DNA of 64,000 nt from Herbiconiux gentiana (lineage in GTDB: Bacteria; Actinomycetota; Actinomycetes; Actinomycetales; Microbacteriaceae). The stretch spans positions 62,001-126,000 of the forward strand of contig NZ_JANTEZ010000006.1 of assembly GCF_024978135.1 (NCBI RefSeq), in the 5' to 3' direction. This document shows, in pieces, positions 1 to 64,000 of the stretch. Numbering within the stretch: position 1 is the first letter of the stretch; every line of letters starts with the position of its first letter. The translations under genes and the position numbers were made by a program. The notes beneath the pieces are model-generated. The model was not told the DNA's origin. It saw only the letters and a list, made by a program, of their open reading frames with translations, and made no database searches.

Positions 1-1209
1 GGCCGGCACCAGCGCGAGCCATGCGTTCCAATCGAGCCGGGTCTGCTCCTCGGCCGGGCCGAGATCGCGGGGCGGCTCCGTCAGGGCGTACACCCGCGCA
101 TCCGGCCAGGATCGATGCACCGTCGCCACCATCCCCGCCCAGTCGCGCTGGATGTCGGCCAGCGGGCGGCCGTGCGCGATGTCGTTCGACGCGGTCCAGA
201 TGGTCACGACGTCGGGGTCGAGCTCGCCGTACTCGTCCCACTTCGCCGAGCCGGGTGCGAACACCGGGGTCTGCGCGCCCGGCGACGCGAACGTCACCGC
301 GGCCGCGTCGTTCGACAGCGCCCACTGCTGCGGCCACGCCGTGGCCTGCCCGCGGGTGGGCGAGGCCGCCTCGTCGTAGCTGCCCGGCGCGTTCAGCGAG
401 TGCCCGATGCTCACCAGCACCGGCACGTCGGGATCGACGCGGTACTCGATCCAGACGTCGAAGTAGCCGAGCGACACCGCCTGCCCGACCGGCCCGCTCG
501 CGGCGAAGCGCTGCGAGGCCCCGCCGGTGTCGAGCCACGAGACCCCGGGTGTCGTGGCCAGGGTCGCCCCCGCCGGCGCCGTGAAGCCGAGCGCGAGCAG
601 GTAGCCCGTGTGCGCCTCGAGGGCGAACCGGTCGGGTTCGATCCAGTCGGTCACCACCCCCTCCGCCGCCAGGTTCACGGTTCCCGAGACCCCCACGGGC
701 GCGCCCTCGAACTCGCCGCTGAGACCGGTGACGGATGCTCCTCCCGCCCCGATCGGCGACGCCGCCTGCTCCCCCACCGCCATGCCCGTGATCGTCACGG
801 GGTCGGTGAACACCTGCTCGGTGTCGAACTGCCAGTTGCGGAGATGCACCCGGAACGCCGTCGCGTCGGCACCCAGCTCGAACGGCACCCGCATGGCGGC
901 GTCCAGCCGCGCCGAAGGGCTCGGCACGGCGTGGTCGATGGTGTGGCCGAAGCTGTAGTCGACCGTGCGTTCGGGGCTGCCGGCCTGCCGTCGAAGCGTC
1001 AGCCCCGACGGACCCGGCCCGTCGGCGACGAGGGTCGGCTCGGGGGCCGGCTCCGACGCGACCGCCCAGACCGAGATCCCGGAGGCCACCAGGGCGAGCG
1101 CCGCGCACGCGGCCGTGATGCCGATCAGCAGCCGGGGCCGGCGCTCCGCGATCCCCCGCACCCGCGAGCGCGCGGCTCCGATGCGCTCCCGGGCGGGCCG
1201 TCGTTCCAT
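1..1209 (-). CDS. SGNH/GDSL-type hydrolase, membrane-anchored, C-terminus cut by window edge
   Basis: 403 codons are visible from an ATG at 1209; the 3' end lies outside the window. Residues about 27-50 form one hydrophobic segment after an Arg-rich N-terminus, so the protein is probably exported and anchored. A beta-rich domain comes first. Near residue 265 the motif VSIGHSLNAPG matches SGNH block I with G-H-S in place of G-D-S, and TIWTASNDI matches the block III Asn-Asp. These suggest a secreted esterase or acylhydrolase. The catalytic Asp-His pair of block V should lie beyond the edge. It follows crtEb after 30 bases on the same strand and may be cotranscribed. The substrate cannot be told. 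Confidence 0.7.
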   Translation of the reverse strand, partial: MERRPARERIGAARSRVRGIAERRPRLLIGITAACAALALVASGISVWAVASEPAPEPTLVADGPGPSGLTLRRQAGSPERTVDYSFGHTIDHAVPSPSARLDAAMRVPFELGADATAFRVHLRNWQFDTEQVFTDPVTITGMAVGEQAASPIGAGGASVTGLSGEFEGAPVGVSGTVNLAAEGVVTDWIEPDRFALEAHTGYLLALGFTAPAGATLATTPGVSWLDTGGASQRFAASGPVGQAVSLGYFDVWIEYRVDPDVPVLVSIGHSLNAPGSYDEAASPTRGQATAWPQQWALSNDAAAVTFASPGAQTPVFAPGSAKWDEYGELDPDVVTIWTASNDIAHGRPLADIQRDWAGMVATVHRSWPDARVYALTEPPRDLGPAEEQTRLDWNAWLALVPA

Positions 1210-1239
1210 CCCAGCAGTGTAGACAGACGGCCGGTCAGC

Positions 1240-2100
1240 TCACGGACGCAGCACCCAGGTCCAGATCAGCAGCATCGTCACCACGAAGCCGCTCAGGAAG
1301 TTGAACAGCAGGAAGCGCTTCCAGCCCCGGTTGGCGCTCTCGGCGTCCTCGTCCCGCACCGACCAGTAGGGCACGACGCTCAGCGCGTAGGGCAGGGCCA
1401 GCACAGCGGCGATGGGCCCTGGCCAGTCCGAAGCGAGCAGCAGCAGGCCGGCGAGCACGTAGCAGGCGAAGGCGAAGCGCACGGTCGCCCGCCCGCCGAT
1501 CACGGTCGCGATCGAGGAGATGCCGCCCTCGCGGTCGGCGACGATGTCCTGCACCGCGCCGAAGGCGTGGCTCGCCACCCCCCAGAGGAAGAAGGCACCG
1601 AGCACCGCCCAGAGGGCCGGCGTGAACACCGCCCCCGCCAGCACGAGACCGTAGACCAGCGGGCTGACGAAGTGGGTCGACGAGGTCAGCGAATCCAGGA
1701 ACGGCCGCTCCTTGAAGCGCAGCCCCTTCATGCTGTACGCGATCACGGCGAAGACGCTCACGGCCAGCACGAGCCAGGACAGGGGCGACCCGACGGCGAC
1801 GAGGTAGACGAGGAACGGGATGTTCGTGATCGCCACGGCCCAGAGCGTCACCCTGTGCAGCGACCGATCGAGCACAGCGCCCTCGACCCCGCCCTTCCGC
1901 GGGTTACGCAGGTCGGACTCGTAGTCGAAGACGTCGTTGATGCCGTACATCGCGAGGTTGTACGGGATGAGGAAGTAGATCGTGCCGAGCACGAACACCA
2001 GGTCGACCTCGCGGGTGGTCATCAGGTACCCCGCCGCGAACGGGAACGCGGTGTTCACCCACGACAGAGGCCGCGACGAGACCAGCAGCTGCCGGATCAT
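1240..2100 (-). CDS. crtEb: Lycopene elongase / UbiA-type prenyltransferase
   Basis: A 286-residue UbiA-superfamily membrane protein. The first Asp-rich motif is clear (NDVFDYESD near residue 55) and a second lies in VQDIVADREGG. About seven to eight hydrophobic segments follow. In C50-carotenoid producers this enzyme adds two hydroxylated C5 units from DMAPP to lycopene to give flavuxanthin. Its place as the last gene after the crtYe/crtYf pair supports that role over a quinone prenyltransferase. The start overlaps the crtYf stop by four bases (ATGA), so translation is probably coupled. Confidence 0.88.
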   Translation of the reverse strand: MIRQLLVSSRPLSWVNTAFPFAAGYLMTTREVDLVFVLGTIYFLIPYNLAMYGINDVFDYESDLRNPRKGGVEGAVLDRSLHRVTLWAVAITNIPFLVYLVAVGSPLSWLVLAVSVFAVIAYSMKGLRFKERPFLDSLTSSTHFVSPLVYGLVLAGAVFTPALWAVLGAFFLWGVASHAFGAVQDIVADREGGISSIATVIGGRATVRFAFACYVLAGLLLLASDWPGPIAAVLALPYALSVVPYWSVRDEDAESANRGWKRFLLFNFLSGFVVTMLLIWTWVLRP

Positions 2101-2420
2101 GCGCGGCTCCGCGAACCGAGCAGCAGCCAGAGCGACGGCAGCAGCACCGCCGCCGCGAGCGCGTAGGCGAAGTCCTCGAGCGGGGCGATGCCGATGAAGG
2201 CCCCCGAGATGCGTCCCTCGTCGTATCCGACGAGCCCGACCGCGATCATGACGTTGTCGAACAGCGCCGTGAGCACCAGCAGCAGGCCGAGCGTGAGTCC
2301 GAAGACGCCCAGTATGCCTCGACGGGCATGCGGATGCGCCCGCCGCACGACCACGGCGGCGACCACCGCCACGACCGCCACCACGGCGAGGAACACGGCG
2401 TTCAGGGCCCAGTAGGTCAT
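2097..2420 (-). CDS. crtYf: C50 carotenoid cyclase subunit (CrtYf-like)
   Basis: A 107-residue protein with three hydrophobic helices, the size of one half of the heterodimeric lycopene-cyclase-domain enzymes. The segment GIAPLEDFAYALAA carries the conserved acidic motif of this family. The ATG at 2420 was chosen because it overlaps the stop of the preceding crtYe in an ATGA; the longer upstream frame lies within crtYe. With CrtYe it should cyclise the ends of flavuxanthin. Whether the ring is epsilon, gamma or beta cannot be decided from sequence by eye. Confidence 0.85.
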   Translation of the reverse strand: MTYWALNAVFLAVVAVVAVVAAVVVRRAHPHARRGILGVFGLTLGLLLVLTALFDNVMIAVGLVGYDEGRISGAFIGIAPLEDFAYALAAAVLLPSLWLLLGSRSRA

Positions 2421-2740
2421 GCCGCCCTCCGTCGCTCGAGCAGGAGCTGCGCCCCGCGGAACACGTTCATCGTGAGGTAGCAGAGCAGGGTGAGGAAGAA
2501 CAGCTCCTCGACCGGCAGCTCGGGCGCCACCTGGAGCCCGGTCATGAACGCCGTCTCGCCGCGGAAGAAGATGCCGAGGCCGATGCCGCACAGGTCCCAC
2601 ACCACGAAGAACAGCACGCCGGTCACGAGCACGATCGCCGCCCGCCGCGGGGCGTCGAAGAAGAACAGCCGGAACCGCCGATCGAGCACCACCATGCCGG
2701 TGAGCGACACCAGCAGGGCGGCGAGATACAGGATGCCCAT
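2417..2740 (-). CDS. crtYe: C50 carotenoid cyclase subunit (CrtYe-like)
   Basis: 107 residues with three membrane helices. The motif PELPVEELFFLTLLCY is the family signature with its paired glutamates. It forms a pair with the next gene, as in the corynebacterial crtYe/crtYf and the micrococcal crtYg/crtYh heterodimers. It starts 12 bases after the crtI stop within the same leftward operon. The identical length of the two subunits and the four-base overlap fit an ancient duplication of one half-cyclase. Confidence 0.85.
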   Translation of the reverse strand: MGILYLAALLVSLTGMVVLDRRFRLFFFDAPRRAAIVLVTGVLFFVVWDLCGIGLGIFFRGETAFMTGLQVAPELPVEELFFLTLLCYLTMNVFRGAQLLLERRRAA

Positions 2741-2752
2741 GCCGGGCTCGCC

Positions 2753-4498
2753 CTAGAGTGCGAGCGGCTCGGGCAGAGCCGTCGTGGTCGTGTCGCCGTG
2801 CAGCCGCTTCAGCACCAGTTCAGCGCTGATCAGACACATCGGCAGGCCGATGCCTGGAGTCGTCGAGCCGCCCGCGTAGTAGAGGCCGTCGACCTTGGTG
2901 CTCACGTTGCGCGCGCGGAACATGGCGCTCTGGCGCAGCGTGTGCGCCGGCCCCAGGGCGGTTCCCCGCCAGGCGTTCAGCGTCTCGAGGAAGTCGGCCG
3001 GGCCGATGGTGCGGCGCACGACCACGCGCTCGGCGAGGTCGGGGATGCCCGCCCAGGTGGCGATCTGCTCGATCACGGTGTCGGCGAGCTGCTCGATGCG
3101 CGCGTCGCCCGCCCCGTCGACCCCACCCTTGCCGATGGCCGGGTCGGGCGGCAGCGGCACGAGCACGAAGAGGTTCTCGTGGCCCTCGGGGGCGACCCCG
3201 GGGTCGGTGGCGCTGGGCTTGCAGACGTACAGCGACGCGGGGTCGGGAACCTCGAGGTCGTCGAAGATCTTGCTGAAGTTCGACTTCCAGTCCTTCGTGA
3301 AGAACAGGGTGTGGTGCTCGAGCTCGGGCAGCTCGCCCTCGACGCCGAGCAGCACGAGCAGGGCGCTCGGGCCGGCCGTGCGCTTCTCCCAGTACGACTC
3401 GGGGTAGGTCTGCAGCTCGGGCAGCAGCAGGCTCGTCTCGGTGTGCCAGAGGTCGGCCGTCGAGACCACGACGTCGGCCTCGAGGGAGTGCGCGCGGCCC
3501 CCGTGGTCGATGTACTGCACGCCGCCGACGCGCGGGCGGCGCGGGGCGGGCCGGTCCGTGGCGTCGGCGTCGGCGCCGCCGGCGCGGGCGGGCTCGCCGC
3601 CCGGCTCCTCCCCCGCCAGCAGGCGGGCGAGCTCGTCGCGGTCGATCACGTCGGTGTCGTACATCGTCGTCTCGTAGTCGAAGGCGTCGACCGCCTGCGG
3701 CACGTCGGCCGTCGCTCCGTCGACCGCGGTCACGATGCGCTTCACGTCGGCGCCCGTGACGATCTGCACGCCCTCGGCGCGAGCGATCCGCTCGATCGCG
3801 GCGATCACCGTGGTGATGCCGCCCTGGGGGTAGAGCACGCCCTCGTCGAGGTCGAGGTGGCTCATCAGGTGGTACATGCTCGGAGCGGCATACGGCGAGC
3901 TGCCGAGGAAGACGGCCGGGTAGCCGAGCACCCGCACGAGCCGCTGGTCCTTCACCGTGCGGCCCGCGAACGAGTTCAGCGGCTCGGTGAGCAGCCTGAG
4001 CAGGCGCGGCAGGCGCTTCAGCACGGGCTTGGCCGTGAACACCGGCCCGAGCTTCTCGAAGGTCGAATAGAGGAAGAACTCCTTGGCCAGCTCGTAGGTC
4101 TCCTGCGCCGAGTCGAGGTAGCCGGCCATGCGCACGCCCGAGCCGGGCTCGAGCGACTCGAACAGGTCGAGGTTCTTCGCGCGGTCGGCCTGCAGGTCGA
4201 TCGCCTTCTCCTCGCCCTCGAAGTAGACGCGGTACCCCGGGTCGAGCTTCACCAGCTCGAGCTCTGCGTCGGCGGTGGTGCCGAAGAGCCGGAAGAAGTG
4301 GTCGAAGACCTCGGGCATCAGGTACCAGGACGGGCCGGTCTCGAAGTGGAAGCCGTCCTTCTCCCAGGTGCCCGCGCGCCCGCCCAGCTCGTCGTTCTTC
4401 TCGAGCAGGGTCACCGTGTAGCCGTCGCGGGCCAGCAGGGCCGCGCTCGCGAGTCCGCTGATGCCGCCGCCGATCACGAGCGCTGTCTTCGCCGTCAC
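2753..4498 (-). CDS. crtI: Phytoene desaturase
   Basis: 581 residues from a GTG at 4498 that overlaps the crtB stop (GTGA). The N-terminus has the dinucleotide-binding motif VIGGGISGLASAALLARDG followed by ELGGRAGTW, and the C-terminus has the CrtI signature YYAGGSTTPGIGLPM. It converts phytoene to lycopene in four FAD-dependent steps. It is longer than usual for CrtI (about 500-530). The excess is an acidic, Pro/Ala-rich insertion at about residues 260-325 in the substrate-domain region, before the conserved DVVVSTADLWHTE. The frame is intact across it. Confidence 0.93.
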   Translation of the reverse strand: MTAKTALVIGGGISGLASAALLARDGYTVTLLEKNDELGGRAGTWEKDGFHFETGPSWYLMPEVFDHFFRLFGTTADAELELVKLDPGYRVYFEGEEKAIDLQADRAKNLDLFESLEPGSGVRMAGYLDSAQETYELAKEFFLYSTFEKLGPVFTAKPVLKRLPRLLRLLTEPLNSFAGRTVKDQRLVRVLGYPAVFLGSSPYAAPSMYHLMSHLDLDEGVLYPQGGITTVIAAIERIARAEGVQIVTGADVKRIVTAVDGATADVPQAVDAFDYETTMYDTDVIDRDELARLLAGEEPGGEPARAGGADADATDRPAPRRPRVGGVQYIDHGGRAHSLEADVVVSTADLWHTETSLLLPELQTYPESYWEKRTAGPSALLVLLGVEGELPELEHHTLFFTKDWKSNFSKIFDDLEVPDPASLYVCKPSATDPGVAPEGHENLFVLVPLPPDPAIGKGGVDGAGDARIEQLADTVIEQIATWAGIPDLAERVVVRRTIGPADFLETLNAWRGTALGPAHTLRQSAMFRARNVSTKVDGLYYAGGSTTPGIGLPMCLISAELVLKRLHGDTTTTALPEPLAL

Positions 4499-5412
4499 TT
4501 GGTCGTGTCTCCCTCGGTGGCCCGACGGGCCGTGGTGGTCGTGGTCCGCTCGCGCGGCAGGCGCCCTGCCGCCGCCGAGAGCGCGAGCCGCGCCTTCACC
4601 GGGTTGGGCACACGGATGCGCGAGGTGGCCAGCACCTCGGCCGGCGTCGCGCGCAGCCGATCGGTGAGCTCCTCGAACAGGCTCTGGGCCAGGGCGACCG
4701 CCCGGCGGCTGCTCTTGGGCAGCCGGGGCAGGCTCGCACGGGCGATGCGCAGGTCGTCGTCGATGTCGGCGATGATGCGGGTCTTCTCGGCCTCGGTGAA
4801 CGTGGTCACGTCGATGCCCGGGAAGTAGCTGCGGCCGAGCGAGCCGAAGTCGGCGGCGAGATCGCGCAGGAAGTTGATCTTCTGGAACGCGGCCCCGAGG
4901 TGACGGCCGCCGTCGACGAGCACGGCGTGCTCGGCGGGGCTGACGCGCTCGCCCCGCAGGAAGGCGGCGAGGCACATCAGGCCCACCACCTCGGCGGAGC
5001 CGTAGACGTAGTCGGTGAACGACTCAGGCGTGTGCCGGCTGGCCGAGATGTCGGCGCGCATCGAACGGAAGAAGGGGGTGGTGAGCTCGTCGCCGAAGCC
5101 GGTGCGGCGAGCGGTGAGCACGAACGCGTGCACCACCAGGTTGGTGCTGTACCCGCAGAGCAGGGCGCTGCAGGTCTCGCGCTCGAGCGCGTCGAGGCGC
5201 TCGGTGATCTCGGCGGCGCTCAGCTCGGCCGAGGCGGCGACCCCGTCGACGACCTCGTCGGCGAGGCGCACGAGGGCGTAGATGTTCTCGATGTCCTGCC
5301 GCACGGCGGGCGCGAGCAGGCGCGAGGCCAGCCCGAACGAGGTGGAGTAGCGGCGGATGACGACCGACGCGGTCTCCATGGCGACCTGGTCGTAGAGGCT
5401 CGGCCCGGTCAT
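4495..5412 (-). CDS. crtB: Phytoene synthase
   Basis: 305 residues. Trans-isoprenyl-synthase motifs are visible: the first Asp-rich region YALVRLADEVVDG and the second INFLRDLAADFGSLGRSYFP. It condenses two GGPP into 15-cis-phytoene. The ATG at 5412 was chosen over upstream codons because it lies four bases after the crtE stop and begins the expected MTGPSLYDQVA. The C-terminus ends in a Thr/Arg-rich basic tail without a clear family match. Confidence 0.94.
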   Translation of the reverse strand: MTGPSLYDQVAMETASVVIRRYSTSFGLASRLLAPAVRQDIENIYALVRLADEVVDGVAASAELSAAEITERLDALERETCSALLCGYSTNLVVHAFVLTARRTGFGDELTTPFFRSMRADISASRHTPESFTDYVYGSAEVVGLMCLAAFLRGERVSPAEHAVLVDGGRHLGAAFQKINFLRDLAADFGSLGRSYFPGIDVTTFTEAEKTRIIADIDDDLRIARASLPRLPKSSRRAVALAQSLFEELTDRLRATPAEVLATSRIRVPNPVKARLALSAAAGRLPRERTTTTTARRATEGDTTK

Positions 5413-5416
5413 GCGC

Positions 5417-6487
5417 TCAGCGTACCCGCCCCAGCACCGCGGCGACCACGGGCTGGAACTCCTGGCGCACGGCGTCGGGCAGCGCATCCGTCACCAGCGC
5501 CTCCCAGGCCCGGTTGGCGAAATCACGGGCGAGGGCCTCGGCGAAACGGCGCGACCCGCCCGCCTCGAGCACGGCGCGGATGCGGTCGGCTCCCTCTGCG
5601 GTCAGCTCGGGCGAGCCGAAGAGCGTCTCGACCGCCGTCCAGCCCGGCTGGGTCACGGCGTGGGCGAGCAGCACGGTGCGCTTGCCCTCCCGCAGGTCGC
5701 CGAGCGTGGTCTTGCCGGTGTCGCTCTCGTCGCCGAAGACCCCGAGCAGGTCGTCGACGATCTGGTAGGCGATGCCGATGCTGCGGCCGAACATCCCGAG
5801 CGCGTCGACGGCCTCGCCCGAGGCGCCCGCCAGCACGGCGCCGGCCTGCAGTGGACCCTCGAAGGAGTAGCCGGCCGTCTTCAGCCGCTCCATGTCGACG
5901 ATCTCGTCGACGGTCGGGGGCTCGGCGCGGATGGAGAAGTCGACGTCGTAGAGCTCTCCGGCGGCCGAGACGAACATCGCCTCGTCGAGGATGTCGTGCA
6001 GGCGCGTGCGCAGCACACCCTCGGCCCCGGAGCGGTCGAGCAGCCGGTAGCTGTTGAACAGCGCGAGGTCCCCCGCGATCACGGCGACCGACATGCCGCG
6101 GTGCTCGGCGGTGGGCAGCGGGATGCCCGCCGTGGTCGCGATGTCGCGGTAGCTGCCCGACACGTTGGGGCCGCCGCGCCGCACGAAGTCGCGATCGATC
6201 ACGTCGTCGTGCACGATCAGCGCCGTGTGCAGCAGTTCGAACGCGGCGCCGACGTGCGCGGCCGCGTCGAGGTCGGTGCCGCCCAGGGCCTCGTAGGCCG
6301 CCATCACCATGCGCGGCCGGAACAGCTTGCCGCCGGAGGCGTTGCGCTCGAGGGTCTGCCAGAGCGCCGCATATGGTGCTCCCAGCGCGGTGGCGCGATA
6401 GTGGGAATCGCTGAAGAACGACGCCAGAACCCGTTCGACGTGCTGCCGTCGGCGTTCCGATACGGCGACCAGATCGTGCGTGTCCAC
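5417..6487 (-). CDS. crtE: Geranylgeranyl diphosphate synthase
   Basis: 356 residues of the trans-prenyltransferase family. The first Asp-rich motif is ALIVHDDVIDRD and the second is YQIVDDLLGVFGD. It supplies GGPP to CrtB. The start is a GTG (6487-6485) with only a weak ribosome site; no better in-frame start is near. It is the promoter-proximal gene of the crt operon and diverges from idi across 45 bases, so both promoters must share that gap. Confidence 0.93.
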   Translation of the reverse strand: MDTHDLVAVSERRRQHVERVLASFFSDSHYRATALGAPYAALWQTLERNASGGKLFRPRMVMAAYEALGGTDLDAAAHVGAAFELLHTALIVHDDVIDRDFVRRGGPNVSGSYRDIATTAGIPLPTAEHRGMSVAVIAGDLALFNSYRLLDRSGAEGVLRTRLHDILDEAMFVSAAGELYDVDFSIRAEPPTVDEIVDMERLKTAGYSFEGPLQAGAVLAGASGEAVDALGMFGRSIGIAYQIVDDLLGVFGDESDTGKTTLGDLREGKRTVLLAHAVTQPGWTAVETLFGSPELTAEGADRIRAVLEAGGSRRFAEALARDFANRAWEALVTDALPDAVRQEFQPVVAAVLGRVR

Positions 6488-6532
6488 GGTTCGACTTTAC
6501 ATGGCTGTCTACTAATAAAGGAGAATAGCGAA

Positions 6533-7066
6533 ATGACCCCAGTGAACGAACAGGTCGTGCTGCTCTCCGACGACGGCGCCCCGATCGGCGTCGCCGACAA
6601 GAGCGCGGTGCACACCGAGCGCACTCCCCTGCACCTCGCCTTCTCCTGCCACGTCTTCGACGACGACGGGCGCATCCTCGTGACCCGGCGAGCGCTCGGC
6701 AAGCTGACCTGGCCCGGGGTCTGGACCAATTCGTTCTGCGGCCACCCGGCACCAGGTGAGCTGATGACGGATGCGGTGGTGCGGCGGGCCGAGAAGGAGC
6801 TGGGTCTCGAGATCACGGGTCTCGATCTCGCGCTGCCCGACTTCCGCTATCTCGCGATCGACGCCTCCGGCATCGTGGAGAACGAGATCTGCCCGGTGTT
6901 CACGGCGCGGGCGGCCTCCGCCGTGCATCCGAACCCCGACGAGGTCGCCGAGTGGCGCTGGGCCGACGCCGAGGAGCTCGGCACCGCGGTGGCGCTGACG
7001 CCGTGGGCGTTCAGCCCCTGGCTGACCCTGCAGCTGCCGCAGCTGCAGGCCCTGCCGACCCGCTGA
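6533..7066 (+). CDS. idi: Isopentenyl-diphosphate delta-isomerase, type I
   Basis: 177 residues with a Nudix-fold core. The active-site Cys is in WTNSFCGHP and the Glu region in IVENEICPVFTA. It interconverts IPP and DMAPP, feeding both CrtE and the C5 additions by CrtEb. The ATG at 6533 has a strong AAAGGAG nine bases upstream. An open frame continues upstream but runs antisense through crtE and is not coding. The divergent arrangement with crtE places the isomerase in the pigment locus. Confidence 0.95.
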   Translation: MTPVNEQVVLLSDDGAPIGVADKSAVHTERTPLHLAFSCHVFDDDGRILVTRRALGKLTWPGVWTNSFCGHPAPGELMTDAVVRRAEKELGLEITGLDLALPDFRYLAIDASGIVENEICPVFTARAASAVHPNPDEVAEWRWADAEELGTAVALTPWAFSPWLTLQLPQLQALPTR

Positions 7067-7154
7067 GCACGAGTCGGGCACGGGCTCGGCACGCCCCCGG
7101 GCTGGGGGGTCGGGATCAGCCCCGTGGGCGGCGGCGCTGTGCGAAGCTGATGCC

Positions 7155-8585
7155 ATGGACGCCCACGAGATCCGCAACTCCTACCTCGCCTTCCTCGAGA
7201 AGAACGGGCACACGGTGATCGAGCGGGCGCCGCTCGTGCCGCGGGGCGACACCAGCACGCTGTTCAACGGCAGCGGTATGCAGTCACTGCTGCCCTATCT
7301 GCTCGGCGAGCCGCACCCCGCCGGCAACCGCCTCGTCGACTCCCAGCCCTGCGTGCGCGCCCAGGACATCGACGACGTCGGCGACAACCGGCACACCACC
7401 TTCTTCGAGATGCTCGGCAACTGGTCGCTCGGCGACTACTTCAAGGAGACGCAGATCCGGCAGTTCTACGCGTTCCTCACCGACGTGGTGGGCCTGGACC
7501 CCGAGAACATCTACGTCACCTGCTTCATCGGCGACGCGGCCAACGGCATCCCCCGCGACGACGAGGCGGCGACGATCTGGGCCCAGGTGTTCGCCGAGAA
7601 GGGCGTCTCGAACGGCATCGCCGAGATCGGCTCACAGGCCGACGGCGACGCCCGCGGCGTGAAGCCCGGCGAGCGCATCTTCTTCTACGACGGCGGCGAG
7701 AACTGGTGGTCGCGCGGCGGCTCGCTCGAGGCCACCCCCATCGGCGACCCGTGCGGCCCCGACAGCGAGGTCTTCTACGACTTCGGCGCCGAGCACCAGG
7801 ACCCGGCGTACGGCCTGGCGCACCCTGCCAGCGACGGCGGGCAGTTCATGGAGATCGGCAACCAGGTCTTCATGCAGTACCACCGCCTCGCCGACGGCTC
7901 GTTCGAGGAGCTCGCCAAGCGCAACGTCGACTTCGGCGGCGGGCTCGAGCGCATCGCGGCCGCGTCGCTCGGCTCCGACGACGTGTTCCGCATCTCGCTG
8001 CTCTGGCCGATCGTGCGGAAGCTCGAGCAGCTCACCGGCCGCTCCTACGACGACGAGACCGCCGCCATGCGGATCATCGCCGACCACCTCCGCGGCGCGA
8101 CCTTCCTCGCGGTCGACGGCGTTCGGCCCTCGAACAAGGAGCAGGGCTACGTGATGCGGCGGCTGCTGCGCCGCGCCATCCGCCTCGCGCTCTCGCTCGG
8201 CCTGTCGGAGAACTTCTTCTCGGAGATCGTCCCGGTCATCGCCGACCTCTACGCCGCCGACTACCCCGAGGTCGCCGCGTCCCGCGACGAGGTCGTCGCC
8301 GTGCTGGTGAAGGAGGAGAACGCCTTCCGCCGCACGCTCGAGGGCGGGCTCGCCGCCCTGGCGCTCTATGAGGGGCAGACGCTGACGGGCACCGAGGTGT
8401 TCCGGCTCTCCGACACCCACGGGTTCCCGAAGGAGCTCTCGGTCGAGGAGGCCCGCCGGCTCGGCATCGACGTCGCCGACGACTGGGAGGCGAGCTTCGC
8501 CGAGGCCCTCGAGGAGCAGCGGGCGCGTTCGCGCGGCGCGACGCGGCTCGGCGCGGCCGGCCTGCCGGGCGGCGCCGGCAGCTGA
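7155..8585 (+). CDS. Stand-alone alanyl-tRNA synthetase catalytic domain (AlaRS-like)
   Basis: 476 residues align in order with only the aminoacylation and tRNA-recognition part of AlaRS: NGSGMQSLLPYLLGE, DDVGDNRHTTFFEMLGNWS, GPDSEVFYDFG, RPSNKEQGYVMRRLLRRAIR and DTHGFPKELSVEEA. It ends about 50 residues later. The editing domain with its HxxxH/Cys-His zinc site and the C-Ala domain are absent (full AlaRS is about 880 residues). dcd begins 21 bases downstream on the other strand, so nothing was lost by a frameshift within the window. It is probably a paralogue of a full alaS elsewhere. A role in Ala-tRNA supply or amide-bond biosynthesis is inference. Confidence 0.85.
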   Translation: MDAHEIRNSYLAFLEKNGHTVIERAPLVPRGDTSTLFNGSGMQSLLPYLLGEPHPAGNRLVDSQPCVRAQDIDDVGDNRHTTFFEMLGNWSLGDYFKETQIRQFYAFLTDVVGLDPENIYVTCFIGDAANGIPRDDEAATIWAQVFAEKGVSNGIAEIGSQADGDARGVKPGERIFFYDGGENWWSRGGSLEATPIGDPCGPDSEVFYDFGAEHQDPAYGLAHPASDGGQFMEIGNQVFMQYHRLADGSFEELAKRNVDFGGGLERIAAASLGSDDVFRISLLWPIVRKLEQLTGRSYDDETAAMRIIADHLRGATFLAVDGVRPSNKEQGYVMRRLLRRAIRLALSLGLSENFFSEIVPVIADLYAADYPEVAASRDEVVAVLVKEENAFRRTLEGGLAALALYEGQTLTGTEVFRLSDTHGFPKELSVEEARRLGIDVADDWEASFAEALEEQRARSRGATRLGAAGLPGGAGS

Positions 8586-8586
8586 C

Positions 8587-8607
8587 GGGGCCGGGCTGCC
8601 GGGCCCC
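8587..8607. terminator. Hairpin between convergent AlaRS-like gene and dcd
   Basis: GGGGCC and GGCCCC arms flank a nine-base loop exactly where the two convergent genes meet. There is no U-tract, so it is a weak intrinsic terminator at best. Confidence 0.4.
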
Positions 8608-9212
8608 TACTCCCCCGCCGACCCGTCCGTCACAGTCGACACGTCGGTGCGGTGGAAGTTCAGGTGCGAGCGCGAGGCAGTCGGCCCGCGCTGCCCCTGG
8701 TAGCGCGAGCTGTACTCGGCCGAGCCGTACGGCCGCTCGGCCGGGCTCGAGAGCTGGAAGAAGCACAGCTGCCCGATCTTCATGCCGGGCCAGAGCTTGA
8801 TGGGAAGCGTGGCGACGTTGCTCAGCTCCAGGGTCACGTGGCCCGAGAATCCCGGGTCGATGAAGCCGGCGGTGGAGTGCGTCAGCAGCCCCAGCCGGCC
8901 GAGCGAGCTCTTGCCCTCGAGCCGGGCGGCGAGGTCGTCGGGCAGGCTCACGCGCTCGAAGGTCGCGCCGAGAACGAACTCCCCCGGGTGCAGGATGAAC
9001 GGCTCGTCGGGCCTCGCCTCGATCAGACGGGTGAGCTCGGGCTGATCCTCCGCGGGGTCGATGAAGGGGTACTTGTGGTTGTCGAACAGCCGGAAGTACC
9101 GGTCGAGCCGCACGTCGACCGAGGAGGGCTGCACCATGGCCGCATCGAAGGGCTCGAGGCTGACCCGGTTCTCGCGGATCTGGGTTCGGATGTCGCGGTC
9201 GGAGAGGAGCAC
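8607..9212 (-). CDS. dcd: dCTP deaminase
   Basis: 201 residues of the trimeric dCTP deaminase/dUTPase family. The core [23 protein letters not shown] holds the substrate-binding Arg/Ser and catalytic Glu region, followed by HVTLELSN. It deaminates dCTP to dUTP for dTMP synthesis. Some actinobacterial homologues also hydrolyse dUTP (bifunctional Dcd-Dut); that cannot be settled here. The C-terminus carries a short extension ending in TDGSAGE. Confidence 0.94.
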
Positions 9213-9258
9213 GCAGTCAGTGTATAGACTTGACGCGTTCGCCCGCCGTGGTGAGCAC

Positions 9259-9329
9259 GCGGATGTAGTTCAATGGCAGAACTTCAGCTTCCCAAGCTGA
9301 TAGCGCGGGTTCGATTCCCGTCATCCGCT
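9259..9329 (+). tRNA. tRNA-Gly (anticodon CCC)
   Basis: The acceptor stem GCGGATG/CATCCGC, D-stem GTTC/GAAC, anticodon stem TCAGC/GCTGA with loop TTCCCAA (anticodon CCC), and T-arm GCGGG-TTCGATT-CCCGT all pair. The discriminator base is T. The 3' CCA is not encoded, so maturation needs the CCA-adding enzyme, which is itself in this window. Confidence 0.96.
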
Positions 9330-9351
9330 CCGAACGGAGCATCATTGCTCC

Positions 9352-9738
9352 ATGGCCATCCCCTTCCGCACCATCGCCCGCGTCGCCCTCGGGTCGGCGC
9401 TCGTCTTCGCCGGCACCAGCCACCTCACGTTCGCGCGTCGCGACTTCCAGGCCCAGGTCCCCGAGTTCGTGCCGGTCGACACCGACACCGTGGTGCTCGC
9501 CTCGGGTGTCGCCGAGATCGCCCTGGGTGCCGCGCTCGTCGCACTCCCCGGTCACAAGAAGGCCGTCGGCACCGTGGCCGCCCTGTTCTTCACCGCGATC
9601 TTCCCGGGCAACGTCTCCCAGTGGCTGCACGGTCGCAGCGCCTTCGGCCTCGACACCGACCGCAAGCGCGCGTTCCGCCTGCTGTTCCAGCCCGTGCTGG
9701 TGGCGTGGGCTCTCTGGTCCACGCGCACCCCGCGCTAG
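9352..9738 (+). CDS. DoxX-like small membrane protein
   Basis: 128 residues with about four hydrophobic segments and the DoxX-type opening RVALGSALVFAGTSHLTF. Members are integral membrane proteins of uncertain role, sometimes tied to thiol redox or quinone reactions. It begins 22 bases after tRNA-Gly and ends nine bases before the nucleoside hydrolase, so it heads a likely five-gene rightward operon. Confidence 0.75.
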   Translation: MAIPFRTIARVALGSALVFAGTSHLTFARRDFQAQVPEFVPVDTDTVVLASGVAEIALGAALVALPGHKKAVGTVAALFFTAIFPGNVSQWLHGRSAFGLDTDRKRAFRLLFQPVLVAWALWSTRTPR

Positions 9739-9747
9739 ATTGGGCCC

Positions 9748-10716
9748 GTGGCCCATCGCGTACTGCTCGACGTCGACACCGGTGTGGATGACGCCCTCGC
9801 GGTGCTCTTCGCCGTCGCGCATCCTGACATCGACCTCATCGGCATCACCTGCGTGGCCGGCAACACCTCGCTCGAGAACGTCGTCGCCAACACGCTGACC
9901 GTGCTCGACATCGCCGGCGCACCCGAGCTGCCGGTCGCCGCCGGTTCGCTCCGGCCGCTGATCGAGCCGCCGCGGGCCTCGCACGTGCACGGCACCGACG
10001 GCCTCGGCGACCAGGGCCTGCCCGCCTCCACGCGGGTTCCGGATGCCCGTCACGCCGTCGATCTCGCCCGCGACCTGTTGCTGGCCTCCGATCATCCGGT
10101 CACGATCGTGGCTCTCGCCCCGCAGACCAACCTCGCGCTGCTGCTCCGCCTGCACCCGGAGGTCGTGCCGAAGATCGAGCGCATCCTCTTCATGGGCGGC
10201 TCCGCCTCGGGCGGCAACGCGACCGCGGTCGCGGAGTTCAACGTCTGGCACGACCCGGAGGCCGCAGCTGCGGTGCTGGACTCAGGGGTGCCCGCCTTCA
10301 TGTACGGGCTCGACGTGTTCAACCAGGTGACGATCGACGAAGAGGCGGCCCGCGCGCTGCTCGCCTCGGAGTCGGCGTCGGAGCGGCTGGCCGGGGCGCT
10401 GCTGCACTTCCAGATGGCCGATCCCGAGTCCACCGAGGCGGCCGACCCGGCGGCGTTCGGCGGCCACATCGGCGACGCGGGCGCGCTCTGCGCCCTGGTC
10501 GATCCCGGGGCCCTCCGGGTGGAGCGCCACCCGGTGCGGGTCGAGCTCGGCGGTGCGAGCCGGGGCCAGACCGTGGTCGACCGGCGGCGACGGGTGGGGG
10601 AGGACACGGTGCACGCCACGGGCGGAGCGGCCGCGCATCCGATCGACGTGGCGCTGGATGTCGACGCGCCCCGGTTCGCCGAGCTGTTCCTCACGACGAT
10701 CGCGCGGCTGCCGTGA
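9748..10716 (+). CDS. Nucleoside hydrolase (IunH family)
   Basis: 322 residues from GTG at 9748. The N-terminal DVDTGVDDA supplies the Asp cluster that binds the catalytic calcium, and the C-terminal VDVALDVDAPRF keeps another conserved Asp region. The family hydrolyses purine or pyrimidine ribonucleosides to base and ribose. ILFMGGSA and AEFNVWHDPEAA are further family motifs. The stop overlaps the next start (GTGA). Substrate preference is unknown. Confidence 0.9.
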   Translation: MAHRVLLDVDTGVDDALAVLFAVAHPDIDLIGITCVAGNTSLENVVANTLTVLDIAGAPELPVAAGSLRPLIEPPRASHVHGTDGLGDQGLPASTRVPDARHAVDLARDLLLASDHPVTIVALAPQTNLALLLRLHPEVVPKIERILFMGGSASGGNATAVAEFNVWHDPEAAAAVLDSGVPAFMYGLDVFNQVTIDEEAARALLASESASERLAGALLHFQMADPESTEAADPAAFGGHIGDAGALCALVDPGALRVERHPVRVELGGASRGQTVVDRRRRVGEDTVHATGGAAAHPIDVALDVDAPRFAELFLTTIARLP

Positions 10717-11774
10717 GCTCGGCGCCGGCGTCCGGTGTCGTCGCGGTCAGCGACGAGGAGCTCAGGGCCGAGACCTCGGGGGAGGGGCTTCCTCCGCTGG
10801 CCGCGGTGCGCGACTGGCTGCACGTGCTGCCGCAGGCCCTCGCATCGACCAACTCCCCTCGCTACACGCTGAGCTACCTGGTGCTCGACGACGCGGGCGG
10901 CGTGCACGTGATCGACCCGGGGTGGGACTCGGAGGAGAACCGCGAGCGGCTGGAGAGCGCCCTCGACACGCTCGGCCGCTCGGTCGACGACGTGCGCAGC
11001 ACGATCTCGACGCACCTGCACCGCGACCACCTCGGCCTCGCTGAGCACCTGCGCGAGCGGGTGGGCGCACAGATCGTGCTGCACGAGCGCGAACAGTCCG
11101 CCATCGACCGGCTCGCCGACGTGCGCGATCGGCAGTCCCCGGGCGCGGCCACGGCCCGGTTGATCAGCTGGGGTGTGCCGGCCGGCCGGCGCGAGGCGCT
11201 CGAGCCGATGTCGATCGAGGTGACCGCGGCCCGCTCGTCCGCCGACCGGCTCGTCGTGGGCGGCGAGCTGCTCGACGTCCCGGGGCGCCGGCTCGAGGTC
11301 CTGGACACCCCGGGGCACACGCCGGGGCACATCGCGGTCGTCGTGCGCGACGAGTCGCTCGTGTTCACGGGCGACCATCTCCTCCCCTCGATCTTCGGCG
11401 GCATCGGGCTGGGTGGTCCGGTTGAGGACGCGATCGGCGACCACCTCGAATCGCTCGGCCGGCTCGAGGAGCTCGAGCCCGGCGGCGCATATGCCTCCGA
11501 CGGCATGTATCAGGTGCTGCCCGGCCACGGCTACCGGTTCACCGGTCTCGCGGCCCGGGTGCAGGAGACGCGGGAGCACCACCTCGCGCGGTCGGCGGAG
11601 GTCGCCGCACTGCTGGAGGAGAGCTCGGGCGCCAGCGTCTGGCAGGTGGCCGAGGGCATCCGCTGGTCCGCGGGCTGGGCGAACCTGCGCCCGTTCCACC
11701 GCTTCTCGGCCCTCGCCCAGACCGCGATGCACGTGAACCATCTGCGGCTCGCCGCCGAGAAGGGCGTCGGCTGA
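10713..11774 (+). CDS. MBL-fold metallo-hydrolase
   Basis: 353 residues from GTG at 10713. The zinc-binding motif HLHRDH is at about residue 95, with the further metal region TPGHTPGHI and VFTGDHLLP. A C-terminal helical part (about residues 280-350) resembles the winged-helix extension common in LACTB2-like hydrolases. It is probably a thioester, lactone or phosphoester hydrolase. It overlaps both neighbours by one to four bases, so it is translationally coupled to the nucleoside hydrolase and the next gene. Confidence 0.85.
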   Translation: MSSAPASGVVAVSDEELRAETSGEGLPPLAAVRDWLHVLPQALASTNSPRYTLSYLVLDDAGGVHVIDPGWDSEENRERLESALDTLGRSVDDVRSTISTHLHRDHLGLAEHLRERVGAQIVLHEREQSAIDRLADVRDRQSPGAATARLISWGVPAGRREALEPMSIEVTAARSSADRLVVGGELLDVPGRRLEVLDTPGHTPGHIAVVVRDESLVFTGDHLLPSIFGGIGLGGPVEDAIGDHLESLGRLEELEPGGAYASDGMYQVLPGHGYRFTGLAARVQETREHHLARSAEVAALLEESSGASVWQVAEGIRWSAGWANLRPFHRFSALAQTAMHVNHLRLAAEKGVG

Positions 11775-12454
11775 TGGCCGAGTTCGTCGAGATCCCGTCG
11801 CCGGGCTGGCCGCTCCACTTCGGGGAGGCCGGGCGGCCGGCGGTGGTGATCGTGCACGACGCCTACGGCCGGCTGCCCTACCTCGAGGCCTACGCCCGTG
11901 CGCTGGCCGCTCAGGGCTTCTTCGTCGTCGTGCCCGACCTGTTCGACGGCGTGGCGAGCATCGAAGCCGACGGCGCTGCGGAGCTCGAGGCCCGCCTCGA
12001 CCCCGGCTTCGCCCTGGCGACCCTCGAGGACGCGGTGGCGATCGCCCGCACGCCCGACGGGCCCGCCGCCGACTCCGGCGAGCCGGCCGAGCGAGCGCGG
12101 GTCGGCCTGATCGGGCTCGGCCTCGGCGGCCGGTACGCGCTGCGGCTCGCGCAGAGCGGGGCGGCGGATGCGGTGGTCGCCTACCACGCGCTGCTCGGCG
12201 ACGACGAGGGCGGCGTCATCCCGGCCCCCGTGCTGCTGCATCGAGCCGACGGCACAGCGTGGGCCGGAGGGGTCGACATCGACGGCTTCGTCAGCCGCCT
12301 GAAGGAGCACGGCACACCGGTGACGCAGCACAGCTACGCCGGCACGGTCGCCGGATTCGCCAACGCCACGGTGCTGCGGCTGGTCGACCGCAACGCCGCG
12401 GCCCTGGCATTCGCCCGCAGCACCTATTTCCTCCAGGCCCAGCTCCTCGACTAG
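11774..12454 (+). CDS. Dienelactone-hydrolase-fold protein lacking the catalytic residues
   Basis: 226 residues with the alpha/beta-hydrolase layout of dienelactone hydrolase: PAVVIVHDAYG, FFVVVPDLFDG and GLIGLGLGGRYALRLA. At the nucleophile elbow the usual G-x-C-x-G-G reads G-L-G-L-G-G, leaving Gly116 where Cys or Ser should be. The usual H-G-F near the end reads A-G-F (Ala193), so the catalytic His is also missing. The frame is intact and coupled to the MBL gene (TGATG). It is probably a non-catalytic or repurposed member. Confidence 0.78.
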   Translation: MAEFVEIPSPGWPLHFGEAGRPAVVIVHDAYGRLPYLEAYARALAAQGFFVVVPDLFDGVASIEADGAAELEARLDPGFALATLEDAVAIARTPDGPAADSGEPAERARVGLIGLGLGGRYALRLAQSGAADAVVAYHALLGDDEGGVIPAPVLLHRADGTAWAGGVDIDGFVSRLKEHGTPVTQHSYAGTVAGFANATVLRLVDRNAAALAFARSTYFLQAQLLD

Positions 12455-12465
12455 CGTTCGGGAGC

Positions 12466-12768
12466 ATGACCGCATTCGCACCCGAGGTCGTCGACGCGAT
12501 CCTCCGCCACATGAACGGCGACCACGCCGACGACAACCTGCTGATCGCCCGCGCCTTCGTCGACCCGTCGGCCGAGTCGGCCCTGATGGTCGGTCTCGAC
12601 GGCGACGGGGGGCTGTGGGACGTCACGACGGCGGGCGGCGTGCATCGCGCATCCGTCGCCTGGCCCGCCGGCACGATCGCCGAACGCGCCGAGGTGCGAC
12701 GGGAGATCGTGGCGCTCTACGACGAGGCCTGCGCGGTGCTCGGCGTCGAACCGCGGCCGCATTCCTGA
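12466..12768 (+). CDS. DUF2470-domain protein
   Basis: 100 residues. FAPEVVDAILRHMNGDHADDNLLIARAF is the start of DUF2470, the domain found at the C-terminus of HugZ-type and pyridoxamine-oxidase-like heme proteins. The ATG at 12466 has GGGAG just upstream. It stands alone here, directly before a heme oxygenase, so a heme- or iron-related helper role is plausible but not shown. Confidence 0.78.
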   Translation: MTAFAPEVVDAILRHMNGDHADDNLLIARAFVDPSAESALMVGLDGDGGLWDVTTAGGVHRASVAWPAGTIAERAEVRREIVALYDEACAVLGVEPRPHS

Positions 12769-12806
12769 CGACGCACTAGCCCTCACCAGGGTGCCCTCCG
12801 CTAGAG

Positions 12807-12825
12807 TTAGGCCAACCTAACCTCC
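12807..12825 (+). promoter_or_regulatory. DtxR/IdeR-type iron box before heme oxygenase
   Basis: The 19 bases beginning TTAGG and containing CCTAACCT match 14 of 19 positions of the DtxR/IdeR consensus. They include a perfect GTTAGG-CCAA-CCTAAC inverted repeat. The site ends 18 bases before the heme oxygenase ATG, where an iron-loaded repressor would block transcription. Confidence 0.75.
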
Positions 12826-12843
12826 GACGGCTGGACTGAACGC

Positions 12844-13497
12844 ATGGCTGCAGTGATCCCCTTCTCGCAGGCGCTCCGCGAGCGCACCTGGACAGGACAT
12901 TCCGACAGCGAGGGTGCCGGATTCATGACCGACCTGATGAGCGGGAAGGGGTCGCGCGACGACTACATCGCGCTCGTCGCCCAGCACTTCTTCATCTACG
13001 AGGCGATCGAGGCGGCCGCCGAGCGCATGAAGAACGACCCCGTGGCCGCCGCGTTCATCTCGCCGAAGCTCACGCGACTGCCGGCGATCGTCGAGGACCT
13101 CCGCTTCCTGATCGGCGACGACTGGCGCGAGCAGATCGTGCCGCTGCCCACCACCGCCCGCTACGTGCGGCGCATCGAGGAGGTCGCGGCGACCTGGAAC
13201 GGGGGCTTCATCGCGCACCACTACACGCGCTATCTCGGCGACCTGTCGGGTGGCCAGATCATCCGCACCCTGATGCAGCGCCAGTTCGGCTTCGAGACCA
13301 ACGGCGTGGGCTTCTACCTGTTCGGCGACATCGCGAAGCCGAAGGAGTTCAAGGAGACCTACCGCACGCAGCTCGACGCCGTCGACTGGGACGCCGGGGA
13401 GCGGGAGCGGGTGATCGACGAGGTGCTGGTGGCGTACCGGTTCAATACCGAGCTGTTCCTGGATCTCGCGCAGGAGAAGGCCGCGCGGGTCGCCTAG
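12844..13497 (+). CDS. hmuO: Heme oxygenase (HmuO-type, biliverdin-producing)
   Basis: 217 residues. The proximal His lies in LRERTWTGHSDSEGAGF (about residue 20), and HYTRYLGDLSGGQII is the distal-helix signature. It opens heme with oxygen to biliverdin, CO and iron, giving iron from host or environmental heme. An iron-box-like palindrome directly upstream predicts repression by a DtxR-family regulator in high iron. The preceding DUF2470 gene is separated by 75 bases. Confidence 0.93.
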   Translation: MAAVIPFSQALRERTWTGHSDSEGAGFMTDLMSGKGSRDDYIALVAQHFFIYEAIEAAAERMKNDPVAAAFISPKLTRLPAIVEDLRFLIGDDWREQIVPLPTTARYVRRIEEVAATWNGGFIAHHYTRYLGDLSGGQIIRTLMQRQFGFETNGVGFYLFGDIAKPKEFKETYRTQLDAVDWDAGERERVIDEVLVAYRFNTELFLDLAQEKAARVA

Positions 13498-13550
13498 GCG
13501 GTCGCGGCCCGAGTCGCCGCCGGTCGCTGGCGGTCGCTGGCGCCGGGCGC

Positions 13551-15590
13551 TCAGGCGGTCGCGGCGCGTCCGGCCGGCAGCGCGGGCAGCACCACCACGT
13601 CGCGCGACCGCTTGCGCGAGGCGGCGACGAGAGCGAGCGCCAGGCCGATCAGCCCGAACACGGCCAGGGCTGCGGCGGAGCTCGGCAGCGCATCCGTCGA
13701 CCCGCCGGTCAGCAGCGCCTGCAGCCCCGTGATGGCATTGGTCAGCGGCAGCAGCCCGGCCAGGCCGGTGTACAGCGACGAGGTCACCCCGCTCGGCAGG
13801 ATCACCGCCGCCGCCGCGATCTGCACCGCCAGCAGCGCGATCGAGAGCACCCGCCCGGCCTGGCCGAGCAGCGCGATCAGACCCTGGTGCAGGGTGACGA
13901 ACACGAGCGACATCAGCAGCGAGAACAGGATGCCCGCCGCCAGCCGAGCCGGATCGACACCGACCGCGAACAGCACCACCGACACCACCGCCGCCTGCAC
14001 GAGCCCGAGCAGAGCGGCCGGGGCGAGCGCGGTCACGACCACGCGGAGCGTCGACGCCGTCGAGTCGAGGGCCCGGCGGGTGAACGGCACGAGCAGGAGG
14101 TAGACCGCGAAGGCGCCGAGCCAGAGCGCCAGCGGGATCACGACGGCGGCGATGGCGGCGGCGGGGGAGGGGGAGCCTCCCACGACGGTCTGCGCCGTGA
14201 GGATGGGCTCGGTGACGACCGTCGCCAGCTGGGTCTGCTGCTCGGGGCTGTAGGCGGGGATGCCGTCGGCCCCCTTCTGCAGATTGGTCGCCAGCGTCGT
14301 CTGCGCGCCGGCCAGCTTGTGCAGACCGCCACCCAGGTCGGAGGCCCCCGTCGCCGCCTTGCGCAGGCCGTCGGTGAGCGAGGCCATGCCGGTCGCCAGA
14401 CCGTTCGCCCCGGTCGCGGCGAGCGTGATGTTCGAGGACAGCTCGGGCACCTTCGCGGCGAACTCCGCCTGGGCCGCGCTCAGGCCGTTGGAGTACTGCT
14501 CGAGCGCCGTCACGCCGAGGGCGTCGACGCCGAGACCGAGGGTCACCGTGAACGACGAGACCCGGATGCCCGCGGCCGTGTCCTGCAGCTGGGCCAGGCG
14601 GCTCTGGATCTGCTCGGGCGTGAGGGTCGGCACGTCGGCGCTCAGCGCGGCGATGTCGGACTCGAGCGCCTTCTGCCGCTCGTCGATCGCGTAGCTCGCC
14701 GCCGTCTCGTCGGCGAGCACGCTCTTCAGCAGGGTGATGCCGCCCGAGATGTCGGAGGAGGCCTTGGCGAAGCCGTCGGCGGCCACCGGCAGCGCGGCGG
14801 CGCCCGTCGACAGCGCGCCCAGCCCGGTGGCGAGACCCTGGGCTCCCGTCGTGAGCGGCACCGCGCCCTCGTCCACAGCCTTGGTGAGGCCGGCTCCCAG
14901 ATCGTCCGCCCCCGTGCCCGACTGGTCGATGTAGCCCGCGATCGTGGACGCGCCGCCGGCGGCGTCCCCGAGGCTCGTGCGCACCGTCTCGAAGGCGCTC
15001 AGCGATTTGGTCACGAAGCCCGAGGTGATCTGCCGCGAGACGGAGGCCTGGAGGTCGGCCGTGAGTGCGTTGGCCAGCTGCTGGGTGGCGTAGCTGCTGC
15101 CCGCGTTCGTCTGCACCTGCAGGGTCGACTGCACCGGGTTCGCGGTGCCCACCGACTGGAACGACGAGCTGAAGTCGGAAGGGATGGTCACGACGGCGGA
15201 GAACTCGCCCGAGGCCAGGCCGTCCGAGGCCGTCTTCGCGTCGGTCAGGGTCCAGCTGAAGCCGTTCCCCGAGGTGCCGTCGGTGAGGTCGGTGGTGAGC
15301 AGCTTGCTGAAGACGGCTTTCGACGTGGTGCCGTCGTCGGCGGTCACGTCGACGTACTGGTCGAGGTTCACCACGGCCGCGGGGAGCAGGGGCGCGGTGC
15401 TCGGCGCGGTGCTCGTCGTGGAGCTGTCGCCCGACGCCGCGTCCGCGCCTGCGGGGTTCTGGAAGGCGCTGACGGCGACGCCGGCGATCAGCAGGGGCGT
15501 GATCACGGCGAGACCGATGGCGATGCGGCGCCCGAGCGGGGACACGGGAGCGGTGTCACCGCGGCGCACGAGGGAGTTGAGGCTCGTCAT
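13551..15590 (-). CDS. YhgE/Pip-family membrane protein
   Basis: 679 residues. One hydrophobic segment near residues 25-45 is followed by a long extracellular part rich in Ala, Thr and Gly with heptad-like repeats (GATGLATGLGALSTGAA type). The C-terminus has about five to six membrane helices. This is the YhgE/phage-infection-protein layout, related to ABC-2 permeases and ESX-like export factors. The ATG overlaps the stop of the MMPL gene (ATGA), so the two are made together. The cargo is unknown. Confidence 0.82.
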   Translation of the reverse strand: MTSLNSLVRRGDTAPVSPLGRRIAIGLAVITPLLIAGVAVSAFQNPAGADAASGDSSTTSTAPSTAPLLPAAVVNLDQYVDVTADDGTTSKAVFSKLLTTDLTDGTSGNGFSWTLTDAKTASDGLASGEFSAVVTIPSDFSSSFQSVGTANPVQSTLQVQTNAGSSYATQQLANALTADLQASVSRQITSGFVTKSLSAFETVRTSLGDAAGGASTIAGYIDQSGTGADDLGAGLTKAVDEGAVPLTTGAQGLATGLGALSTGAAALPVAADGFAKASSDISGGITLLKSVLADETAASYAIDERQKALESDIAALSADVPTLTPEQIQSRLAQLQDTAAGIRVSSFTVTLGLGVDALGVTALEQYSNGLSAAQAEFAAKVPELSSNITLAATGANGLATGMASLTDGLRKAATGASDLGGGLHKLAGAQTTLATNLQKGADGIPAYSPEQQTQLATVVTEPILTAQTVVGGSPSPAAAIAAVVIPLALWLGAFAVYLLLVPFTRRALDSTASTLRVVVTALAPAALLGLVQAAVVSVVLFAVGVDPARLAAGILFSLLMSLVFVTLHQGLIALLGQAGRVLSIALLAVQIAAAAVILPSGVTSSLYTGLAGLLPLTNAITGLQALLTGGSTDALPSSAAALAVFGLIGLALALVAASRKRSRDVVVLPALPAGRAATA

Positions 15591-18500
15591 GCGGTCACTT
15601 CTTCTCGGGAGGTCGGGTCGGCCGGGGCGGCGGGGTCGGCGGCGCCGGGGTCCGGAGCGGTGGAGCCAGGGGCACCGGGGGCGGGTGAGCCCGGGGCGGC
15701 GGGGTAGTCCGGGGCGGCGTCGTCGCCCACCCCCGCCTCGAGGGCGGGCGGCGCGACGGGCGCACCGAGCTCCTTCGCGGGCAGGTGCGCCATCAGCTCC
15801 AGGCCCGCGGGTGCGGGGGAGAGGGTGAGCACCCGCAGGCTCCGCCCGCTCAGCTCGAGCCGGGCGCCGTGGTGCGCCACCGCGATGGTCGCGGCCAGCG
15901 GGAGCGCGTCGTGCAGCACGGCGAGCGCCCGCTGCAGCAGCGGGGTCGGGATGCCCGTCGCATCGATCGCGATCAGCCTGGCCCGGGTGGTGGTCGCCAC
16001 GGCGAGGCTCCGCAACCACTCCTCGGCGATCGGAGCACCCCAGAGCTCGTCGAGCTCGGCCCCGAGCTCGCGTTCGAGCCGGGCGAGCACTCCGGGGGCG
16101 CCCGACGGCAGCTCGCCGGCCGAGTCGTCGGCCGGAGCATCCAGGGGTCGCTGCACCAGCACCGAACTGCGCCGCAGGGCGGCCGCGTGGAACGGGAGCG
16201 GCTGGTCGAGCACCCGCAGATGCCCGCCACGCAGCTCCTGGCGGCCCGCGAACGCGGCGACCACCGCATCCGGATGCGTCGACGACGCCCCCGTGACGAG
16301 CACCAATTCACCCGCCTCGGCCCGCAGCTCGAAGGGCGCGGCGCCCGACCCGGCCACGAACGCGCCCGAGGCGGCGACCGCGAACGGCCGCCCGGCGTCG
16401 TCGAGGGGCCGCCACTCGGTCGCGCCGAGCAGCTCGCGCACGCCCTCGCCCTCCAGGTCGACGTTCGGCAGGATGCGCCCGAGCCAGGCCGGCAGCGCCC
16501 AGCCCCAGCGCCCGAGCAGGATCATCACCGCCGGGATGAAGGTCATGCGCACGAGGAACGCGTCGATGAAGACGCCCGCCGCGAGGCCCAGCGCGATCGG
16601 CTGCAGCACGGCTCCGCCGCCGGGCACGAACGAGGCGAAGACGGCGAACATGATCAGCGCCGCCGCCGTCACGACGCGCGCGGCGCCGATGAAGCCGTGC
16701 CGCACCGCCGTGTGCGGATCGCCCGTCTTGACGAACTCCTCGCGCATCCGGGACACCAGGAACACCTGGTAGTCCATCGCGAGGCCGAACAGCACGGCCA
16801 TCAACAGGATGGGGAAGAAGCTGATCACCGGCCCGACCTTCGCCACCCCCAGCACGTCGGCGAGCCAGCCCCACTCGAACACCGCCGTCACGATGCCGAA
16901 CGACGCGAACACCGACAGCAGGTAGCCGATGGTGGCCGTGACGGGCACGGCGAGCGAGCGGAACACGATGGTCAGCAGGATGATGCAGAGCCCCACCACG
17001 ACGATGCCGTAGGGCACCAGGGCGCTCTGCAGCCGCTCGGAGACGTCGATGCCGAGGGCCGTTTGGCCGGTCACCCGGTAGCCGAAGCCGTTGGCGGTCT
17101 CGAACGCGGGCTCGCCCTGACGGATGCTCTGCACGAGGTTCTGCGTGGCGGTGCTGTCGGGCGCCGAGTCGGGGGTGATCGAGACGATCAGCATGTCGCC
17201 GGTGGGGTTCGGGATGACCTGACTCACCGCTTCGACGTCGTCGAGCCCGCCGAAGCGGTCGCCGAAGGCCGTGATGGCCGCTCCCAGGTCGGCCGCTTTC
17301 ACCGCCGAGACGTCGGCCGTCACCAGCAACGGGCCGTTGAACCCGGGCCCGAAGCCCTCGTTCAGCAGGTCGTAGCCGTCGCGCGAGACCGACCCCGGCG
17401 GGTTGTACCCGGCGTCGGGCAGCGTCAGCCGCATCGAGCCGACGGGCAGCGCGACCACGATCAGCCCGATGACGACGACCGCGACGGTGACGACCGGCTT
17501 CGCCGTGACGATCGCGACCCAACGGGCGCCGAGCGTGCGGTGCGTGCCCTCCGCCGCCAGCTCGCGCTTGGCCGAGCGAGAGGTCGGCTTCGGCACCAGC
17601 TTCCGGCCGAACAGCCCCAGGATGGCCGGCAGCAGCGTAAGGGCGACGAGCACCGCCACGACCACGGCCACCGCGGCGCCGAGCCCCATCACGGTGAGGA
17701 ACGGGATCTGCACCACCGCCAGCCCGAGCAGCGCGATCACCACGGTGAGGCCGGCGAACACGACCGCACTGCCCGCCGTCGACGTCGCGACTGCGGCGGA
17801 CTCCTTCGGATCCATCCCCCGGATCAGCTGCGCCCGGTGTCTCGAGACGATGAAGAGCGCGTAGTCGATCCCCACCGCGAGGCCGAGCATGGTGGCGAGC
17901 AGGGGAGCGGTCGACGAGACGCTCGCGACGGCGGTCGAGAGCACGATCAGCGAGTAGGCGATCGCGACGCCGATCACGGCGGTCACGAGCGGCATGCCGG
18001 CCGCGAGGAGCGAGCCGAAGGTGATCAGCAGCACGATGAACGCGACCCCGAGACCGATGAGCTCGGTGTCAGCGGCCTCGGTGCTGACGTCGGTGAGGCC
18101 GGAATAGGCGACGGTCATCCCTCCGGTCGCGGCCCCCTCGGCGGCGGCCTTCAGCGCCTCGGCGTCGGCCTCGGTGAAGTCGGAGCTCGCCACCTTCAGC
18201 TGCACCGTGCTGAACGCGAGTCGGTCGGAGTACTCGCCCTCGTCGGAGACCTGGCCGGTGACGTTCGCGTCGAAGGGCCCGCTGACCCCGATCACGTCGG
18301 GGGCCGCGCGCATCGCCTCGTCGGCGTCGCCGATCTGCGCCTCGAAATCGCGGATGCTCGACCCGGCCGGCACCTCGAAGATGACCCGCACCGAGCCACC
18401 CGCGGCCTGCGGGAACCGCTGGTCGAGCATGTCGATGGCCTGCTGCGATTCGGTGCCCGGGATCTCGAACGCCGACGCGAACGACTGCTTCAGCAGCTGA

Positions 18501-18601
18501 CCGCCGCCCACGATCAGCACGAGCAGCACGATCCAGCCGACGATGACGACGATGCTCCGTCGCGCGGCGAACCGGCCGATGCGGTAGAGCAGCGTGGCCA
18601 T
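15587..18601 (-). CDS. MMPL/RND transporter with C-terminal degenerate ABC-ATPase-like domain
   Basis: 1004 residues. Residues about 1-715 are a normal MMPL protein with two six-helix bundles, two extracellular domains, and the motifs GLAVGIDYALFIVSRHR and FGLAMDYQVFLVSRMREE. Residues about 716-930 lack membrane segments and follow the order of an ABC nucleotide-binding domain: GELVLVTGASSTHPDAVVAAFAG at the Walker A place without the Lys-Ser/Thr, SSVLVQ at the Q-loop, LRSLAVATTTRARLIAIDATG at signature/Walker B without the Glu, and IAVAHHG at the H-loop. A Pro/Ala/Gly/Asp-rich tail ends the protein. It is probably a lipid or amphiphile exporter. Confidence 0.85.
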   Translation of the reverse strand: MATLLYRIGRFAARRSIVVIVGWIVLLVLIVGGGQLLKQSFASAFEIPGTESQQAIDMLDQRFPQAAGGSVRVIFEVPAGSSIRDFEAQIGDADEAMRAAPDVIGVSGPFDANVTGQVSDEGEYSDRLAFSTVQLKVASSDFTEADAEALKAAAEGAATGGMTVAYSGLTDVSTEAADTELIGLGVAFIVLLITFGSLLAAGMPLVTAVIGVAIAYSLIVLSTAVASVSSTAPLLATMLGLAVGIDYALFIVSRHRAQLIRGMDPKESAAVATSTAGSAVVFAGLTVVIALLGLAVVQIPFLTVMGLGAAVAVVVAVLVALTLLPAILGLFGRKLVPKPTSRSAKRELAAEGTHRTLGARWVAIVTAKPVVTVAVVVIGLIVVALPVGSMRLTLPDAGYNPPGSVSRDGYDLLNEGFGPGFNGPLLVTADVSAVKAADLGAAITAFGDRFGGLDDVEAVSQVIPNPTGDMLIVSITPDSAPDSTATQNLVQSIRQGEPAFETANGFGYRVTGQTALGIDVSERLQSALVPYGIVVVGLCIILLTIVFRSLAVPVTATIGYLLSVFASFGIVTAVFEWGWLADVLGVAKVGPVISFFPILLMAVLFGLAMDYQVFLVSRMREEFVKTGDPHTAVRHGFIGAARVVTAAALIMFAVFASFVPGGGAVLQPIALGLAAGVFIDAFLVRMTFIPAVMILLGRWGWALPAWLGRILPNVDLEGEGVRELLGATEWRPLDDAGRPFAVAASGAFVAGSGAAPFELRAEAGELVLVTGASSTHPDAVVAAFAGRQELRGGHLRVLDQPLPFHAAALRRSSVLVQRPLDAPADDSAGELPSGAPGVLARLERELGAELDELWGAPIAEEWLRSLAVATTTRARLIAIDATGIPTPLLQRALAVLHDALPLAATIAVAHHGARLELSGRSLRVLTLSPAPAGLELMAHLPAKELGAPVAPPALEAGVGDDAAPDYPAAPGSPAPGAPGSTAPDPGAADPAAPADPTSREEVTA

Positions 18602-18657
18602 GGTGAACCCCCTCGCCGCAAGGCTATCGGCGCTCCCGCGCCGCTGCGGGGCCGAGC

Positions 18658-18679
18658 CCGCCCCATTAAGGGGGGCGTA
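18658..18679 (-). terminator. Hairpin after the cell-wall-binding gene
   Basis: CGCCCC and GGGGCG-type arms around ATTAA lie eight bases past the stop of the leftward exoprotein gene and before the MMPL start. There is no clear U-run on either strand. Confidence 0.35.
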
Positions 18680-18687
18680 CCCCGCCG

Positions 18688-20667
18688 TCAGCGCAGGTGG
18701 GTGGCCAGCTCGGCCATCGTCGCGTCGCTGATCGCCGCGGGCCCGCCCAGCACGACGATGCGCGACGGACGCAGCCGATCCAGTTCGGCCGCCGTGGCCG
18801 CCGGCACGGCGTCACGCCGCACCAGCAGCACCGGGGCGTAGTCGGTCACGGCCGCGGGTGCCCCGGCCAGCGCATCCGGGAACGTCTCACCCGACGCGAT
18901 GTACACGGTGTCGGTCTGCATGGCCCGGAACACCTCGTGCGAGATGCCCGCCGACACGTCGAAGCGATCCGCTCCGGCCAGCCGGGTCGTGGGAGCGATC
19001 GCGGCCAGTTCGGCCTCGACCGCCGCCGACACGGCCTCCCGCCCACCGAGCAGCACGATCCGCTCCGGCTTCAGCCGCCCGAGCTCCGCGGCCACCGGCC
19101 CCGGCACCCCCTCCTTCGTCACGAGCAGCACCGGACCCCCGTTCCGCCCCGCCGCGGCCCCGCCGGCCAGCGCGTCCGGGAACGTCACCCCCGACGCCAC
19201 GTACGCGACCGCCGGATGCTCCGCGAACGTCGTCGCCGAGACCGCCGCCGACACCGCGAACCGATCCGCACCCCCGACCCGCTCCACCACCGGCGCATAC
19301 GACTCGAGCGCGTCGACCACCGCCTCCCCGACGGCGAGCGCACCACCCAGCACCACGATCCTCCCCGGATCCAACCGATCGAGCTCGGCGGCCACCACCT
19401 CGGGCACCCCGCTCGGTGTCACAAGCACGGGCCCGCCGAGCTTCGCGGCGGCGGCGCCGCCCGACAGCGCATCCGGGAACGCCGCCCCCGACGCCACGTA
19501 CGCCACCGGCACGCCCCGCGCATACGTCTCCCGCGACACCGCGGCCGCCGTCCCGTACCGATCCGCCCCCGCCACCCGCCCGATCGACGACTCCCCGACC
19601 CGCCCGCTCCCCACCACGACGATCGCGGCGTCGAACCCCGCCAGGATGTACGCCGTCGACGTGGTCGGGTCGATGGCCGTGGTGGACGGGTGCTCGCCCA
19701 CCCCGAACGGTCCGCTCCGCTCGAAGGTGGTGATCACCCGGTCGACGCTGCCGTCGATCACACTCACCGTGTCGTCCTGGTTGTTGGACACGTACACGAG
19801 CCGCGTGCTCGGGTCGACCGAGACCTTGACGGGCTCGTCGCCGACCGCGACCGTCGTGACCACGACGTCGTGAGTCGTGTCGATCACCGTGACGGTCTTG
19901 CTCCAGGCGTTCGCGACGTAGGCCCGATGATTGAACGAATCGACGTCGACGTCGACGGGGAACATCCCTCCGCCCGCGATGGACGCAAGACTCCCGCCGG
20001 TGCGCGTGTCGAACACCGAGATCACGCCCGACCGGCCGTTGGAGACATACCCCTTGTGGAGGGCTTCGTCGACGCCCGCCGCCATCGAGCCGTCCTCGAT
20101 GCCGCCGAACTCGTCGATCACACCGATGACCTTGAGCGACTTCACGTCGATCACCGACAGGAATGCGGCGTCCCAGTTGACCACGTAGGCGCGATGGGCG
20201 GTCTGGTCGATCGTGATGCTCTGCGGGCGGAACGTCTCGCCGGGCCCGAGCAATGGGATACGACCGATCACGGTGTTCGTCGTCACGTCGATGGCCGAGA
20301 TGGTCTCGTCGTCGTCGTCCAGCACGAGGGCCCGGCCCAGTCCGGAATCGACCGCGATGCTGGTCAGGTTCGCCCGGTCGCCCCCGATCGTGATCGACGA
20401 CTTGAATCGACGCGTGACGGTGTCGAAGACCGACACACCCCTCGTGCTGTCTCCCGCCAGGTACAGCTGGCGACTCACGGGATCGACCGCGAGGTCATTC
20501 CCCGCCGGCTTCCCCCCGGGCAGCTCGAACTTCTCGCGCACAAACGGCACCGGCGCGCTCGAGGCAGAAGCGCCGGGCTCCTCCGCCCCCGCCGCCGGCA
20601 CCCCGGCGACACCACCCATCACCACGACCGCCACCGCCATCGCCACAACCCGCACCCGAGAGATCAT
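18688..20667 (-). CDS. Secreted beta-propeller protein with three cell-wall-binding repeats
   Basis: 659 residues from the ATG at 20667 (an in-frame TTG seven codons upstream is possible). A signal peptide (VVAMAVAVVVMGGVAGVPAAGA) precedes about seven YVTN-type propeller units, recognisable by repeated RxYVxNxxxxTVSVID patterns (residues about 45-345). Three CW_binding_2 repeats follow, each opening with RVAGADRY, RVGGADRF or RLAGADRF and containing YVASGxxFPDALxG. The repeats anchor proteins to the wall; the propeller probably binds a ligand. It is transcribed alone. Confidence 0.85.
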   Translation of the reverse strand: MISRVRVVAMAVAVVVMGGVAGVPAAGAEEPGASASSAPVPFVREKFELPGGKPAGNDLAVDPVSRQLYLAGDSTRGVSVFDTVTRRFKSSITIGGDRANLTSIAVDSGLGRALVLDDDDETISAIDVTTNTVIGRIPLLGPGETFRPQSITIDQTAHRAYVVNWDAAFLSVIDVKSLKVIGVIDEFGGIEDGSMAAGVDEALHKGYVSNGRSGVISVFDTRTGGSLASIAGGGMFPVDVDVDSFNHRAYVANAWSKTVTVIDTTHDVVVTTVAVGDEPVKVSVDPSTRLVYVSNNQDDTVSVIDGSVDRVITTFERSGPFGVGEHPSTTAIDPTTSTAYILAGFDAAIVVVGSGRVGESSIGRVAGADRYGTAAAVSRETYARGVPVAYVASGAAFPDALSGGAAAAKLGGPVLVTPSGVPEVVAAELDRLDPGRIVVLGGALAVGEAVVDALESYAPVVERVGGADRFAVSAAVSATTFAEHPAVAYVASGVTFPDALAGGAAAGRNGGPVLLVTKEGVPGPVAAELGRLKPERIVLLGGREAVSAAVEAELAAIAPTTRLAGADRFDVSAGISHEVFRAMQTDTVYIASGETFPDALAGAPAAVTDYAPVLLVRRDAVPAATAAELDRLRPSRIVVLGGPAAISDATMAELATHLR

Positions 20668-20699
20668 CCCGCGATGATACCCGAGCAAAGCTCATTAAG

Positions 20700-21986
20700 C
20701 TACGGAGTGGGAGTGGGAGCCGACCCCCGGCGGCGCATGAAGGCCTGCACTGCCGGGTCGACGATGATGTCGGAGGGCCGCAGCGGCCGCGTCAGGTACA
20801 GCCCCTCGAGCGAGGTGAGGCGCGACAGCGCCACGTAGGTCTGCCCCGGGCTGAAGACGCGGGCGCCGAGGTCGACGACCGCCTCGTCGTAGCTCTGGCC
20901 CTGCGACTTGTGGATGGTGACCGCCCAGGCGAGCCGCAGCGGGAACTGCGTGAACTCGCCGATGACCTCCTTGCTGAGCTTCTTCGACTCGGGCGCGTAG
21001 GAGTAGCGGTGCTTCTCCCAGGCGACCGGGTCGACCTCGTGCACCTCGCCATCGACCTCGACCCAGACGGTCGACGCGATCTTGGTGACGGTGCCGACTG
21101 TGCCGTTCACCCAGCGCTGGTCGGCGTCGTTGCGCAGAAACATCACCTGCGCCCCGACCTTCAGTTCCAGATTGAGGTCGGCCGGATAGGCTCGGCCGCC
21201 GAAGTCGCCGCTGATCTCGGCCTTCGCGCTGAGCACGCGGCCGGGCAGCCGGCCGAGGGCGGTCTGGTTGATGCGGTTGACGGCGTCGTTGCGGGTGGCG
21301 AGCGTGATGGCGCTGTCGGGAGCGGGGGAGCGGGCGCCCGTGCCGTTCAGCACGTCGGCGATCTCCTTCGTGACCATGCCGAAGCGCACCGCGTTGAGCA
21401 TGTGCTTGAACTCGTCGTCGTGCTGCCGGTGGATCTCGGTCAGCTCGACGATCTCGAGCTCCGTCTCGTTCCACACCGCGGCGTCGAAGAACCACATCGA
21501 GCGGTAGTGGTCGGCGAAGTAGGCGCGCTCCTCGCCGTCGCCCGGCACCGGGGCGAGCTGGTACGGGTCGCCGAACAGCACGACCTGCACGCCGCCGAAC
21601 GGCTCCGAGCGGCGGCCGCGGGCCTGCCGGAGCGAGCGGTCCATCGCGTCCATCAGGTCGGCGTTCACCATCGAGACCTCGTCGATGACGAGCGTGTCGA
21701 TGGTGTTGAGGAGCTTGCGCACCTCGGCGTTCTGCTCGATCTCGCTGTCGGCGATCACCCCGATCGGCAGCCGGAAGAGCGAGTGAATGGTCTGACCGCC
21801 CACGTTCAGGGCGGCGACGCCGGTGGGGGCCGAGATGACCAGCTGCTTCTCGGTGGTCGCCGAGAGGTGGTTCAGCAGCGTCGACTTGCCGGTGCCCGCC
21901 CGACCGGTGACGAAGACGTGCTTGCGGGTGCCCTCGATCAGCTCGAACACGCGCTGCTGCTCGGCGGAGAGGGTGGGCCTGGCCAT
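20700..21986 (-). CDS. Pif1/RecD-like superfamily 1 DNA helicase
   Basis: 428 residues. Walker A is VTGRAGTGKST near residue 30, motif Ia is ISAPTGVAALNVGGQTIHSLF, Walker B is LVIDEVSMV, motif III is VVLFGDPYQLAPV, and the late motifs are WAVTIHKSQGQSYD and TYVALSRLTSLEGL. This set is typical of short bacterial Pif1-like 5'-3' helicases. There is no extra nuclease domain. It is not in an operon: the next gene is divergent. The cellular role (fork progress, G-rich structures) is inferred from the family. Confidence 0.9.
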   Translation of the reverse strand: MARPTLSAEQQRVFELIEGTRKHVFVTGRAGTGKSTLLNHLSATTEKQLVISAPTGVAALNVGGQTIHSLFRLPIGVIADSEIEQNAEVRKLLNTIDTLVIDEVSMVNADLMDAMDRSLRQARGRRSEPFGGVQVVLFGDPYQLAPVPGDGEERAYFADHYRSMWFFDAAVWNETELEIVELTEIHRQHDDEFKHMLNAVRFGMVTKEIADVLNGTGARSPAPDSAITLATRNDAVNRINQTALGRLPGRVLSAKAEISGDFGGRAYPADLNLELKVGAQVMFLRNDADQRWVNGTVGTVTKIASTVWVEVDGEVHEVDPVAWEKHRYSYAPESKKLSKEVIGEFTQFPLRLAWAVTIHKSQGQSYDEAVVDLGARVFSPGQTYVALSRLTSLEGLYLTRPLRPSDIIVDPAVQAFMRRRGSAPTPTP

Positions 21987-22043
21987 CCCTCCAATCTACC
22001 CGCCGCCCGGGGCGGTCCCCCGGCTCCCGCCTAAACTGTGCAC

Positions 22044-23075
22044 ATGGATGCGGGAGGTGTGGACAGGCGCGAGACCCTGCACCGATCGATCGTCATCTGG
22101 GTAGGCCTGTTCGTGCTCACCGTCGCGGCCCTGGTGTCGGCGGTGGGCATCCTGAACCGTGAGCTGTTCAGCGCCAGCACCTTCGTGCGGCTCTACCTCG
22201 AGGCCCTGGCCGAGCACGACGTGGCCGGCGCCCTCGCGACCCCGGGCGTCGCGCTCACGAGCGGCGACGCGGCCGGCACCGGTGAGGCGGCCCTGGTGAC
22301 TCCGGATGCGCTCGGCGGCCTGATGGGCATCACCGAGGTCAGCGACACCGAGATCATCCCCGGTCGCCACCGCATCGTCTACTCCTACACACTCACCGGC
22401 ACCGGCGACCAGCAGGTGGAGGGTCAGACCGAGTTCGACGTGGTGCAGACCGGCACGAGCTGGCTCGTCTTCCCGGAGTGGGAGTTCCTGCGCTCGCCGA
22501 GCGCGCGGGCCGACGTCACCGTCTCGCACGCGAGCACCTTCACCGCCGGAACGGTGCAGGTCGCGGCCGGTGACGCGGGCGCCTTCCGCGCGAACCGCAG
22601 CTACGACCTGCTCGTGCCGAGCCTCACGGTGCTCGGGCACACCTCGCACTACCTCGGTGCCTACCCCTCGAAACTCGTGGCCACCAGCACCGGCAGCTCG
22701 GTCAGCGCCATCGTCGACGTGCAGCCCACCACGCGCTTCCTCGACGAGGTTCAGACGACGGTGCACGACTTCCTCGCCGAGTGCGCCACCGAGACGCTGC
22801 TCTATCCGCCCGGCTGTCCGTTCGGGCTGGAGGTCGACGACCGCATCGTCACCGAGCCCGCCTGGTCGATCGAGACCTTCCCGGCCCTGACGATCATCGC
22901 CGGGCAGGACAGCTGGGTGGTTCCCACGGCGTCGGGCAGCGCGCACGTGCGGGTGGACATCCGCTCGCTCTTCGACGGCACGGTCACCGCGATCGACCGT
23001 TCGATCCCCTACGACGTGACCTTCGCGCTGAGCATCCGGGCCGACGGCTCGATCCAGTTCGCCCCACGGGGCTGA
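22044..23075 (+). CDS. Membrane-anchored protein of unknown function
   Basis: 343 residues from the ATG at 22044; a GTG two codons earlier is equally possible. One hydrophobic helix (SIVIWVGLFVLTVAALVSAVGIL, split here only by polar ends) is followed by a large outside domain rich in Thr, Val and Ser. The part after the helix resembles the small cone-shaped domains of DUF4878-like or mycobacterial lipoprotein-type anchors, but I do not recognise the family. Two Cys (in AECATE and PPGCPFG) could form a disulfide. It runs towards the copD/ctaG gene on the other strand. Confidence 0.7.
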   Translation: MDAGGVDRRETLHRSIVIWVGLFVLTVAALVSAVGILNRELFSASTFVRLYLEALAEHDVAGALATPGVALTSGDAAGTGEAALVTPDALGGLMGITEVSDTEIIPGRHRIVYSYTLTGTGDQQVEGQTEFDVVQTGTSWLVFPEWEFLRSPSARADVTVSHASTFTAGTVQVAAGDAGAFRANRSYDLLVPSLTVLGHTSHYLGAYPSKLVATSTGSSVSAIVDVQPTTRFLDEVQTTVHDFLAECATETLLYPPGCPFGLEVDDRIVTEPAWSIETFPALTIIAGQDSWVVPTASGSAHVRVDIRSLFDGTVTAIDRSIPYDVTFALSIRADGSIQFAPRG

Positions 23076-23091
23076 GGGCGGCGGCCGGGGT

Positions 23092-25059
23092 CTAGCGCGC
23101 CGTGTCCTTCTCGGCCAGCCGCTCCAGCATCGCGTTGTACTCCCCGAGCTCCGCCTCGTTCGTCCGATCCGCGTTGCGATCCCGCCGCTTGGTCTCCTTC
23201 TTGTCGACCCGGCTCCACTGGATCGCCACGATCAGCGCCAGCGTGAACGTCGGGATCTCACCGATGCTCCACGCGATCCCGCCGCCGTTCTGCTGATCCT
23301 GCAGTGCGCTCGGCCCCCAGTCGCGGCCGGTGGCGCCGAACCAGTCGGCGAGCAGCAGGCCCGTGCCCTCCATCAGGGCGAGCCCGAAGAAGGCGTGGAA
23401 CGCCATCGTTCCGAGCAGCAGCAGCAGCCGGAACGGGTACGGCAGCTTGTACGGCACCGGGTCGACGCCGATCAGCGCCTGCACGAAGAGGTAGCCGACG
23501 ATCAGGAAGTGCACGATCATCCACTCGTGCCCGAAGTGGTTCTCGGTGGCCCAGCGGAACAGCGGCGTGTAGTAGAAGGTGACGAGGCTGGTGGCGAAGA
23601 GCACGCCGGCCACCACAGGGTTGGCGATGACGGTGGCGACCTTCGAGTGCACCGCGAGCAGCGTCCACTCGCGCACGCCGCGGGTGCCGTCGGTGCGCTT
23701 CTTGACCGCGCGCAGCACGAGGGTGACGGGCGCGGCGGGCACGAGCAGCAGCGGCACCATCATGCTGAGTGTCATGTGCCCGAACATGTGCGCGCTGAAC
23801 AGGAACTTCTCGTAGACGTTCAGCCCGCCGTTGGTGACGTAGAAGAGCAGCAGGATGCCCGCGATCCAGAGCACCGTGCGATACCAGGGCCACCGGTCGC
23901 CGCGTCGTCGCAGCCGCAGCACCCCGGCGACGTAGAAGAAGATCGCGAAGGCGCAGACGAGCACCCAGATCAGGTCGAAGTTCCACTGGGTGAGGAAGTT
24001 CGCCACGGTCAGCTCGGGCGGCAGCTTCTCACCGGTGAGGATCTGCGCGGCGGTCTGCGTCTCGGGCACGGTCTCCGGCACCGGGGTCGCCGTGCGGGCG
24101 AGAGCCGCCGCGAACCCCGTGGCGATGCCCATGAAACCGAGCTCGGCGACCACGAGCCACCAGAAGTGCCGACGGCGATCGGTGCTGCCGAGCTTGCCGA
24201 TGACGTAGCGGCGGTGCAGCGCGCCGATCAGTCCGAGGGCGATCAGCGCGCCCACCTTCACCAGCACGAGCAGGCCGTAGGGCGTGAGCAGCCGGTCGAG
24301 CGAGCCGACCCGCAGCTCGGCGCTGACGTAGCCGGAGGCGGCCACCACGACGAAGCACACGATGGCGACGGTCGAGTACCGGGCGACGACGTCGACGAGC
24401 ACCGGTGTCGTCAGCTGCCGGCTGAGCAGCACGATGACCACCAGCCCGCCGAGCCAGGCGGCGGCGAAGATGAGGTGCAGGCCCAGGGCGGTGATCGCGG
24501 CGTCATGGCCGTCGACCCCCGCGGCGTGCCCCTGCTGGGCCATCGGCACGAGGCAGACGACCGCGAGCAGACCGACGAACACCAGCGCGGTGTGGTTGCG
24601 CACGGCGAAGCAGAGCACGGTGACCACGGCGCCGAGCAGCGTGGTCTGCAGCCACGCCTGGCCGAGTTCGATCTGCGTGAGGAACTGCCCGAGCCCCTGG
24701 CTGAACGCGTCGTCGAAGCTGAGCGCCCGGGCGGTGACGCTGAGGTAGCTGAAGAAGCCCGTGAGAGCGGCCGTCACCGTGAACAGACCGGCGGATGCGG
24801 CGGCGACGTCGAGGACACGCCCCCAGGCCGGGCTCGACGGCGGGATGGCGAAGACGACGAGACCGATGGCGCCGATCATGCCGGCGGCCGAGATGTTGAC
24901 GAGCGTGGAGGTGATCGGGAGACCGAAGCGCACGACGGGTCCCGGATCCTCCAGGAGCTGCGGTGCGGCGCCGCCGCCGATGGCGAGGGCGATCAGGAGG
25001 GCCGCGAACGAGGCCAGCACCAGAACGGCGGGGCCTGCTACGCGGACGACTCTCAGCAC
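23092..25059 (-). CDS. CopD-CtaG fusion: copper resistance / cytochrome oxidase copper assembly membrane protein
   Basis: 655 residues. Residues about 1-330 have eight or nine helices and the CopD pattern (QQGHAAGVDGHDAAITALGLHLIFAAAWLGGL). Residues about 350-625 match the CtaG/Caa3 assembly family (FSAHMFGHMTLSMMVPLLLVPAAPVTLVLRA and FGHEWMIVHFLIVGYLF). The His/Met residues suggest copper handling at the membrane, supporting cytochrome oxidase maturation. This fusion is common in actinobacteria. A charged tail (DKKETKRRDRNADRT) is cytoplasmic. Confidence 0.92.
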   Translation of the reverse strand: MLRVVRVAGPAVLVLASFAALLIALAIGGGAAPQLLEDPGPVVRFGLPITSTLVNISAAGMIGAIGLVVFAIPPSSPAWGRVLDVAAASAGLFTVTAALTGFFSYLSVTARALSFDDAFSQGLGQFLTQIELGQAWLQTTLLGAVVTVLCFAVRNHTALVFVGLLAVVCLVPMAQQGHAAGVDGHDAAITALGLHLIFAAAWLGGLVVIVLLSRQLTTPVLVDVVARYSTVAIVCFVVVAASGYVSAELRVGSLDRLLTPYGLLVLVKVGALIALGLIGALHRRYVIGKLGSTDRRRHFWWLVVAELGFMGIATGFAAALARTATPVPETVPETQTAAQILTGEKLPPELTVANFLTQWNFDLIWVLVCAFAIFFYVAGVLRLRRRGDRWPWYRTVLWIAGILLLFYVTNGGLNVYEKFLFSAHMFGHMTLSMMVPLLLVPAAPVTLVLRAVKKRTDGTRGVREWTLLAVHSKVATVIANPVVAGVLFATSLVTFYYTPLFRWATENHFGHEWMIVHFLIVGYLFVQALIGVDPVPYKLPYPFRLLLLLGTMAFHAFFGLALMEGTGLLLADWFGATGRDWGPSALQDQQNGGGIAWSIGEIPTFTLALIVAIQWSRVDKKETKRRDRNADRTNEAELGEYNAMLERLAEKDTAR

Positions 25060-25118
25060 CAGTCCACTGTACGCGGGCCGGCCTGGGCCTCCGTCGTTAA
25101 CGGCACAGGGTTAATGGC

Positions 25119-25150
25119 AGAAGGGCGGCGGCCGAAGCCGTCGCCCTTCT
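25119..25150 (-). terminator. Strong hairpin downstream of hup
   Basis: A 14-base near-perfect stem (AGAAGGGCGGCGGC with GCCGTCGCCCTTCT) and a CGAA tetraloop lie 17 bases after the hup stop. The U-tract is poor, but the stem is the strongest in this stretch. Confidence 0.65.
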
Positions 25151-25167
25151 GAGCTGGTGGAGCGAGA

Positions 25168-25455
25168 CTACTTGGCAGCAGCCTTCAGCTTCGAACCGGC
25201 CGAGATCTTGACCGAGTGACCGGCCGGGATCTCGATGGTGGCGCCGGTCTGCGGGTTGCGGCCGGTGCGAGCGGCACGCGAGGTGCGCTCGACGGCGAGC
25301 CAGCCCGGGATCGTGACCTTGGTGCCCGAGGCGACCGAGTCGGCCAGCGTCGAGAAGAGAGCGTCGAGCACCTCGTTGACGGAAGCCTGCGTCTGGCCGG
25401 AAGCGGCGGCGACGGCTGCGACGAGCTCGGTCTTGTTGAGTGACTTGTCAGCCAT
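25168..25455 (-). CDS. hup: DNA-binding protein HU
   Basis: 95 residues, the short HU form without the Lys-rich tail of mycobacterial HupB. MADKSLNKTELVAAVAAASG opens it, and the DNA-binding arm RTGRNPQTGATIEIPAG is intact. It bends and compacts DNA as a dimer. The leader contains GAGGAGGA as ribosome site and a small GCTACC/GGTAGC hairpin at 25482-25495. Confidence 0.96.
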   Translation of the reverse strand: MADKSLNKTELVAAVAAASGQTQASVNEVLDALFSTLADSVASGTKVTIPGWLAVERTSRAARTGRNPQTGATIEIPAGHSVKISAGSKLKAAAK

Positions 25456-25557
25456 TTAAGGTGTCCTCCTCGGACCTCTTCGCTACCTCGGTAGCTTTTC
25501 GGTGGAACGGTCCCGGCCACAGGGCCAGTTCGGTTGGTCGGTACGACCGTGGGTAAT

Positions 25558-25863
25558 TTACCAGCTGGACTTCGTAATGCCCGGCAATTCGCCGCGGTGC
25601 GCCATGTCGCGGAAGCGGACACGGCTGATGCCGAACTTGCTGAGGTTTCCGCGGGGGCGGCCGTCGACGGCGTCGCGGTTGCGCACGCGGATCGGCGAGG
25701 CGTTGCGGGGCAGCTTCTGCAGACCCAGGCGGGCGGTCTCGCGCTCCTCGTCGGTGGACGTGGGGCTGACGAGGGCCTTCTTCAGCTCGAGGCGCTTCGC
25801 GGCGTACCGCTCCACGATGACCTTGCGCTGCTCGTTCTTGGCGATCTTGCTCTTCTTAGCCAT
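25558..25863 (-). CDS. rpsN: 30S ribosomal protein S14, zinc-independent form
   Basis: 101 residues: the long S14 type without the CxxC zinc ribbon (the sequence has no Cys at all). Motifs include [29 protein letters not shown] and [19 protein letters not shown]. Such copies replace the zinc form under zinc limitation. It follows rpmG by four bases in the rpmB-rpmG-rpsN group, directly downstream of the zur/znu genes. Confidence 0.95.
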
Positions 25864-25867
25864 GTGT

Positions 25868-26035
25868 TTACCGCTCCTCTCGGAAGTCGACGTGCTTACG
25901 GATGACCGGGTCGTACTTCTTCAGCACGAGACGGTCGGGGTCGTTGCGACGGTTCTTCTTGGTCACGTAGGTGTAACCGGTGCCCGCCGTCGAGCGGAGC
26001 TTGATGATGGGACGGACGTCCTGCTGCTTTGCCAT
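25868..26035 (-). CDS. rpmG: 50S ribosomal protein L33, cysteine-free form
   Basis: A 55-residue protein beginning [18 protein letters not shown] and ending KHVDFREER. It has no Cys, so it is the zinc-independent L33 type. Its ATG shares one base with the rpmB stop (TGATG). It belongs to the three-gene ribosomal group next to zur. Confidence 0.94.
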
Positions 26036-26271
26036 CAGATCTTCTCCCCACGAGCGAGGAGGTCCTTGACAACCGACTCGATTCCACGAGCATCGATGAC
26101 CTTGATGCCCTTCGCCGACAGGGTCAGCGTGACGTTACGGCGAAGCGAAGGCACGTAGTACTTCTTCTTCTGCACGTTCGGGTCGAAGCGGCGATTGGTT
26201 CGCCGGTGCGAGTGCGAGATGTTGTGACCGAAGCCGGGAACGGCTCCTGTCACCTGGCAGACTGCTGCCAT
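26035..26271 (-). CDS. rpmB: 50S ribosomal protein L28
   Basis: 78 residues, the standard L28 length. It opens [21 protein letters not shown]; only one Cys of the zinc-type pair is kept, so this is the zinc-independent paralogue type. The ATG at 26271 was chosen over an upstream start because it matches the family N-terminus and has GGAGGAAG just before it. It heads the rpmB-rpmG-rpsN group. Confidence 0.95.
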
Positions 26272-26329
26272 TGCTTCCTCCATTTGGCTACCGTGAGACG
26301 AGTGCCTCACCCAAGATGACTTGTCGACA

Positions 26330-26349
26330 GGCCCGACTCATGACGGGCC
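26330..26349 (-). terminator. GC hairpin between zur and rpmB
   Basis: Perfect GGCCCG/CGGGCC arms with an eight-base loop sit in the 122-base gap after zur. There is no U-run. It may end the znu-zur transcript or act in the rpmB leader; no Zur-type palindrome was seen in this gap. Confidence 0.4.
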
Positions 26350-26393
26350 CGCAGAGGGCGGAGGATTCCACCCAACCTGACTAGCTTACACGA

Positions 26394-26780
26394 TCAGGGC
26401 GTGGGCACACAGGCGGAGCAGAAGCCGAAGATGTCGACGACGTGCTCGGGCCGGCTGAAGCCGTGCAGCGTGGCCGTCTTCTGCGCCCAGGCCTCCACCT
26501 CGTCGGCCTCGATCTCGACCGTGAGCCCGCAGCTGCGGCAGATGAGGTGATGGTGGTGCGCGAGCGAGCAGGCGCGGTAGAGCGCCTCGCCCTCGGGCGA
26601 CTGCAGCGAGTCGGCCTCGCCCTCCTGGGCGAGATCGGACAGCGCGCGGTACACCGTGGCGAGACCGATCTGCGAACCCGAGTTCTTCAGCGAGGAGTGC
26701 AGGCTCTGGGCGCTGACGAACCCCATCTGGGTTCCGAGGGCGCTCCGCACGGCCTCGCGCTGCCAGGTGTTCCTCTTCAC
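26394..26780 (-). CDS. zur: Fur-family zinc regulator Zur
   Basis: 128 residues from GTG at 26780, overlapping the znuB stop (GTGA). A winged helix comes first (TWQREAVRSALGTQMGFVSAQSLHSSL, ATVYRALSDLAQEGE). The Fur metal region HHHHLICRSCG and the C-terminal CSAC give the structural Cys4-type zinc site. Being the last gene of znuACB, it most likely represses that operon in zinc-replete cells, a negative feedback loop. Fur or Mur identity is less likely given the neighbours. Confidence 0.9.
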   Translation of the reverse strand: MKRNTWQREAVRSALGTQMGFVSAQSLHSSLKNSGSQIGLATVYRALSDLAQEGEADSLQSPEGEALYRACSLAHHHHLICRSCGLTVEIEADEVEAWAQKTATLHGFSRPEHVVDIFGFCSACVPTP

Positions 26781-27664
26781 TGCATCACCGTCCTCGTCGT
26801 CAACGGTACCCGCCCCGAGAGTCCCCGGCGCGTCCGTCGCCAGGAGACGAGGCGGCAGACCAGGTAGATCGCGAACGAGATGGTCGTGACGTAGGGGCTG
26901 ATCGGCACCGAGGCGCCGAGCGCGAGCATGATGCCGCCCACGAGCGACAGCACGGCGAACAGCGTGCTGAGCAGCGGCACCACCACGGGCGACGACGACA
27001 GCCGCAGCGCGGCCGCCGCCGGGGTGACGAGGATCGACAGCACCAGCAGCGAGCCGACGATCTGCACCGAGACCGCCACGGCGAGGCCGAGCAGCAGCAT
27101 GAAGACGATCGACAGCGCGCGAACCGGCACCCCCCGGGCCGAGGCGACGTCGGAGTCGGCGCTGGCGAAGGTGAGCGGCCGCCAGACGAGCAGCAGCCCG
27201 AGCACGACGACGATCGAGATCGCGATCAGCGAGTTCAGCCGCGGGTCGTCGACGGCGACGATCTGCCCGGTGAGCAGCCCGAACTTGTTCGCCGACCGCC
27301 CCGGGTACAGCGACAGGCACAGGATGCCGAGCCCCAAGCCGAACGGCATCAGCACCGCGATGATCGAGTTGCGGTCCCGGGCCCGCGAGCCGAGCAGCCC
27401 GATGATCAGCGAGGCGATCAGCGATCCGATGATCGATCCCTCGACCACCCCGATGCCGAACAGCAGCCCGGCCGCGGCGCCGGCGAACGACAGCTCGCTG
27501 ATGCCGTGCACGGCGAAGGCCATGTCGCGCGACATCACGAACACCCCGATCAGGCCGCCGACCACGCCGAGCACGGCGCCCGCGATGATCGAGTTGCGCA
27601 GCAGCACCACGAGCTCGCCGTAGTTCGCGAAGTCGAAGACCTCCGACCAGATGTCGCCGTTCAC
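26777..27664 (-). CDS. znuB: Zinc ABC transporter permease
   Basis: 295 residues with about eight helices of the ABC-3 (ZnuB/MntB) family; FAVHGISELSFAGAAAGLLFG is the typical cytoplasmic-loop region and LVLSILVTPAAAALRL another. GTG start at 27664 overlaps the znuC stop by four bases. Manganese transport cannot be excluded from the permease alone. Confidence 0.92.
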   Translation of the reverse strand: MNGDIWSEVFDFANYGELVVLLRNSIIAGAVLGVVGGLIGVFVMSRDMAFAVHGISELSFAGAAAGLLFGIGVVEGSIIGSLIASLIIGLLGSRARDRNSIIAVLMPFGLGLGILCLSLYPGRSANKFGLLTGQIVAVDDPRLNSLIAISIVVVLGLLLVWRPLTFASADSDVASARGVPVRALSIVFMLLLGLAVAVSVQIVGSLLVLSILVTPAAAALRLSSSPVVVPLLSTLFAVLSLVGGIMLALGASVPISPYVTTISFAIYLVCRLVSWRRTRRGLSGRVPLTTRTVMQ

Positions 27665-28530
27665 GGCAGTCCTCCGAGCAGTCCGGGGGCGGTGCCGTGG
27701 CCGTGCGTCCCGTGGTCGTGCGCGTCGTGGTGGGCGAGCTGGTCGTCCGGATGCCCGTGGGCCCCGTCGGGCGTGCCGACGACGATCACCCGCCCGTGCG
27801 TGCGGATCACGTCGACCCGCGAGCCGTAGAGCTCGCTCAGCACCTCCGAGCGCAGCACCTCCTCCGGCGTCCCGATCCGGAAGCCGCCGCCGGCGAGGTA
27901 GAGCACCCGGTCGACCATGTCGAGGATCGGGTTGATGTCGTGGGTGACGAAGAGCACGCCGAAGTCGCGCTCCCGCCGCTGCCGGTCGATCAGCTCGCTG
28001 ACGGCGCGCTGGTGGGTGAGGTCGAGCGAGAGGAGCGGCTCGTCGCAGAGCAGCAGCCGCGGTTCCCCGGCGAGCGCCTGCCCGATGCGCACGCGCTGCT
28101 GCTCGCCGCCCGAGAGGGTTCCGACGCCGACGTTCGCGTACTCGGTCGCGCCGACGGCGGCGAGCAGGGCGTCGACCTCGCGGCGGCGGGCCGCCGAGGG
28201 CAGCGGCACGCCCCAGCGATGGCCCGAGAGCCCGAGGGCCACGAGGTCGCGCGCGCGCAGCGGCGTGCCGTCGTCGGCGAGCTTCTGCTGCGGCACGTAG
28301 CCGATCCGGCGGTCACCGCGCCGGCCGGGCGCCCCGAGGAACGAGACCGAGCCGCCGCTCAGCCGCTGCTGCCCGAGGATGACCTTGAGCAGGCTCGACT
28401 TGCCCGAGCCGTTCGAGCCCAGCACGGCGATGAACTCGCCCGGCTGCACGTCGAGGTCGAGCCCCGACCACAGGGTGCGCGGGCCGAACGCGAGGCTCGC
28501 GTCGCGCAGGGTCAGCACCGGGTCGGTCAC
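27661..28530 (-). CDS. znuC: Zinc ABC transporter ATP-binding protein with His-rich tail
   Basis: 289 residues from GTG at 28530. Walker A is LGSNGSGKSS, signature LSGGEQQR, Walker B LLLCDEPLLSLD, H-loop FVTHD. After the ATPase core (about residue 235) a tail of roughly 45 residues contains the His/Asp-rich stretch GHPDDQLAHHDAHDHGTHGH, a likely zinc-binding or sensing element. It couples ATP hydrolysis to ZnuB. Confidence 0.93.
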   Translation of the reverse strand: MTDPVLTLRDASLAFGPRTLWSGLDLDVQPGEFIAVLGSNGSGKSSLLKVILGQQRLSGGSVSFLGAPGRRGDRRIGYVPQQKLADDGTPLRARDLVALGLSGHRWGVPLPSAARRREVDALLAAVGATEYANVGVGTLSGGEQQRVRIGQALAGEPRLLLCDEPLLSLDLTHQRAVSELIDRQRRERDFGVLFVTHDINPILDMVDRVLYLAGGGFRIGTPEEVLRSEVLSELYGSRVDVIRTHGRVIVVGTPDGAHGHPDDQLAHHDAHDHGTHGHGTAPGLLGGLP

Positions 28531-28590
28531 TGTGACACCCTACTGCCGCGGGCGCGGAGCCCCGCAGCCCGGTGGCCGACCGAGCGGCGC

Positions 28591-29508
28591 CTAGCCGAGG
28601 GCGTCGGACACCGCCTTCAGGTTCGCCGTCATCCACTCGACGTAGTCGACCCCGTCGGGGAGCGTCTCGGTGACCGCCACCGCGGGGATGCCGTTCTTCT
28701 CCGCGGCCTCGAGCACCGCATCCGTCTGCGGACCGCCGGTCTGCTCGTTGTAGACCAGCACGTCGACGCTCTTGTCGTCGAACCGTGCGAGGGTCTCATT
28801 CAGCACGAGCGGGGGCACGTCGGTGTCCTCCTCGATGGCCTCGCTGAACTCGTCGGGCGTCTTGTTCTCGAGCCCGGCGGCCTCGAGCAGGTAGAGCGGC
28901 ACCGGCTCGGTGATGGCCACGCCGGCCCCCTCGTGCGCGGAGGCGAGATCGGCCTCCTCGCCCTCGAGCGCGGTCAGCTGCTCCTTGAGCTTCTCCCCGT
29001 TGGCCGAGAAGGCGGATGCTCCGCTCTCGTCGAGCGCGGACAGCTCGGTCACCAGCTGATCGACGAGCTTCTGCATCGTCGGGAAGTCGTACCAGAGGTG
29101 CTCGTTGAACTCGCCCTCGGCCGGCTCGGTGTCGTAGCCCGAGATGTCGGTGACGTTCAGCACCGTGGCACCGGAGTCGTCGGCGGCCGAGAGCATCGTG
29201 TCGATGAAGTCGTCGTAGCCGCCGCCGTTCTCGATCACGATCTGCGCCTTCGACAGCGAGAGCTGGTTCTGGCCGTCGGCCTGGTACTCGTGCGGATCCT
29301 TGTCGGGACTGTCGATGATCGACGTCACGCTGGCGGCGTCGCCGGCCACCGCCTCAGCGATGCTGCCGTAGACGTTGGTGGAGGCGACGATGCTGATGCC
29401 GTCGGTGGCGGGGTCGGCGGTGTCGGCCGAGCTTCCGGACGAGCATCCGGCGAGGCCGAGGGCGAGCACCGCGGAAGATGCGAGGACGGGGAGGAGTCGG
29501 GAGGTCAC
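28591..29508 (-). CDS. znuA: Zinc ABC transporter substrate-binding lipoprotein
   Basis: 305 residues from GTG at 29508. The signal peptide ends in the lipobox LAGC (lipid anchor at about residue 22). The cluster A-I metal SBP fold is shown by DPHEYQADGQNQLSLSKAQIVIENGGGYDDF and the later NEHLWYDFPTMQKLV. Metal ligands are likely His in PHEY and EHLW. The usual His-rich loop is absent. It is the first gene of the operon, with a Zur palindrome ending nine bases before its start. Confidence 0.9.
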   Translation of the reverse strand: MTSRLLPVLASSAVLALGLAGCSSGSSADTADPATDGISIVASTNVYGSIAEAVAGDAASVTSIIDSPDKDPHEYQADGQNQLSLSKAQIVIENGGGYDDFIDTMLSAADDSGATVLNVTDISGYDTEPAEGEFNEHLWYDFPTMQKLVDQLVTELSALDESGASAFSANGEKLKEQLTALEGEEADLASAHEGAGVAITEPVPLYLLEAAGLENKTPDEFSEAIEEDTDVPPLVLNETLARFDDKSVDVLVYNEQTGGPQTDAVLEAAEKNGIPAVAVTETLPDGVDYVEWMTANLKAVSDALG

Positions 29509-29517
29509 ACCCCCACA

Positions 29518-29540
29518 CTATTGATAGTGATTATCAATAG
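29518..29540 (-). promoter_or_regulatory. Zur/Fur-type operator of the znuACB-zur operon
   Basis: A perfect inverted repeat with nine-base arms CTATTGATA and TATCAATAG around five bases. The core on the coding strand reads TTGATAATCACTATCAA and matches the AT-rich Fur/Zur box type. It stands out from GC-rich surroundings and contains a -10-like GATAAT, so binding would block RNA polymerase. Confidence 0.85.
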
Positions 29541-29545
29541 CAAAT

Positions 29546-30910
29546 TCAGTCGAGCAGCAGCGCCGGTTCCTCGAGGATCGAGGCCACGTCGGCCACGAAG
29601 CGGCTGGCGACGTCGCCGTCGACCACGCGGTGGTCGAAGCTCGCCCCGACCGTGGTGACGAAGCGCGGCCGCACCTCGCCGTCGACGACCCAGGGGCGCT
29701 GCTTGATGGTGCCGAGCGCCACGATGCCGACCTCGCCCGGGTTCAGGATGGGCGTGCCGGTGTCCATGCCGAAGACGCCGATGTTCGTGATCGTGATGGT
29801 GCCGTCGGCCATGTCGGCGGGGGAGGTGCGGCCCTCGCGCGCGGTCAGCGTGAGCTGCTCGAGCGACTCGGCGAGGGTGCGCATCGACATGTCCTGCGCA
29901 TCCTTGATGTTCGGCACGATCAGGCCGCGCGGGGTGGCCGCCGCGATACCGAGGTTCACGTAGTTGCGCACGATGATCTCCTTCTCGGTGAACGCCGAGT
30001 TGACCATCGGGTTGCGCTGCACCGCCCAGATGATGGCCTTCGCCATGATCAGGAGGGGGGAGATCTTGACCCCGGTGAAGTCGGCGGAGGCCTTCAGCCG
30101 CTTGACGTAGTCCATCGTGCGGGTGGCGTCGACGTCGACGAAGAGGCTGACGTGCGGGGCGGTGAATGCGCTCGCCACCATCGCCTTGGCGATCTGCTTG
30201 CGCATGCCCTTCACCGGGATGCGCTCCTCGCGCACCGGCGCCCACTGCGGCGTCTCGATGTTGTGGAAGACCTTCGCCTGGTCGGCGTGCCGCACGACGT
30301 CGTCGCGGGTGATGTCGCCGATCAGCCCGGTGGGGGCGACCTCGTTCAGATCGACGCCGAGGTCTTTCGCGAGCTTGCGGATGGGCGGCTTCGCGATCAC
30401 GGGGAGACCGGGGATGGGCTGCTGCACCCGGGCGACGCGCTGGGCCGGGCGGGCGCCCTCGGGGGCCTCGCCGATGGCGGGGATGGCGGTGGTGCTGCGG
30501 CGCGAGGAGCGACGGCTGGCGACGTGGCCCTTGATGCCGTAGCCGACGAGCACGGCGCCGGGCTTCTCGTCGGCGGTCGCCGTGCGCTCGGCGGTGGCCA
30601 CCATCGACTCGGTCTCGGTGAGGTCGGCGGCGGGCACCACGCGGATGGGGGCGGGACGCGCATCCGGAACCGACCCCGCCGACACCGTGATGATGGGCGT
30701 GCCGACCTCGACGGTCGTGCCCTCTTCGACCAGCACGCTCTCGACGGTGCCCGCGAACGGGGAGGGCAGCTCGACGAGCGACTTGGCGGTCTCGATCTCG
30801 ACGATCACCTGGTTCACCGTGACGGTGTCGCCCGGGGCGACCTTCCACGAGACGATCTCGGCCTCGGTGAGGCCCTCGCCGACATCGGGGAGGTTGAACT
30901 GCGACGACAT
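29546..30910 (-). CDS. bkdB: Branched-chain 2-oxoacid dehydrogenase E2 (dihydrolipoamide acyltransferase)
   Basis: 454 residues. Lipoyl domain 1-80 with the modified Lys in [12 protein letters not shown]; peripheral subunit-binding domain at about 165-205 ([21 protein letters not shown]); catalytic domain from about 225 with the C-terminal [12 protein letters not shown]. It transfers branched acyl groups to CoA after decarboxylation by the E1 genes upstream. A single lipoyl domain and the E1 alpha/beta pairing favour the branched-chain complex over pyruvate dehydrogenase. The E3 gene is not nearby. The stop is five bases from the znuA operator. Confidence 0.88.
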
Positions 30911-30945
30911 GGGTTCTCCTGACGTACCTGGTCGGGTGCGGTGGC

Positions 30946-31992
30946 CTAGTAGGCCATCACGCGGTCGACGGCTTCCATGACGCGGTCGGCGTCGGGCAGG
31001 AAGACGGTCTCGAGCTTCGCGGGCGGGAAGGGGGTGTCGAAGCCCGCCACCCGCAGCACGGGGGCCTGCAGCGAGTAGAAGGCGCGCTCGGCGACGGTCG
31101 CGGCGATCTCGGAGCCGACGCTGACGAAGCCGGAGGCCTCCTGCGCCACCACGAGCCGGCCGGTCTTGGTGACCGAGTCGATGATCGGCCCGTAGTCGAT
31201 CGGGCTGATGGAACGAAGGTCGATGACCTCGACGCTGATGCCCTCGGCGTCGGCGATCTCGGCGGCCTGCATCAGCACGCTCACCATGGCGCCGTGGGCG
31301 AGCAGGGTGACGTCGCTGCCGACCCGCCCCACGCGGCTGGCGTGCAGCGGAGCGGCCGAGCCGGTGAAGTCGACCGGGCCCTTGGGCCAGTAGCGGCTCT
31401 TCGGCTCGAAGAACATCACGGGGTCGTTGGAGCGGATCGCCTCCTGCATCATCCAGTAGGCGTCGTTCGGGGTCGACGGGCTCACCACCCGCAGGCCGGC
31501 GGTATGCGCGAAGTAGGCCTCCGGGCTCTCCTGGTGGTGCTCGACGGCACCGATGTGCCCGCCGTAGGGCACCCGGATGACCACGGGCATCGAGAACGCG
31601 CCGCCGCCGCGGTTCGTCAGCTTCGCGAGCTGGCTGGTGATCTGGTCGAAGCCCGGCCAGATGAAGCCGTCGAACTGGATCTCGCAGACGGGCCGGTAGC
31701 CGCGCATCGCGAGACCGATGGCCGTGCCGATGATGCCCGATTCCGCCAGCGGGGTGTCGACCACCCGGTCGGCGCCGAACTGGGCCTGCAGCCCCTCGGT
31801 GACCCGGAAGACGCCGCCGAGACGGCCGATGTCCTCGCCCATCAGCAGCACCTTGGGGTCGTCGGCGAGCGCTTTGGCGAGGCCGAGGTTCAGGGCCTTC
31901 GCCATCGGCAGCTCCTGCACGGCGGGTGCGGGCGCGGGCGGGGTGGCCGGCGGGGTGGCCGACGTCGGGGTCGACGGGTTCACGGTGGTCAT
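30946..31992 (-). CDS. bkdA2: Branched-chain 2-oxoacid dehydrogenase E1 beta subunit
   Basis: 348 residues; the first 25 are a Pro/Thr-rich leader not seen in most homologues. The transketolase pyrimidine domain carries [13 protein letters not shown] and [18 protein letters not shown], with [15 protein letters not shown]. It forms the alpha2-beta2 E1 with the preceding gene and provides the ThDP-binding Glu. ATG at 31992 overlaps the E1 alpha stop by four bases. Confidence 0.9.
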
Positions 31993-33122
31993 GCCTGCTC
32001 CTCCTGGAACGACTCCTGGAACGACGCCTCGTACCTCTCGAGCCACAGCTTCTGCTCGGTCATCACCGGATGCGGCTCCGAGTACACGTGGTCGAACATC
32101 GTGCCGATCGGCGGGGCCTCGAGCACGAGCGTGCGGGCGCGGATGTCGGCCGCGAAGTCGTCGGCCTCGGTGCGCACATCGTCGAAGAAGGCGTCGCCCT
32201 CGCCGAGCCCACGCAGATACTTCTCGAAGCGCACGATGGGGTCGCGCTTCACCCAGAACTCCTGCTCGGCGTTCTCGCGGTACTTGGTGGGGTCGTCGGA
32301 GGTGGTGTGCGCGCCGATGCGGTACGTCAGCGCCTCGATGAACTGCGGTCCGGCGCCCGAGCGGGCGTCGTCGAGCGCCTTCGCGGTCACGGCGTAGCTC
32401 GCGAGCACGTCGTTGCCGTCGATCTGCACGCTCGGCACGCCGAAGCCGCGCGAGCGCAGGTAGAGGGGCACGCGCGACTGCACGCTCACCGGCACCGAGA
32501 TGGCCCACTGGTTGTTCTGCAGGAAGAACACGTTCGGCGTCTGGCTCGACGCCGAGAACACGAAGGCCTCGCTCACGTCGCCCTGAGAGGTGGCGCCGTC
32601 ACCGAAGTAGCACAGCACGGCCGCGTCGACCTCGGGGTCGCCGGTTCCGACGAGTCCGTCGCGCTGCAGGCCCATGGCGTAGCCCGTGGCGTGCAGCGAG
32701 TGCGAGCCGATCACGAGGCAGTAGCCGTGGAAGTTGCCGTTCGTCGGGTCGGCCGGGTCCCACCCGCCGTGGGTGTTGCCGCGCAGCAGCTCGACGATGG
32801 CGAGCATGTCGATGCCGCGCACGAGCCCGACCGCGTGCTCGCGGTAGCTCGGGAAGATGTGGTCCTGCGGGCGGGCGGCGTAAGCCGAACCGACCTGGGC
32901 GCCCTCCTGGCCGTGGCTCGGCACCCAGAGCGCCATCTGGCCCTGCCGCTGCAGATTCGTGGCCTCGCCGTCGAAGCGGCGCACCACCGCCATCTGGCGG
33001 TAGAACTGCTGCAGCTCGGTGTCGCTCAGGCGATCGAGGTAGGAGCGGTACTCCTCGGCCGACTCGGTCGGGGCGAACTCGCCCTCGACCGAGAGGAACT
33101 GGACCGTCGGGGTGTCGGTCAT
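31989..33122 (-). CDS. bkdA1: Branched-chain 2-oxoacid dehydrogenase E1 alpha subunit
   Basis: 377 residues. The ThDP/Mg motif is [39 protein letters not shown], here quoted in parts: GDGATSQGD and then NN about 26 residues later. The phosphorylation-loop region reads [16 protein letters not shown]. It decarboxylates branched 2-oxoacids for acyl-CoA or iso/anteiso fatty acid primers. It overlaps the aminotransferase stop by four bases, so the aminotransferase and E1 are coupled. Confidence 0.9.
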
Positions 33123-34213
33123 CGGAGGATCCTCGCTATCTCGTCGGCGGCGGCGAGCACGTTCTGCACGCTCTCCTCCTCGCCGATCGTCAGTCGGACG
33201 CCGTCGGGCAGGTAGCCCCGGGCGATGATGCCGTGCCGGCGAAAGACCTCGAGCGCCTCGGGCGTCTGCTCGCCCACGGGGAACCAGACGAAGTTGCCGT
33301 TGGGCTTCGGGATGCCCGACCAGCCCTGCTCGAGCAGCGCCTCGTACACTGCGTCCCGCCGCACGGCGATGTTCGCGACCCGCTCGCGCAGCTCGTCGCC
33401 GCGATCGAGGGACGCCAGGGCCGCCACCTGCGCGTGGTCGGTGAGACTCAGCGGCACGATCGTGGTGCGGGCCGGCGCGAGCACCGCGGCGGGCCCGATG
33501 CCGTAGCCGATGCGCAGTCCGGCCAGGCCGTAGGCCTTCGAGAAGGTGCGCAGCACCACCAGGTTCGGGTAGCGGTGCACCAGGGCGCGCCCGTTCACCG
33601 CGGCGGGGTCTGTGACGAACTCGGCGTAGGCCTCGTCGAGGATGACCAGCAGATCGGACGGGACCTGCGCCATGAAGGCCTCGAACTCGACCGCCGTCAC
33701 GGCGCTCGAGGTGGGGTTGTTCGGGCTGCAGACGAGCACGAGCCGGGTGCGGTCGGTGATCGCCGCCGCCATGGCGTCGAGATCGTGCCGGTGGTCGGGG
33801 GTGTTCGGCACCGGCACCGCGGTGGCGCCGGGGAGCACCGTCATCCACGGGTAGACCTCGAACGCGCGCCACGAGAAGACGACCTCGTCGCCGTGCCCGG
33901 CCGCGGCCATCGTGAACTGCATCAGCAGGGCCACCGATCCGGCGGCCACGATCACCTCGTCGGGCTCGACGCCCCACTCCTCGGCCAGGCGGGCCGTGAT
34001 CTCGGGTGCGGCGGCGTTCGGGTAGCGGTGCAGCTGCCGGGTCGCCCGGTCGACGGCCTCGAGCACGCCGGGCAGCGGGTCGTAGGGGTTCTCGTTCGAC
34101 GAGAGCTTGAAGCCGGTCGGCGCGGCCTGGCCCTGCCGGTAGGCGGGCAGCGCGAGGATCTCGGGGCGCATCCTCACCGGGACGGCGGGGGCTGCTTCGG
34201 AGCCGGAGGTCAT
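33119..34213 (-). CDS. Histidinol-phosphate/aromatic aminotransferase-like (class I/II)
   Basis: 364 residues of the HisC/Pat group. FKLSSNENPYDPLPGVLEA opens the fold, VCSPNNPTSSAV and LDEAYAEF hold the PLP-binding Asn and Asp, TFSKAYGLAGLRIGYGI has the Schiff-base Lys. It is coupled by ATGA to bkd E1 alpha, which suggests it provides or drains 2-oxoacids for that complex, although HisC-type activity is equally possible. A hisBHA cluster is not adjacent. Confidence 0.82.
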   Translation of the reverse strand: MTSGSEAAPAVPVRMRPEILALPAYRQGQAAPTGFKLSSNENPYDPLPGVLEAVDRATRQLHRYPNAAAPEITARLAEEWGVEPDEVIVAAGSVALLMQFTMAAAGHGDEVVFSWRAFEVYPWMTVLPGATAVPVPNTPDHRHDLDAMAAAITDRTRLVLVCSPNNPTSSAVTAVEFEAFMAQVPSDLLVILDEAYAEFVTDPAAVNGRALVHRYPNLVVLRTFSKAYGLAGLRIGYGIGPAAVLAPARTTIVPLSLTDHAQVAALASLDRGDELRERVANIAVRRDAVYEALLEQGWSGIPKPNGNFVWFPVGEQTPEALEVFRRHGIIARGYLPDGVRLTIGEEESVQNVLAAADEIARILR

Positions 34214-34235
34214 CCGTCCAGTGTAGTTCTCGGTC

Positions 34236-34841
34236 TCATCCCGCCTCGGGAATATGCGCCGAGCTGTGCTCGCGGTCGAGCATCGCGTAGACGAGGGTGT
34301 CGGTCCACTCGCCCTTGAAGTGCTCGTCCTCCACGAAGAGGGCCTCGCGACGCATCCCGAGCCGCTCCAGCAGGGCGGCGGATGCGCGGTTCCGCGCGTC
34401 GAGGCGGGCGACCACCCGGTGCAGCCCGAACCGGGCGAAGGCCAGCTCGAGAACGGCGCGCGCGGCCTCGGTGGCGTAGCCGTTCCCCTCGGCGTCCCGG
34501 GCGATGGCGTAGCCGAGCTCGCCCCGGGCATCCGCCTCGCTGTCGAACTTGAGGAGCACCTCGCCGATCACCCGCCCGCCCTCGGCCAGACCGAGGTCGT
34601 CGCGCAGCTGGATGGCCAGCACGAGCCACTGCCCCTCAGCGGTGACCTCGCCCTGCCGGGTGCGCGAGTCGAGCGCCGCCTCGGTCTGCTCGCGCGTGCG
34701 CGCGGGCCACGGGATGTAGCGCACCACCTCGGGGTCGGAGTGGTAGCGCAGCAGGTCGTCGAGGTCGCCCGAGCGGTGCGGGCGCAGGGCGAGGCGGTCG
34801 GTCAGGATCGGGTAGGCCGGCCGCCAGGGCAGGTTCACCAT
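34236..34841 (-). CDS. GNAT-family N-acetyltransferase (RimJ/RimL-like)
   Basis: 201 residues. LTDRLALRPHRSGDLDDLLRYHSDPEVVRYIPW is the RimJ-type opening and LGYAIARDAEGNGYATEAARAVLELAF contains the acetyl-CoA-binding region (normally Q/RxxGxG/A). The target is unknown. The ATG at 34841 follows GAGG; an ATG six codons upstream also exists. It precedes the aminotransferase by 22 bases on the same strand and may start that operon. Confidence 0.82.
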   Translation of the reverse strand: MVNLPWRPAYPILTDRLALRPHRSGDLDDLLRYHSDPEVVRYIPWPARTREQTEAALDSRTRQGEVTAEGQWLVLAIQLRDDLGLAEGGRVIGEVLLKFDSEADARGELGYAIARDAEGNGYATEAARAVLELAFARFGLHRVVARLDARNRASAALLERLGMRREALFVEDEHFKGEWTDTLVYAMLDREHSSAHIPEAG

Positions 34842-34880
34842 GCCTCGACTCTGCACCATCCAGCTGGGATAGTGGGGGGC

Positions 34881-35285
34881 ATGCGCAGATTCCTGGTCTC
34901 CCTGGTCGTCAACGCGATCGCACTGTGGCTCACGACCCTGATCGTCGCCGGGGTGAAGATCGACCCGATCGGCGACGGCGGCACCGTCGAGACCATCGTC
35001 AGCTACCTCCTGGTGGCGCTGGTCTTCGGCATCGTGAACGGCATCATCGGCAGCATCATCCGGGTCGTGGCGTTCCCGCTCTACATCCTCACGCTCGGCA
35101 TCATCTCGTTCTTCGTCAACGCGCTGCTGCTCTGGCTCACCGCGGTGTTCACCGGACTGTTCGGCTTCGGCCTCACCCTGGCCGGGTTCTGGTGGACGGT
35201 GCTCGGCGCCCTGGTGCTGGCCATCCTCTCCGCGATCATCGGTGCGATCCTTCGGCCCCTCGCAGGCCGTCGCGACCGCCGATGA
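34881..35285 (+). CDS. Phage-holin-family (4-TM) membrane protein
   Basis: 134 residues with four hydrophobic helices of the 'Mycobacterial 4 TMS phage holin' type (RRFLVSLVVNAIALWLTTL start). These are widespread chromosomal proteins; there are no phage genes nearby. The ATG at 34881 has a long run of G (GTGGGGGGC) just before it as ribosome site. It precedes the phosphatase by 12 bases and is probably cotranscribed with it. Confidence 0.85.
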   Translation: MRRFLVSLVVNAIALWLTTLIVAGVKIDPIGDGGTVETIVSYLLVALVFGIVNGIIGSIIRVVAFPLYILTLGIISFFVNALLLWLTAVFTGLFGFGLTLAGFWWTVLGALVLAILSAIIGAILRPLAGRRDRR

Positions 35286-35297
35286 GAGACTGAAGGC

Positions 35298-35825
35298 ATG
35301 TCGCGCGAGCCCGAAGACCCCCCTGAGGCCGCCTTCCGCATCTGCATGGTCTGCACCGGCAACATCTGCCGCTCGCCGATGGCCGAGATCGTGCTGCGCG
35401 ACCTGGTCGAGAAGGCCGGGCTCTCGGGCCGCGTCGTGGTCACCTCGGCGGGCACGGGGGAGTGGCACGTCGGCGAGCACGCCGACCCGCGCACGGTCGC
35501 CTCGCTGAAGAGCCGCGGCTACGACGGCAGCACCCACCGCGCGCGCCAGTTCGACCCCGCCTGGTTCGACTCGCTCGACCTCGTCGTCGCGCTCGACCGC
35601 AGCCACGAGCGTGTGCTGCGCTCCTGGGCCCGCACCGAGGAGGACCGGCAGAAGGTGCGCCTGCTGCTCTCCTTCGACGCCGACCCCGCCGGCCGCACCG
35701 ACGTGCCAGACCCCTACTACTCCGACGCGGCCATGTTCGACTCGGTGCTCGCACTGATCGAGCACGCCGACCAGGCACTGTTCCGGCAGCTCGAGCCCGC
35801 GTTCCGGCAGCCCGCCGCAACCTGA
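35298..35825 (+). CDS. Low-molecular-weight protein-tyrosine phosphatase
   Basis: 175 residues. The P-loop VCTGNICRSPMAE carries the catalytic Cys-(X)5-Arg-Ser, and VPDPYYSD supplies the general-acid Asp. Members dephosphorylate Tyr in proteins involved in capsule export, virulence or stress. No tyrosine kinase gene is adjacent. The C-terminus ends in a short Pro/Ala extension. Confidence 0.93.
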   Translation: MSREPEDPPEAAFRICMVCTGNICRSPMAEIVLRDLVEKAGLSGRVVVTSAGTGEWHVGEHADPRTVASLKSRGYDGSTHRARQFDPAWFDSLDLVVALDRSHERVLRSWARTEEDRQKVRLLLSFDADPAGRTDVPDPYYSDAAMFDSVLALIEHADQALFRQLEPAFRQPAAT

Positions 35826-35830
35826 GCCGT

Positions 35831-35892
35831 GCATCCTGGAACCCGCATCCTGAACCCTGCTGCCTCCTGAACCCCGCCGCATCCTGAACCCC
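35831..35892. repeat. Four short direct repeats before purB
   Basis: Four copies of a GCATCCTGAACCC-like unit start at about 35831, 35845, 35862 and 35879 (spacing 14, 17 and 17 bases), in the 97-base gap upstream of purB. Copy 1 has an extra G and copy 3 reads GCCTCCTGAACCC. Confidence 0.7.
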
Positions 35893-35922
35893 GCCCGCCT
35901 CATCGAAAGACCGCACCCCGCC

Positions 35923-37314
35923 ATGCCCCCTCTGCCTCCCCAGCCGATCAGCCCCCTCGACGGCCGCTACCGCCCCGCCGTCACCGAGCTCGGCGAGTTC
36001 CTCTCCGAGGCCGGCCTGAACCGCGCCCGCGTTCGCGTCGAGATCGACTGGCTGCTCTTCCTCACCGAGCACCGGATGTTCGGCTCCACGCCGCTCGAGC
36101 CCCAGCTCGTCACCGAGCTGCGCGCCGTCGTCGACGACTTCGGGCAGGCCGACATCGACCGCATCGCCGAGCTCGAGGCGACGACCCGCCACGACGTCAA
36201 GGCGGTCGAGTACTTCGTGCGCGAGAAGCTCGCGGCGCTCGACCTGAACGACGTCGCCGAGCTCACCCACTTCGGCTGCACCAGCGAGGACATCAACAAC
36301 CTCAGCTACGCCCTGACCATCCGCGACGCCGTCGAGGGCGTCTGGCTGCCCGCGTTCGAGCGTGTGATCGCCGAACTGCGCCGCCAGGCCGTGCTGTACC
36401 GCGACGAGCCGATGCTCGCCCACACCCACGGCCAGCCGGCGACCCCCACCACCATGGGCAAGGAGCTCGCGGTCACCGTGCACCGCCTCGAGCGCGTGAA
36501 GGCGCAGATCGAGGACACCGAGTTCCTCGGCAAGTTCAGCGGAGCCACCGGAACCTTCGCCGCCGACCTGGTCGCCGACCCCTCCGCCGACTGGCAGCGC
36601 ATCTCGCGCGAGTTCGTCACCTCGCTCGGCCTGGTCTGGAACCCGCTGACGACCCAGATCGAGTCGCACGACTGGCAGGCCGAGCTCTACAACCGCATCA
36701 GTCACGCCAACCGCATCCTGCACAACCTCTGCACCGATGTCTGGACGTACATCTCGATCGGCTACTTCACGCAGATCCCGGTGGCGGGTGCCACGGGGTC
36801 GTCGACCATGCCGCACAAGGTGAACCCCATCCGCTTCGAGAACGCCGAGGCGAACCTCGAGCTCTCCAGCGCGCTGCTCGACTCGCTCGCGGCGACCCTC
36901 GTCACCTCGCGCCTGCAGCGCGACCTCACCGACAGCACCACCCAGCGCAACATCGGCGTCGCCCTCGGCCACTCGCTGCTGGCGCTCGACAACATCCTCG
37001 GCGGCCTCGGTCAGATCTCCCTGAACCGGGATGCGCTGGCCCGCGACCTCGACGAGAACTGGGAGGTGCTCGGCGAGGCGATCCAGACGGTCGTGCGCGC
37101 CGAGATCACCGAGGGCCGCTCACAGATCAGCGACCCGTACGCGCTGCTGAAGGAGCTCACCCGCGGTCGCCGGATCGGGCAGGCCGAGCTGGTGGCCTTC
37201 GTCGAGGGCCTCGACATCGGGGCCGAGGCCAAGGCACGGCTCGTGGCGCTCACGCCGGCGGGGTACACGGGGCTGGCGTCGGCGCTGGTCGACCACATCC
37301 TCGACCAGGGCTAG
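35923..37314 (+). CDS. purB: Adenylosuccinate lyase
   Basis: 463 residues of the long, E. coli-like PurB type. The fumarase-superfamily signature GSSTMPHKVNPIRFENAE is present, with catalytic His candidates in HDVKAVEYF and AHTHGQPATPTT. It acts twice in purine synthesis, on SAICAR and adenylosuccinate. No clear ribosome site precedes the ATG (CCCCGCC), so the start could be a few codons off or the mRNA short-leadered. Confidence 0.95.
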   Translation: MPPLPPQPISPLDGRYRPAVTELGEFLSEAGLNRARVRVEIDWLLFLTEHRMFGSTPLEPQLVTELRAVVDDFGQADIDRIAELEATTRHDVKAVEYFVREKLAALDLNDVAELTHFGCTSEDINNLSYALTIRDAVEGVWLPAFERVIAELRRQAVLYRDEPMLAHTHGQPATPTTMGKELAVTVHRLERVKAQIEDTEFLGKFSGATGTFAADLVADPSADWQRISREFVTSLGLVWNPLTTQIESHDWQAELYNRISHANRILHNLCTDVWTYISIGYFTQIPVAGATGSSTMPHKVNPIRFENAEANLELSSALLDSLAATLVTSRLQRDLTDSTTQRNIGVALGHSLLALDNILGGLGQISLNRDALARDLDENWEVLGEAIQTVVRAEITEGRSQISDPYALLKELTRGRRIGQAELVAFVEGLDIGAEAKARLVALTPAGYTGLASALVDHILDQG

Positions 37315-37333
37315 ATCTCGAGGTCGAGCGGAT

Positions 37334-37362
37334 GCCCGGCCGCGCCCCGAGGGCGGCCGGGC
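37334..37362. terminator. Terminator-like hairpin between convergent purB and small membrane gene
   Basis: Perfect ten-base arms GCCCGGCCGC/GCGGCCGGGC with a nine-base loop, lying 19 bases after the purB stop. It could serve both strands; there is no U-run. Confidence 0.6.
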
Positions 37363-37391
37363 GTGGGCGGGCGCCGGCGTGGGCGGCCGCC

Positions 37392-37646
37392 CTAGTGGCC
37401 GAGCGGGCCCTGCTGCGGCTCGTCGCCGTCGATCTCGTGCTGCTCACGGTCGTTCGGCTTGATCGACAGCGAGAGCATCGCCATCACGACGAGCACGACG
37501 ATGAACGCGACACCGAAGAAGATGCCGGCCAGCAGGAACTCGCGCGACACCATCAGCACCACCAGCCCGACGAAGCCGGACAGGATGGCGGACAGGACGA
37601 TCAGCTCGGCCGGCTTCAGCCGGTCGCGCCTCGTTGGTTGGTTCAC
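37392..37646 (-). CDS. Small two-helix membrane protein, unknown function
   Basis: 84 residues: a basic N-terminus (MNQPTRRDRLKPAE), two hydrophobic helices (residues about 16-35 and 39-60) and an acidic C-terminus. It overlaps the preceding gene by four bases. I do not recognise a family; similar small helical proteins are common in this lineage. Confidence 0.7.
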   Translation of the reverse strand: MNQPTRRDRLKPAELIVLSAILSGFVGLVVLMVSREFLLAGIFFGVAFIVVLVVMAMLSLSIKPNDREQHEIDGDEPQQGPLGH

Positions 37647-38233
37647 GATGCCCTTCTGGTGGGTTCAGACCCGGTGGCGGTGACGGACGCCTGCGTTCCC
37701 CAGCGCAGCGACAGGCCGCCGATCACGAGGAACAGGCCGATGACGGCGGAGTAGGCCCCGAGCATCCCGACCGCGAAGACGGGGTCGGTGGGGAAGAAGA
37801 TCAGCACCAGCGCGAACACCACGGTGAGGCCGCCGCCGACGGCCCAGTCGCGCCCGGCCGGGTTCTTGCCCGCCTTGAGGCCCGCGTAGAGCTCGAGGAA
37901 ACCGCCGATGGCGGAGTTCATCGTGGCGCAGAACAGGAGGAAGCCGAGGCCGCCGGCATTGAAGCCGAGGGCCAGGGCGCCGAAGAGCACGCTCGCCATC
38001 CCCTGCACGAGGAACACGACCCGCGTCGACCTCACCGTGATCGTGCGCCACGACAGCACGGCGACGATGAGCCCCGAGACGATCGCGAGCACGCCGTAGG
38101 CGAACAGGCCCACCTGCGCCGAGTGGTTCGGGCTGAACGTGATCACGAGGGCGGTCACGATGAACGGGATCGCCCGGGCCACCGGCACGCCCCAGTAGGG
38201 CGACCGATCGGTGCTGCGGCGGGTCTCGGTCAC
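37643..38233 (-). CDS. Multi-helix membrane protein (HdeD/DUF308-like)
   Basis: 196 residues from GTG at 38233 with about six evenly spaced hydrophobic helices in three hairpins, a layout like HdeD/DUF308 proteins. TATGSEPTRRAS ends it. The start was chosen for GAGG ten bases upstream. It is coupled to the small membrane gene by ATGA. Function unknown; assignment to DUF308 is by helix pattern only. Confidence 0.65.
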   Translation of the reverse strand: MTETRRSTDRSPYWGVPVARAIPFIVTALVITFSPNHSAQVGLFAYGVLAIVSGLIVAVLSWRTITVRSTRVVFLVQGMASVLFGALALGFNAGGLGFLLFCATMNSAIGGFLELYAGLKAGKNPAGRDWAVGGGLTVVFALVLIFFPTDPVFAVGMLGAYSAVIGLFLVIGGLSLRWGTQASVTATGSEPTRRAS

Positions 38234-38271
38234 TCCGGATGCCTCGTTTCGACGGTAGGGATGCCCCCAGT

Positions 38272-40356
38272 CTATTTCGCCCCGGCTGTGTGCCGGGCGC
38301 GAGCGGGCGCCGGGCGCGACGGCCACCAGAACCGGTCCCCCGTGAGGAACACCAGGGCGGGAACGAGCACGGTGCGCACGACGAGGGTATCGAGCAGCAC
38401 GCCGATGCAGACGATCACGCCGATCTGGGTCAGCGCCACCACGGGCAGCACCCCCAGCACCGCGAACACGGCGGCCAGCAGGATGCCCGCACTGGTGATC
38501 ACGCCGCCGGTCGAGCTGAGGGCGCGGACCATCCCCTCCCGCGTGCCGTGGCCGGCCGCCTCCTCCCGCGCCCGGGTGGTGAGGAAGATGTTGTAGTCGA
38601 CGCCGAGCGCCACCAGGAACAGGAACGCGAACAGCACGACGTTCGCGTCGAACGCCGGGAAGCCGAGCACGTTCTGGAACAGCACGTTCGACGCGCCGAG
38701 GCTGGCGAAGAACGTGGCGAGCACGCTGGCGATCAGCAGCACGGGCGCCACCAGCGACCGCAGCAGCAGGGCGAGGATCACGAACACGATCGCCAGGATG
38801 AGCGGGATGATCAGCGCCTGATCGGCCTCGGAGGCGGTGTTCGTGTCGAGCGCCGTCGCGTCGTTGCCGCCCACGAGCGTGTCGGCGAGCTCGCCGCCCG
38901 CGTCGGCGTAGGCGCTGCGGAGGGCGGTGACGGTCGCGAAGGCCGCGTCGCTCTCGGGCTCGGCGTCGAGGGTCACGTCGAGGCGGGTGACACCGGCGGC
39001 GCTCTCCCCGGGGCGCACCGACTCGACGCCCGCCACGCCCTCGGCGAGCGTCGCCGCGTCGGAGGCCACCGCATCCGGGGCGAGCACGATCGTCTGACCG
39101 GTCAGGCCCGCGTTGAATGACTCGTCGATCACGGCCTGGGCCTTCACCGAGTCGGGTCCGCCGATCAGCTGGTCGGTCTGCGAGAGACCCACCTGCACGC
39201 CGATCAGCCCGAGCGACAGCACGCCGATGCCGAGCACCGCGACGATCGCCACCACGGCCGGGCGCTTGGCCACACCACGGCCGAGGCGCATCCACACTCC
39301 CGCCTTCCGGGGGTGGGCCGCCGCGTCCGCCTCGCTCTGCACGCGGGGCACGAAGGGCCAGAACAGGCCACGTCCGCAGACGACCAGCGCCGCCGGCAGC
39401 ACGAGCAGCGCGAACAGGATGGCGATGCCCACTCCGACCGTGCAGGCGAAGCCGAGGGCGCGGTTGCCCGAGAGCTGTGCGAGCAGCAGGGTCAGCAGGC
39501 TCAGGGCGACGGTGCCGCCGCTCGCCGCGATGGCCGGCCCGGCGCTCCGCCAGGCCGTCAGCATCGCGGTGTGCCGGTTCTCCTCGCGGGTGAGCTCCTC
39601 GCGGTAGCGGGCGACGAGCAGCAGGGCGTAGTTCGTGCCGGCGCCGAACACGAGCACCGAGAGGATGCCCCCGATCGACGCGTCGATGGTGATGCCCAGA
39701 GGCTCGGCGAGCGCCGTCACGACGACCCGGGCGAGACCGTCGGCGAGGCCGACCACCACGAGCGGCACGATCCACAGCACCGGGCTGCGGTAGGTGACGA
39801 TGAGCAGGAACGCGACCACCAGCACGGTGACCAGCAGCAGCCGGAAGTCGGCTCCGGCGAAGGCGTTCGAGATGTCGGCCTGGAACCCGACGGGGCCGGT
39901 GAGCAGCGCGGTGAGGCCCTCGGTGCCGGCGTCGGCGTCGGCGCGCACCCGGTCGGCGAGGGCGTTCACGTCGGCGTCCGCATCCGCTTCGAGGGGAACG
40001 GCCACCAGGGCGGCGGTGCCGTCGTCACTGAACTGCGGCACGACGGCCTGGGGCGCGATCGAGTCCTCGGCGAGCCGGCCGGCCGCCTCGGTGACGGATG
40101 CGCGGTCCGACTCGCTGAGGGCGTCGCCACCGCGGGTGTACACGACGAGGGCGGCCGTCGTGTCGGCGTCGGGGAAGTCCTCGAGCAGTGCCGACACCTG
40201 CGCGGCCTCGCTCGACTCCGGCAGTCCGGAGGGCGGGAAGGCGTCGCTCTCGCCCTGCGGGAGCAGCGCGAACAGCAGCGCCACGGCGATCGCGGTCAGG
40301 GCGAGGGTGATCCAGGCCGTGCCCCGGCCGCTGACGAATCGGGCGATGCCCCGCAT
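38272..40356 (-). CDS. MMPL-family transporter
   Basis: 694 residues with the two-bundle RND layout: one helix, extracellular domain 1, a helix set with VFGAGTNYALLLVARYREEL, extracellular domain 2, and a second set with LVALGVDYNIFLTTRAREE. It is probably a drug or lipid exporter. It diverges from a MarR gene with a palindromic operator in the gap, so it is very likely under that repressor. Unlike the other MMPL protein in this window it has no extra C-terminal domain. Confidence 0.9.
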   Translation of the reverse strand: MRGIARFVSGRGTAWITLALTAIAVALLFALLPQGESDAFPPSGLPESSEAAQVSALLEDFPDADTTAALVVYTRGGDALSESDRASVTEAAGRLAEDSIAPQAVVPQFSDDGTAALVAVPLEADADADVNALADRVRADADAGTEGLTALLTGPVGFQADISNAFAGADFRLLLVTVLVVAFLLIVTYRSPVLWIVPLVVVGLADGLARVVVTALAEPLGITIDASIGGILSVLVFGAGTNYALLLVARYREELTREENRHTAMLTAWRSAGPAIAASGGTVALSLLTLLLAQLSGNRALGFACTVGVGIAILFALLVLPAALVVCGRGLFWPFVPRVQSEADAAAHPRKAGVWMRLGRGVAKRPAVVAIVAVLGIGVLSLGLIGVQVGLSQTDQLIGGPDSVKAQAVIDESFNAGLTGQTIVLAPDAVASDAATLAEGVAGVESVRPGESAAGVTRLDVTLDAEPESDAAFATVTALRSAYADAGGELADTLVGGNDATALDTNTASEADQALIIPLILAIVFVILALLLRSLVAPVLLIASVLATFFASLGASNVLFQNVLGFPAFDANVVLFAFLFLVALGVDYNIFLTTRAREEAAGHGTREGMVRALSSTGGVITSAGILLAAVFAVLGVLPVVALTQIGVIVCIGVLLDTLVVRTVLVPALVFLTGDRFWWPSRPAPARARHTAGAK

Positions 40357-40388
40357 GACTGCTCCTTCTCGACGTGAAAGTCACTTGA

Positions 40389-40399
40389 TTGCTAAGCAA
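40389..40399. promoter_or_regulatory. MarR-type palindromic operator
   Basis: TTGCTAAGCAA is a perfect inverted repeat with a one-base centre, in an AT-rich 65-base gap between the divergent MMPL and marR genes. This matches the usual MarR autoregulation layout. Confidence 0.7.
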
Positions 40400-40421
40400 C
40401 TTAACTACATATGGGATTAGC

Positions 40422-40934
40422 ATGTCAGTCATGACCGATGCCCGCAAGTCCGGCAGCACGACCCCGTGGTCGCGCGACGAGCTGCCCGAGAGCGGAATGC
40501 CCGAGGTCTCCCCGATCTCGCAGCAGCTCCGGGAGGTGGACGCCCTCTCGCGCGCCTTCGAACGCCGACTCGGCAGCGTGCTGACCGTGAACCAGACCGA
40601 CCTGACCGCGATGGAGCACCTCATCCAGGACGGGCCCCTCACGCCCAGCGAGCTCGCCACGCGCCTGAAGGTGTCGACCGCCGCCTCGACGCTCGTGGTC
40701 GACCGCCTCGTCGCCCTGGGCCACGCCGAGCGGCACCCGCACGAGCGCGACCGCCGCAAGATCGTCGTGGTGCCGGCGCGCGCCTCGGTCGACCGCACCG
40801 TGCAGGAGCTGCTGCCCGTGATTCTCGGGGTGGCCGCCATCGTGGAGGAGATGCCCGAGGCCGACCGCGAGGTCGTCTCGACCTTCCTCGACCGCGTCGC
40901 CGACGTCTACCGCACCGCCGCCTCCGCCCCCTAG
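40422..40934 (+). CDS. MarR-family transcriptional regulator
   Basis: 170 residues from ATG at 40422 (GGGA six bases upstream; ATG at 40431 is possible). The winged helix is shown by LTPSELATRLKVSTAASTLVVDRLVALGHAERHPHERDRRKIVVV (helix-turn-helix then wing with DRR). A leading TTG-opened frame overlaps the operator and is not real. It probably represses itself and the divergent MMPL exporter until a ligand binds. Confidence 0.88.
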   Translation: MSVMTDARKSGSTTPWSRDELPESGMPEVSPISQQLREVDALSRAFERRLGSVLTVNQTDLTAMEHLIQDGPLTPSELATRLKVSTAASTLVVDRLVALGHAERHPHERDRRKIVVVPARASVDRTVQELLPVILGVAAIVEEMPEADREVVSTFLDRVADVYRTAASAP

Positions 40935-40977
40935 CGCGGGGCGGACCCTGGCCCGCGCCGGCGACCGGCCACGGCAC

Positions 40978-42351
40978 TCAGGCCGGGGGCATGTCCGCGA
41001 AGCGGGAGAAGTGGCCGTGGAAGCCGACCGTGATGGTGGCCGTGGGGCCGTTGCGGTGCTTGGCGACGATGAAGTCGGCCTCGCCCGCGCGCGGGTTGTC
41101 TTTCTCGTAGGCGCCCTCGCGGTGCAGCAGGATGACCATGTCGGCGTCCTGCTCCAGCGAGCCCGACTCGCGGAGGTCGGAGATGGCCGGCTTCTTGTCG
41201 GCGCGCTGCTCGGGGCCACGGTTGAGCTGGGAGAGCGCGATGACCGGCACCTGGAGCTCCTTCGCCATGAGCTTCAGGGCGCGGGAGAACTCCGACACCT
41301 CCTGCTGGCGGCTCTCGACCTTCTTGCCGCTCGTCATGAGCTGCAGGTAGTCGATGACGACCAGCTTCAGGCCGACCTTCTGCTTCAGCCGACGGCACTT
41401 CGCACGGATCTCGACCAGCGTCATGTTGGGGCTGTCGTCGATGTAGAACGGGGCGTCGTTGATGCGGCCGCGGGTGGAGGCCAGCGTCGTCCAGTCCCGG
41501 CCCTCGATGCGGCCCTTGCGCATGCTCTGCAGCGGCACCGAGGCCTCGGCCGAGAGCAGGCGCATGGCGATCTCGGACCGGCCCATCTCGAGCGAGAAGA
41601 AGATCGACGGCATGTCGTTCTTGATCGAGGCCGCCCGGCAGAAGTCGAGCGCGAGCGTCGACTTTCCGAGCGCAGGACGTGCGGCCACGATGATCATCTG
41701 ACCGGGGTGGAAGCCGTTCGTGAGGTTGTCGAGATCGGCGAAGCCCGTGGGCACCCCCGTCATCGAGCCGTCTTTGCCGGCCGCCGCCTCGATCTCGTCG
41801 ATGGCCGCGGTGACGGCGACGGTGAGGGGGACGTAGTCTTCGGCCTCGACGCCGCCGTTGACGGCGTAGACCTCGGCCTGGGCGTTGTTGACGAGGTCGG
41901 TGACCTCGCCCTCGCTGGCGTAGCCCATCTGCACGATGCGCGTGCCCGCCTCGACGAGGCGGCGCAGCACGGCCTTCTCGGAGACGATCTGGGCGTAGTA
42001 GCCGGCGTTGGCGGCGGTGGGAACCAGGCCGGTGAGGGTGTGCAGGTAGTCGGCGCCGCCGGCGCGGCTCAGCTCACCGCTCTTGATGAGCTCGTCGGTG
42101 ACCGCGATGACGTCGGTGGGCTCGCCGTGGGAGTAGAGGTTGAGGATCGCCTCGAAGATGACCTCGTGCTTCGGGATGTAGAAGTCGACGGCCCGCATGA
42201 CCTCGACCACGTCGGCCACGGCGTCCTTCGACAGCAGCATGCCGCCGAGCGCGCTCTGCTCGGCGAGCAGGTCGTGCGGCGGGGTGCGGTCGCCGGCGCG
42301 GGGTGCGCCCTGGCGCTCTTCACCCGCGAGACCGAGATGGGCGATCGACAA
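40978..42351 (-). CDS. dnaB: Replicative DNA helicase DnaB
   Basis: 457 residues without intein. N-terminal domain (PPHDLLAEQSALGGMLLSKDAV), then the RecA-like core with Walker A VAARPALGKSTLAL, KLVVIDYLQLM as Walker B and ALSQLNRGPEQRADKKPAISDLRESGSLEQDADMV for the later motifs (in two parts). The start is TTG at 42351, supported by GGAG eight bases upstream and lack of a better codon. It follows rplI after an unusually long 394-base leader with DnaA-box-like sites. Confidence 0.95.
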   Translation of the reverse strand: MSIAHLGLAGEERQGAPRAGDRTPPHDLLAEQSALGGMLLSKDAVADVVEVMRAVDFYIPKHEVIFEAILNLYSHGEPTDVIAVTDELIKSGELSRAGGADYLHTLTGLVPTAANAGYYAQIVSEKAVLRRLVEAGTRIVQMGYASEGEVTDLVNNAQAEVYAVNGGVEAEDYVPLTVAVTAAIDEIEAAAGKDGSMTGVPTGFADLDNLTNGFHPGQMIIVAARPALGKSTLALDFCRAASIKNDMPSIFFSLEMGRSEIAMRLLSAEASVPLQSMRKGRIEGRDWTTLASTRGRINDAPFYIDDSPNMTLVEIRAKCRRLKQKVGLKLVVIDYLQLMTSGKKVESRQQEVSEFSRALKLMAKELQVPVIALSQLNRGPEQRADKKPAISDLRESGSLEQDADMVILLHREGAYEKDNPRAGEADFIVAKHRNGPTATITVGFHGHFSRFADMPPA

Positions 42352-42455
42352 GGTCTGCTCCGCTTCTGCCGCCCGAGGCGGCTCTGTTCACATCTACCGC
42401 CGACCACCGACAACGGCGGTGGGGAGGGACGCCGGCCCAGACTACGAACGAGCGC

Positions 42456-42606
42456 TGTCCACAATCAAACCGGGCTGTGGATAACTCTGTGGACGATCTG
42501 CGTGAAACGCCGACCGCCGTGTGCACAAGGTGTGGAATGGTCTGTGGAAACTTCCACCAGAAGTAAGACAAAGAGCCTCCTGACCAGGCATATCCCGATT
42601 CCACAG
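42456..42606. promoter_or_regulatory. Cluster of DnaA-box-like sites upstream of dnaB
   Basis: TGTGGATAA at 42476-42484 is a perfect DnaA box on the minus strand. Related cores occur at 42456 (TGTCCACAA), 42489 (TGTGGACGA), 42531 (TGTGGAATG), 42543 (TGTGGAAAC) and 42598 (ATTCCACAG). The 394-base gap 42352-42745 holds these sites plus the rplI terminator and no convincing gene. Confidence 0.6.
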
Positions 42607-42696
42607 AGTGTGGGTTCCCGCATCCCTCGACCACCGGTTGAACCTTCGTCGGAAGGCCGGTTCCTGTGTACAGATGTGGGGACAGTTCGGGCATGC

Positions 42697-42735
42697 AAAA
42701 GGGGTGCCCGAGCCGTTCGGCTCGTGGCACCCCTT
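42697..42735 (-). terminator. Rho-independent terminator after rplI
   Basis: On the minus strand GGGGTGCC/GGCACCCC arms, with an inner GAGCC/GGCTC stem around GTTC, are followed by TTTT. It lies 11 bases after the rplI stop and should separate the rpsF-ssb-rpsR-rplI transcript from dnaB. Confidence 0.85.
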
Positions 42736-42745
42736 CGAGGTACGG

Positions 42746-43198
42746 CTACTTGGCCGCGACCACCTGCAGCGAGATCGTCGCCGAGAGGTCGTCGCGCAGA
42801 CGCACGGTCGCCTCGTGGTTCCCGGTCGCCTTGATGGCGTTCGGGATCTCGATCTTGCGCTTGTCGAGCGAGCCGATGCCGGCCTCCTGCACCGCGTCGG
42901 CGATGTCGGAGGTCTTCACCGAGCCGAACAGACGTCCGCCCTGGCCCGCCTTGACGGTGAGCTTGACGACGGCGTTCTCGAGCGACTGCTTGAGGTGCTG
43001 CGCCTCTTCGATGGTGGCGAGCTCGCGAGCGGAGCGGGCAGCCTTGATCTGCTCGACCTGCTTCTCGCCGCCACGGCTCCACGTCACCGCGAAGCCCTTG
43101 GGGATGAGGTAGTTGCGGGCGAACCCGTTCTTGACCTCAACGACGTCACCGGGCGTACCGAGACCGGTCACCTCGTGGGTGAGGATGATTTTCGACAT
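42746..43198 (-). CDS. rplI: 50S ribosomal protein L9
   Basis: 150 residues, full length. The N-terminal domain has [37 protein letters not shown] (given as [10 protein letters not shown] then [17 protein letters not shown]), followed by a long helix and a C-terminal domain with [20 protein letters not shown]. Last gene of the rpsF operon, 11 bases after rpsR. Confidence 0.97.
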
Positions 43199-43209
43199 GG
43201 TGCTACTCC

Positions 43210-43473
43210 TTAACGGCCAGAGCCGGCGTAGGGCAGAAGCGCCATCTCGCGGGCGTTCTTGACGGCACGGGCGATGAGGCGCTGCTCCTGGACGGAGACA
43301 CCCGTGATACGGCGGGCGCGGATCTTTCCACGCTCCGAGATGAACTTGCGAAGGGTCGCAACGTCCTTGTAGTCGATGACGCCGACCCGGATCGACTTCG
43401 CGGGTGCGGCGTTCTTCGCACCCTTGGCGCCGCGGAGCGGCTTGCGGCGGTCGCCGCTTGACTTTCCAGCCAT
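43210..43473 (-). CDS. rpsR: 30S ribosomal protein S18
   Basis: 87 residues; [26 protein letters not shown] is the conserved core. The first 20 residues are a basic Gly/Ala extension without Cys. It binds S6, whose gene is two genes upstream in the same operon. Confidence 0.96.
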
Positions 43474-43503
43474 GGTTGGTTCCTGTTCTGAAAGAAGAGA
43501 AGT

Positions 43504-44043
43504 TTAGAAGGGGGTGTCGTCGGCGTAGCTGCCGGGCGTGTTCCAGACGTCGTTCCCGCCGCCTCCGTTGGAGGAGGAGGTCGAGGGCGCGCTGGCTGCC
43601 CAGGGCTCTTCGACGGCCGACTGGCCGCCACGCTGACCGCCACCGTTGTAGTTGCCGCCGCCGCCACCGGCACCGCCGCTGGAGGCACGGGTCACCTGAG
43701 CGGTGGCGTAACGGAGCGAGGGACCGATCTCGTCGACCTCGAGCTCGATCGAGGTGCGCTTCTCGCCCTCTTTCGTCTCGTAGGAGCGCTGACGCAGACG
43801 ACCGGTCGCGACGACACGGCTGCCCTTCGTGAGCGACCCGGCGACGTGCTCGGCGAACTCACGCCACACCGAGGCCCGGAGGAACAGCGCTTCGCCGTCC
43901 TTCCAGTCGTTCGACGCGCGGTCGAAGGTGCGAGGCGTCGAGGCGATCGTGAAGTTCGCGACCGCGAGCCCGTTCTGCGTGTAGCGCAGCTCAGGATCGG
44001 CGGTGAGGTTGCCCACCACGGTGATGACGGTTTCGCCGGCCAT
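43504..44043 (-). CDS. ssb: Single-stranded DNA-binding protein
   Basis: 179 residues. OB-fold (residues 1-110) from [22 protein letters not shown]; a Gly/Asn/Ser-rich linker (about 118-165); and the acidic protein-interaction tip DDTPF. It sits between rpsF and rpsR, the usual actinobacterial position, seven bases after rpsF. Confidence 0.97.
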
Positions 44044-44049
44044 GTCGGA

Positions 44050-44442
44050 CTACTCGCCGGCCTCGGCCTTGACGGCGGGCTTCGCGGGAGCGGCAGCCTT
44101 GCGGGCGGCCTTCTCTGCAGCCAGCTTCGACGCGGCGGCGACCTGGGCCATGCCCTCTTCGGCCCGCAGCACCTTGGTGCGCATGACGGCCTCGGACAGC
44201 TTCAGCTGACGGTCGAGCTCCTTGGTCGCGTCGGAGGACGCGGTCAGGTTGACGACGGCGTAGATGCCTTCGGTCTTCTTGTTGATCTCGTAGGCCAGGC
44301 GACGCCGGCCCCAGATGTCGACCTTGTCCACGGTGCCACCATCCGTGCGGATGACGTTGAGGAACTTGTCGAGGCTCGGTGCCACGGTGCGCTCGTCGAT
44401 CTCGGGATCGAGGATGACCATGAGTTCGTACTGATGCGTCAC
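44050..44442 (-). CDS. rpsF: 30S ribosomal protein S6
   Basis: 130 residues from GTG at 44442 with a strong GGAGGTGGG upstream. [20 protein letters not shown] and [21 protein letters not shown] are the S6 core; the last 30 residues are an Ala/Lys-rich extension. It opens the rpsF-ssb-rpsR-rplI operon. Confidence 0.97.
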
Positions 44443-44600
44443 AAACCCACCTCCTTCGGACTAGAACGGCCACAGAATCTCTGTGACAGGAGGGTTATGC
44501 ATCTGCCCCGCACCCGCGTGGAGAGTTCCACCAGGCACAGGACAACTTCCATACCCTACCAGAAGCACTGTTCCCGGCGCTCGTGTGTCAGGGTCGGACT

Positions 44601-46511
44601 GTGCCAGAACCCCGTCGCATCGCCCTCGTCTCGCTGCACACGTCCCCGCTCGACGCACCGGGCACGGGCGACGCCGGCGGCATGAACGTGGTGGTCGTGG
44701 GCCTCGCCGACGCGCTCACCGCGGCGGGTCACGACGCGGAGGTGCTCACCCGGGCCAGGTCCGAGGCGGAGGTCGCCGCGACGGAGGCCAGGACGGCGGG
44801 CGGCACGAGGGTCCGCTTCCTCGAGGCGGGGCCCCGGGCATCCGTCGCCAAGGGCGAGCTGCCGGCGCACCTCGGCGCGTTCGGCGAGCGGATGCGCGAG
44901 CTGACGCCGTTCGACCTCGTGCACTCCCACTACTGGCTCTCGGGCGCCGCGGCCCTGCCGGTCGCGCAGGAGTGGGGCGTACCGCACGTGCAGAGCCTGC
45001 ACACCGTGGCGGCGCTGAAGAACGCCCACCTCGCTCCGGGCGACCACCCCGAGCCGGCCGAACGGCTGGCGGTCGAGCGGATGCTCGTGCACGCCTCCGA
45101 GCTCACCCTCGCCCTGAGCGCCGCCGAGCGCGCGGCCGTGCTCGACGCCTACGCTCTCCCCGGCGAGCGGGTGCGCGTGCTCGCGCCGGGTGTGGACACC
45201 TCCCTCTTCCAGCACGCGGCAGCGACCTCCGCCCCCCGCCCCACCCTGCTCGTGCTCGCTCGCGTGCAGCCGTTGAAGGGAATCGACCTGGCCGTCGAGG
45301 CGCTCGCGCTGCTCGGCCCGGAACGCCCCCGCCTCGTGATCGCCGGCGGCACCAGCCCGGGCCATGACGAGTACGCCGAGGCGCTGCGCCGACGCGTGCA
45401 CGAGCTCGGACTCGACGACGACGTCTCCTTCCTCCCGGCGCAGACCCGCGTGCAGACGGCGGCCCTGCTGCGCGAGGCCGCCCTACTGATCGTGCCCTCG
45501 TTCTCGGAGACCTTCGGACTGGTGGCGCTCGAGGCGGCGGCGAGCGGCACCCCGGTCGTCACCACCGGCGCCGGGGGACTGGCCGAATCGGTTCCCGACG
45601 GGGTGAGCGGTGTGCACGTGCGCAGCCGCCGACCCGAGGACTGGGCCGAGGTGATGGGTGGCCTGCTCGCGCAGCCCGGGCAGCTCTCCGCACTCGCCGC
45701 GACGGCGGCACGCTTCGGCCGCGCTCGCGACTGGGCCGAGGCCGCCGCCGACCTCCTCGGGGCGGTCGAGCAGCTCGAGTCCGATCCGACCGCCGTCTTC
45801 GGCGAGCGTCCCGTCTTCCTGCACGCCCATCCCGACGACGAGTCGATCTCGACCGGAGGCACGCTCGCCGCACTGGTGCACGCAGGACGCCGTCCGTCGA
45901 TCCTCACCGGCACCCGCGGCGAACGCGGCGAGGTCGTGCCGGGCGAGCTGCACCCCCTCGAGGGCACCCCGGCGCTGGCGCCCCACCGCGAGGGTGAGCT
46001 GGCCCGGGCACTCGACGAGCTCGGGGGAGTGCCCCAGACATTCCTCGGCGCGTATTCCGATTCCGGAATGGAGTGGGGGGACGACGGCTTCGCGAGGGCG
46101 GCGGCGGATGCTCCCGCCGGGGCCCTGAGCCTGGCTCCGCTCGCCGAGGTGGTCGACGCCGCGGTCGCCGGCATCGAGCGGCTCGCCGTCGGGTCGCCGA
46201 CGAGCGTCGTGAGCTACGACGGGATGGGCGGGTACGGGCATCCCGACCACGTGCGCATGCACGAGACCGCCCGGCTCGTCGCGCTTCACTACGGCGTGCC
46301 TTTCTTCGCGATCGTCGAACCGCGGGTCGACGGCTCCGGCGCCGCCGACGTCGCCATGCCCCTCCTGGGCGAGCCGCTGCGGCGCAAGACGGCGGCGATG
46401 GCCGCCCACGCGACGCAGCTCACCGTCGCGGGCGACCCGCCCCGCTTCACCCTGAGCGGCGGCCAGGTGCACGAGGTGGGCGTCGTCGAGCGGTACCGCC
46501 TGGTCGGCTGA
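44601..46511 (+). CDS. Fusion of MshA-like glycosyltransferase and MshB-like deacetylase (mycothiol synthesis)
   Basis: 636 residues from GTG at 44601 (GTG 44583 is possible). Residues about 1-390 are a GT-B glycosyltransferase of the MshA/GT4 type: HTSPLDAPGTGDAGGMNVVVVGLA near the start (in parts), DLVHSHYWLSG, and the E-x7-E motif SFSETFGLVALEAAASG. Residues about 403-636 are an LmbE/MshB deacetylase: AHPDDES (His410, Asp412, Asp413) and GGYGHPDHVRMHE (His547, His550) are the zinc and base motifs. In mycothiol synthesis MshA joins GlcNAc to inositol phosphate and MshB deacetylates GlcNAc-inositol. ino1 follows 99 bases later, which supports the role. Confidence 0.87.
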   Translation: MPEPRRIALVSLHTSPLDAPGTGDAGGMNVVVVGLADALTAAGHDAEVLTRARSEAEVAATEARTAGGTRVRFLEAGPRASVAKGELPAHLGAFGERMRELTPFDLVHSHYWLSGAAALPVAQEWGVPHVQSLHTVAALKNAHLAPGDHPEPAERLAVERMLVHASELTLALSAAERAAVLDAYALPGERVRVLAPGVDTSLFQHAAATSAPRPTLLVLARVQPLKGIDLAVEALALLGPERPRLVIAGGTSPGHDEYAEALRRRVHELGLDDDVSFLPAQTRVQTAALLREAALLIVPSFSETFGLVALEAAASGTPVVTTGAGGLAESVPDGVSGVHVRSRRPEDWAEVMGGLLAQPGQLSALAATAARFGRARDWAEAAADLLGAVEQLESDPTAVFGERPVFLHAHPDDESISTGGTLAALVHAGRRPSILTGTRGERGEVVPGELHPLEGTPALAPHREGELARALDELGGVPQTFLGAYSDSGMEWGDDGFARAAADAPAGALSLAPLAEVVDAAVAGIERLAVGSPTSVVSYDGMGGYGHPDHVRMHETARLVALHYGVPFFAIVEPRVDGSGAADVAMPLLGEPLRRKTAAMAAHATQLTVAGDPPRFTLSGGQVHEVGVVERYRLVG

Positions 46512-46610
46512 GCGGCGTCGCCGGTGCGCTGCCGGGCCCCGCGCATCCGTCACCCAGCTGATCAGGCATAGGATCGTGGAGTTTTGACACGACGGAAAAG
46601 GGCTGACGGA

Positions 46611-47690
46611 ATGAGCATCAAGGTCGCGATCGCGGGCGTCGGTAACTGCGCGAACTCTCTGATCCAGGGGGTGACGTACTACAAGGACGCTGACGAGACC
46701 GAGTCGGTGCCCGGCCTGATGCACGTGCGCTTCGGCCAGTACCACGTGGGCGACATCGAGTTCGTGGCGGCGTTCGACGTCGATGCGGCCAAGGTGGGCG
46801 TCGACCTGGCCGAGGCGATCTGGGCCAGCGAGAACAACACCCTGAAGTTCGCCGACGTCTCCACGACCGGCGTGACCGTGCAGCGCGGCCCCACCCTCGA
46901 CGGGCTCGGCGAGTACTACGTCGAGATGATCGAGGAGTCCGAGGCGGCTCCCGTCGACGTCGCCGCAGCGCTCCGCGAATCGGGCGCCGACGTGCTCGTC
47001 TGCTACCTGCCCGTGGGTTCGGAGGAGGCCGCGAAGTTCTACGCGCAGGCCGCGCTCGACGCCGGGGTAGGCTTCGTCAACGCGATCCCCGTGTTCATCG
47101 CGTCCGATCCCGAGTGGGCGGCGAAGTTCGTCGAGGCCGGGCTGCCGATCGTGGGCGACGACATCAAGAGCCAGGTCGGCGCCACCATCACGCACCGCGT
47201 GCTGGCCCGCCTGCTCGAGAGCCGGGGCATCCAGCTCGACCACACCTACCAGCTGAACGTCGGCGGCAACATGGACTTCAAGAACATGCTGGAGCGCCGC
47301 CGCCTCAACTCGAAGAAGATCTCGAAAACGCAGTCGGTCACCTCGAACATCGACATCGACCTGCCTGCCGGCGACGTGCACATCGGCCCGAGCGACCACG
47401 TGCCGTGGCTCGACGACCGCAAGTTCGCCTTCGTGCGCCTCGAGGGCCACGGTTTCGGCGGCGCCCCGATGAGCCTGGAGTACAAGCTCGAGGTGTGGGA
47501 CTCGCCCAACTCGGCCGGTGTCATCATCGACGCCGTGCGCGCCGCGAAGGTGGCGCTCGACGCCGGCCTCGGCGGCCCGGTGGAGCCGGCCGCCGCCTAC
47601 TTCATGAAATCGCCGCCGGTGCAGCTGCCCGACGACGTGGCGCGCGCCGACCTCGAGGCGTTCATCGCGAAGAACACGCCTGCGGTCTAG
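46611..47690 (+). CDS. ino1: Inositol-3-phosphate synthase
   Basis: 359 residues, the short actinobacterial form. NAD site [16 protein letters not shown]; substrate region [17 protein letters not shown] and [37 protein letters not shown] (in parts) near the end. It makes inositol-3-phosphate from glucose-6-phosphate, the acceptor for MshA and for phosphatidylinositol. The ATG at 46611 directly follows GACGGA, with GGAAAAGG further upstream. Confidence 0.96.
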
Positions 47691-47696
47691 CGGGAA

Positions 47697-47719
47697 CTGA
47701 CTGAGCGCAGCTCAGTCAG
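47697..47719. terminator. Bidirectional terminator-like hairpin between ino1 and pcnA
   Basis: Perfect ten-base arms CTGACTGAGC/GCTCAGTCAG with a GCA loop span the ends of the convergent genes. A second hairpin (GGGATTGC/GCAATCCC, 47732-47750) lies in the pcnA 3' end. Confidence 0.65.
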
Positions 47720-49178
47720 CACTGGCGTCGCGGGATTGCGATGCAATCCCCCTAGCTCCAGCGTGCCACCAGCTCTCGAGCCGACGGGCGGCTTCCTCCT
47801 CGCCGAGGGGGCCCTCGTCGAGCCGCAGCTCGAGCAGGAACGCCCGGGCCTCACCCACCTCGCGCCCCGGCTTCAGGTTCAGGATGCGCATGATCTGCTC
47901 CCCGTCCAGATCCGGTCGCACCGAGTCGATCTCCTCCTGCGCGGCGAGCGTCGCGATGCGCTCCTCGAGGTCGTCGTAGGCGAAGGCCAGCTGGTCGGCC
48001 TTGCGCCGGTTGCGCGTGGTCACGTCGGCGCGGGTCAGGATGTGCAGGCGCTCCAGCTGGTCGCCCGCATCCCGCACGTAGCGTCGTACGGCGGAGTCGG
48101 TCCACGCCCCGTCGGTGTAGCCGAAGAACCGCAGGTGCAGCTCGATCAGCCGCGACACCGCGGCGATCGTATCGTTGTCGAAGCGCAGCGCCCGCAGCCG
48201 CTTGCGCGCGAGCTTCGACCCGACCACGTCGTGGTGGTGGAACGACACCTGGCCGCCCGGCTCGTTGCGCTTCGTGGACGGCTTGCCGATGTCGTGCAGC
48301 AGCGCGGCCAGTCGCAGCACGAGGTCGGGGGAGTCGAGGCGCCCGCGGGTCTTCTCGAGGTCGATGGCCTGGTCGAGCACGGTGAGGCTGTGCTGGTAGA
48401 CGTCCTTGTGGTGGTGGTGCTCGTCGCTCTCGAGCTGCAGGGCCGGCACCTCGGGGAGCACGAGCTCGGCGAGGCCGCTCTCGACCAGCAGCTCGATGCC
48501 GAGCCGGGGCGCATCCGTCTTCAGCAGCTTCGACAGCTCGTCGTTCACCCGTTCGACCGAGACGATGCCGATCGAGTCCCTCATCTCGCTGATCGCCACC
48601 GCGGTGTCGACCGCGACGGTGAAGCCGAGCTGAGCGGTGAAGCGGATGGCGCGCAGCATGCGCAGCGGGTCGTCGCCGAACGAGACCTCGGGGGCGCCCG
48701 GGGTGCGCAGCACGCCCGCGATGAGGTCGTCCATGCCACCGGAGGGGTCGATCAGCGTGAGCGACGGCAGGCGCAGGGCCATGGCGTTCACCGTGAAGTC
48801 GCGGCGCAGCAGGTCGCCCTCGAGCGAGTCGCCGAACTCGACGGCGGGCTTCCGGGTGGTGTGGTCGTACTGGTCGGAGCGGTAGGTCGTGATCTCGACG
48901 CTCTCCCCGTCGATACGGGCGGCGATCGTGCCGAAGGCGCGACCCACGTCCCACTGCGCCTGGGAGATCGGGGTCACGATCGCGAGGATCTCGTCGGGAC
49001 GGGCATCCGTCGTGAAGTCGAGGTCGGTGATGGGTCGGCCGAGGAAGGCGTCGCGCACCGGCCCGCCGACCAGGGCGAGCTCGTGCCCGGCGGCGTGGAA
49101 GGCGGTGGCGAGCTTCGCCACGGGGCCCTCGCCCGCGAGCGTCGCGAGGAATTCCAGGGACTGCTGAACGGACTGCAC
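47712..49178 (-). CDS. pcnA: CCA-adding tRNA nucleotidyltransferase
   Basis: 488 residues from GTG at 49178. Class II nucleotidyltransferase head: LVGGPVRDAFLGRPITDLDFTTDA, RRDFTVNAMAL and GDDPLRMLRAIRF. An HD domain follows (HHHHKDVYQHSLTVLD, LLHDIGKP). It adds or repairs tRNA 3' CCA, needed here since the tRNA-Gly gene does not encode CCA. Poly(A) polymerase activity is less likely in actinobacteria. Confidence 0.93.
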   Translation of the reverse strand: MQSVQQSLEFLATLAGEGPVAKLATAFHAAGHELALVGGPVRDAFLGRPITDLDFTTDARPDEILAIVTPISQAQWDVGRAFGTIAARIDGESVEITTYRSDQYDHTTRKPAVEFGDSLEGDLLRRDFTVNAMALRLPSLTLIDPSGGMDDLIAGVLRTPGAPEVSFGDDPLRMLRAIRFTAQLGFTVAVDTAVAISEMRDSIGIVSVERVNDELSKLLKTDAPRLGIELLVESGLAELVLPEVPALQLESDEHHHHKDVYQHSLTVLDQAIDLEKTRGRLDSPDLVLRLAALLHDIGKPSTKRNEPGGQVSFHHHDVVGSKLARKRLRALRFDNDTIAAVSRLIELHLRFFGYTDGAWTDSAVRRYVRDAGDQLERLHILTRADVTTRNRRKADQLAFAYDDLEERIATLAAQEEIDSVRPDLDGEQIMRILNLKPGREVGEARAFLLELRLDEGPLGEEEAARRLESWWHAGARGIASQSRDASAD

Positions 49179-49277
49179 CGAGTCATTTTAGCCGCGCGCC
49201 CCGCCCGGCCCTTGCGGTTCCCCGATCTCCCAGGCCGAGCCTCCTAGAATCGGGTCGACGGATGCGAGGCCCACCTC

Positions 49278-51437
49278 GTGCGCCCGTCACGGCCTATGAC
49301 ATCACCTGCGCGTCGACTGAACCGAGTTGCGCCCGCGATCGCAGCCTGCGCGCTGATCGCCGGTGCCGTGTTCGCGACCCCGTTCGGAGCGGCCGCGACC
49401 ACACCCGATCCGTCGCCCTCCGCGAGCGCGGTCCCGGTGCCCACGACGGCGACCGACGCGTCCTCTCCGGTGTCGCTCGCGCTCGCCGCCGGCGGCAACG
49501 GTGTGATCGCCCCTGGTGCCGACCTCACCGTGACCGTCGAGGTGACGGGCGCCTCCGCCGGCGGAACCGTGTCGCTGTCGATCGACGACAGCGCCCTCCG
49601 CACCTCCTCCTCGCTGAGCAGCTGGCTCGACGGCGGCGAAGGGGGATCGCTCGTGGCCCTCGTGACGGTCCCCGCCCCCACCGGAGCGGGGACCGTCACG
49701 CTCACCGTGCCGGCCGCCCAGCTGCCCGCCGGGCTCGGAGGGGCGCACGGTCTCGAAGCGACCCTGACCACGGACGGTTCCGACCCCGTCAGCACCCGCA
49801 GCACGGTCGTCGTCGACGACGGCATCACCTCCCGCGCCGACGTCACCGTGATCGCGCCGATCACCTCGGTCGCCAGCTCCACCGGGCTCATCCAGCCCGC
49901 CGCGCTCGAGGCCTTCACCAACGACACCGGTGTGCTGACGCGGGAGCTCGACGCGGTCGTCGGGCGTCCCGTGACGATCGCGGTCGACCCGCGCATCATC
50001 GTCTCGATCCGCGCACTGGGCTCCACCGCGCCCGACTCGGCGGTCGCCTGGCTGCAGCGCCTCGAGTCGGCCTCGAACCCGGTCATCCCGCTCAGCTACG
50101 GCGACTCCGACCTCTCGGGCGAACGCCAGGCCGGCGCCTCCTCGGCGCTGCAGCCCACCTCCTTCGACTACGCGCTCGACCCGGCCGACTTCACCGACGT
50201 CGATCCCTTGATCGAGCCGACGGCCACACCCACCACGACCGCCCCGGCGACCACCTCACCCACCCCGGCCGCCCCGACCGTGCCCACCCTAGAGCAGCTC
50301 ACCGACTGGGACTACGCCTCGACGACCATCGCCTGGCCGCGCGCCGGTTCGGTCACGGCGGCCGATCTGCCCTTCTTCGCCGCATCCGGCTACTCGGCCA
50401 GCATCGTCGACTCGCAGCAGCTCACCCCCGCGTCGGGCGACGCGGGCGAAGCCGTGCAGGCGGTGGCGACCACCGGGGAGCACACCGTGCTGGCCGCCGA
50501 TCACGCCGTGTCCGAGGCGATCCAGGATGCGGTGGCCGCCACGACCGACACCGCGCGAGGTCAGGCGGTCGGCGAGCTGGCGGCCTCCCTCGCCCTCGCC
50601 GCCGAGACGGGCGGCGGCACGGCCGAGAGCCCCACCCCCGTGCTGGCGGTGCTCGATCGCGCGGCCATGAACCTGAACAGCATCGACCAGGTCGTCTCGA
50701 CCGTGCAGGCGCTGCCGTGGAGCGCCCCGGGCTCCCTCGACGACCTGCTGCAGCGCACGCCGACGCAGACGGTCTCGCTGGTCGACGGGCCGCAGTCCGA
50801 CGAGCGGGTCACCCGCATCGCGAACCTCCTCCTCGGCGGGCAGCAGATCGACGCCTACTCCTCGGTTCTGTCGAACCCGCAGCTGCTCTCGGGTCGGCAC
50901 CGGGCCGATCTGCTCGCGCTGCTGTCGAACTCCTGGGTCGCCAACGAGGGCGGCTGGAGCGTCGCGACGGATTCCTTCAACGAGGAGACCGCGACGACCC
51001 TCAGGGGCGTGCAGATCGTCGAGGGTTCCGACATCAACCTGCTGTCGAGCTCGGCTCCGCTGCCCCTCACCATCAGCAACGAGCTGCCCTACGCCGTCTC
51101 GGTCATCGTGCACGTCACCGCCTCGAACGGGCGGCTGCTGATCGACCAGAACGACGTCGGCGTTGTGGTGGAGGCGAACTCGCGCAAGAGCGCGCAGATC
51201 CCCGTCACGGCGGTGGCGAACGGCTCGGTCACGCTGAGCTTCCAACTGACGAGCTCGAGCGGGGTGCTGATCGCGAACCCGTCGCCGGTCGCGGTGAACG
51301 TCAGCGCCGACTGGGAGACCTGGGGCACCGTGATCTTCGTGGTCGCGCTGGTGCTGCTGTTCGGCGGCGGACTGGCACGCAACATCCTGCGGCGGCGCAA
51401 GGAGCGGCGAGCCCCGTCGGTCGAGGATGCCTCGTGA
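49278..51437 (+). CDS. DUF6049-type exported, membrane-anchored protein
   Basis: 719 residues from GTG at 49278 (GAGG eight bases upstream). A signal segment (APAIAACALIAGAVFATPFGAAA), a Thr/Pro-rich region near 315-340, and a C-terminal helix (GTVIFVVALVLLFGGGLA) followed by RRRKERR: the body is outside. The gene is coupled to murJ by GTGA, as is usual for DUF6049 in actinobacteria, implying a part in wall assembly or lipid II export. Molecular function unknown. Confidence 0.8.
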   Translation: MRPSRPMTSPARRLNRVAPAIAACALIAGAVFATPFGAAATTPDPSPSASAVPVPTTATDASSPVSLALAAGGNGVIAPGADLTVTVEVTGASAGGTVSLSIDDSALRTSSSLSSWLDGGEGGSLVALVTVPAPTGAGTVTLTVPAAQLPAGLGGAHGLEATLTTDGSDPVSTRSTVVVDDGITSRADVTVIAPITSVASSTGLIQPAALEAFTNDTGVLTRELDAVVGRPVTIAVDPRIIVSIRALGSTAPDSAVAWLQRLESASNPVIPLSYGDSDLSGERQAGASSALQPTSFDYALDPADFTDVDPLIEPTATPTTTAPATTSPTPAAPTVPTLEQLTDWDYASTTIAWPRAGSVTAADLPFFAASGYSASIVDSQQLTPASGDAGEAVQAVATTGEHTVLAADHAVSEAIQDAVAATTDTARGQAVGELAASLALAAETGGGTAESPTPVLAVLDRAAMNLNSIDQVVSTVQALPWSAPGSLDDLLQRTPTQTVSLVDGPQSDERVTRIANLLLGGQQIDAYSSVLSNPQLLSGRHRADLLALLSNSWVANEGGWSVATDSFNEETATTLRGVQIVEGSDINLLSSSAPLPLTISNELPYAVSVIVHVTASNGRLLIDQNDVGVVVEANSRKSAQIPVTAVANGSVTLSFQLTSSSGVLIANPSPVAVNVSADWETWGTVIFVVALVLLFGGGLARNILRRRKERRAPSVEDAS

Positions 51438-53059
51438 GCCCGACGAGCATCGGGCGCGCGAGTGCGTTTCTGGCGTCGGGCACGATCGTGTCGCGCGTCA
51501 TGGGCTTCGTCAGGGCGATCATCCTGGCCCAGACCATAGGCGTCGTCGGCAGCGCGAGCGGAGACGCCTTCGCGATCGCCAACCAACTGCCGAACAACAT
51601 CTACGCGATCATCGCCGGAGGCACCCTCTCGGCGGTGCTCGTGCCACAGATCGTGCGCGCCATGCTGCACCACGACGGCGGACGCGGCTACATCAACAAG
51701 CTGCTGACGATCTCGATCGTGATCCTGGGCGTCACGACGCTCGTCGCGACCGTGCTCGCCCCGCTCTTGGTGACCATCTCGGCGCCGAGCTGGAGCGACG
51801 ATCAACGAGCGCTCGGCATCGCCTTCGCGTACTGGTGTCTGCCGCAGATCTTCTTCTACGGGCTCTACACAGTGCTCGGTGAGGTGCTGAACGCCAAGGG
51901 GGTGTTCGGTCCGTTCACCTGGGCGCCGGTGATCAACAACGTCGTGTCCATCGTCGGGCTGGTCGCCTTCATGGCCCTGTTCGGCGTCGACCCCGAGGGG
52001 GAGCGGCTCGTCACCGACTGGGGCCCCGACAAGATCACCCTGCTCGCCGGCTCGACCACGGCTGCGGTCGCCGCCCAGGCGCTGGTGCTGTTCCTGTTCT
52101 GGCGCCGGGCGGGCATCCGCTACCGACCCGACTTCGCCTGGCGCGGCGTCGGGCTGGGAGCCGCGGGCAAGCTCGCCGGCTGGACCTTCGGCATGCTGCT
52201 CGTCAGCCAGGCCGCCGGGCTCGTCGAGACGGCCGTGGCCGCGACGGCGTCGGGGGGAGACAACGCCTCGGTGCTGGCCCTCCAGAACGCCTGGCTGATC
52301 TTCATGCTGCCCCACTCGCTGATCACCGTCTCGCTGGTCACCGCGTACTTCACGAAGATGAGCGGGCACGCCAACCGCGGGGAGATCCCGGAGCTGCGTC
52401 GTGACGTCTCCGCCGCCCTGCGCATCACCCTTTTGTTCATGGTGCTCGGCATGATCGTGTTGATGGTCGCTGCATATCCCTTTGCGAGCATATTTGTCGA
52501 GACCTACGCCCAGACGCAGGCGATGGGCAACCTTCTGATCGGGTTCCTCGTCGGGCTCATCCCGTTCAGCGTGCTCTTCGTGCTGCAGCGGGTGTTCTAC
52601 TCGCTCAGCGACACGAAGACGCCGTTCTTCCTGCAGGTGCTCCAGGCGTCGATCTTCGTGGTGCTGGTGCTGTCGTGCCTGCTGCTTCCGGATGCGCTGG
52701 TGGCGGTCGGCATCGCCGTGTCCCTCTCACTGGCCACCGGTGTGCAGGTCGTCGTGGCCGCCGTGATCATCCGGCGGCGGCTGGGCGGAACCGGGGGAGG
52801 TCGGGTGGCGCGGAGCTTCGTCCGCTTCCTCGTCGCGGCGATCCCGTCCGCGGCGGCGGGGGTGCTCGTCTACCTCGGAATCCAGTCGCTGCTCGGTGAG
52901 ACCTTCCTGACCACCGGCTACGTCACGCCGCTCGTCTCGATGGCCGTCATCGGGGTCGTCATGCTCGCGGTCTACCTGGGGGCGCTGGCCGTCGTGCGAT
53001 CGCCTGAGCTGGCGGATGCGCTGGGGCCCGTTCGGGCTCGGCTGAGCCGCGGGCGCTGA
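51434..53059 (+). CDS. murJ: Lipid II flippase MurJ
   Basis: 541 residues from GTG at 51434 with about fourteen helices of the MOP/MviN family; it opens SIGRASAFLASGTIVSRVMGFVRAI. PLP...QRVFYSLSDTKTPFF is the conserved late region. It flips undecaprenyl-linked peptidoglycan precursor. The long cytoplasmic pseudokinase extension of mycobacterial MviN is absent. Coupled to the DUF6049 gene upstream. Confidence 0.93.
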   Translation: MSPTSIGRASAFLASGTIVSRVMGFVRAIILAQTIGVVGSASGDAFAIANQLPNNIYAIIAGGTLSAVLVPQIVRAMLHHDGGRGYINKLLTISIVILGVTTLVATVLAPLLVTISAPSWSDDQRALGIAFAYWCLPQIFFYGLYTVLGEVLNAKGVFGPFTWAPVINNVVSIVGLVAFMALFGVDPEGERLVTDWGPDKITLLAGSTTAAVAAQALVLFLFWRRAGIRYRPDFAWRGVGLGAAGKLAGWTFGMLLVSQAAGLVETAVAATASGGDNASVLALQNAWLIFMLPHSLITVSLVTAYFTKMSGHANRGEIPELRRDVSAALRITLLFMVLGMIVLMVAAYPFASIFVETYAQTQAMGNLLIGFLVGLIPFSVLFVLQRVFYSLSDTKTPFFLQVLQASIFVVLVLSCLLLPDALVAVGIAVSLSLATGVQVVVAAVIIRRRLGGTGGGRVARSFVRFLVAAIPSAAAGVLVYLGIQSLLGETFLTTGYVTPLVSMAVIGVVMLAVYLGALAVVRSPELADALGPVRARLSRGR

Positions 53060-53068
53060 GCCCGTCGG

Positions 53069-53145
53069 CCGCTCGGCTGGGTCGCCCGCCGCTCGGTGGG
53101 GTCGCCTGGCCGCTCGGTGGGGCCGCCGGCCGCTCGGTGAGGCGC
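53069..53145. repeat. Imperfect 20/21-bp tandem repeat after murJ
   Basis: Four copies of a CCGCTCGGTGGGGTCGCC-like unit start at 53069, 53089, 53110 and 53130. The array fills most of the gap between the murJ stop and the trxB leader. Confidence 0.75.
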
Positions 53146-53265
53146 TGCTGAGAGCCCGCTCAGCGCCCCGCACCCGCGGAATACCGCGCGGATAGGATGT
53201 GTTGTACCGGTCAGCGCCGCACGCCACCGGTGTGCCCCGCGACCATCCTCACAGGAGACAACGAC

Positions 53266-54228
53266 ATGCGCGAGATCATCATCATCGGCTCCGGCCCCGC
53301 CGGATTCACGGCTGCGATCTACGCCGCCCGGGCGGGCCTGAAGCCCCTCCTCCTCGCCTCGAGCGTCGAGGCCGGCGGCGAGCTGATGAACACCACCGAG
53401 GTCGAGAACTTCCCCGGCTTCCCCGAGGGCATCCAGGGCCCCGAGCTGATGCTCAAGCTGCAGGAGCAGGCCGAGAAGTTCGGCACCGAGGTCGTCCTCG
53501 ACGACGTCACCGCCGTTCACCTCGCCGGTGACGTGAAGTCGGTCGAGACCGGCTACAGCGGAACCTTCGAGGCGCGCTCGGTGATCTTCGCGACCGGCTC
53601 GGCCTACCGCAAGCTCGGCCTGCACGACGAGGAGCGGCTGTCCGGCCGTGGGGTCTCGTGGTGCGCCACCTGCGACGGCTTCTTCTTCAAGACCAAGACC
53701 ATCGCGGTCGTCGGTGGCGGCGACTCGGCGATGGAGGAGGCCACCTTCCTCACCCGCTTCGCCGAGAAGGTCTACCTGGTGCACCGCAAGGACTCCCTGC
53801 GGGCCTCGAAGATCATGCAGGAGCGGGCGTTCGCCAACGACAAGATCGAATTCGTCTGGAACTCCGAAGTCGTCGGCATCCAGGGTGAGAACGCCGTCGA
53901 GGGCCTGCAGCTGCGCAACACCGTCGACGGCTCCACCTCCCAGCTGCCGGTGCAGGGTCTGTTCGTTGCGATCGGCAACGACCCGCGGGTGCACCTCGTG
54001 CACGGCCAGCTCGACCTGACCGCCGAGGGCACCATCGCCGTCGAGGGCCGCTCGTCGATGACCAATCTCCCCGGGGTGTTCGCCGCCGGCGACGTCATCG
54101 ACCCGCACTACCGCCAGGCCGTCACCGCGGCGGCGTCCGGAACGGTCGCGGCGCTCGACGCCGAGGCATTCCTCGCCGCGCTCGACCAGGCCGAGGCCGA
54201 GGCGAGCGATCTCGTCACCGCTTCCTAG
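53266..54228 (+). CDS. trxB: Thioredoxin reductase
   Basis: 320 residues. FAD site IIIGSGPAGFTAAIYAARAG, redox disulfide WCATCDG (CxxC), NADPH site VVGGGDSAMEEATFL, and GVFAAGDVIDPHYRQAVTAA at the end. It reduces the thioredoxin encoded 70 bases downstream. The ATG at 53266 is preceded by AGGAG; the frame upstream is not needed. Confidence 0.97.
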   Translation: MREIIIIGSGPAGFTAAIYAARAGLKPLLLASSVEAGGELMNTTEVENFPGFPEGIQGPELMLKLQEQAEKFGTEVVLDDVTAVHLAGDVKSVETGYSGTFEARSVIFATGSAYRKLGLHDEERLSGRGVSWCATCDGFFFKTKTIAVVGGGDSAMEEATFLTRFAEKVYLVHRKDSLRASKIMQERAFANDKIEFVWNSEVVGIQGENAVEGLQLRNTVDGSTSQLPVQGLFVAIGNDPRVHLVHGQLDLTAEGTIAVEGRSSMTNLPGVFAAGDVIDPHYRQAVTAAASGTVAALDAEAFLAALDQAEAEASDLVTAS

Positions 54229-54298
54229 CATCCGCCCCGTGCCCGCCGTAGATCGCGGCCCGCACCCGGAACCCACCAACCTCACGAAAGAAGGAACA

Positions 54299-54622
54299 AT
54301 GTCCAACGCCAAGGCCGTGTCCGACGCCAGCTTCGAGGCCGACGTCATCAACTCCGAGAAGACGATCCTCGTCGACTTCTGGGCCGAGTGGTGCGGCCCG
54401 TGTCGCGCGGTCGCCCCGATCCTCGACCAGATCGCCGCCGAGCACGGCGACAAGCTCGAGATCGTCAAGCTGAACGTCGACGACAACCCGCAGACCGCCA
54501 TGAAGTACCAGATCACTTCGATCCCGGCGCTCAAGGTCTACAAGGGCGGCGAGGTCGTCAAGACCATCATCGGCGCCAAGCCGAAGGCGGCCCTCGAGGC
54601 CGACCTGGCCGCGTTCATCTGA
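54299..54622 (+). CDS. trxA: Thioredoxin
   Basis: 107 residues with the classical active site FWAEWCGPCRAVAP and the cis-Pro SIPALKVYKGG. AAGAAGGA precedes the ATG. Partner of the upstream TrxB; the pair is followed by an intrinsic terminator. Confidence 0.97.
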   Translation: MSNAKAVSDASFEADVINSEKTILVDFWAEWCGPCRAVAPILDQIAAEHGDKLEIVKLNVDDNPQTAMKYQITSIPALKVYKGGEVVKTIIGAKPKAALEADLAAFI

Positions 54623-54665
54623 ACCCGTCCCCCTTACTGGGGCAGGCTGTAGCCAGTCCCCGCCG

Positions 54666-54700
54666 AGTGGCCCGTCGCTTTCACGCGCCGGGCCACTTTT
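54666..54700 (+). terminator. Rho-independent terminator after trxA
   Basis: AGTGGCCCG/CGGGCCACT arms, a 14-base loop and TTTT directly after, 44 bases past the trxA stop. Confidence 0.85.
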
Positions 54701-54745
54701 GCATGTCATACGATGGGATTTCGGTCTACGTCGGGATGTACGTCA

Positions 54746-56065
54746 GTGAAAAGCCAGAACCCCCCACAGCAATCGGGTAACAACCTCGATCCCTGGTACT
54801 CGAACTACGCCGCGCGCACCGCCGGCCTCGCCGCCTCCGAGGTGCGAGCCCTGTTCGCCGTGGCGTCCCGACCCGAGGTGGTCTCGCTGGCCGGTGGGAT
54901 GCCGGCCGTCTCGGCGCTGCCCCAGGAGCTCATCATCGAGTCGATGAACCGGGTCATGCGCGACCAGGGTTCGGTCGCGCTGCAGTACGGCTCGGGCCAG
55001 GGTGTGCCGAAGCTGCGCGAGCAGATCCTCGACGTGATGGCGATGGAGGGCATCAAGGCCAGCGCCGACGACGTCGTCGTCACCACCGGGTCGCAGCACG
55101 CGCTCGAACTCGTGTCGAAGCTCTTCCTCGACCCGGGAGACGTCGTGCTGGCCGAGGGGCCCAGCTACGTCACCGCGGTCGTGATCTTCCGGTCGTTCCA
55201 GGCGCAGACGCATCACGTCGCGATGGACGAGCACGGCATGATCCCCGAGTCGCTGCGTGAGAACATCGCTCGCCTGCGCGCCGAGGGCAAGACGATCAAG
55301 TTCCTCTACACGATCCCCTCCTTCCAGAACCCGGCCGGAGTCACCCTCAGCTGGGAGCGACGACTGGAGATCCTCCAGATCGCGAAGGACAACGGCATCC
55401 TCGTACTCGAGGACAACCCCTACGGTCTGCTGCACTTCGACGCACCGCCGCCCCCCGCTCTGCGCTCCATCGAGCAGGAGGGCGTGATCTACCTCGGCAC
55501 CTTCTCGAAGACGCTCGCCCCCGGCTTCCGGGTCGGCTGGGCCCTGGCACCGCACGCCATCCGTGAGAAGCTCATCCTCGCCAACGAGGCCGCCGTGCTC
55601 TCACCCAGCTCCTTCAACCAGCTGATCATCTCGGAGTACCTCGACACCATCGACTGGCGCGCCCAGGTCGACCGATTCCGTGGCGTGTACAAGGAGCGAA
55701 AAGTGGCCATGATCGGGGCTTTGAACGATTACCTCCCGAGCCTTCAGTGGACCGACCCCAAGGGTGGTTTCTACGTCTGGCTCACACTGCCGCCCTACCT
55801 CGACTCGAAGCAGATGCTGCCCCGCGCCGTGAAGGAACTCGTGGCCTACACGCCGGGCACTGCCTTCTATGCCGACGGCAACGGCCACAGCAACATCCGG
55901 CTGTCGTTCTGCTACCCGACGCCCGAAGCCATCCGCACGGGCATCCGTCGCCTGCAGACCGTGATCAGCGGCGAGACCGACCTGGTCGAGACCTTCTCGA
56001 AGACCGGGCCGCTCGGCACCGTTCGCGACCGCAACTTCTCAGCACCGCCCCCGAACCTGAATTGA
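54746..56065 (+). CDS. PLP-dependent aminotransferase, class I/II (LysN/2-aminoadipate-like)
   Basis: 439 residues from GTG at 54746; an ATG at 54713 would add 11 residues. VSLAGGMPAVSALPQELI, LQYGSGQGVPKLREQIL, VLEDNPYGLLHF and GTFSKTLAPGFRVGWALAP (Schiff-base Lys) are typical of the LysN/KAT-like group without a GntR domain. Substrate unknown. It lies before ddl-like and parB, where an aminotransferase is often found near the origin in this lineage; it starts just past the trxA terminator. Confidence 0.85.
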   Translation: MKSQNPPQQSGNNLDPWYSNYAARTAGLAASEVRALFAVASRPEVVSLAGGMPAVSALPQELIIESMNRVMRDQGSVALQYGSGQGVPKLREQILDVMAMEGIKASADDVVVTTGSQHALELVSKLFLDPGDVVLAEGPSYVTAVVIFRSFQAQTHHVAMDEHGMIPESLRENIARLRAEGKTIKFLYTIPSFQNPAGVTLSWERRLEILQIAKDNGILVLEDNPYGLLHFDAPPPPALRSIEQEGVIYLGTFSKTLAPGFRVGWALAPHAIREKLILANEAAVLSPSSFNQLIISEYLDTIDWRAQVDRFRGVYKERKVAMIGALNDYLPSLQWTDPKGGFYVWLTLPPYLDSKQMLPRAVKELVAYTPGTAFYADGNGHSNIRLSFCYPTPEAIRTGIRRLQTVISGETDLVETFSKTGPLGTVRDRNFSAPPPNLN

Positions 56066-56069
56066 GCTC

Positions 56070-57038
56070 ATGAGCGAAGCAACTCCTCACACCGTCGTCG
56101 TGCTGGCCGGCGGCATCTCGCACGAGCGCGACGTCTCCCTGCGGTCGGGCCGCCGCGTGGCCGACAGCCTCGCCGAGCGTGGCCACCGAGTCATCCTGCG
56201 CGACCCTGACGCCAGCCTGCTGCAGTTCCTCGACGAGACCCGCCCCGACGTCGTGTGGCCCGCGCTGCACGGGGCGAGCGGCGAAGACGGCGCGCTGCGT
56301 GCGCTGCTCGACGCGCTCGACATCCCGTACGTCGGCTCGACCTCCGACCCGTCGCGTCTGGCGTGGAACAAGCCGACCGCGAAGGTGCTCGTGTCGCGCG
56401 CCGGCCTGCAGACCCCGCGGTCGATCACCCTTCCGCGCGACACCTTCCGCGAACTCGGAGCCACCGAGGTGCTGGCGCGCGTCTCCGCGTCGCTGGGCAC
56501 CGACCTCGTCGTCAAGCCGGCGCAGGGCGGCTCAGCCCTCGGTGTCGGAATCATTGACTCGGCCGACGACCTTCCGCGGGCCGTCGTCGACGCCTACACC
56601 TACGGCGACGTCGCTCTCATCGAGCAGCGTGTGCGCGGCGTCGAGGTCTCGGTGGGCATCCTCGACCTGGGCGATGGCCCGTTCGCCCTCCCGGGCGTGG
56701 AGATCGAGCCCCGCTCGGGCGTGTACAGCTTCGAGGCGCGGTACAACGCGGGGGAGACGCGCTTCTTCGTGCCGGCTCGTCTCGACGACGAGACGTCGCA
56801 GCTGGCGGGGGAGACGGCGTTGCGCATCCACGAGACGATCGGGCTGCGTCACATCTCGCGGATCGACCTGATCATCGACGACGCGGGGGTGCCGTGGTTC
56901 TTGGAGGCGAACGTGCTGCCTGGGCTGACGGAGACGTCGATGGTGCCGCAGGGGATTCTGGCCACCGGGCGGTCTCTCGGTGAGGTGTACGGGACGCTCA
57001 GCGAGGTCGCGATCGCGGAGGCGGCTGCGGGGCGCTGA
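56070..57038 (+). CDS. D-alanine--D-alanine ligase family protein (ATP-grasp)
   Basis: 322 residues. VVLAGGISHERDVSLRSGRRVADSL opens it, then DVVWPALHGASGEDG, VKPAQGGSALGVG (ATP-grasp loop), and SRIDLIIDDAGVPWFLEANVLPGLTETSMVPQ (Mg ligands; in parts). All Ddl hallmarks are present, but this origin-linked copy is shorter than typical Ddl (about 360 in actinobacteria), so it may be a paralogue. It follows the aminotransferase by four bases. Confidence 0.82.
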   Translation: MSEATPHTVVVLAGGISHERDVSLRSGRRVADSLAERGHRVILRDPDASLLQFLDETRPDVVWPALHGASGEDGALRALLDALDIPYVGSTSDPSRLAWNKPTAKVLVSRAGLQTPRSITLPRDTFRELGATEVLARVSASLGTDLVVKPAQGGSALGVGIIDSADDLPRAVVDAYTYGDVALIEQRVRGVEVSVGILDLGDGPFALPGVEIEPRSGVYSFEARYNAGETRFFVPARLDDETSQLAGETALRIHETIGLRHISRIDLIIDDAGVPWFLEANVLPGLTETSMVPQGILATGRSLGEVYGTLSEVAIAEAAAGR

Positions 57039-57042
57039 GGAA

Positions 57043-57058
57043 TGTTTCACGTGAAACG
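57043..57058. promoter_or_regulatory. parS site 1
   Basis: TGTTTCACGTGAAACG, one mismatch (last base) from the ParB consensus TGTTTCACGTGAAACA. It lies four bases after the ddl-like stop. Confidence 0.88.
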
Positions 57059-57087
57059 TCCGCTGCCTTCGGGTGGCGGGCGTTTTT
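57057..57087 (+). terminator. Rho-independent terminator after the ddl-like gene
   Basis: An eleven-pair stem (with three G-U pairs) capped by TTCG is followed by TTTTT. It overlaps the last bases of parS site 1. The rest of the gap to 57328 (about 240 bases) shows no gene or clear signal. Confidence 0.85.
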
Positions 57088-57328
57088 CTTTGGATGGCGC
57101 CGCGCTCGGTCGGCCAGGGGTCACAGCGTCGTGAATCCACACGCTCGCCATCGGGACATGCAGCACCGGCTGGCGCTTAGTAGCTCCGCGTCGGGGTCCG
57201 TGGACCACGTGCACGGGCGCTAGCCCGACTCGCCCGCGTCGGTGCCCGGTTGGTGGGCCAACCTCTTGGCGCTGACGTTGGTGAAGCACTCGCTCGGGCC
57301 CGACGGAGCCACCCCGAGCCCCTCGGAA

Positions 57329-58321
57329 TTAGACGAAGTGCGGGCCCTGTGTCTTCACAGCACCGAAGCCCTCTTCGCCCAGCTCGGTCAAGATGCGGTT
57401 GAGGTCTTGGATCGTCGCAAAATCGATCACGATCTGGCCCTTCGACCGCCCCAGGCTCACTTTCACCCGCGTGTTCAGCCGATCGCCCAGCCGCTCACCG
57501 ATCTCGTCGAGATGCCCGCGCTTCTGCCCGGCCGTCGTCTTCGCGCGGGTCTGCTTCGGTGCCGACGACGCCAGAGCCTCCGCCGCGCGCACCGACAGAT
57601 CCTCGTTCACGATCTTGTCGGCGAGCTTGTTCATCGCCTCGACATCGCCGACCGCCAGCACCGCTCGCGCATGTCCCGCACTGAGCACTCCAGAGGCGAC
57701 TCGGTTCTGCACCGCAACCGGCAGCCGCAGCAGACGCAGCGTGTTCGTGATCTGCGGCCGAGACCGACCGATCCGCTCCGCGAGCTGCTCCTGCGTGATA
57801 CCGAAGTCCTCGATCATCTGCTGATACGCGGACGCTTCTTCCAGCGGGTTCAGCTGCGACCGGTGGAGGTTCTCCAGCAGCGCGTCGCGCAGCATGTCCT
57901 CGTCGGCCGTGTTCTTGACGACCGCCGGGATCGCGTCGAGCCCTGCCTCCTTGGTCGCCCGCAGCCGCCGCTCGCCCATGACGAGCTCGTACCGCTGCTC
58001 GGCGTCGCCCTCCCGAGGAAGCTCCCGCACGACGATCGGCTGGAGCACCCCGATCTCCTTAATCGAGTGCACCAGTTCGGCCAGATCCGCGGGGTCGAAC
58101 ACGCTGCGCGGCTGCTTTGGGTTCGGGACGATCGACGCCGGATCGAGCTGCGCCAGGCGCGCACCCGGCACGGCGACGAGCTCAGGTGCATCCGTCTGTG
58201 CATCACGCCGTGGGGCGTCGAAGAACACGTCGACCGGCCGAGAGCCCTCGACCCTCGGCTCGTCGGTGGGGATCAGGGCGCCGATGCCACGGCCGAGGCC
58301 GGTTCTCTTCTTAGTTGCCAC
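57329..58321 (-). CDS. parB: Chromosome-partitioning protein ParB
   Basis: 330 residues from GTG at 58321, overlapping the parA stop by 11 bases. CTP-binding motif GERRLRATKEAG, LLENLHRSQLNPLEEA, helix-turn-helix ITQEQLAERIGRSRPQITNTLRLLRLP, and a C-terminal dimer domain. It loads on the parS sites flanking this locus and works with ParA in segregation. Confidence 0.97.
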   Translation of the reverse strand: MATKKRTGLGRGIGALIPTDEPRVEGSRPVDVFFDAPRRDAQTDAPELVAVPGARLAQLDPASIVPNPKQPRSVFDPADLAELVHSIKEIGVLQPIVVRELPREGDAEQRYELVMGERRLRATKEAGLDAIPAVVKNTADEDMLRDALLENLHRSQLNPLEEASAYQQMIEDFGITQEQLAERIGRSRPQITNTLRLLRLPVAVQNRVASGVLSAGHARAVLAVGDVEAMNKLADKIVNEDLSVRAAEALASSAPKQTRAKTTAGQKRGHLDEIGERLGDRLNTRVKVSLGRSKGQIVIDFATIQDLNRILTELGEEGFGAVKTQGPHFV

Positions 58322-59225
58322 GGTTCGGGGCTCCTCTTTCTGCGATTTCTGCTGCGGCCTCGAGGTAGGAGACAGAGCCGGGCGAACCCCGATCGAACCC
58401 GATCACGGTCTGGCCGTAGCTCGGCGCCTCGGAGATCCGCACGGAGCGGGGGATGACCGCCGCGAGGGTCTGCTGGGGGAAGTGCGTTCGAACGTCTTCG
58501 GCGACCTGGAAGGCGAGCCTCGTGCGTCCGTCGTACATGGTGAGGAGGATAGTCGACACCGCGAGCGTCGGATTGAGATGACGCTCGATGAGGCTGATGT
58601 TGTTCAGCAGCTGGCTGAGGCCCTCGAGTGCGTAGTACTCGCACTGGATGGGGATGAGAACCTCGCGCGCTGCCACGAGAGCGTTGATCGTCAGCAGGCC
58701 GAGCGACGGCGGGCAATCGATGAAGACATAGTGGAACGTCTCGCCGGCGTCAGTCTTCTCGGTGAGGAAGCGGTCGAGCGCACCGCGCAGGCGCTGCTCG
58801 CGCGCGACCATGGGCACGAGCTCGATCTCTGCCCCAGCGAGGTGGATCGTCGCCGGCAGGCAGTACAGGTTCGGCGATTCGGGGCTCTGCTGGATGATCT
58901 CGGACATCGAGCCGTCGCGGATGAGTACGTCGTAGACGCTCGGTTGATCTCCGCGGTGATCGACTCCCAGCGCGGTAGATGCGTTTCCTTGAGGGTCGAG
59001 GTCGATCACCAGCACGCGGGCACCTTCGCTGGCCAGGGCCGCGGCTAGATTCACCGTGGTGGTGGTCTTACCGACCCCGCCCTTCTGGTTGGCGACTGTC
59101 AGGATGCGTGGCGAGTGGGGGAGGGGGAACTCCCGGACTGCGAGAGCGCGCTTTCGCTGTGACAGGTTCGCCAGTTCCCGAGCCAGTGGAGTCGACGCAT
59201 CAAAGGCGGTGGGATCACTGGTCAT
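58311..59225 (-). CDS. parA: Chromosome-partitioning ATPase ParA
   Basis: 304 residues. Deviant Walker A ANQKGGVGKTTTTVNLAAAL, Walker A' VIDLDPQGNAS, Walker B VFIDCPPSLGLLT. A 37-residue N-terminal extension precedes the core. A perfect parS is 20 bases upstream of the ATG, so ParB bound there could also affect parAB expression. Confidence 0.97.
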   Translation of the reverse strand: MTSDPTAFDASTPLARELANLSQRKRALAVREFPLPHSPRILTVANQKGGVGKTTTTVNLAAALASEGARVLVIDLDPQGNASTALGVDHRGDQPSVYDVLIRDGSMSEIIQQSPESPNLYCLPATIHLAGAEIELVPMVAREQRLRGALDRFLTEKTDAGETFHYVFIDCPPSLGLLTINALVAAREVLIPIQCEYYALEGLSQLLNNISLIERHLNPTLAVSTILLTMYDGRTRLAFQVAEDVRTHFPQQTLAAVIPRSVRISEAPSYGQTVIGFDRGSPGSVSYLEAAAEIAERGAPNRGN

Positions 59226-59244
59226 GCACTAAATCCTGTCGGTA

Positions 59245-59260
59245 TGTTTCACGTGAAACA
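59245..59260. promoter_or_regulatory. parS site 2 (perfect)
   Basis: TGTTTCACGTGAAACA, exact consensus, in the parA leader. The following stretch 59261-59560 contains a TGGTAG/CTACCA hairpin and no supported gene. Confidence 0.95.
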
Positions 59261-59805
59261 TGGGCGAGCGAGAAGCCCGAACGGACGACTTCGATCGTAC
59301 CGAACATCACTGACAGTGAAGACCACGGCGCCGGTTCGCCAGCCCGTGTCAGCCGATCTGCGGGCATTGGTCAGGCCATCAACAGGGGTTCCCCCGATGA
59401 GACGGGCAACATCTGGTGGTGAACTGCTGTCCGGAGCTCCATTGACATTGGAGCGGACCTATTGCCAACGTCGGGGATGTCCCGAATCTGAGGCTCAGAC
59501 CCACCGGGTGGTAGGGAAGCTACCAATGGCGCAACCGGCGCAGAACCAAACAGTTGGTTCGTGAGGCGCGGCTGCTTAAACGGAGGTAATGATACCGATT
59601 GCGTATCGCGAGGCGGACCTAGGAGTGTGGCGCTCCTACCTAGGATCCGCGGGTGCAGCTCGTGCGCGCTGGAATCCCGCTAATGCCCCAAAGGCGAAGC
59701 TCAGTCGCTGTTCGAAGGTGCGTGAGCCATCCGGCCGGTTGCTTGACGGGATCTCCCCACGGAGGCGGTTGCAGGTTGGCCCCTCTCCGTGATCTCGACG
59801 GCTCA

Positions 59806-59821
59806 TGTTTCACGTGAAACA
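59806..59821. promoter_or_regulatory. parS site 3 (perfect)
   Basis: TGTTTCACGTGAAACA at the end of duplication unit 1. Confidence 0.95.
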
Positions 59822-60084
59822 TCGACAGAGCAGCCGCCCACGGGGGGGCGCGGCTCTTATCCCGGCGGCAGGGACACCGACTAGGTCTCGCGAGGCGGAC
59901 CTAGGAGTGGGGCGCCGCTGCGCGGGAGCCGGGTGCAGCTGGTGCGCGGTGGGCGCCCGCCAATGCCTGACGGTGAAACTCAGTCGCCCTTCGAAGGCGC
60001 GTGAGCCATCCCACCGGCTGCTTGGCGGGATCTCCGCACCGAGGCGCAGGCAGGTCAGTCCCGCTATCCAATGTTTCGAATCAC

Positions 60085-60100
60085 AGTTTCACGTGAAACA
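60085..60100. promoter_or_regulatory. parS site 4 (one mismatch)
   Basis: AGTTTCACGTGAAACA, first base changed, at the end of duplication unit 2. A partial TGTTTCGAA lies 14 bases to its left. Confidence 0.88.
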
Positions 60101-60367
60101 TCGACAGATGAGCCTCCCATCAATGGCGGTGACTGCGCGGCGAAAAGGCTGGGTGATCTCGCATGTCATTCGACATAGGCAGTGTGAATGCCGTTCTCAG
60201 GATCGCGTAGGCGTTTGATTTCGCTATCAGGGTCGTGATGAATGGTGGTCGACTGCCCAAGTCATAGCGCGTCGATTGTGAATAGAACTGGTCAGCACCG
60301 GTTCGACGCTGCAGGGTCCGGCAGGCAGATTCGCCGGCGCTCGCGCACAGCCGGGGGGAGCGGTGGG

Positions 60368-61105
60368 TTAGGGGACGCGGGCTCGGATGACGCGGGTGAC
60401 GTCGACGCCGACGTCGGAACCGAGTTCCAGGACCTCGACGGCGGTGAGCTTGTACTTGCGGATGGCCTTTTCGGCGGCCTCGATCTCGGCTGCTGCTGAG
60501 GCGCCCTTCATGAGGACGAGCTCGCCGCCCGAGCGCACCAGGGGAGTGGCCATGGGGATCAGCTTGCTGAAAGCGCTGACGGCGCGGGCGGTGAGCTGGT
60601 CGAGGCGGCCCTTGGGGTACTCCTGGGCGCGTTCGCGCACGACGGTCACGTTGGTGAGGCCGAGGTTGTGCTTCTGTTCGGCGAGCCACGCGACGCGCCG
60701 CTCCATCGGTTCGATCAGCACGAAGTCGACGTCGGGACGGGCGATCGCCAGCATGATACCCGGCAGGCCGGCGCCGCTGCCGATGTCGCCGACGACGCCT
60801 GGGCGGAGCAGTGGTGCGACGACGCCGCAGTTGACGATGTGGCGGGTCCAGAGTCGGGGGAGTTCCAGCGGGCCGATCAGGCCCAGTTCCTCGCCGCGCG
60901 CGACCAGGTCGGCGGCGTAGGCGCGCGCCAGGTCGACGCGGTCGCCGAAGACGCGAGCCGCGGCGGGTGGTTCGACCTCAGCCGATATCACGGTCACGGT
61001 CGCGGTCTCGGACGAGTCGGCCGCGTCAGCTGCGCCGGAGGAGGACGACGTAGGCGACAACGACGGGTCTGAGGTCGAGGACAAGGAAGGTGAATCCCTA
61101 CGCAC
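60368..61105 (-). CDS. rsmG: 16S rRNA (guanine527-N7)-methyltransferase RsmG
   Basis: Up to 245 residues from GTG at 61105, which overlaps the jag stop by eight bases. The first about 38 residues are Ser/Asp-rich and unlike the family, so a GTG at 60991 (207 residues, VISAEVEPPAA) is an equally good start. SAM motif VVGDIGSGAGLPGIMLAIARPD, with LIGPLELPRLWTRHIVNCGVV before it. It methylates G527; loss gives low-level streptomycin resistance in many bacteria. Confidence 0.9.
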   Translation of the reverse strand: MRRDSPSLSSTSDPSLSPTSSSSGAADAADSSETATVTVISAEVEPPAAARVFGDRVDLARAYAADLVARGEELGLIGPLELPRLWTRHIVNCGVVAPLLRPGVVGDIGSGAGLPGIMLAIARPDVDFVLIEPMERRVAWLAEQKHNLGLTNVTVVRERAQEYPKGRLDQLTARAVSAFSKLIPMATPLVRSGGELVLMKGASAAAEIEAAEKAIRKYKLTAVEVLELGSDVGVDVTRVIRARVP

Positions 61106-61757
61106 GCGAGACGACGGTGTGCCGATCCCGGCCTTCACCCTCGGACTCCGACGTGAGACCGCGAGCCGCGACGATGTCGTGCACCAGCTTGCGCTCGTAC
61201 GACGACATTGGCTCGAGGTGTGCCGCATCCGCGCCACCGTCCAGCCGCGCCACCGCGTCGTCGACGAGCTTCTCCAACTCACGCTGGCGCTGCTCACGGC
61301 TGCCACCGACATCGAGGATCAGACGCGAGAACTCGCCGGTCTTCGTCTGCACGGCGAGGCGGGTCAGCTCCTGCAGGGCCGCGACGGTGTCGGGACGGGA
61401 GAGCACGCGGAGGTTGCTCTCGCCGGAGGCGTTGACCGAGATGTAGGCGCGGCCGTCGGTGACCTCGATGTCGATGTCGCCGTCGAGATCGCAGATGTCG
61501 AGCAGCTCCTCGATGTAGTCTGCCGCCACGTCGCCCTCGTCGTCGAGGGAGGCAGCAGAGCGCGTCGGCGTGGCCGATGATGGTGCGGGCGCGGCGGCGG
61601 CGTCGGAAGCGTCCACGCCGGGGTCCTCTACAGCCAGTGCCTCGTGAGCGACGGGCGCCGACGCGAAGGCGGCCGCGACGGCGGGGGAAGGGGCAGCGGG
61701 AGACGGGACCGAGGAGGTCGGCGCGTCCGTCGTGGTGGTCTCGGTCACATCGCTCAT
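61098..61757 (-). CDS. jag: Jag/KhpB-type R3H-domain RNA-binding protein
   Basis: 219 residues. A long Ala/Pro/Thr/Ser-rich N-terminus (1-72) takes the place of the Jag-N domain; then a KH-like part (DDEGDVAADYIEELLDICDLDGDIDIEV, in parts) and a C-terminal R3H (MSSYERKLVHDIVAARGLTSESEGEGRDRHTVV, in parts). It is an RNA chaperone-like factor linked to YidC and cell division. ATGA overlap with yidC. Confidence 0.92.
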   Translation of the reverse strand: MSDVTETTTTDAPTSSVPSPAAPSPAVAAAFASAPVAHEALAVEDPGVDASDAAAAPAPSSATPTRSAASLDDEGDVAADYIEELLDICDLDGDIDIEVTDGRAYISVNASGESNLRVLSRPDTVAALQELTRLAVQTKTGEFSRLILDVGGSREQRQRELEKLVDDAVARLDGGADAAHLEPMSSYERKLVHDIVAARGLTSESEGEGRDRHTVVSRA

Positions 61758-62722
61758 TTCTTGTCGCCCTGCTTCTTGGCCCGGTTCTTGTTGACGGGCT
61801 GCTGTCGTTGCGTGGTCTTCGGGGCCTCGGGGATAGTCTCGATGGCCGGAGCGCCCTTGATGGGCTCCAGCTTGCCCTTCTTCGCCAGGCGCGCCTCACG
61901 GGCCTTCGCGGCCTCCGAGCCGGGCGTCGGCATGTTGCGGATGACGAGGAACTGCTGACCCATGGTCCAGAAGTTCGAGGTCAGCCAGTAGAACATGACG
62001 CCGAGCGGGAAGGCGACACCCGAGAAGACGAACACCAGCGGCAGGATGTAGAGCAGGATGCGCTGCTGGCGGTACATCGGGCTGGCCTTAGCCTCGGGCG
62101 ACTGGTTCTTCGCCATGATCTGCAGCTGAGTGTAGAACTGCGACGCGGTCATCAGCACGACCATGAGGCCCGCGATGACCATGACCTGCCAGGGGCCCCC
62201 GGCGTTGAATGAACCGATGAAGGTGTCATGCAGGGGAGCCACGCCGAACAGCGTGGCGTCACCGAACTGCTTGCCGAGGTTCGCATCGAGCGGGCCGACG
62301 CCGGCCTGACCCTTCTGCGCATTGTTCAGCACCGAGAACAGGCTGAAGAAGATGGGCATCTGCAGCAGCAGCGGGAGACAGGAAGCCAGGGGATTCGTGC
62401 CCGTCTTGCGGTAGAGCTCCATCGTCTCGCGCGACATCGCCTCGCGCGAGAACTGATCCTTCTTGCCGCGGTACTTGTCTTGGATCTTCTTCAGCTGCGG
62501 TGCGACCTCGAGCATCTTGCGCTGACTCTTGATCTGACGTACGAAGATCGGGATGAGGGCGGCACGGACGACCAGCACCAGACCCACGATCGAGAGCACC
62601 CAGGTCAGACCGGCGGCGGGGTCGAGACCGAAGAAGGTCCAGACGTAGTGCCAGGCGACCAGGATCAGCTCCACGACCCATTTGATGGGCCAGAGGATCG
62701 TATCGAGAAGCGGGATTTCCAT
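61754..62722 (-). CDS. yidC: Membrane protein insertase YidC
   Basis: 322 residues with five helices and the YidC core: FVRQIKSQRKMLEVAPQLKKIQDKYRGKKDQ (in parts), TGTNPLASCLPLLLQMPIFFSLFSVL. The charged C-terminal tail (KARLAKKGKL to NKNRAKKQGDKK) is typical of ribosome-binding actinobacterial forms. It inserts membrane proteins, alone or with Sec. It is nine bases after yidD. Confidence 0.96.
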   Translation of the reverse strand: MEIPLLDTILWPIKWVVELILVAWHYVWTFFGLDPAAGLTWVLSIVGLVLVVRAALIPIFVRQIKSQRKMLEVAPQLKKIQDKYRGKKDQFSREAMSRETMELYRKTGTNPLASCLPLLLQMPIFFSLFSVLNNAQKGQAGVGPLDANLGKQFGDATLFGVAPLHDTFIGSFNAGGPWQVMVIAGLMVVLMTASQFYTQLQIMAKNQSPEAKASPMYRQQRILLYILPLVFVFSGVAFPLGVMFYWLTSNFWTMGQQFLVIRNMPTPGSEAAKAREARLAKKGKLEPIKGAPAIETIPEAPKTTQRQQPVNKNRAKKQGDKK

Positions 62723-62731
62723 GGGGTGGGG

Positions 62732-63043
62732 TCAGCCCTTTCCGTGGCTAGCTGGTATGACGAAACCGAACGGCGTGAGCCGGTATCTCTGCCGGCGCGC
62801 GGGAGGCACGTCGTCGACGCCGCCCTTCGCCCATGGGTGGCAGCGAGCGATGCGGTAGACGCCCATCGCCGAACCGACGACGACGCCCCGCTGCTGGATG
62901 GCCTGCAGAGTGTAGGAGGAGCACGAGGGGTAGTAGCGGCAGACGTCTCCGTACAAGGGGGAGATCACCGCGCGGTAAGCGCGGAGCAGCAGCACCGCCA
63001 GATTGCGGGGGAGCAGTACGATCGCCGTCACCACTGACATCAT
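62732..63043 (-). CDS. yidD: Membrane protein insertion efficiency factor YidD
   Basis: 103 residues. The family core CRYYPSCSSYTLQAIQQRG and IARCHPWAKGGVDDVP is intact. Starts with Met-Met, either of which could serve; it overlaps rnpA by four bases. A basic C-terminus follows. Confidence 0.95.
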   Translation of the reverse strand: MMSVVTAIVLLPRNLAVLLLRAYRAVISPLYGDVCRYYPSCSSYTLQAIQQRGVVVGSAMGVYRIARCHPWAKGGVDDVPPARRQRYRLTPFGFVIPASHGKG

Positions 63044-63384
63044 GCGAGTACTGATCCTTTGGTGAGAGAACGCGACAGTTCTTCGAAGAGTACGCCGTAA
63101 GGCTGTGACGCAGCTTCGGGCAGTGCGCGCACGACCACGTCGGTGCCCGGGGCGAGCGAGGGGAGCAGTGCGAAGCTCGCCGCCTTCAATCGGCGACGCA
63201 CGCGGTTGCGCACGACGGCGACGCCGACCGATTTCGCCACGATGAACCCGAAACGCGCATCCGACGACGAATCATCGGATGCGCGAATGTAGGTGACGGT
63301 GCTGGGACCGACGTACTTCTTGCCGCGACGCACGGTGCCGCGATAGTCGGCGCCCTGCGTGATGCGGTTGCTCTTGGCCAGCAC
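63040..63384 (-). CDS. rnpA: Ribonuclease P protein component
   Basis: 114 residues from GTG at 63384. The signature KSVGVAVVRNRVRRRLKAASF is the RNA-binding RNR motif. It binds the catalytic RNase P RNA for tRNA 5' processing. It starts 14 bases after the rpmH stop. Confidence 0.96.
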   Translation of the reverse strand: MLAKSNRITQGADYRGTVRRGKKYVGPSTVTYIRASDDSSSDARFGFIVAKSVGVAVVRNRVRRRLKAASFALLPSLAPGTDVVVRALPEAASQPYGVLFEELSRSLTKGSVLA

Positions 63385-63398
63385 CGCGGGTCTGGGGC

Positions 63399-63536
63399 CT
63401 ACGCGGAGAGTTCGGTGCGACCCTTACGGCGCCGAGCCGAAAGGATCGAGCGGCCGGCACGGGTGCGCATGCGCAGACGGAAGCCGTGCACCTTGGCGCG
63501 GCGACGGTTGTTCGGCTGGAAGGTTCGCTTGCTCAT
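63399..63536 (-). CDS. rpmH: 50S ribosomal protein L34
   Basis: A 45-residue protein, [20 protein letters not shown] then [20 protein letters not shown], the whole L34 family. It is the first gene of the leftward rpmH-rnpA-yidD-yidC-jag-rsmG group and diverges from dnaA. Confidence 0.96.
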
Positions 63537-63858
63537 AATGATCTCCGGTGGGGCAGGCCTTCAGGGTGAACGCCCGGCTTAAGTAAGAGGTGCGGCTGCA
63601 AAACCACACAAGTCAACTGACTAAATCTACGGCCCAGAACGCCCGGGGTCAAACCGGCGGCGCAAAGGATCAATTATCCACACGCTGTGGACAAAATCTG
63701 TGTATGACACGCACCCCGTCAATACAGCGAACTTGCCCTCTGTCGTGCCAGTAGTTAGCTTAGATTCCTACAGTTACTAACAGCCGTCCCGGGGGCAGGA
63801 TGACGGCGCTGTCGAACGGAACGGTTCGACGAGACGAGCGCGTTCGACAGGAGTTCCA
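63537..63858. promoter_or_regulatory. rpmH-dnaA intergenic region with DnaA boxes
   Basis: These 322 bases hold no gene. TTATCCACA at 63674-63682 is a perfect DnaA box and TGTGGACAA at 63686-63694 a one-mismatch box on the other strand. The surroundings are AT-rich for this genome (CAAAGGATCAATTATCC, TAGTTAGCTTAGATTCC). It should carry the divergent rpmH and dnaA promoters and DnaA autoregulation. The main oriC may be here or between dnaA and dnaN, outside the window. Confidence 0.75.
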
Positions 63859-64000
63859 TTGGCAGACGGTGCCGCTTCCACGGAGGACAACTGGCGAACG
63901 GTCCTCCAGGTGCTGTCGACCGATGACCGGATCACCCCGCAGCTGAGGGGCTTCCTCGGCCTGGTGGTGCCGAAGGGCATCCTGGGCGGTTCGTTCTACC
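63859..64000 (+). CDS. dnaA: Chromosomal replication initiator DnaA, 5' part
   Basis: Only 47 codons are in the window, starting at TTG 63859 with AGGAG five bases upstream. ADGAASTEDNWRTVLQVLS and the following PQLRGFLGLVVPKGILGG match the DnaA N-terminal (domain I) region. Order rpmH-dnaA, the DnaA boxes and the nearby parAB support the identity. The ATPase and DNA-binding domains lie beyond the edge. Confidence 0.9.
   Translation, partial: MADGAASTEDNWRTVLQVLSTDDRITPQLRGFLGLVVPKGILGGSFY

Follow-up and report, generated by a model that had tools for sequence, protein, structure and literature searches.

MshA and MshB, the glycosyltransferase and the deacetylase of mycothiol synthesis, are normally separate proteins. 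The closest described counterparts of the gene analysed here are MshA of Corynebacterium glutamicum (PDB 3C48/3C4Q; model TIGR03449) and MshB of Mycobacterium tuberculosis (PDB 1Q74/1Q7T/4EWL; model TIGR03445), together with unfused gene pairs in Plantibacter, Agreia, Cryobacterium, Micropruina and others, which belong to the same two families in the same order, usually with a 4-nt overlap, but encode two proteins instead of one. In the pathway order given in PMC4360819, a phosphatase acts ahead of MshB, and PMC2834668, from 2010, described the enzyme that dephosphorylates GlcNAc-Ins-P as missing and put forward impC for the role. Within a 64,000-nucleotide stretch of Herbiconiux gentiana DNA (hereafter the window), an MshA-like and an MshB-like enzyme are fused in one open reading frame, and this fusion is real. 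The enzymes are known, and it is their architecture that is unusual: a literature search covering mostly titles and abstract openings, with few subscription papers, returned no description of an MshA-MshB fusion, and a search of the same scope returned neither a paper treating Herbiconiux together with mycothiol nor a thiol measurement for the genus.

The initial annotation described a GT4 glycosyltransferase with an E-x7-E motif followed in the same frame by an LmbE/MshB-type deacetylase with AHPDDE and GHPDH motifs, and the open reading frame, the Pfam matches and the motif positions all agree with it (Table 1). Pfam returned Glycos_transf_1 (6.1e-29), Glyco_transf_4 (6.7e-24) and PIG-L (9.6e-17) on the fused protein, in which E-x7-E corresponds to E303/E311, HAHPDDE to residues 408-414 and GHPDH to residues 546-550, and the junction first placed near 45790 falls inside the linker that we delimit as the domain boundary. 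An alternative GTG start at 44583 would lengthen the protein by 6 aa. The predicted structure of the fused protein, built with 109 alignment rows, reached a mean pLDDT of 94.0 and a pTM of 0.85, and Foldseek against the PDB gave MshA (3c48/3c4q) as the best matches of the fused model and MshB (4ewl/1q7t) as the best for its second half.

Table 1. Features of the fused locus and its immediate neighbours (positions within the window)
Feature	Coordinates	Strand	Detail
rpsF (ribosomal protein S6)	44050..44442	-	Divergent, upstream of the fused gene; PF01250
Fused MshA-like/MshB-like gene	44601..46511	+	636 aa; GTG start 44601, TGA ends 46511
GT4 half, MshA-like, GT-B fold	44601..45755	+	Residues 1-385; TIGR03449, Foldseek 3c4q, residue map
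Linker	45756..45806	+	Residues 386-402; weaker constraint than in the two halves; lacks an in-frame start codon
PIG-L/LmbE deacetylase half, MshB-like	45807..46508	+	Residues 403-636; PF02585 62.1 bits
ino1, inositol-3-phosphate synthase	46611..47690	+	ATG 46611, stop 47690; TIGR03450 642.4 bits vs. cut-off 638

A joint frame of this kind might in principle reflect an assembly error, or be translated as two proteins, and it is in keeping with such an explanation that some members of the genus carry separate genes and that the long linker of one fused genome (G093) contains an in-frame ATG. However, the in-frame junction recurs in 6 further genomes of the genus, and in two of them the protein is 84% identical to the window's across its whole length, so the fusion is not a sequencing error; with the junction present in seven genomes and purifying selection on both of its sides (window vs. 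L052: dN 0.10 and dS 0.44 for the GT half, dN 0.10 and dS 0.53 for the PIG-L half), an assembly error is ruled out. Against translation as two proteins, the final in-frame ATG, GTG or TTG ahead of the window's deacetylase domain lies at 45654, inside the GT half and 153 nt before residue 403, so that the deacetylase could not be made alone from an ordinary start codon, and all fused genomes but G093 (six of 7) likewise lack a start codon shortly ahead of the deacetylase domain. We regard an artefactual or doubly translated frame as scarcely credible.

The reading of the N-terminal half as MshA is supported by its residues; the half lies beside the canonical MshA clade and scores below the curated threshold. 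Among 32 NCBIfam models its best match is TIGR03449 (MshA) at 310.8-312.5 bits, short of the cut-off of 462.5. Of 299 Microbacteriaceae genomes, 0 reach that cut-off, whereas 169 have an MshC and 177 an MshD above their own, so the MshA threshold shuts out the whole family and the window's gene has an ordinary score for Microbacteriaceae. Annotation by the TIGR03449 cut-off misses MshA throughout this sample.

Residues kept in the GT half are K84, Y111, H134, T135, R155, R221, K226, E303 and E311, and 13 of 14 positions compared with C. glutamicum MshA (CgMshA) are identical, including E316/E324, R231/K236, K78, Y110, T134 and R154, the one difference being R294, which is Q in the fused protein. 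CgMshA K78, Y110, T134 and R154 are inositol-phosphate-binding residues; together with H133 they are present in 16/16 rows of the genus. K78 and R154 persist in a further 42/42 rows of the clade, whereas two GT4 paralogues from the window's genome do not keep them. The other clade members often carry H at Y110 (24/42) or S at T134 (30/42). The roles of CgMshA R231/K236 and E316/E324 are treated in PMC3898925. In a 121-row tree from a short search, with two distant GT4 rows as the only outgroup, a clade of Microbacteriaceae and Propionibacteriaceae is sister, with support of 95 and 96, to the clade with CgMshA, Streptomyces and others, which places the fused GT half in a separate sister clade. 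Foldseek matched this half to 3c4q with a TM-score of 0.87-0.88 by target length, consistent with a shared GT-B fold, and equally to sucrose-phosphate synthase 6kih (0.88-0.89).

For the C-terminal half, the proposed identity as MshB is borne out by active-site residues and not by model score or clade membership. Against TIGR03445 (MshB) it scores 127.8 bits within the whole protein and 131.9 bits when scanned alone, below the cut-off of 224.35, and it is shorter than M. tuberculosis MshB (~234 vs. ~300 aa) as well as C-terminal in a fusion; scanned alone, it scores only 83.8 bits against TIGR03446 (Mca). It shares the PIG-L/LmbE fold, MshB is its best PDB family, and it keeps H410, D412, D413, R463, D487, M490, Y545, H547, D549 and H550. 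All 10 positions compared with M. tuberculosis MshB are identical, covering its general base and the residues that bind zinc and substrate. In a 60-row deacetylase tree, 32 linked or related rows are set apart from MshB plus Mca by a strong branch (99), so that the half lies beside that clade; approximately unbiased (AU) tests rejected neither one clade with MshB (p = 0.53) nor one with Mca (p = 0.45).

A second line of comparison comes from relatives in which the same deacetylase family is extended at its C-terminus by a membrane domain, where the fused protein instead has MshA at its N-terminus. This domain was found in 10 of 13 fetched relatives, which had been picked as controls or because their open frames were long. 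Its profile matched, by hhalign, a profile built from the small ORFs located after canonical mshB (7 of 9 ORFs aligned; 96.9% probability, E = 1.6e-10), and those ORFs begin in a 4-nt overlap with mshB at 7/9 loci. Pfam itself gives DUF6113 little direct support in the extended relatives (13.4 bits vs. a cut-off of 27 in L208, and no match in L217), so the DUF6113 link leans on the profile comparison. The homology of the extra domain to proteins encoded beside canonical mshB gives an independent hint of kinship with MshB rather than Mca. As a separate observation, loci L208-L217 of other Microbacteriaceae (compare L159:2385-2765) encode MshB-like deacetylases with a DUF6113-type C-terminal membrane domain, and DUF6113, for which our literature search found no paper naming it, may serve MshB as a membrane partner.

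The inositol-3-phosphate synthase gene that the initial annotation placed next to the fusion starts 99 nt downstream on the same strand and exceeds its own model cut-off. The other scanned neighbours comprise dnaB, rplI, ssb, a CCA-adding-type polymerase, DUF6049, murJ, a thioredoxin-reductase-like gene and an MMPL gene, and none of the 9 neighbouring proteins scanned belongs to an inositol-phosphatase family. The assembly (3.85 Mb, 99.84% complete, assigned to the GTDB genus holding Herbiconiux) encodes MshC (548.9 bits) and MshD (237.4 bits), both over their cut-offs and both away from the fusion. It encodes three PIG-L proteins: the fusion, an Mca (346.9 bits, cut-off 277.15) and one in which the PIG-L is attached to another domain. 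The next glycosyltransferase reaches 144.9 bits with the MshA model. Among the glycosyltransferases and PIG-L proteins scored, no better MshA or MshB candidate emerged, which rules out a separate mshA or mshB elsewhere in the genome and leaves the proposed fusion unrefuted on that point. With MshC, MshD and Mca all over cut-off and no better MshA or MshB candidate, the fused protein is the leading candidate for each of the two steps.

Across the family, the distribution of the GT half follows that of the later pathway genes. In 299 Microbacteriaceae genomes, with relatedness ignored, a strong GT match is accompanied by both MshC and MshD in 155 of 159 genomes, and the two occur together in 19 of the 140 genomes that lack such a match; the strong class was defined by manually excluding 13 matches weaker than 1e-52, and 4 of its genomes have no MshC+MshD pair. 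When every GT match at 1e-40 is counted, again ignoring relatedness, the figures are 162/172 vs. 12/127. These last 12 genomes, such as G020, G053 and G054, have MshC and MshD with no GT match at 1e-40; in G053, and also in G151, the MshA model does find a GT match at 1e-70.

These data bear on whether the pair might make some other GlcN-linked metabolite, for instance a bacillithiol-like compound, instead of mycothiol. Such a reading could appeal to the fact that neither half passes its mycothiol equivalog cut-off. But the BshA model scores just 61 bits where MshA scores 310.8, the BshB models do not match the fused half at 1e-5, and these far weaker scores led us to reject a BshA/BshB identity; the adjacent ino1, the MshC+MshD co-occurrence and the want of a better MshA candidate in the genome speak against another product as well. 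We consider one very improbable, and the assignment of the fusion to the mycothiol pathway, predicted from sequence comparison, is well supported.

A more serious alternative concerns the second half alone. Mca partly replaces MshB in mycobacteria, and here too only the GT half might serve mycothiol, with the fused deacetylase acting on another substrate and Mca performing the MshB step. The position of the deacetylase half outside the MshB+Mca clade and below the MshB cut-off is compatible with this, as is the genome's Mca, which clears its own cut-off and outscores the fused half on the MshB model (168.2 vs. 131.9 bits). Co-occurrence cuts both ways: a strong match of the deacetylase half accompanies MshC in 162 of 171 genomes (relatedness ignored), which speaks for a mycothiol role of the fused-type deacetylase, and 13 of the 128 genomes with no strong match nevertheless have MshC, their matches to this deacetylase being weak throughout. 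The alternative is further weakened by gene order, since among the matches listed (150 rows for each gene, with 132 genomes listed for both) the deacetylase gene lies directly downstream of the mshA-like gene, within 150 nt, in 37 of the 132 genomes, 31 of them outside the genus; in the same genomes and among the same matches, the two genes lie within 5 kb in 8 more and apart in 87. The full set of compared MshB residues, the better score to the MshB than to the Mca model and the domain link to the canonical mshB neighbourhood also oppose it. On balance we think it improbable that Mca does the work of the fused deacetylase.

We consider it highly likely that the fused gene encodes a bifunctional mycothiol-synthesis enzyme, both activities and the product order being predicted, that was born within the genus from an overlapping mshA-mshB pair. 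The N-terminal MshA half would transfer GlcNAc from UDP-GlcNAc to inositol 3-phosphate, the acceptor that the adjoining Ino1 would supply, giving GlcNAc-Ins-P; a separate phosphatase (MshA2) would dephosphorylate this product, the zinc-dependent MshB half would then take off the acetyl group, and MshC and MshD would complete mycothiol. Because the phosphatase must act before the MshB half, the fused protein joins steps 1 and 3, and the phosphatase gap between the two halves that had been pointed out at the start stands: with the inositol-phosphate residues of CgMshA kept, the predicted product of the first half is still GlcNAc-Ins-P. The fusion may hold the step-1 and step-3 enzymes at a 1:1 ratio, and it might also channel GlcNAc-Ins(-P), as the initial annotation proposed; simple stoichiometry or co-localisation of these steps is the modest reading of its architecture. 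A bolder one, which we deem unlikely, is a scaffold in which GlcNAc-Ins-P stays on a complex with a docked phosphatase, or a deacetylase that takes GlcNAc-Ins-P directly, with the order reversed; if either were true, the long-missing MshA2 would be findable through the fused protein.

Under the preferred bifunctional reading, the locus would represent a natural joining of two non-consecutive mycothiol steps, with fused and split versions available for comparison within one genus, and the fused protein could serve as bait for the MshA2 phosphatase. It would also identify the likely MshA and MshB of Microbacteriaceae, a family in which none of the 299 genomes passes the curated MshA model.

Within the genus, the gene is fused in 7/16 genomes and split in 9/16. 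Among the unfused mshA-mshB-like junctions read, an exact 4-nt ATGA or GTGA overlap was present in 41 of 56 (20/27 + 21/29). With such an overlap the two genes are read in different frames, which suggests that joining would need a frame change and not stop loss alone. No fusion was found outside the genus in 47 pairs with the junction read (18 + 29). In the row tables, the other rows spanning both halves among the 299 family genomes came only from G155, G205 and the split G288, and among 396 genomes of the phylum, surveyed by row table rather than junction by junction, only the window's own row did so; these tables can miss fusions because a long-linker fusion appears as pieces, as G093 did. 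In viral contigs, 38 pattern matches included no relative, and a viral fold search returned ordinary glycosyltransferases.

A tree of both halves needs 3-4 state changes between fused and split, and none of 200 bootstrap trees manages with one. A single fusion inherited by all fused members is rejected, the AU test refusing the fused rows as a single clade (p = 0.0188). Judging from these trees, either the fusion arose repeatedly, or an early fusion later split again, a course that includes one fusion followed by several splits. The fusion thus apparently arose inside the genus from an older overlapping mshA-mshB pair, more than once or with later splitting, and the genus would show an overlapping gene pair becoming a fusion, possibly repeatedly.

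Other arrangements of the same genes were also observed. In genus g8 (L028 and L029), an mshA-like gene lies directly before ino1 with no deacetylase gene between them, and in G286 the deacetylase gene is located elsewhere, while in Okibacterium (L097) and Leucobacter (L099 and L141) mshA-like, mshB-like and ino1 genes occur within ~5 kb of one another in other orders and on other strands.
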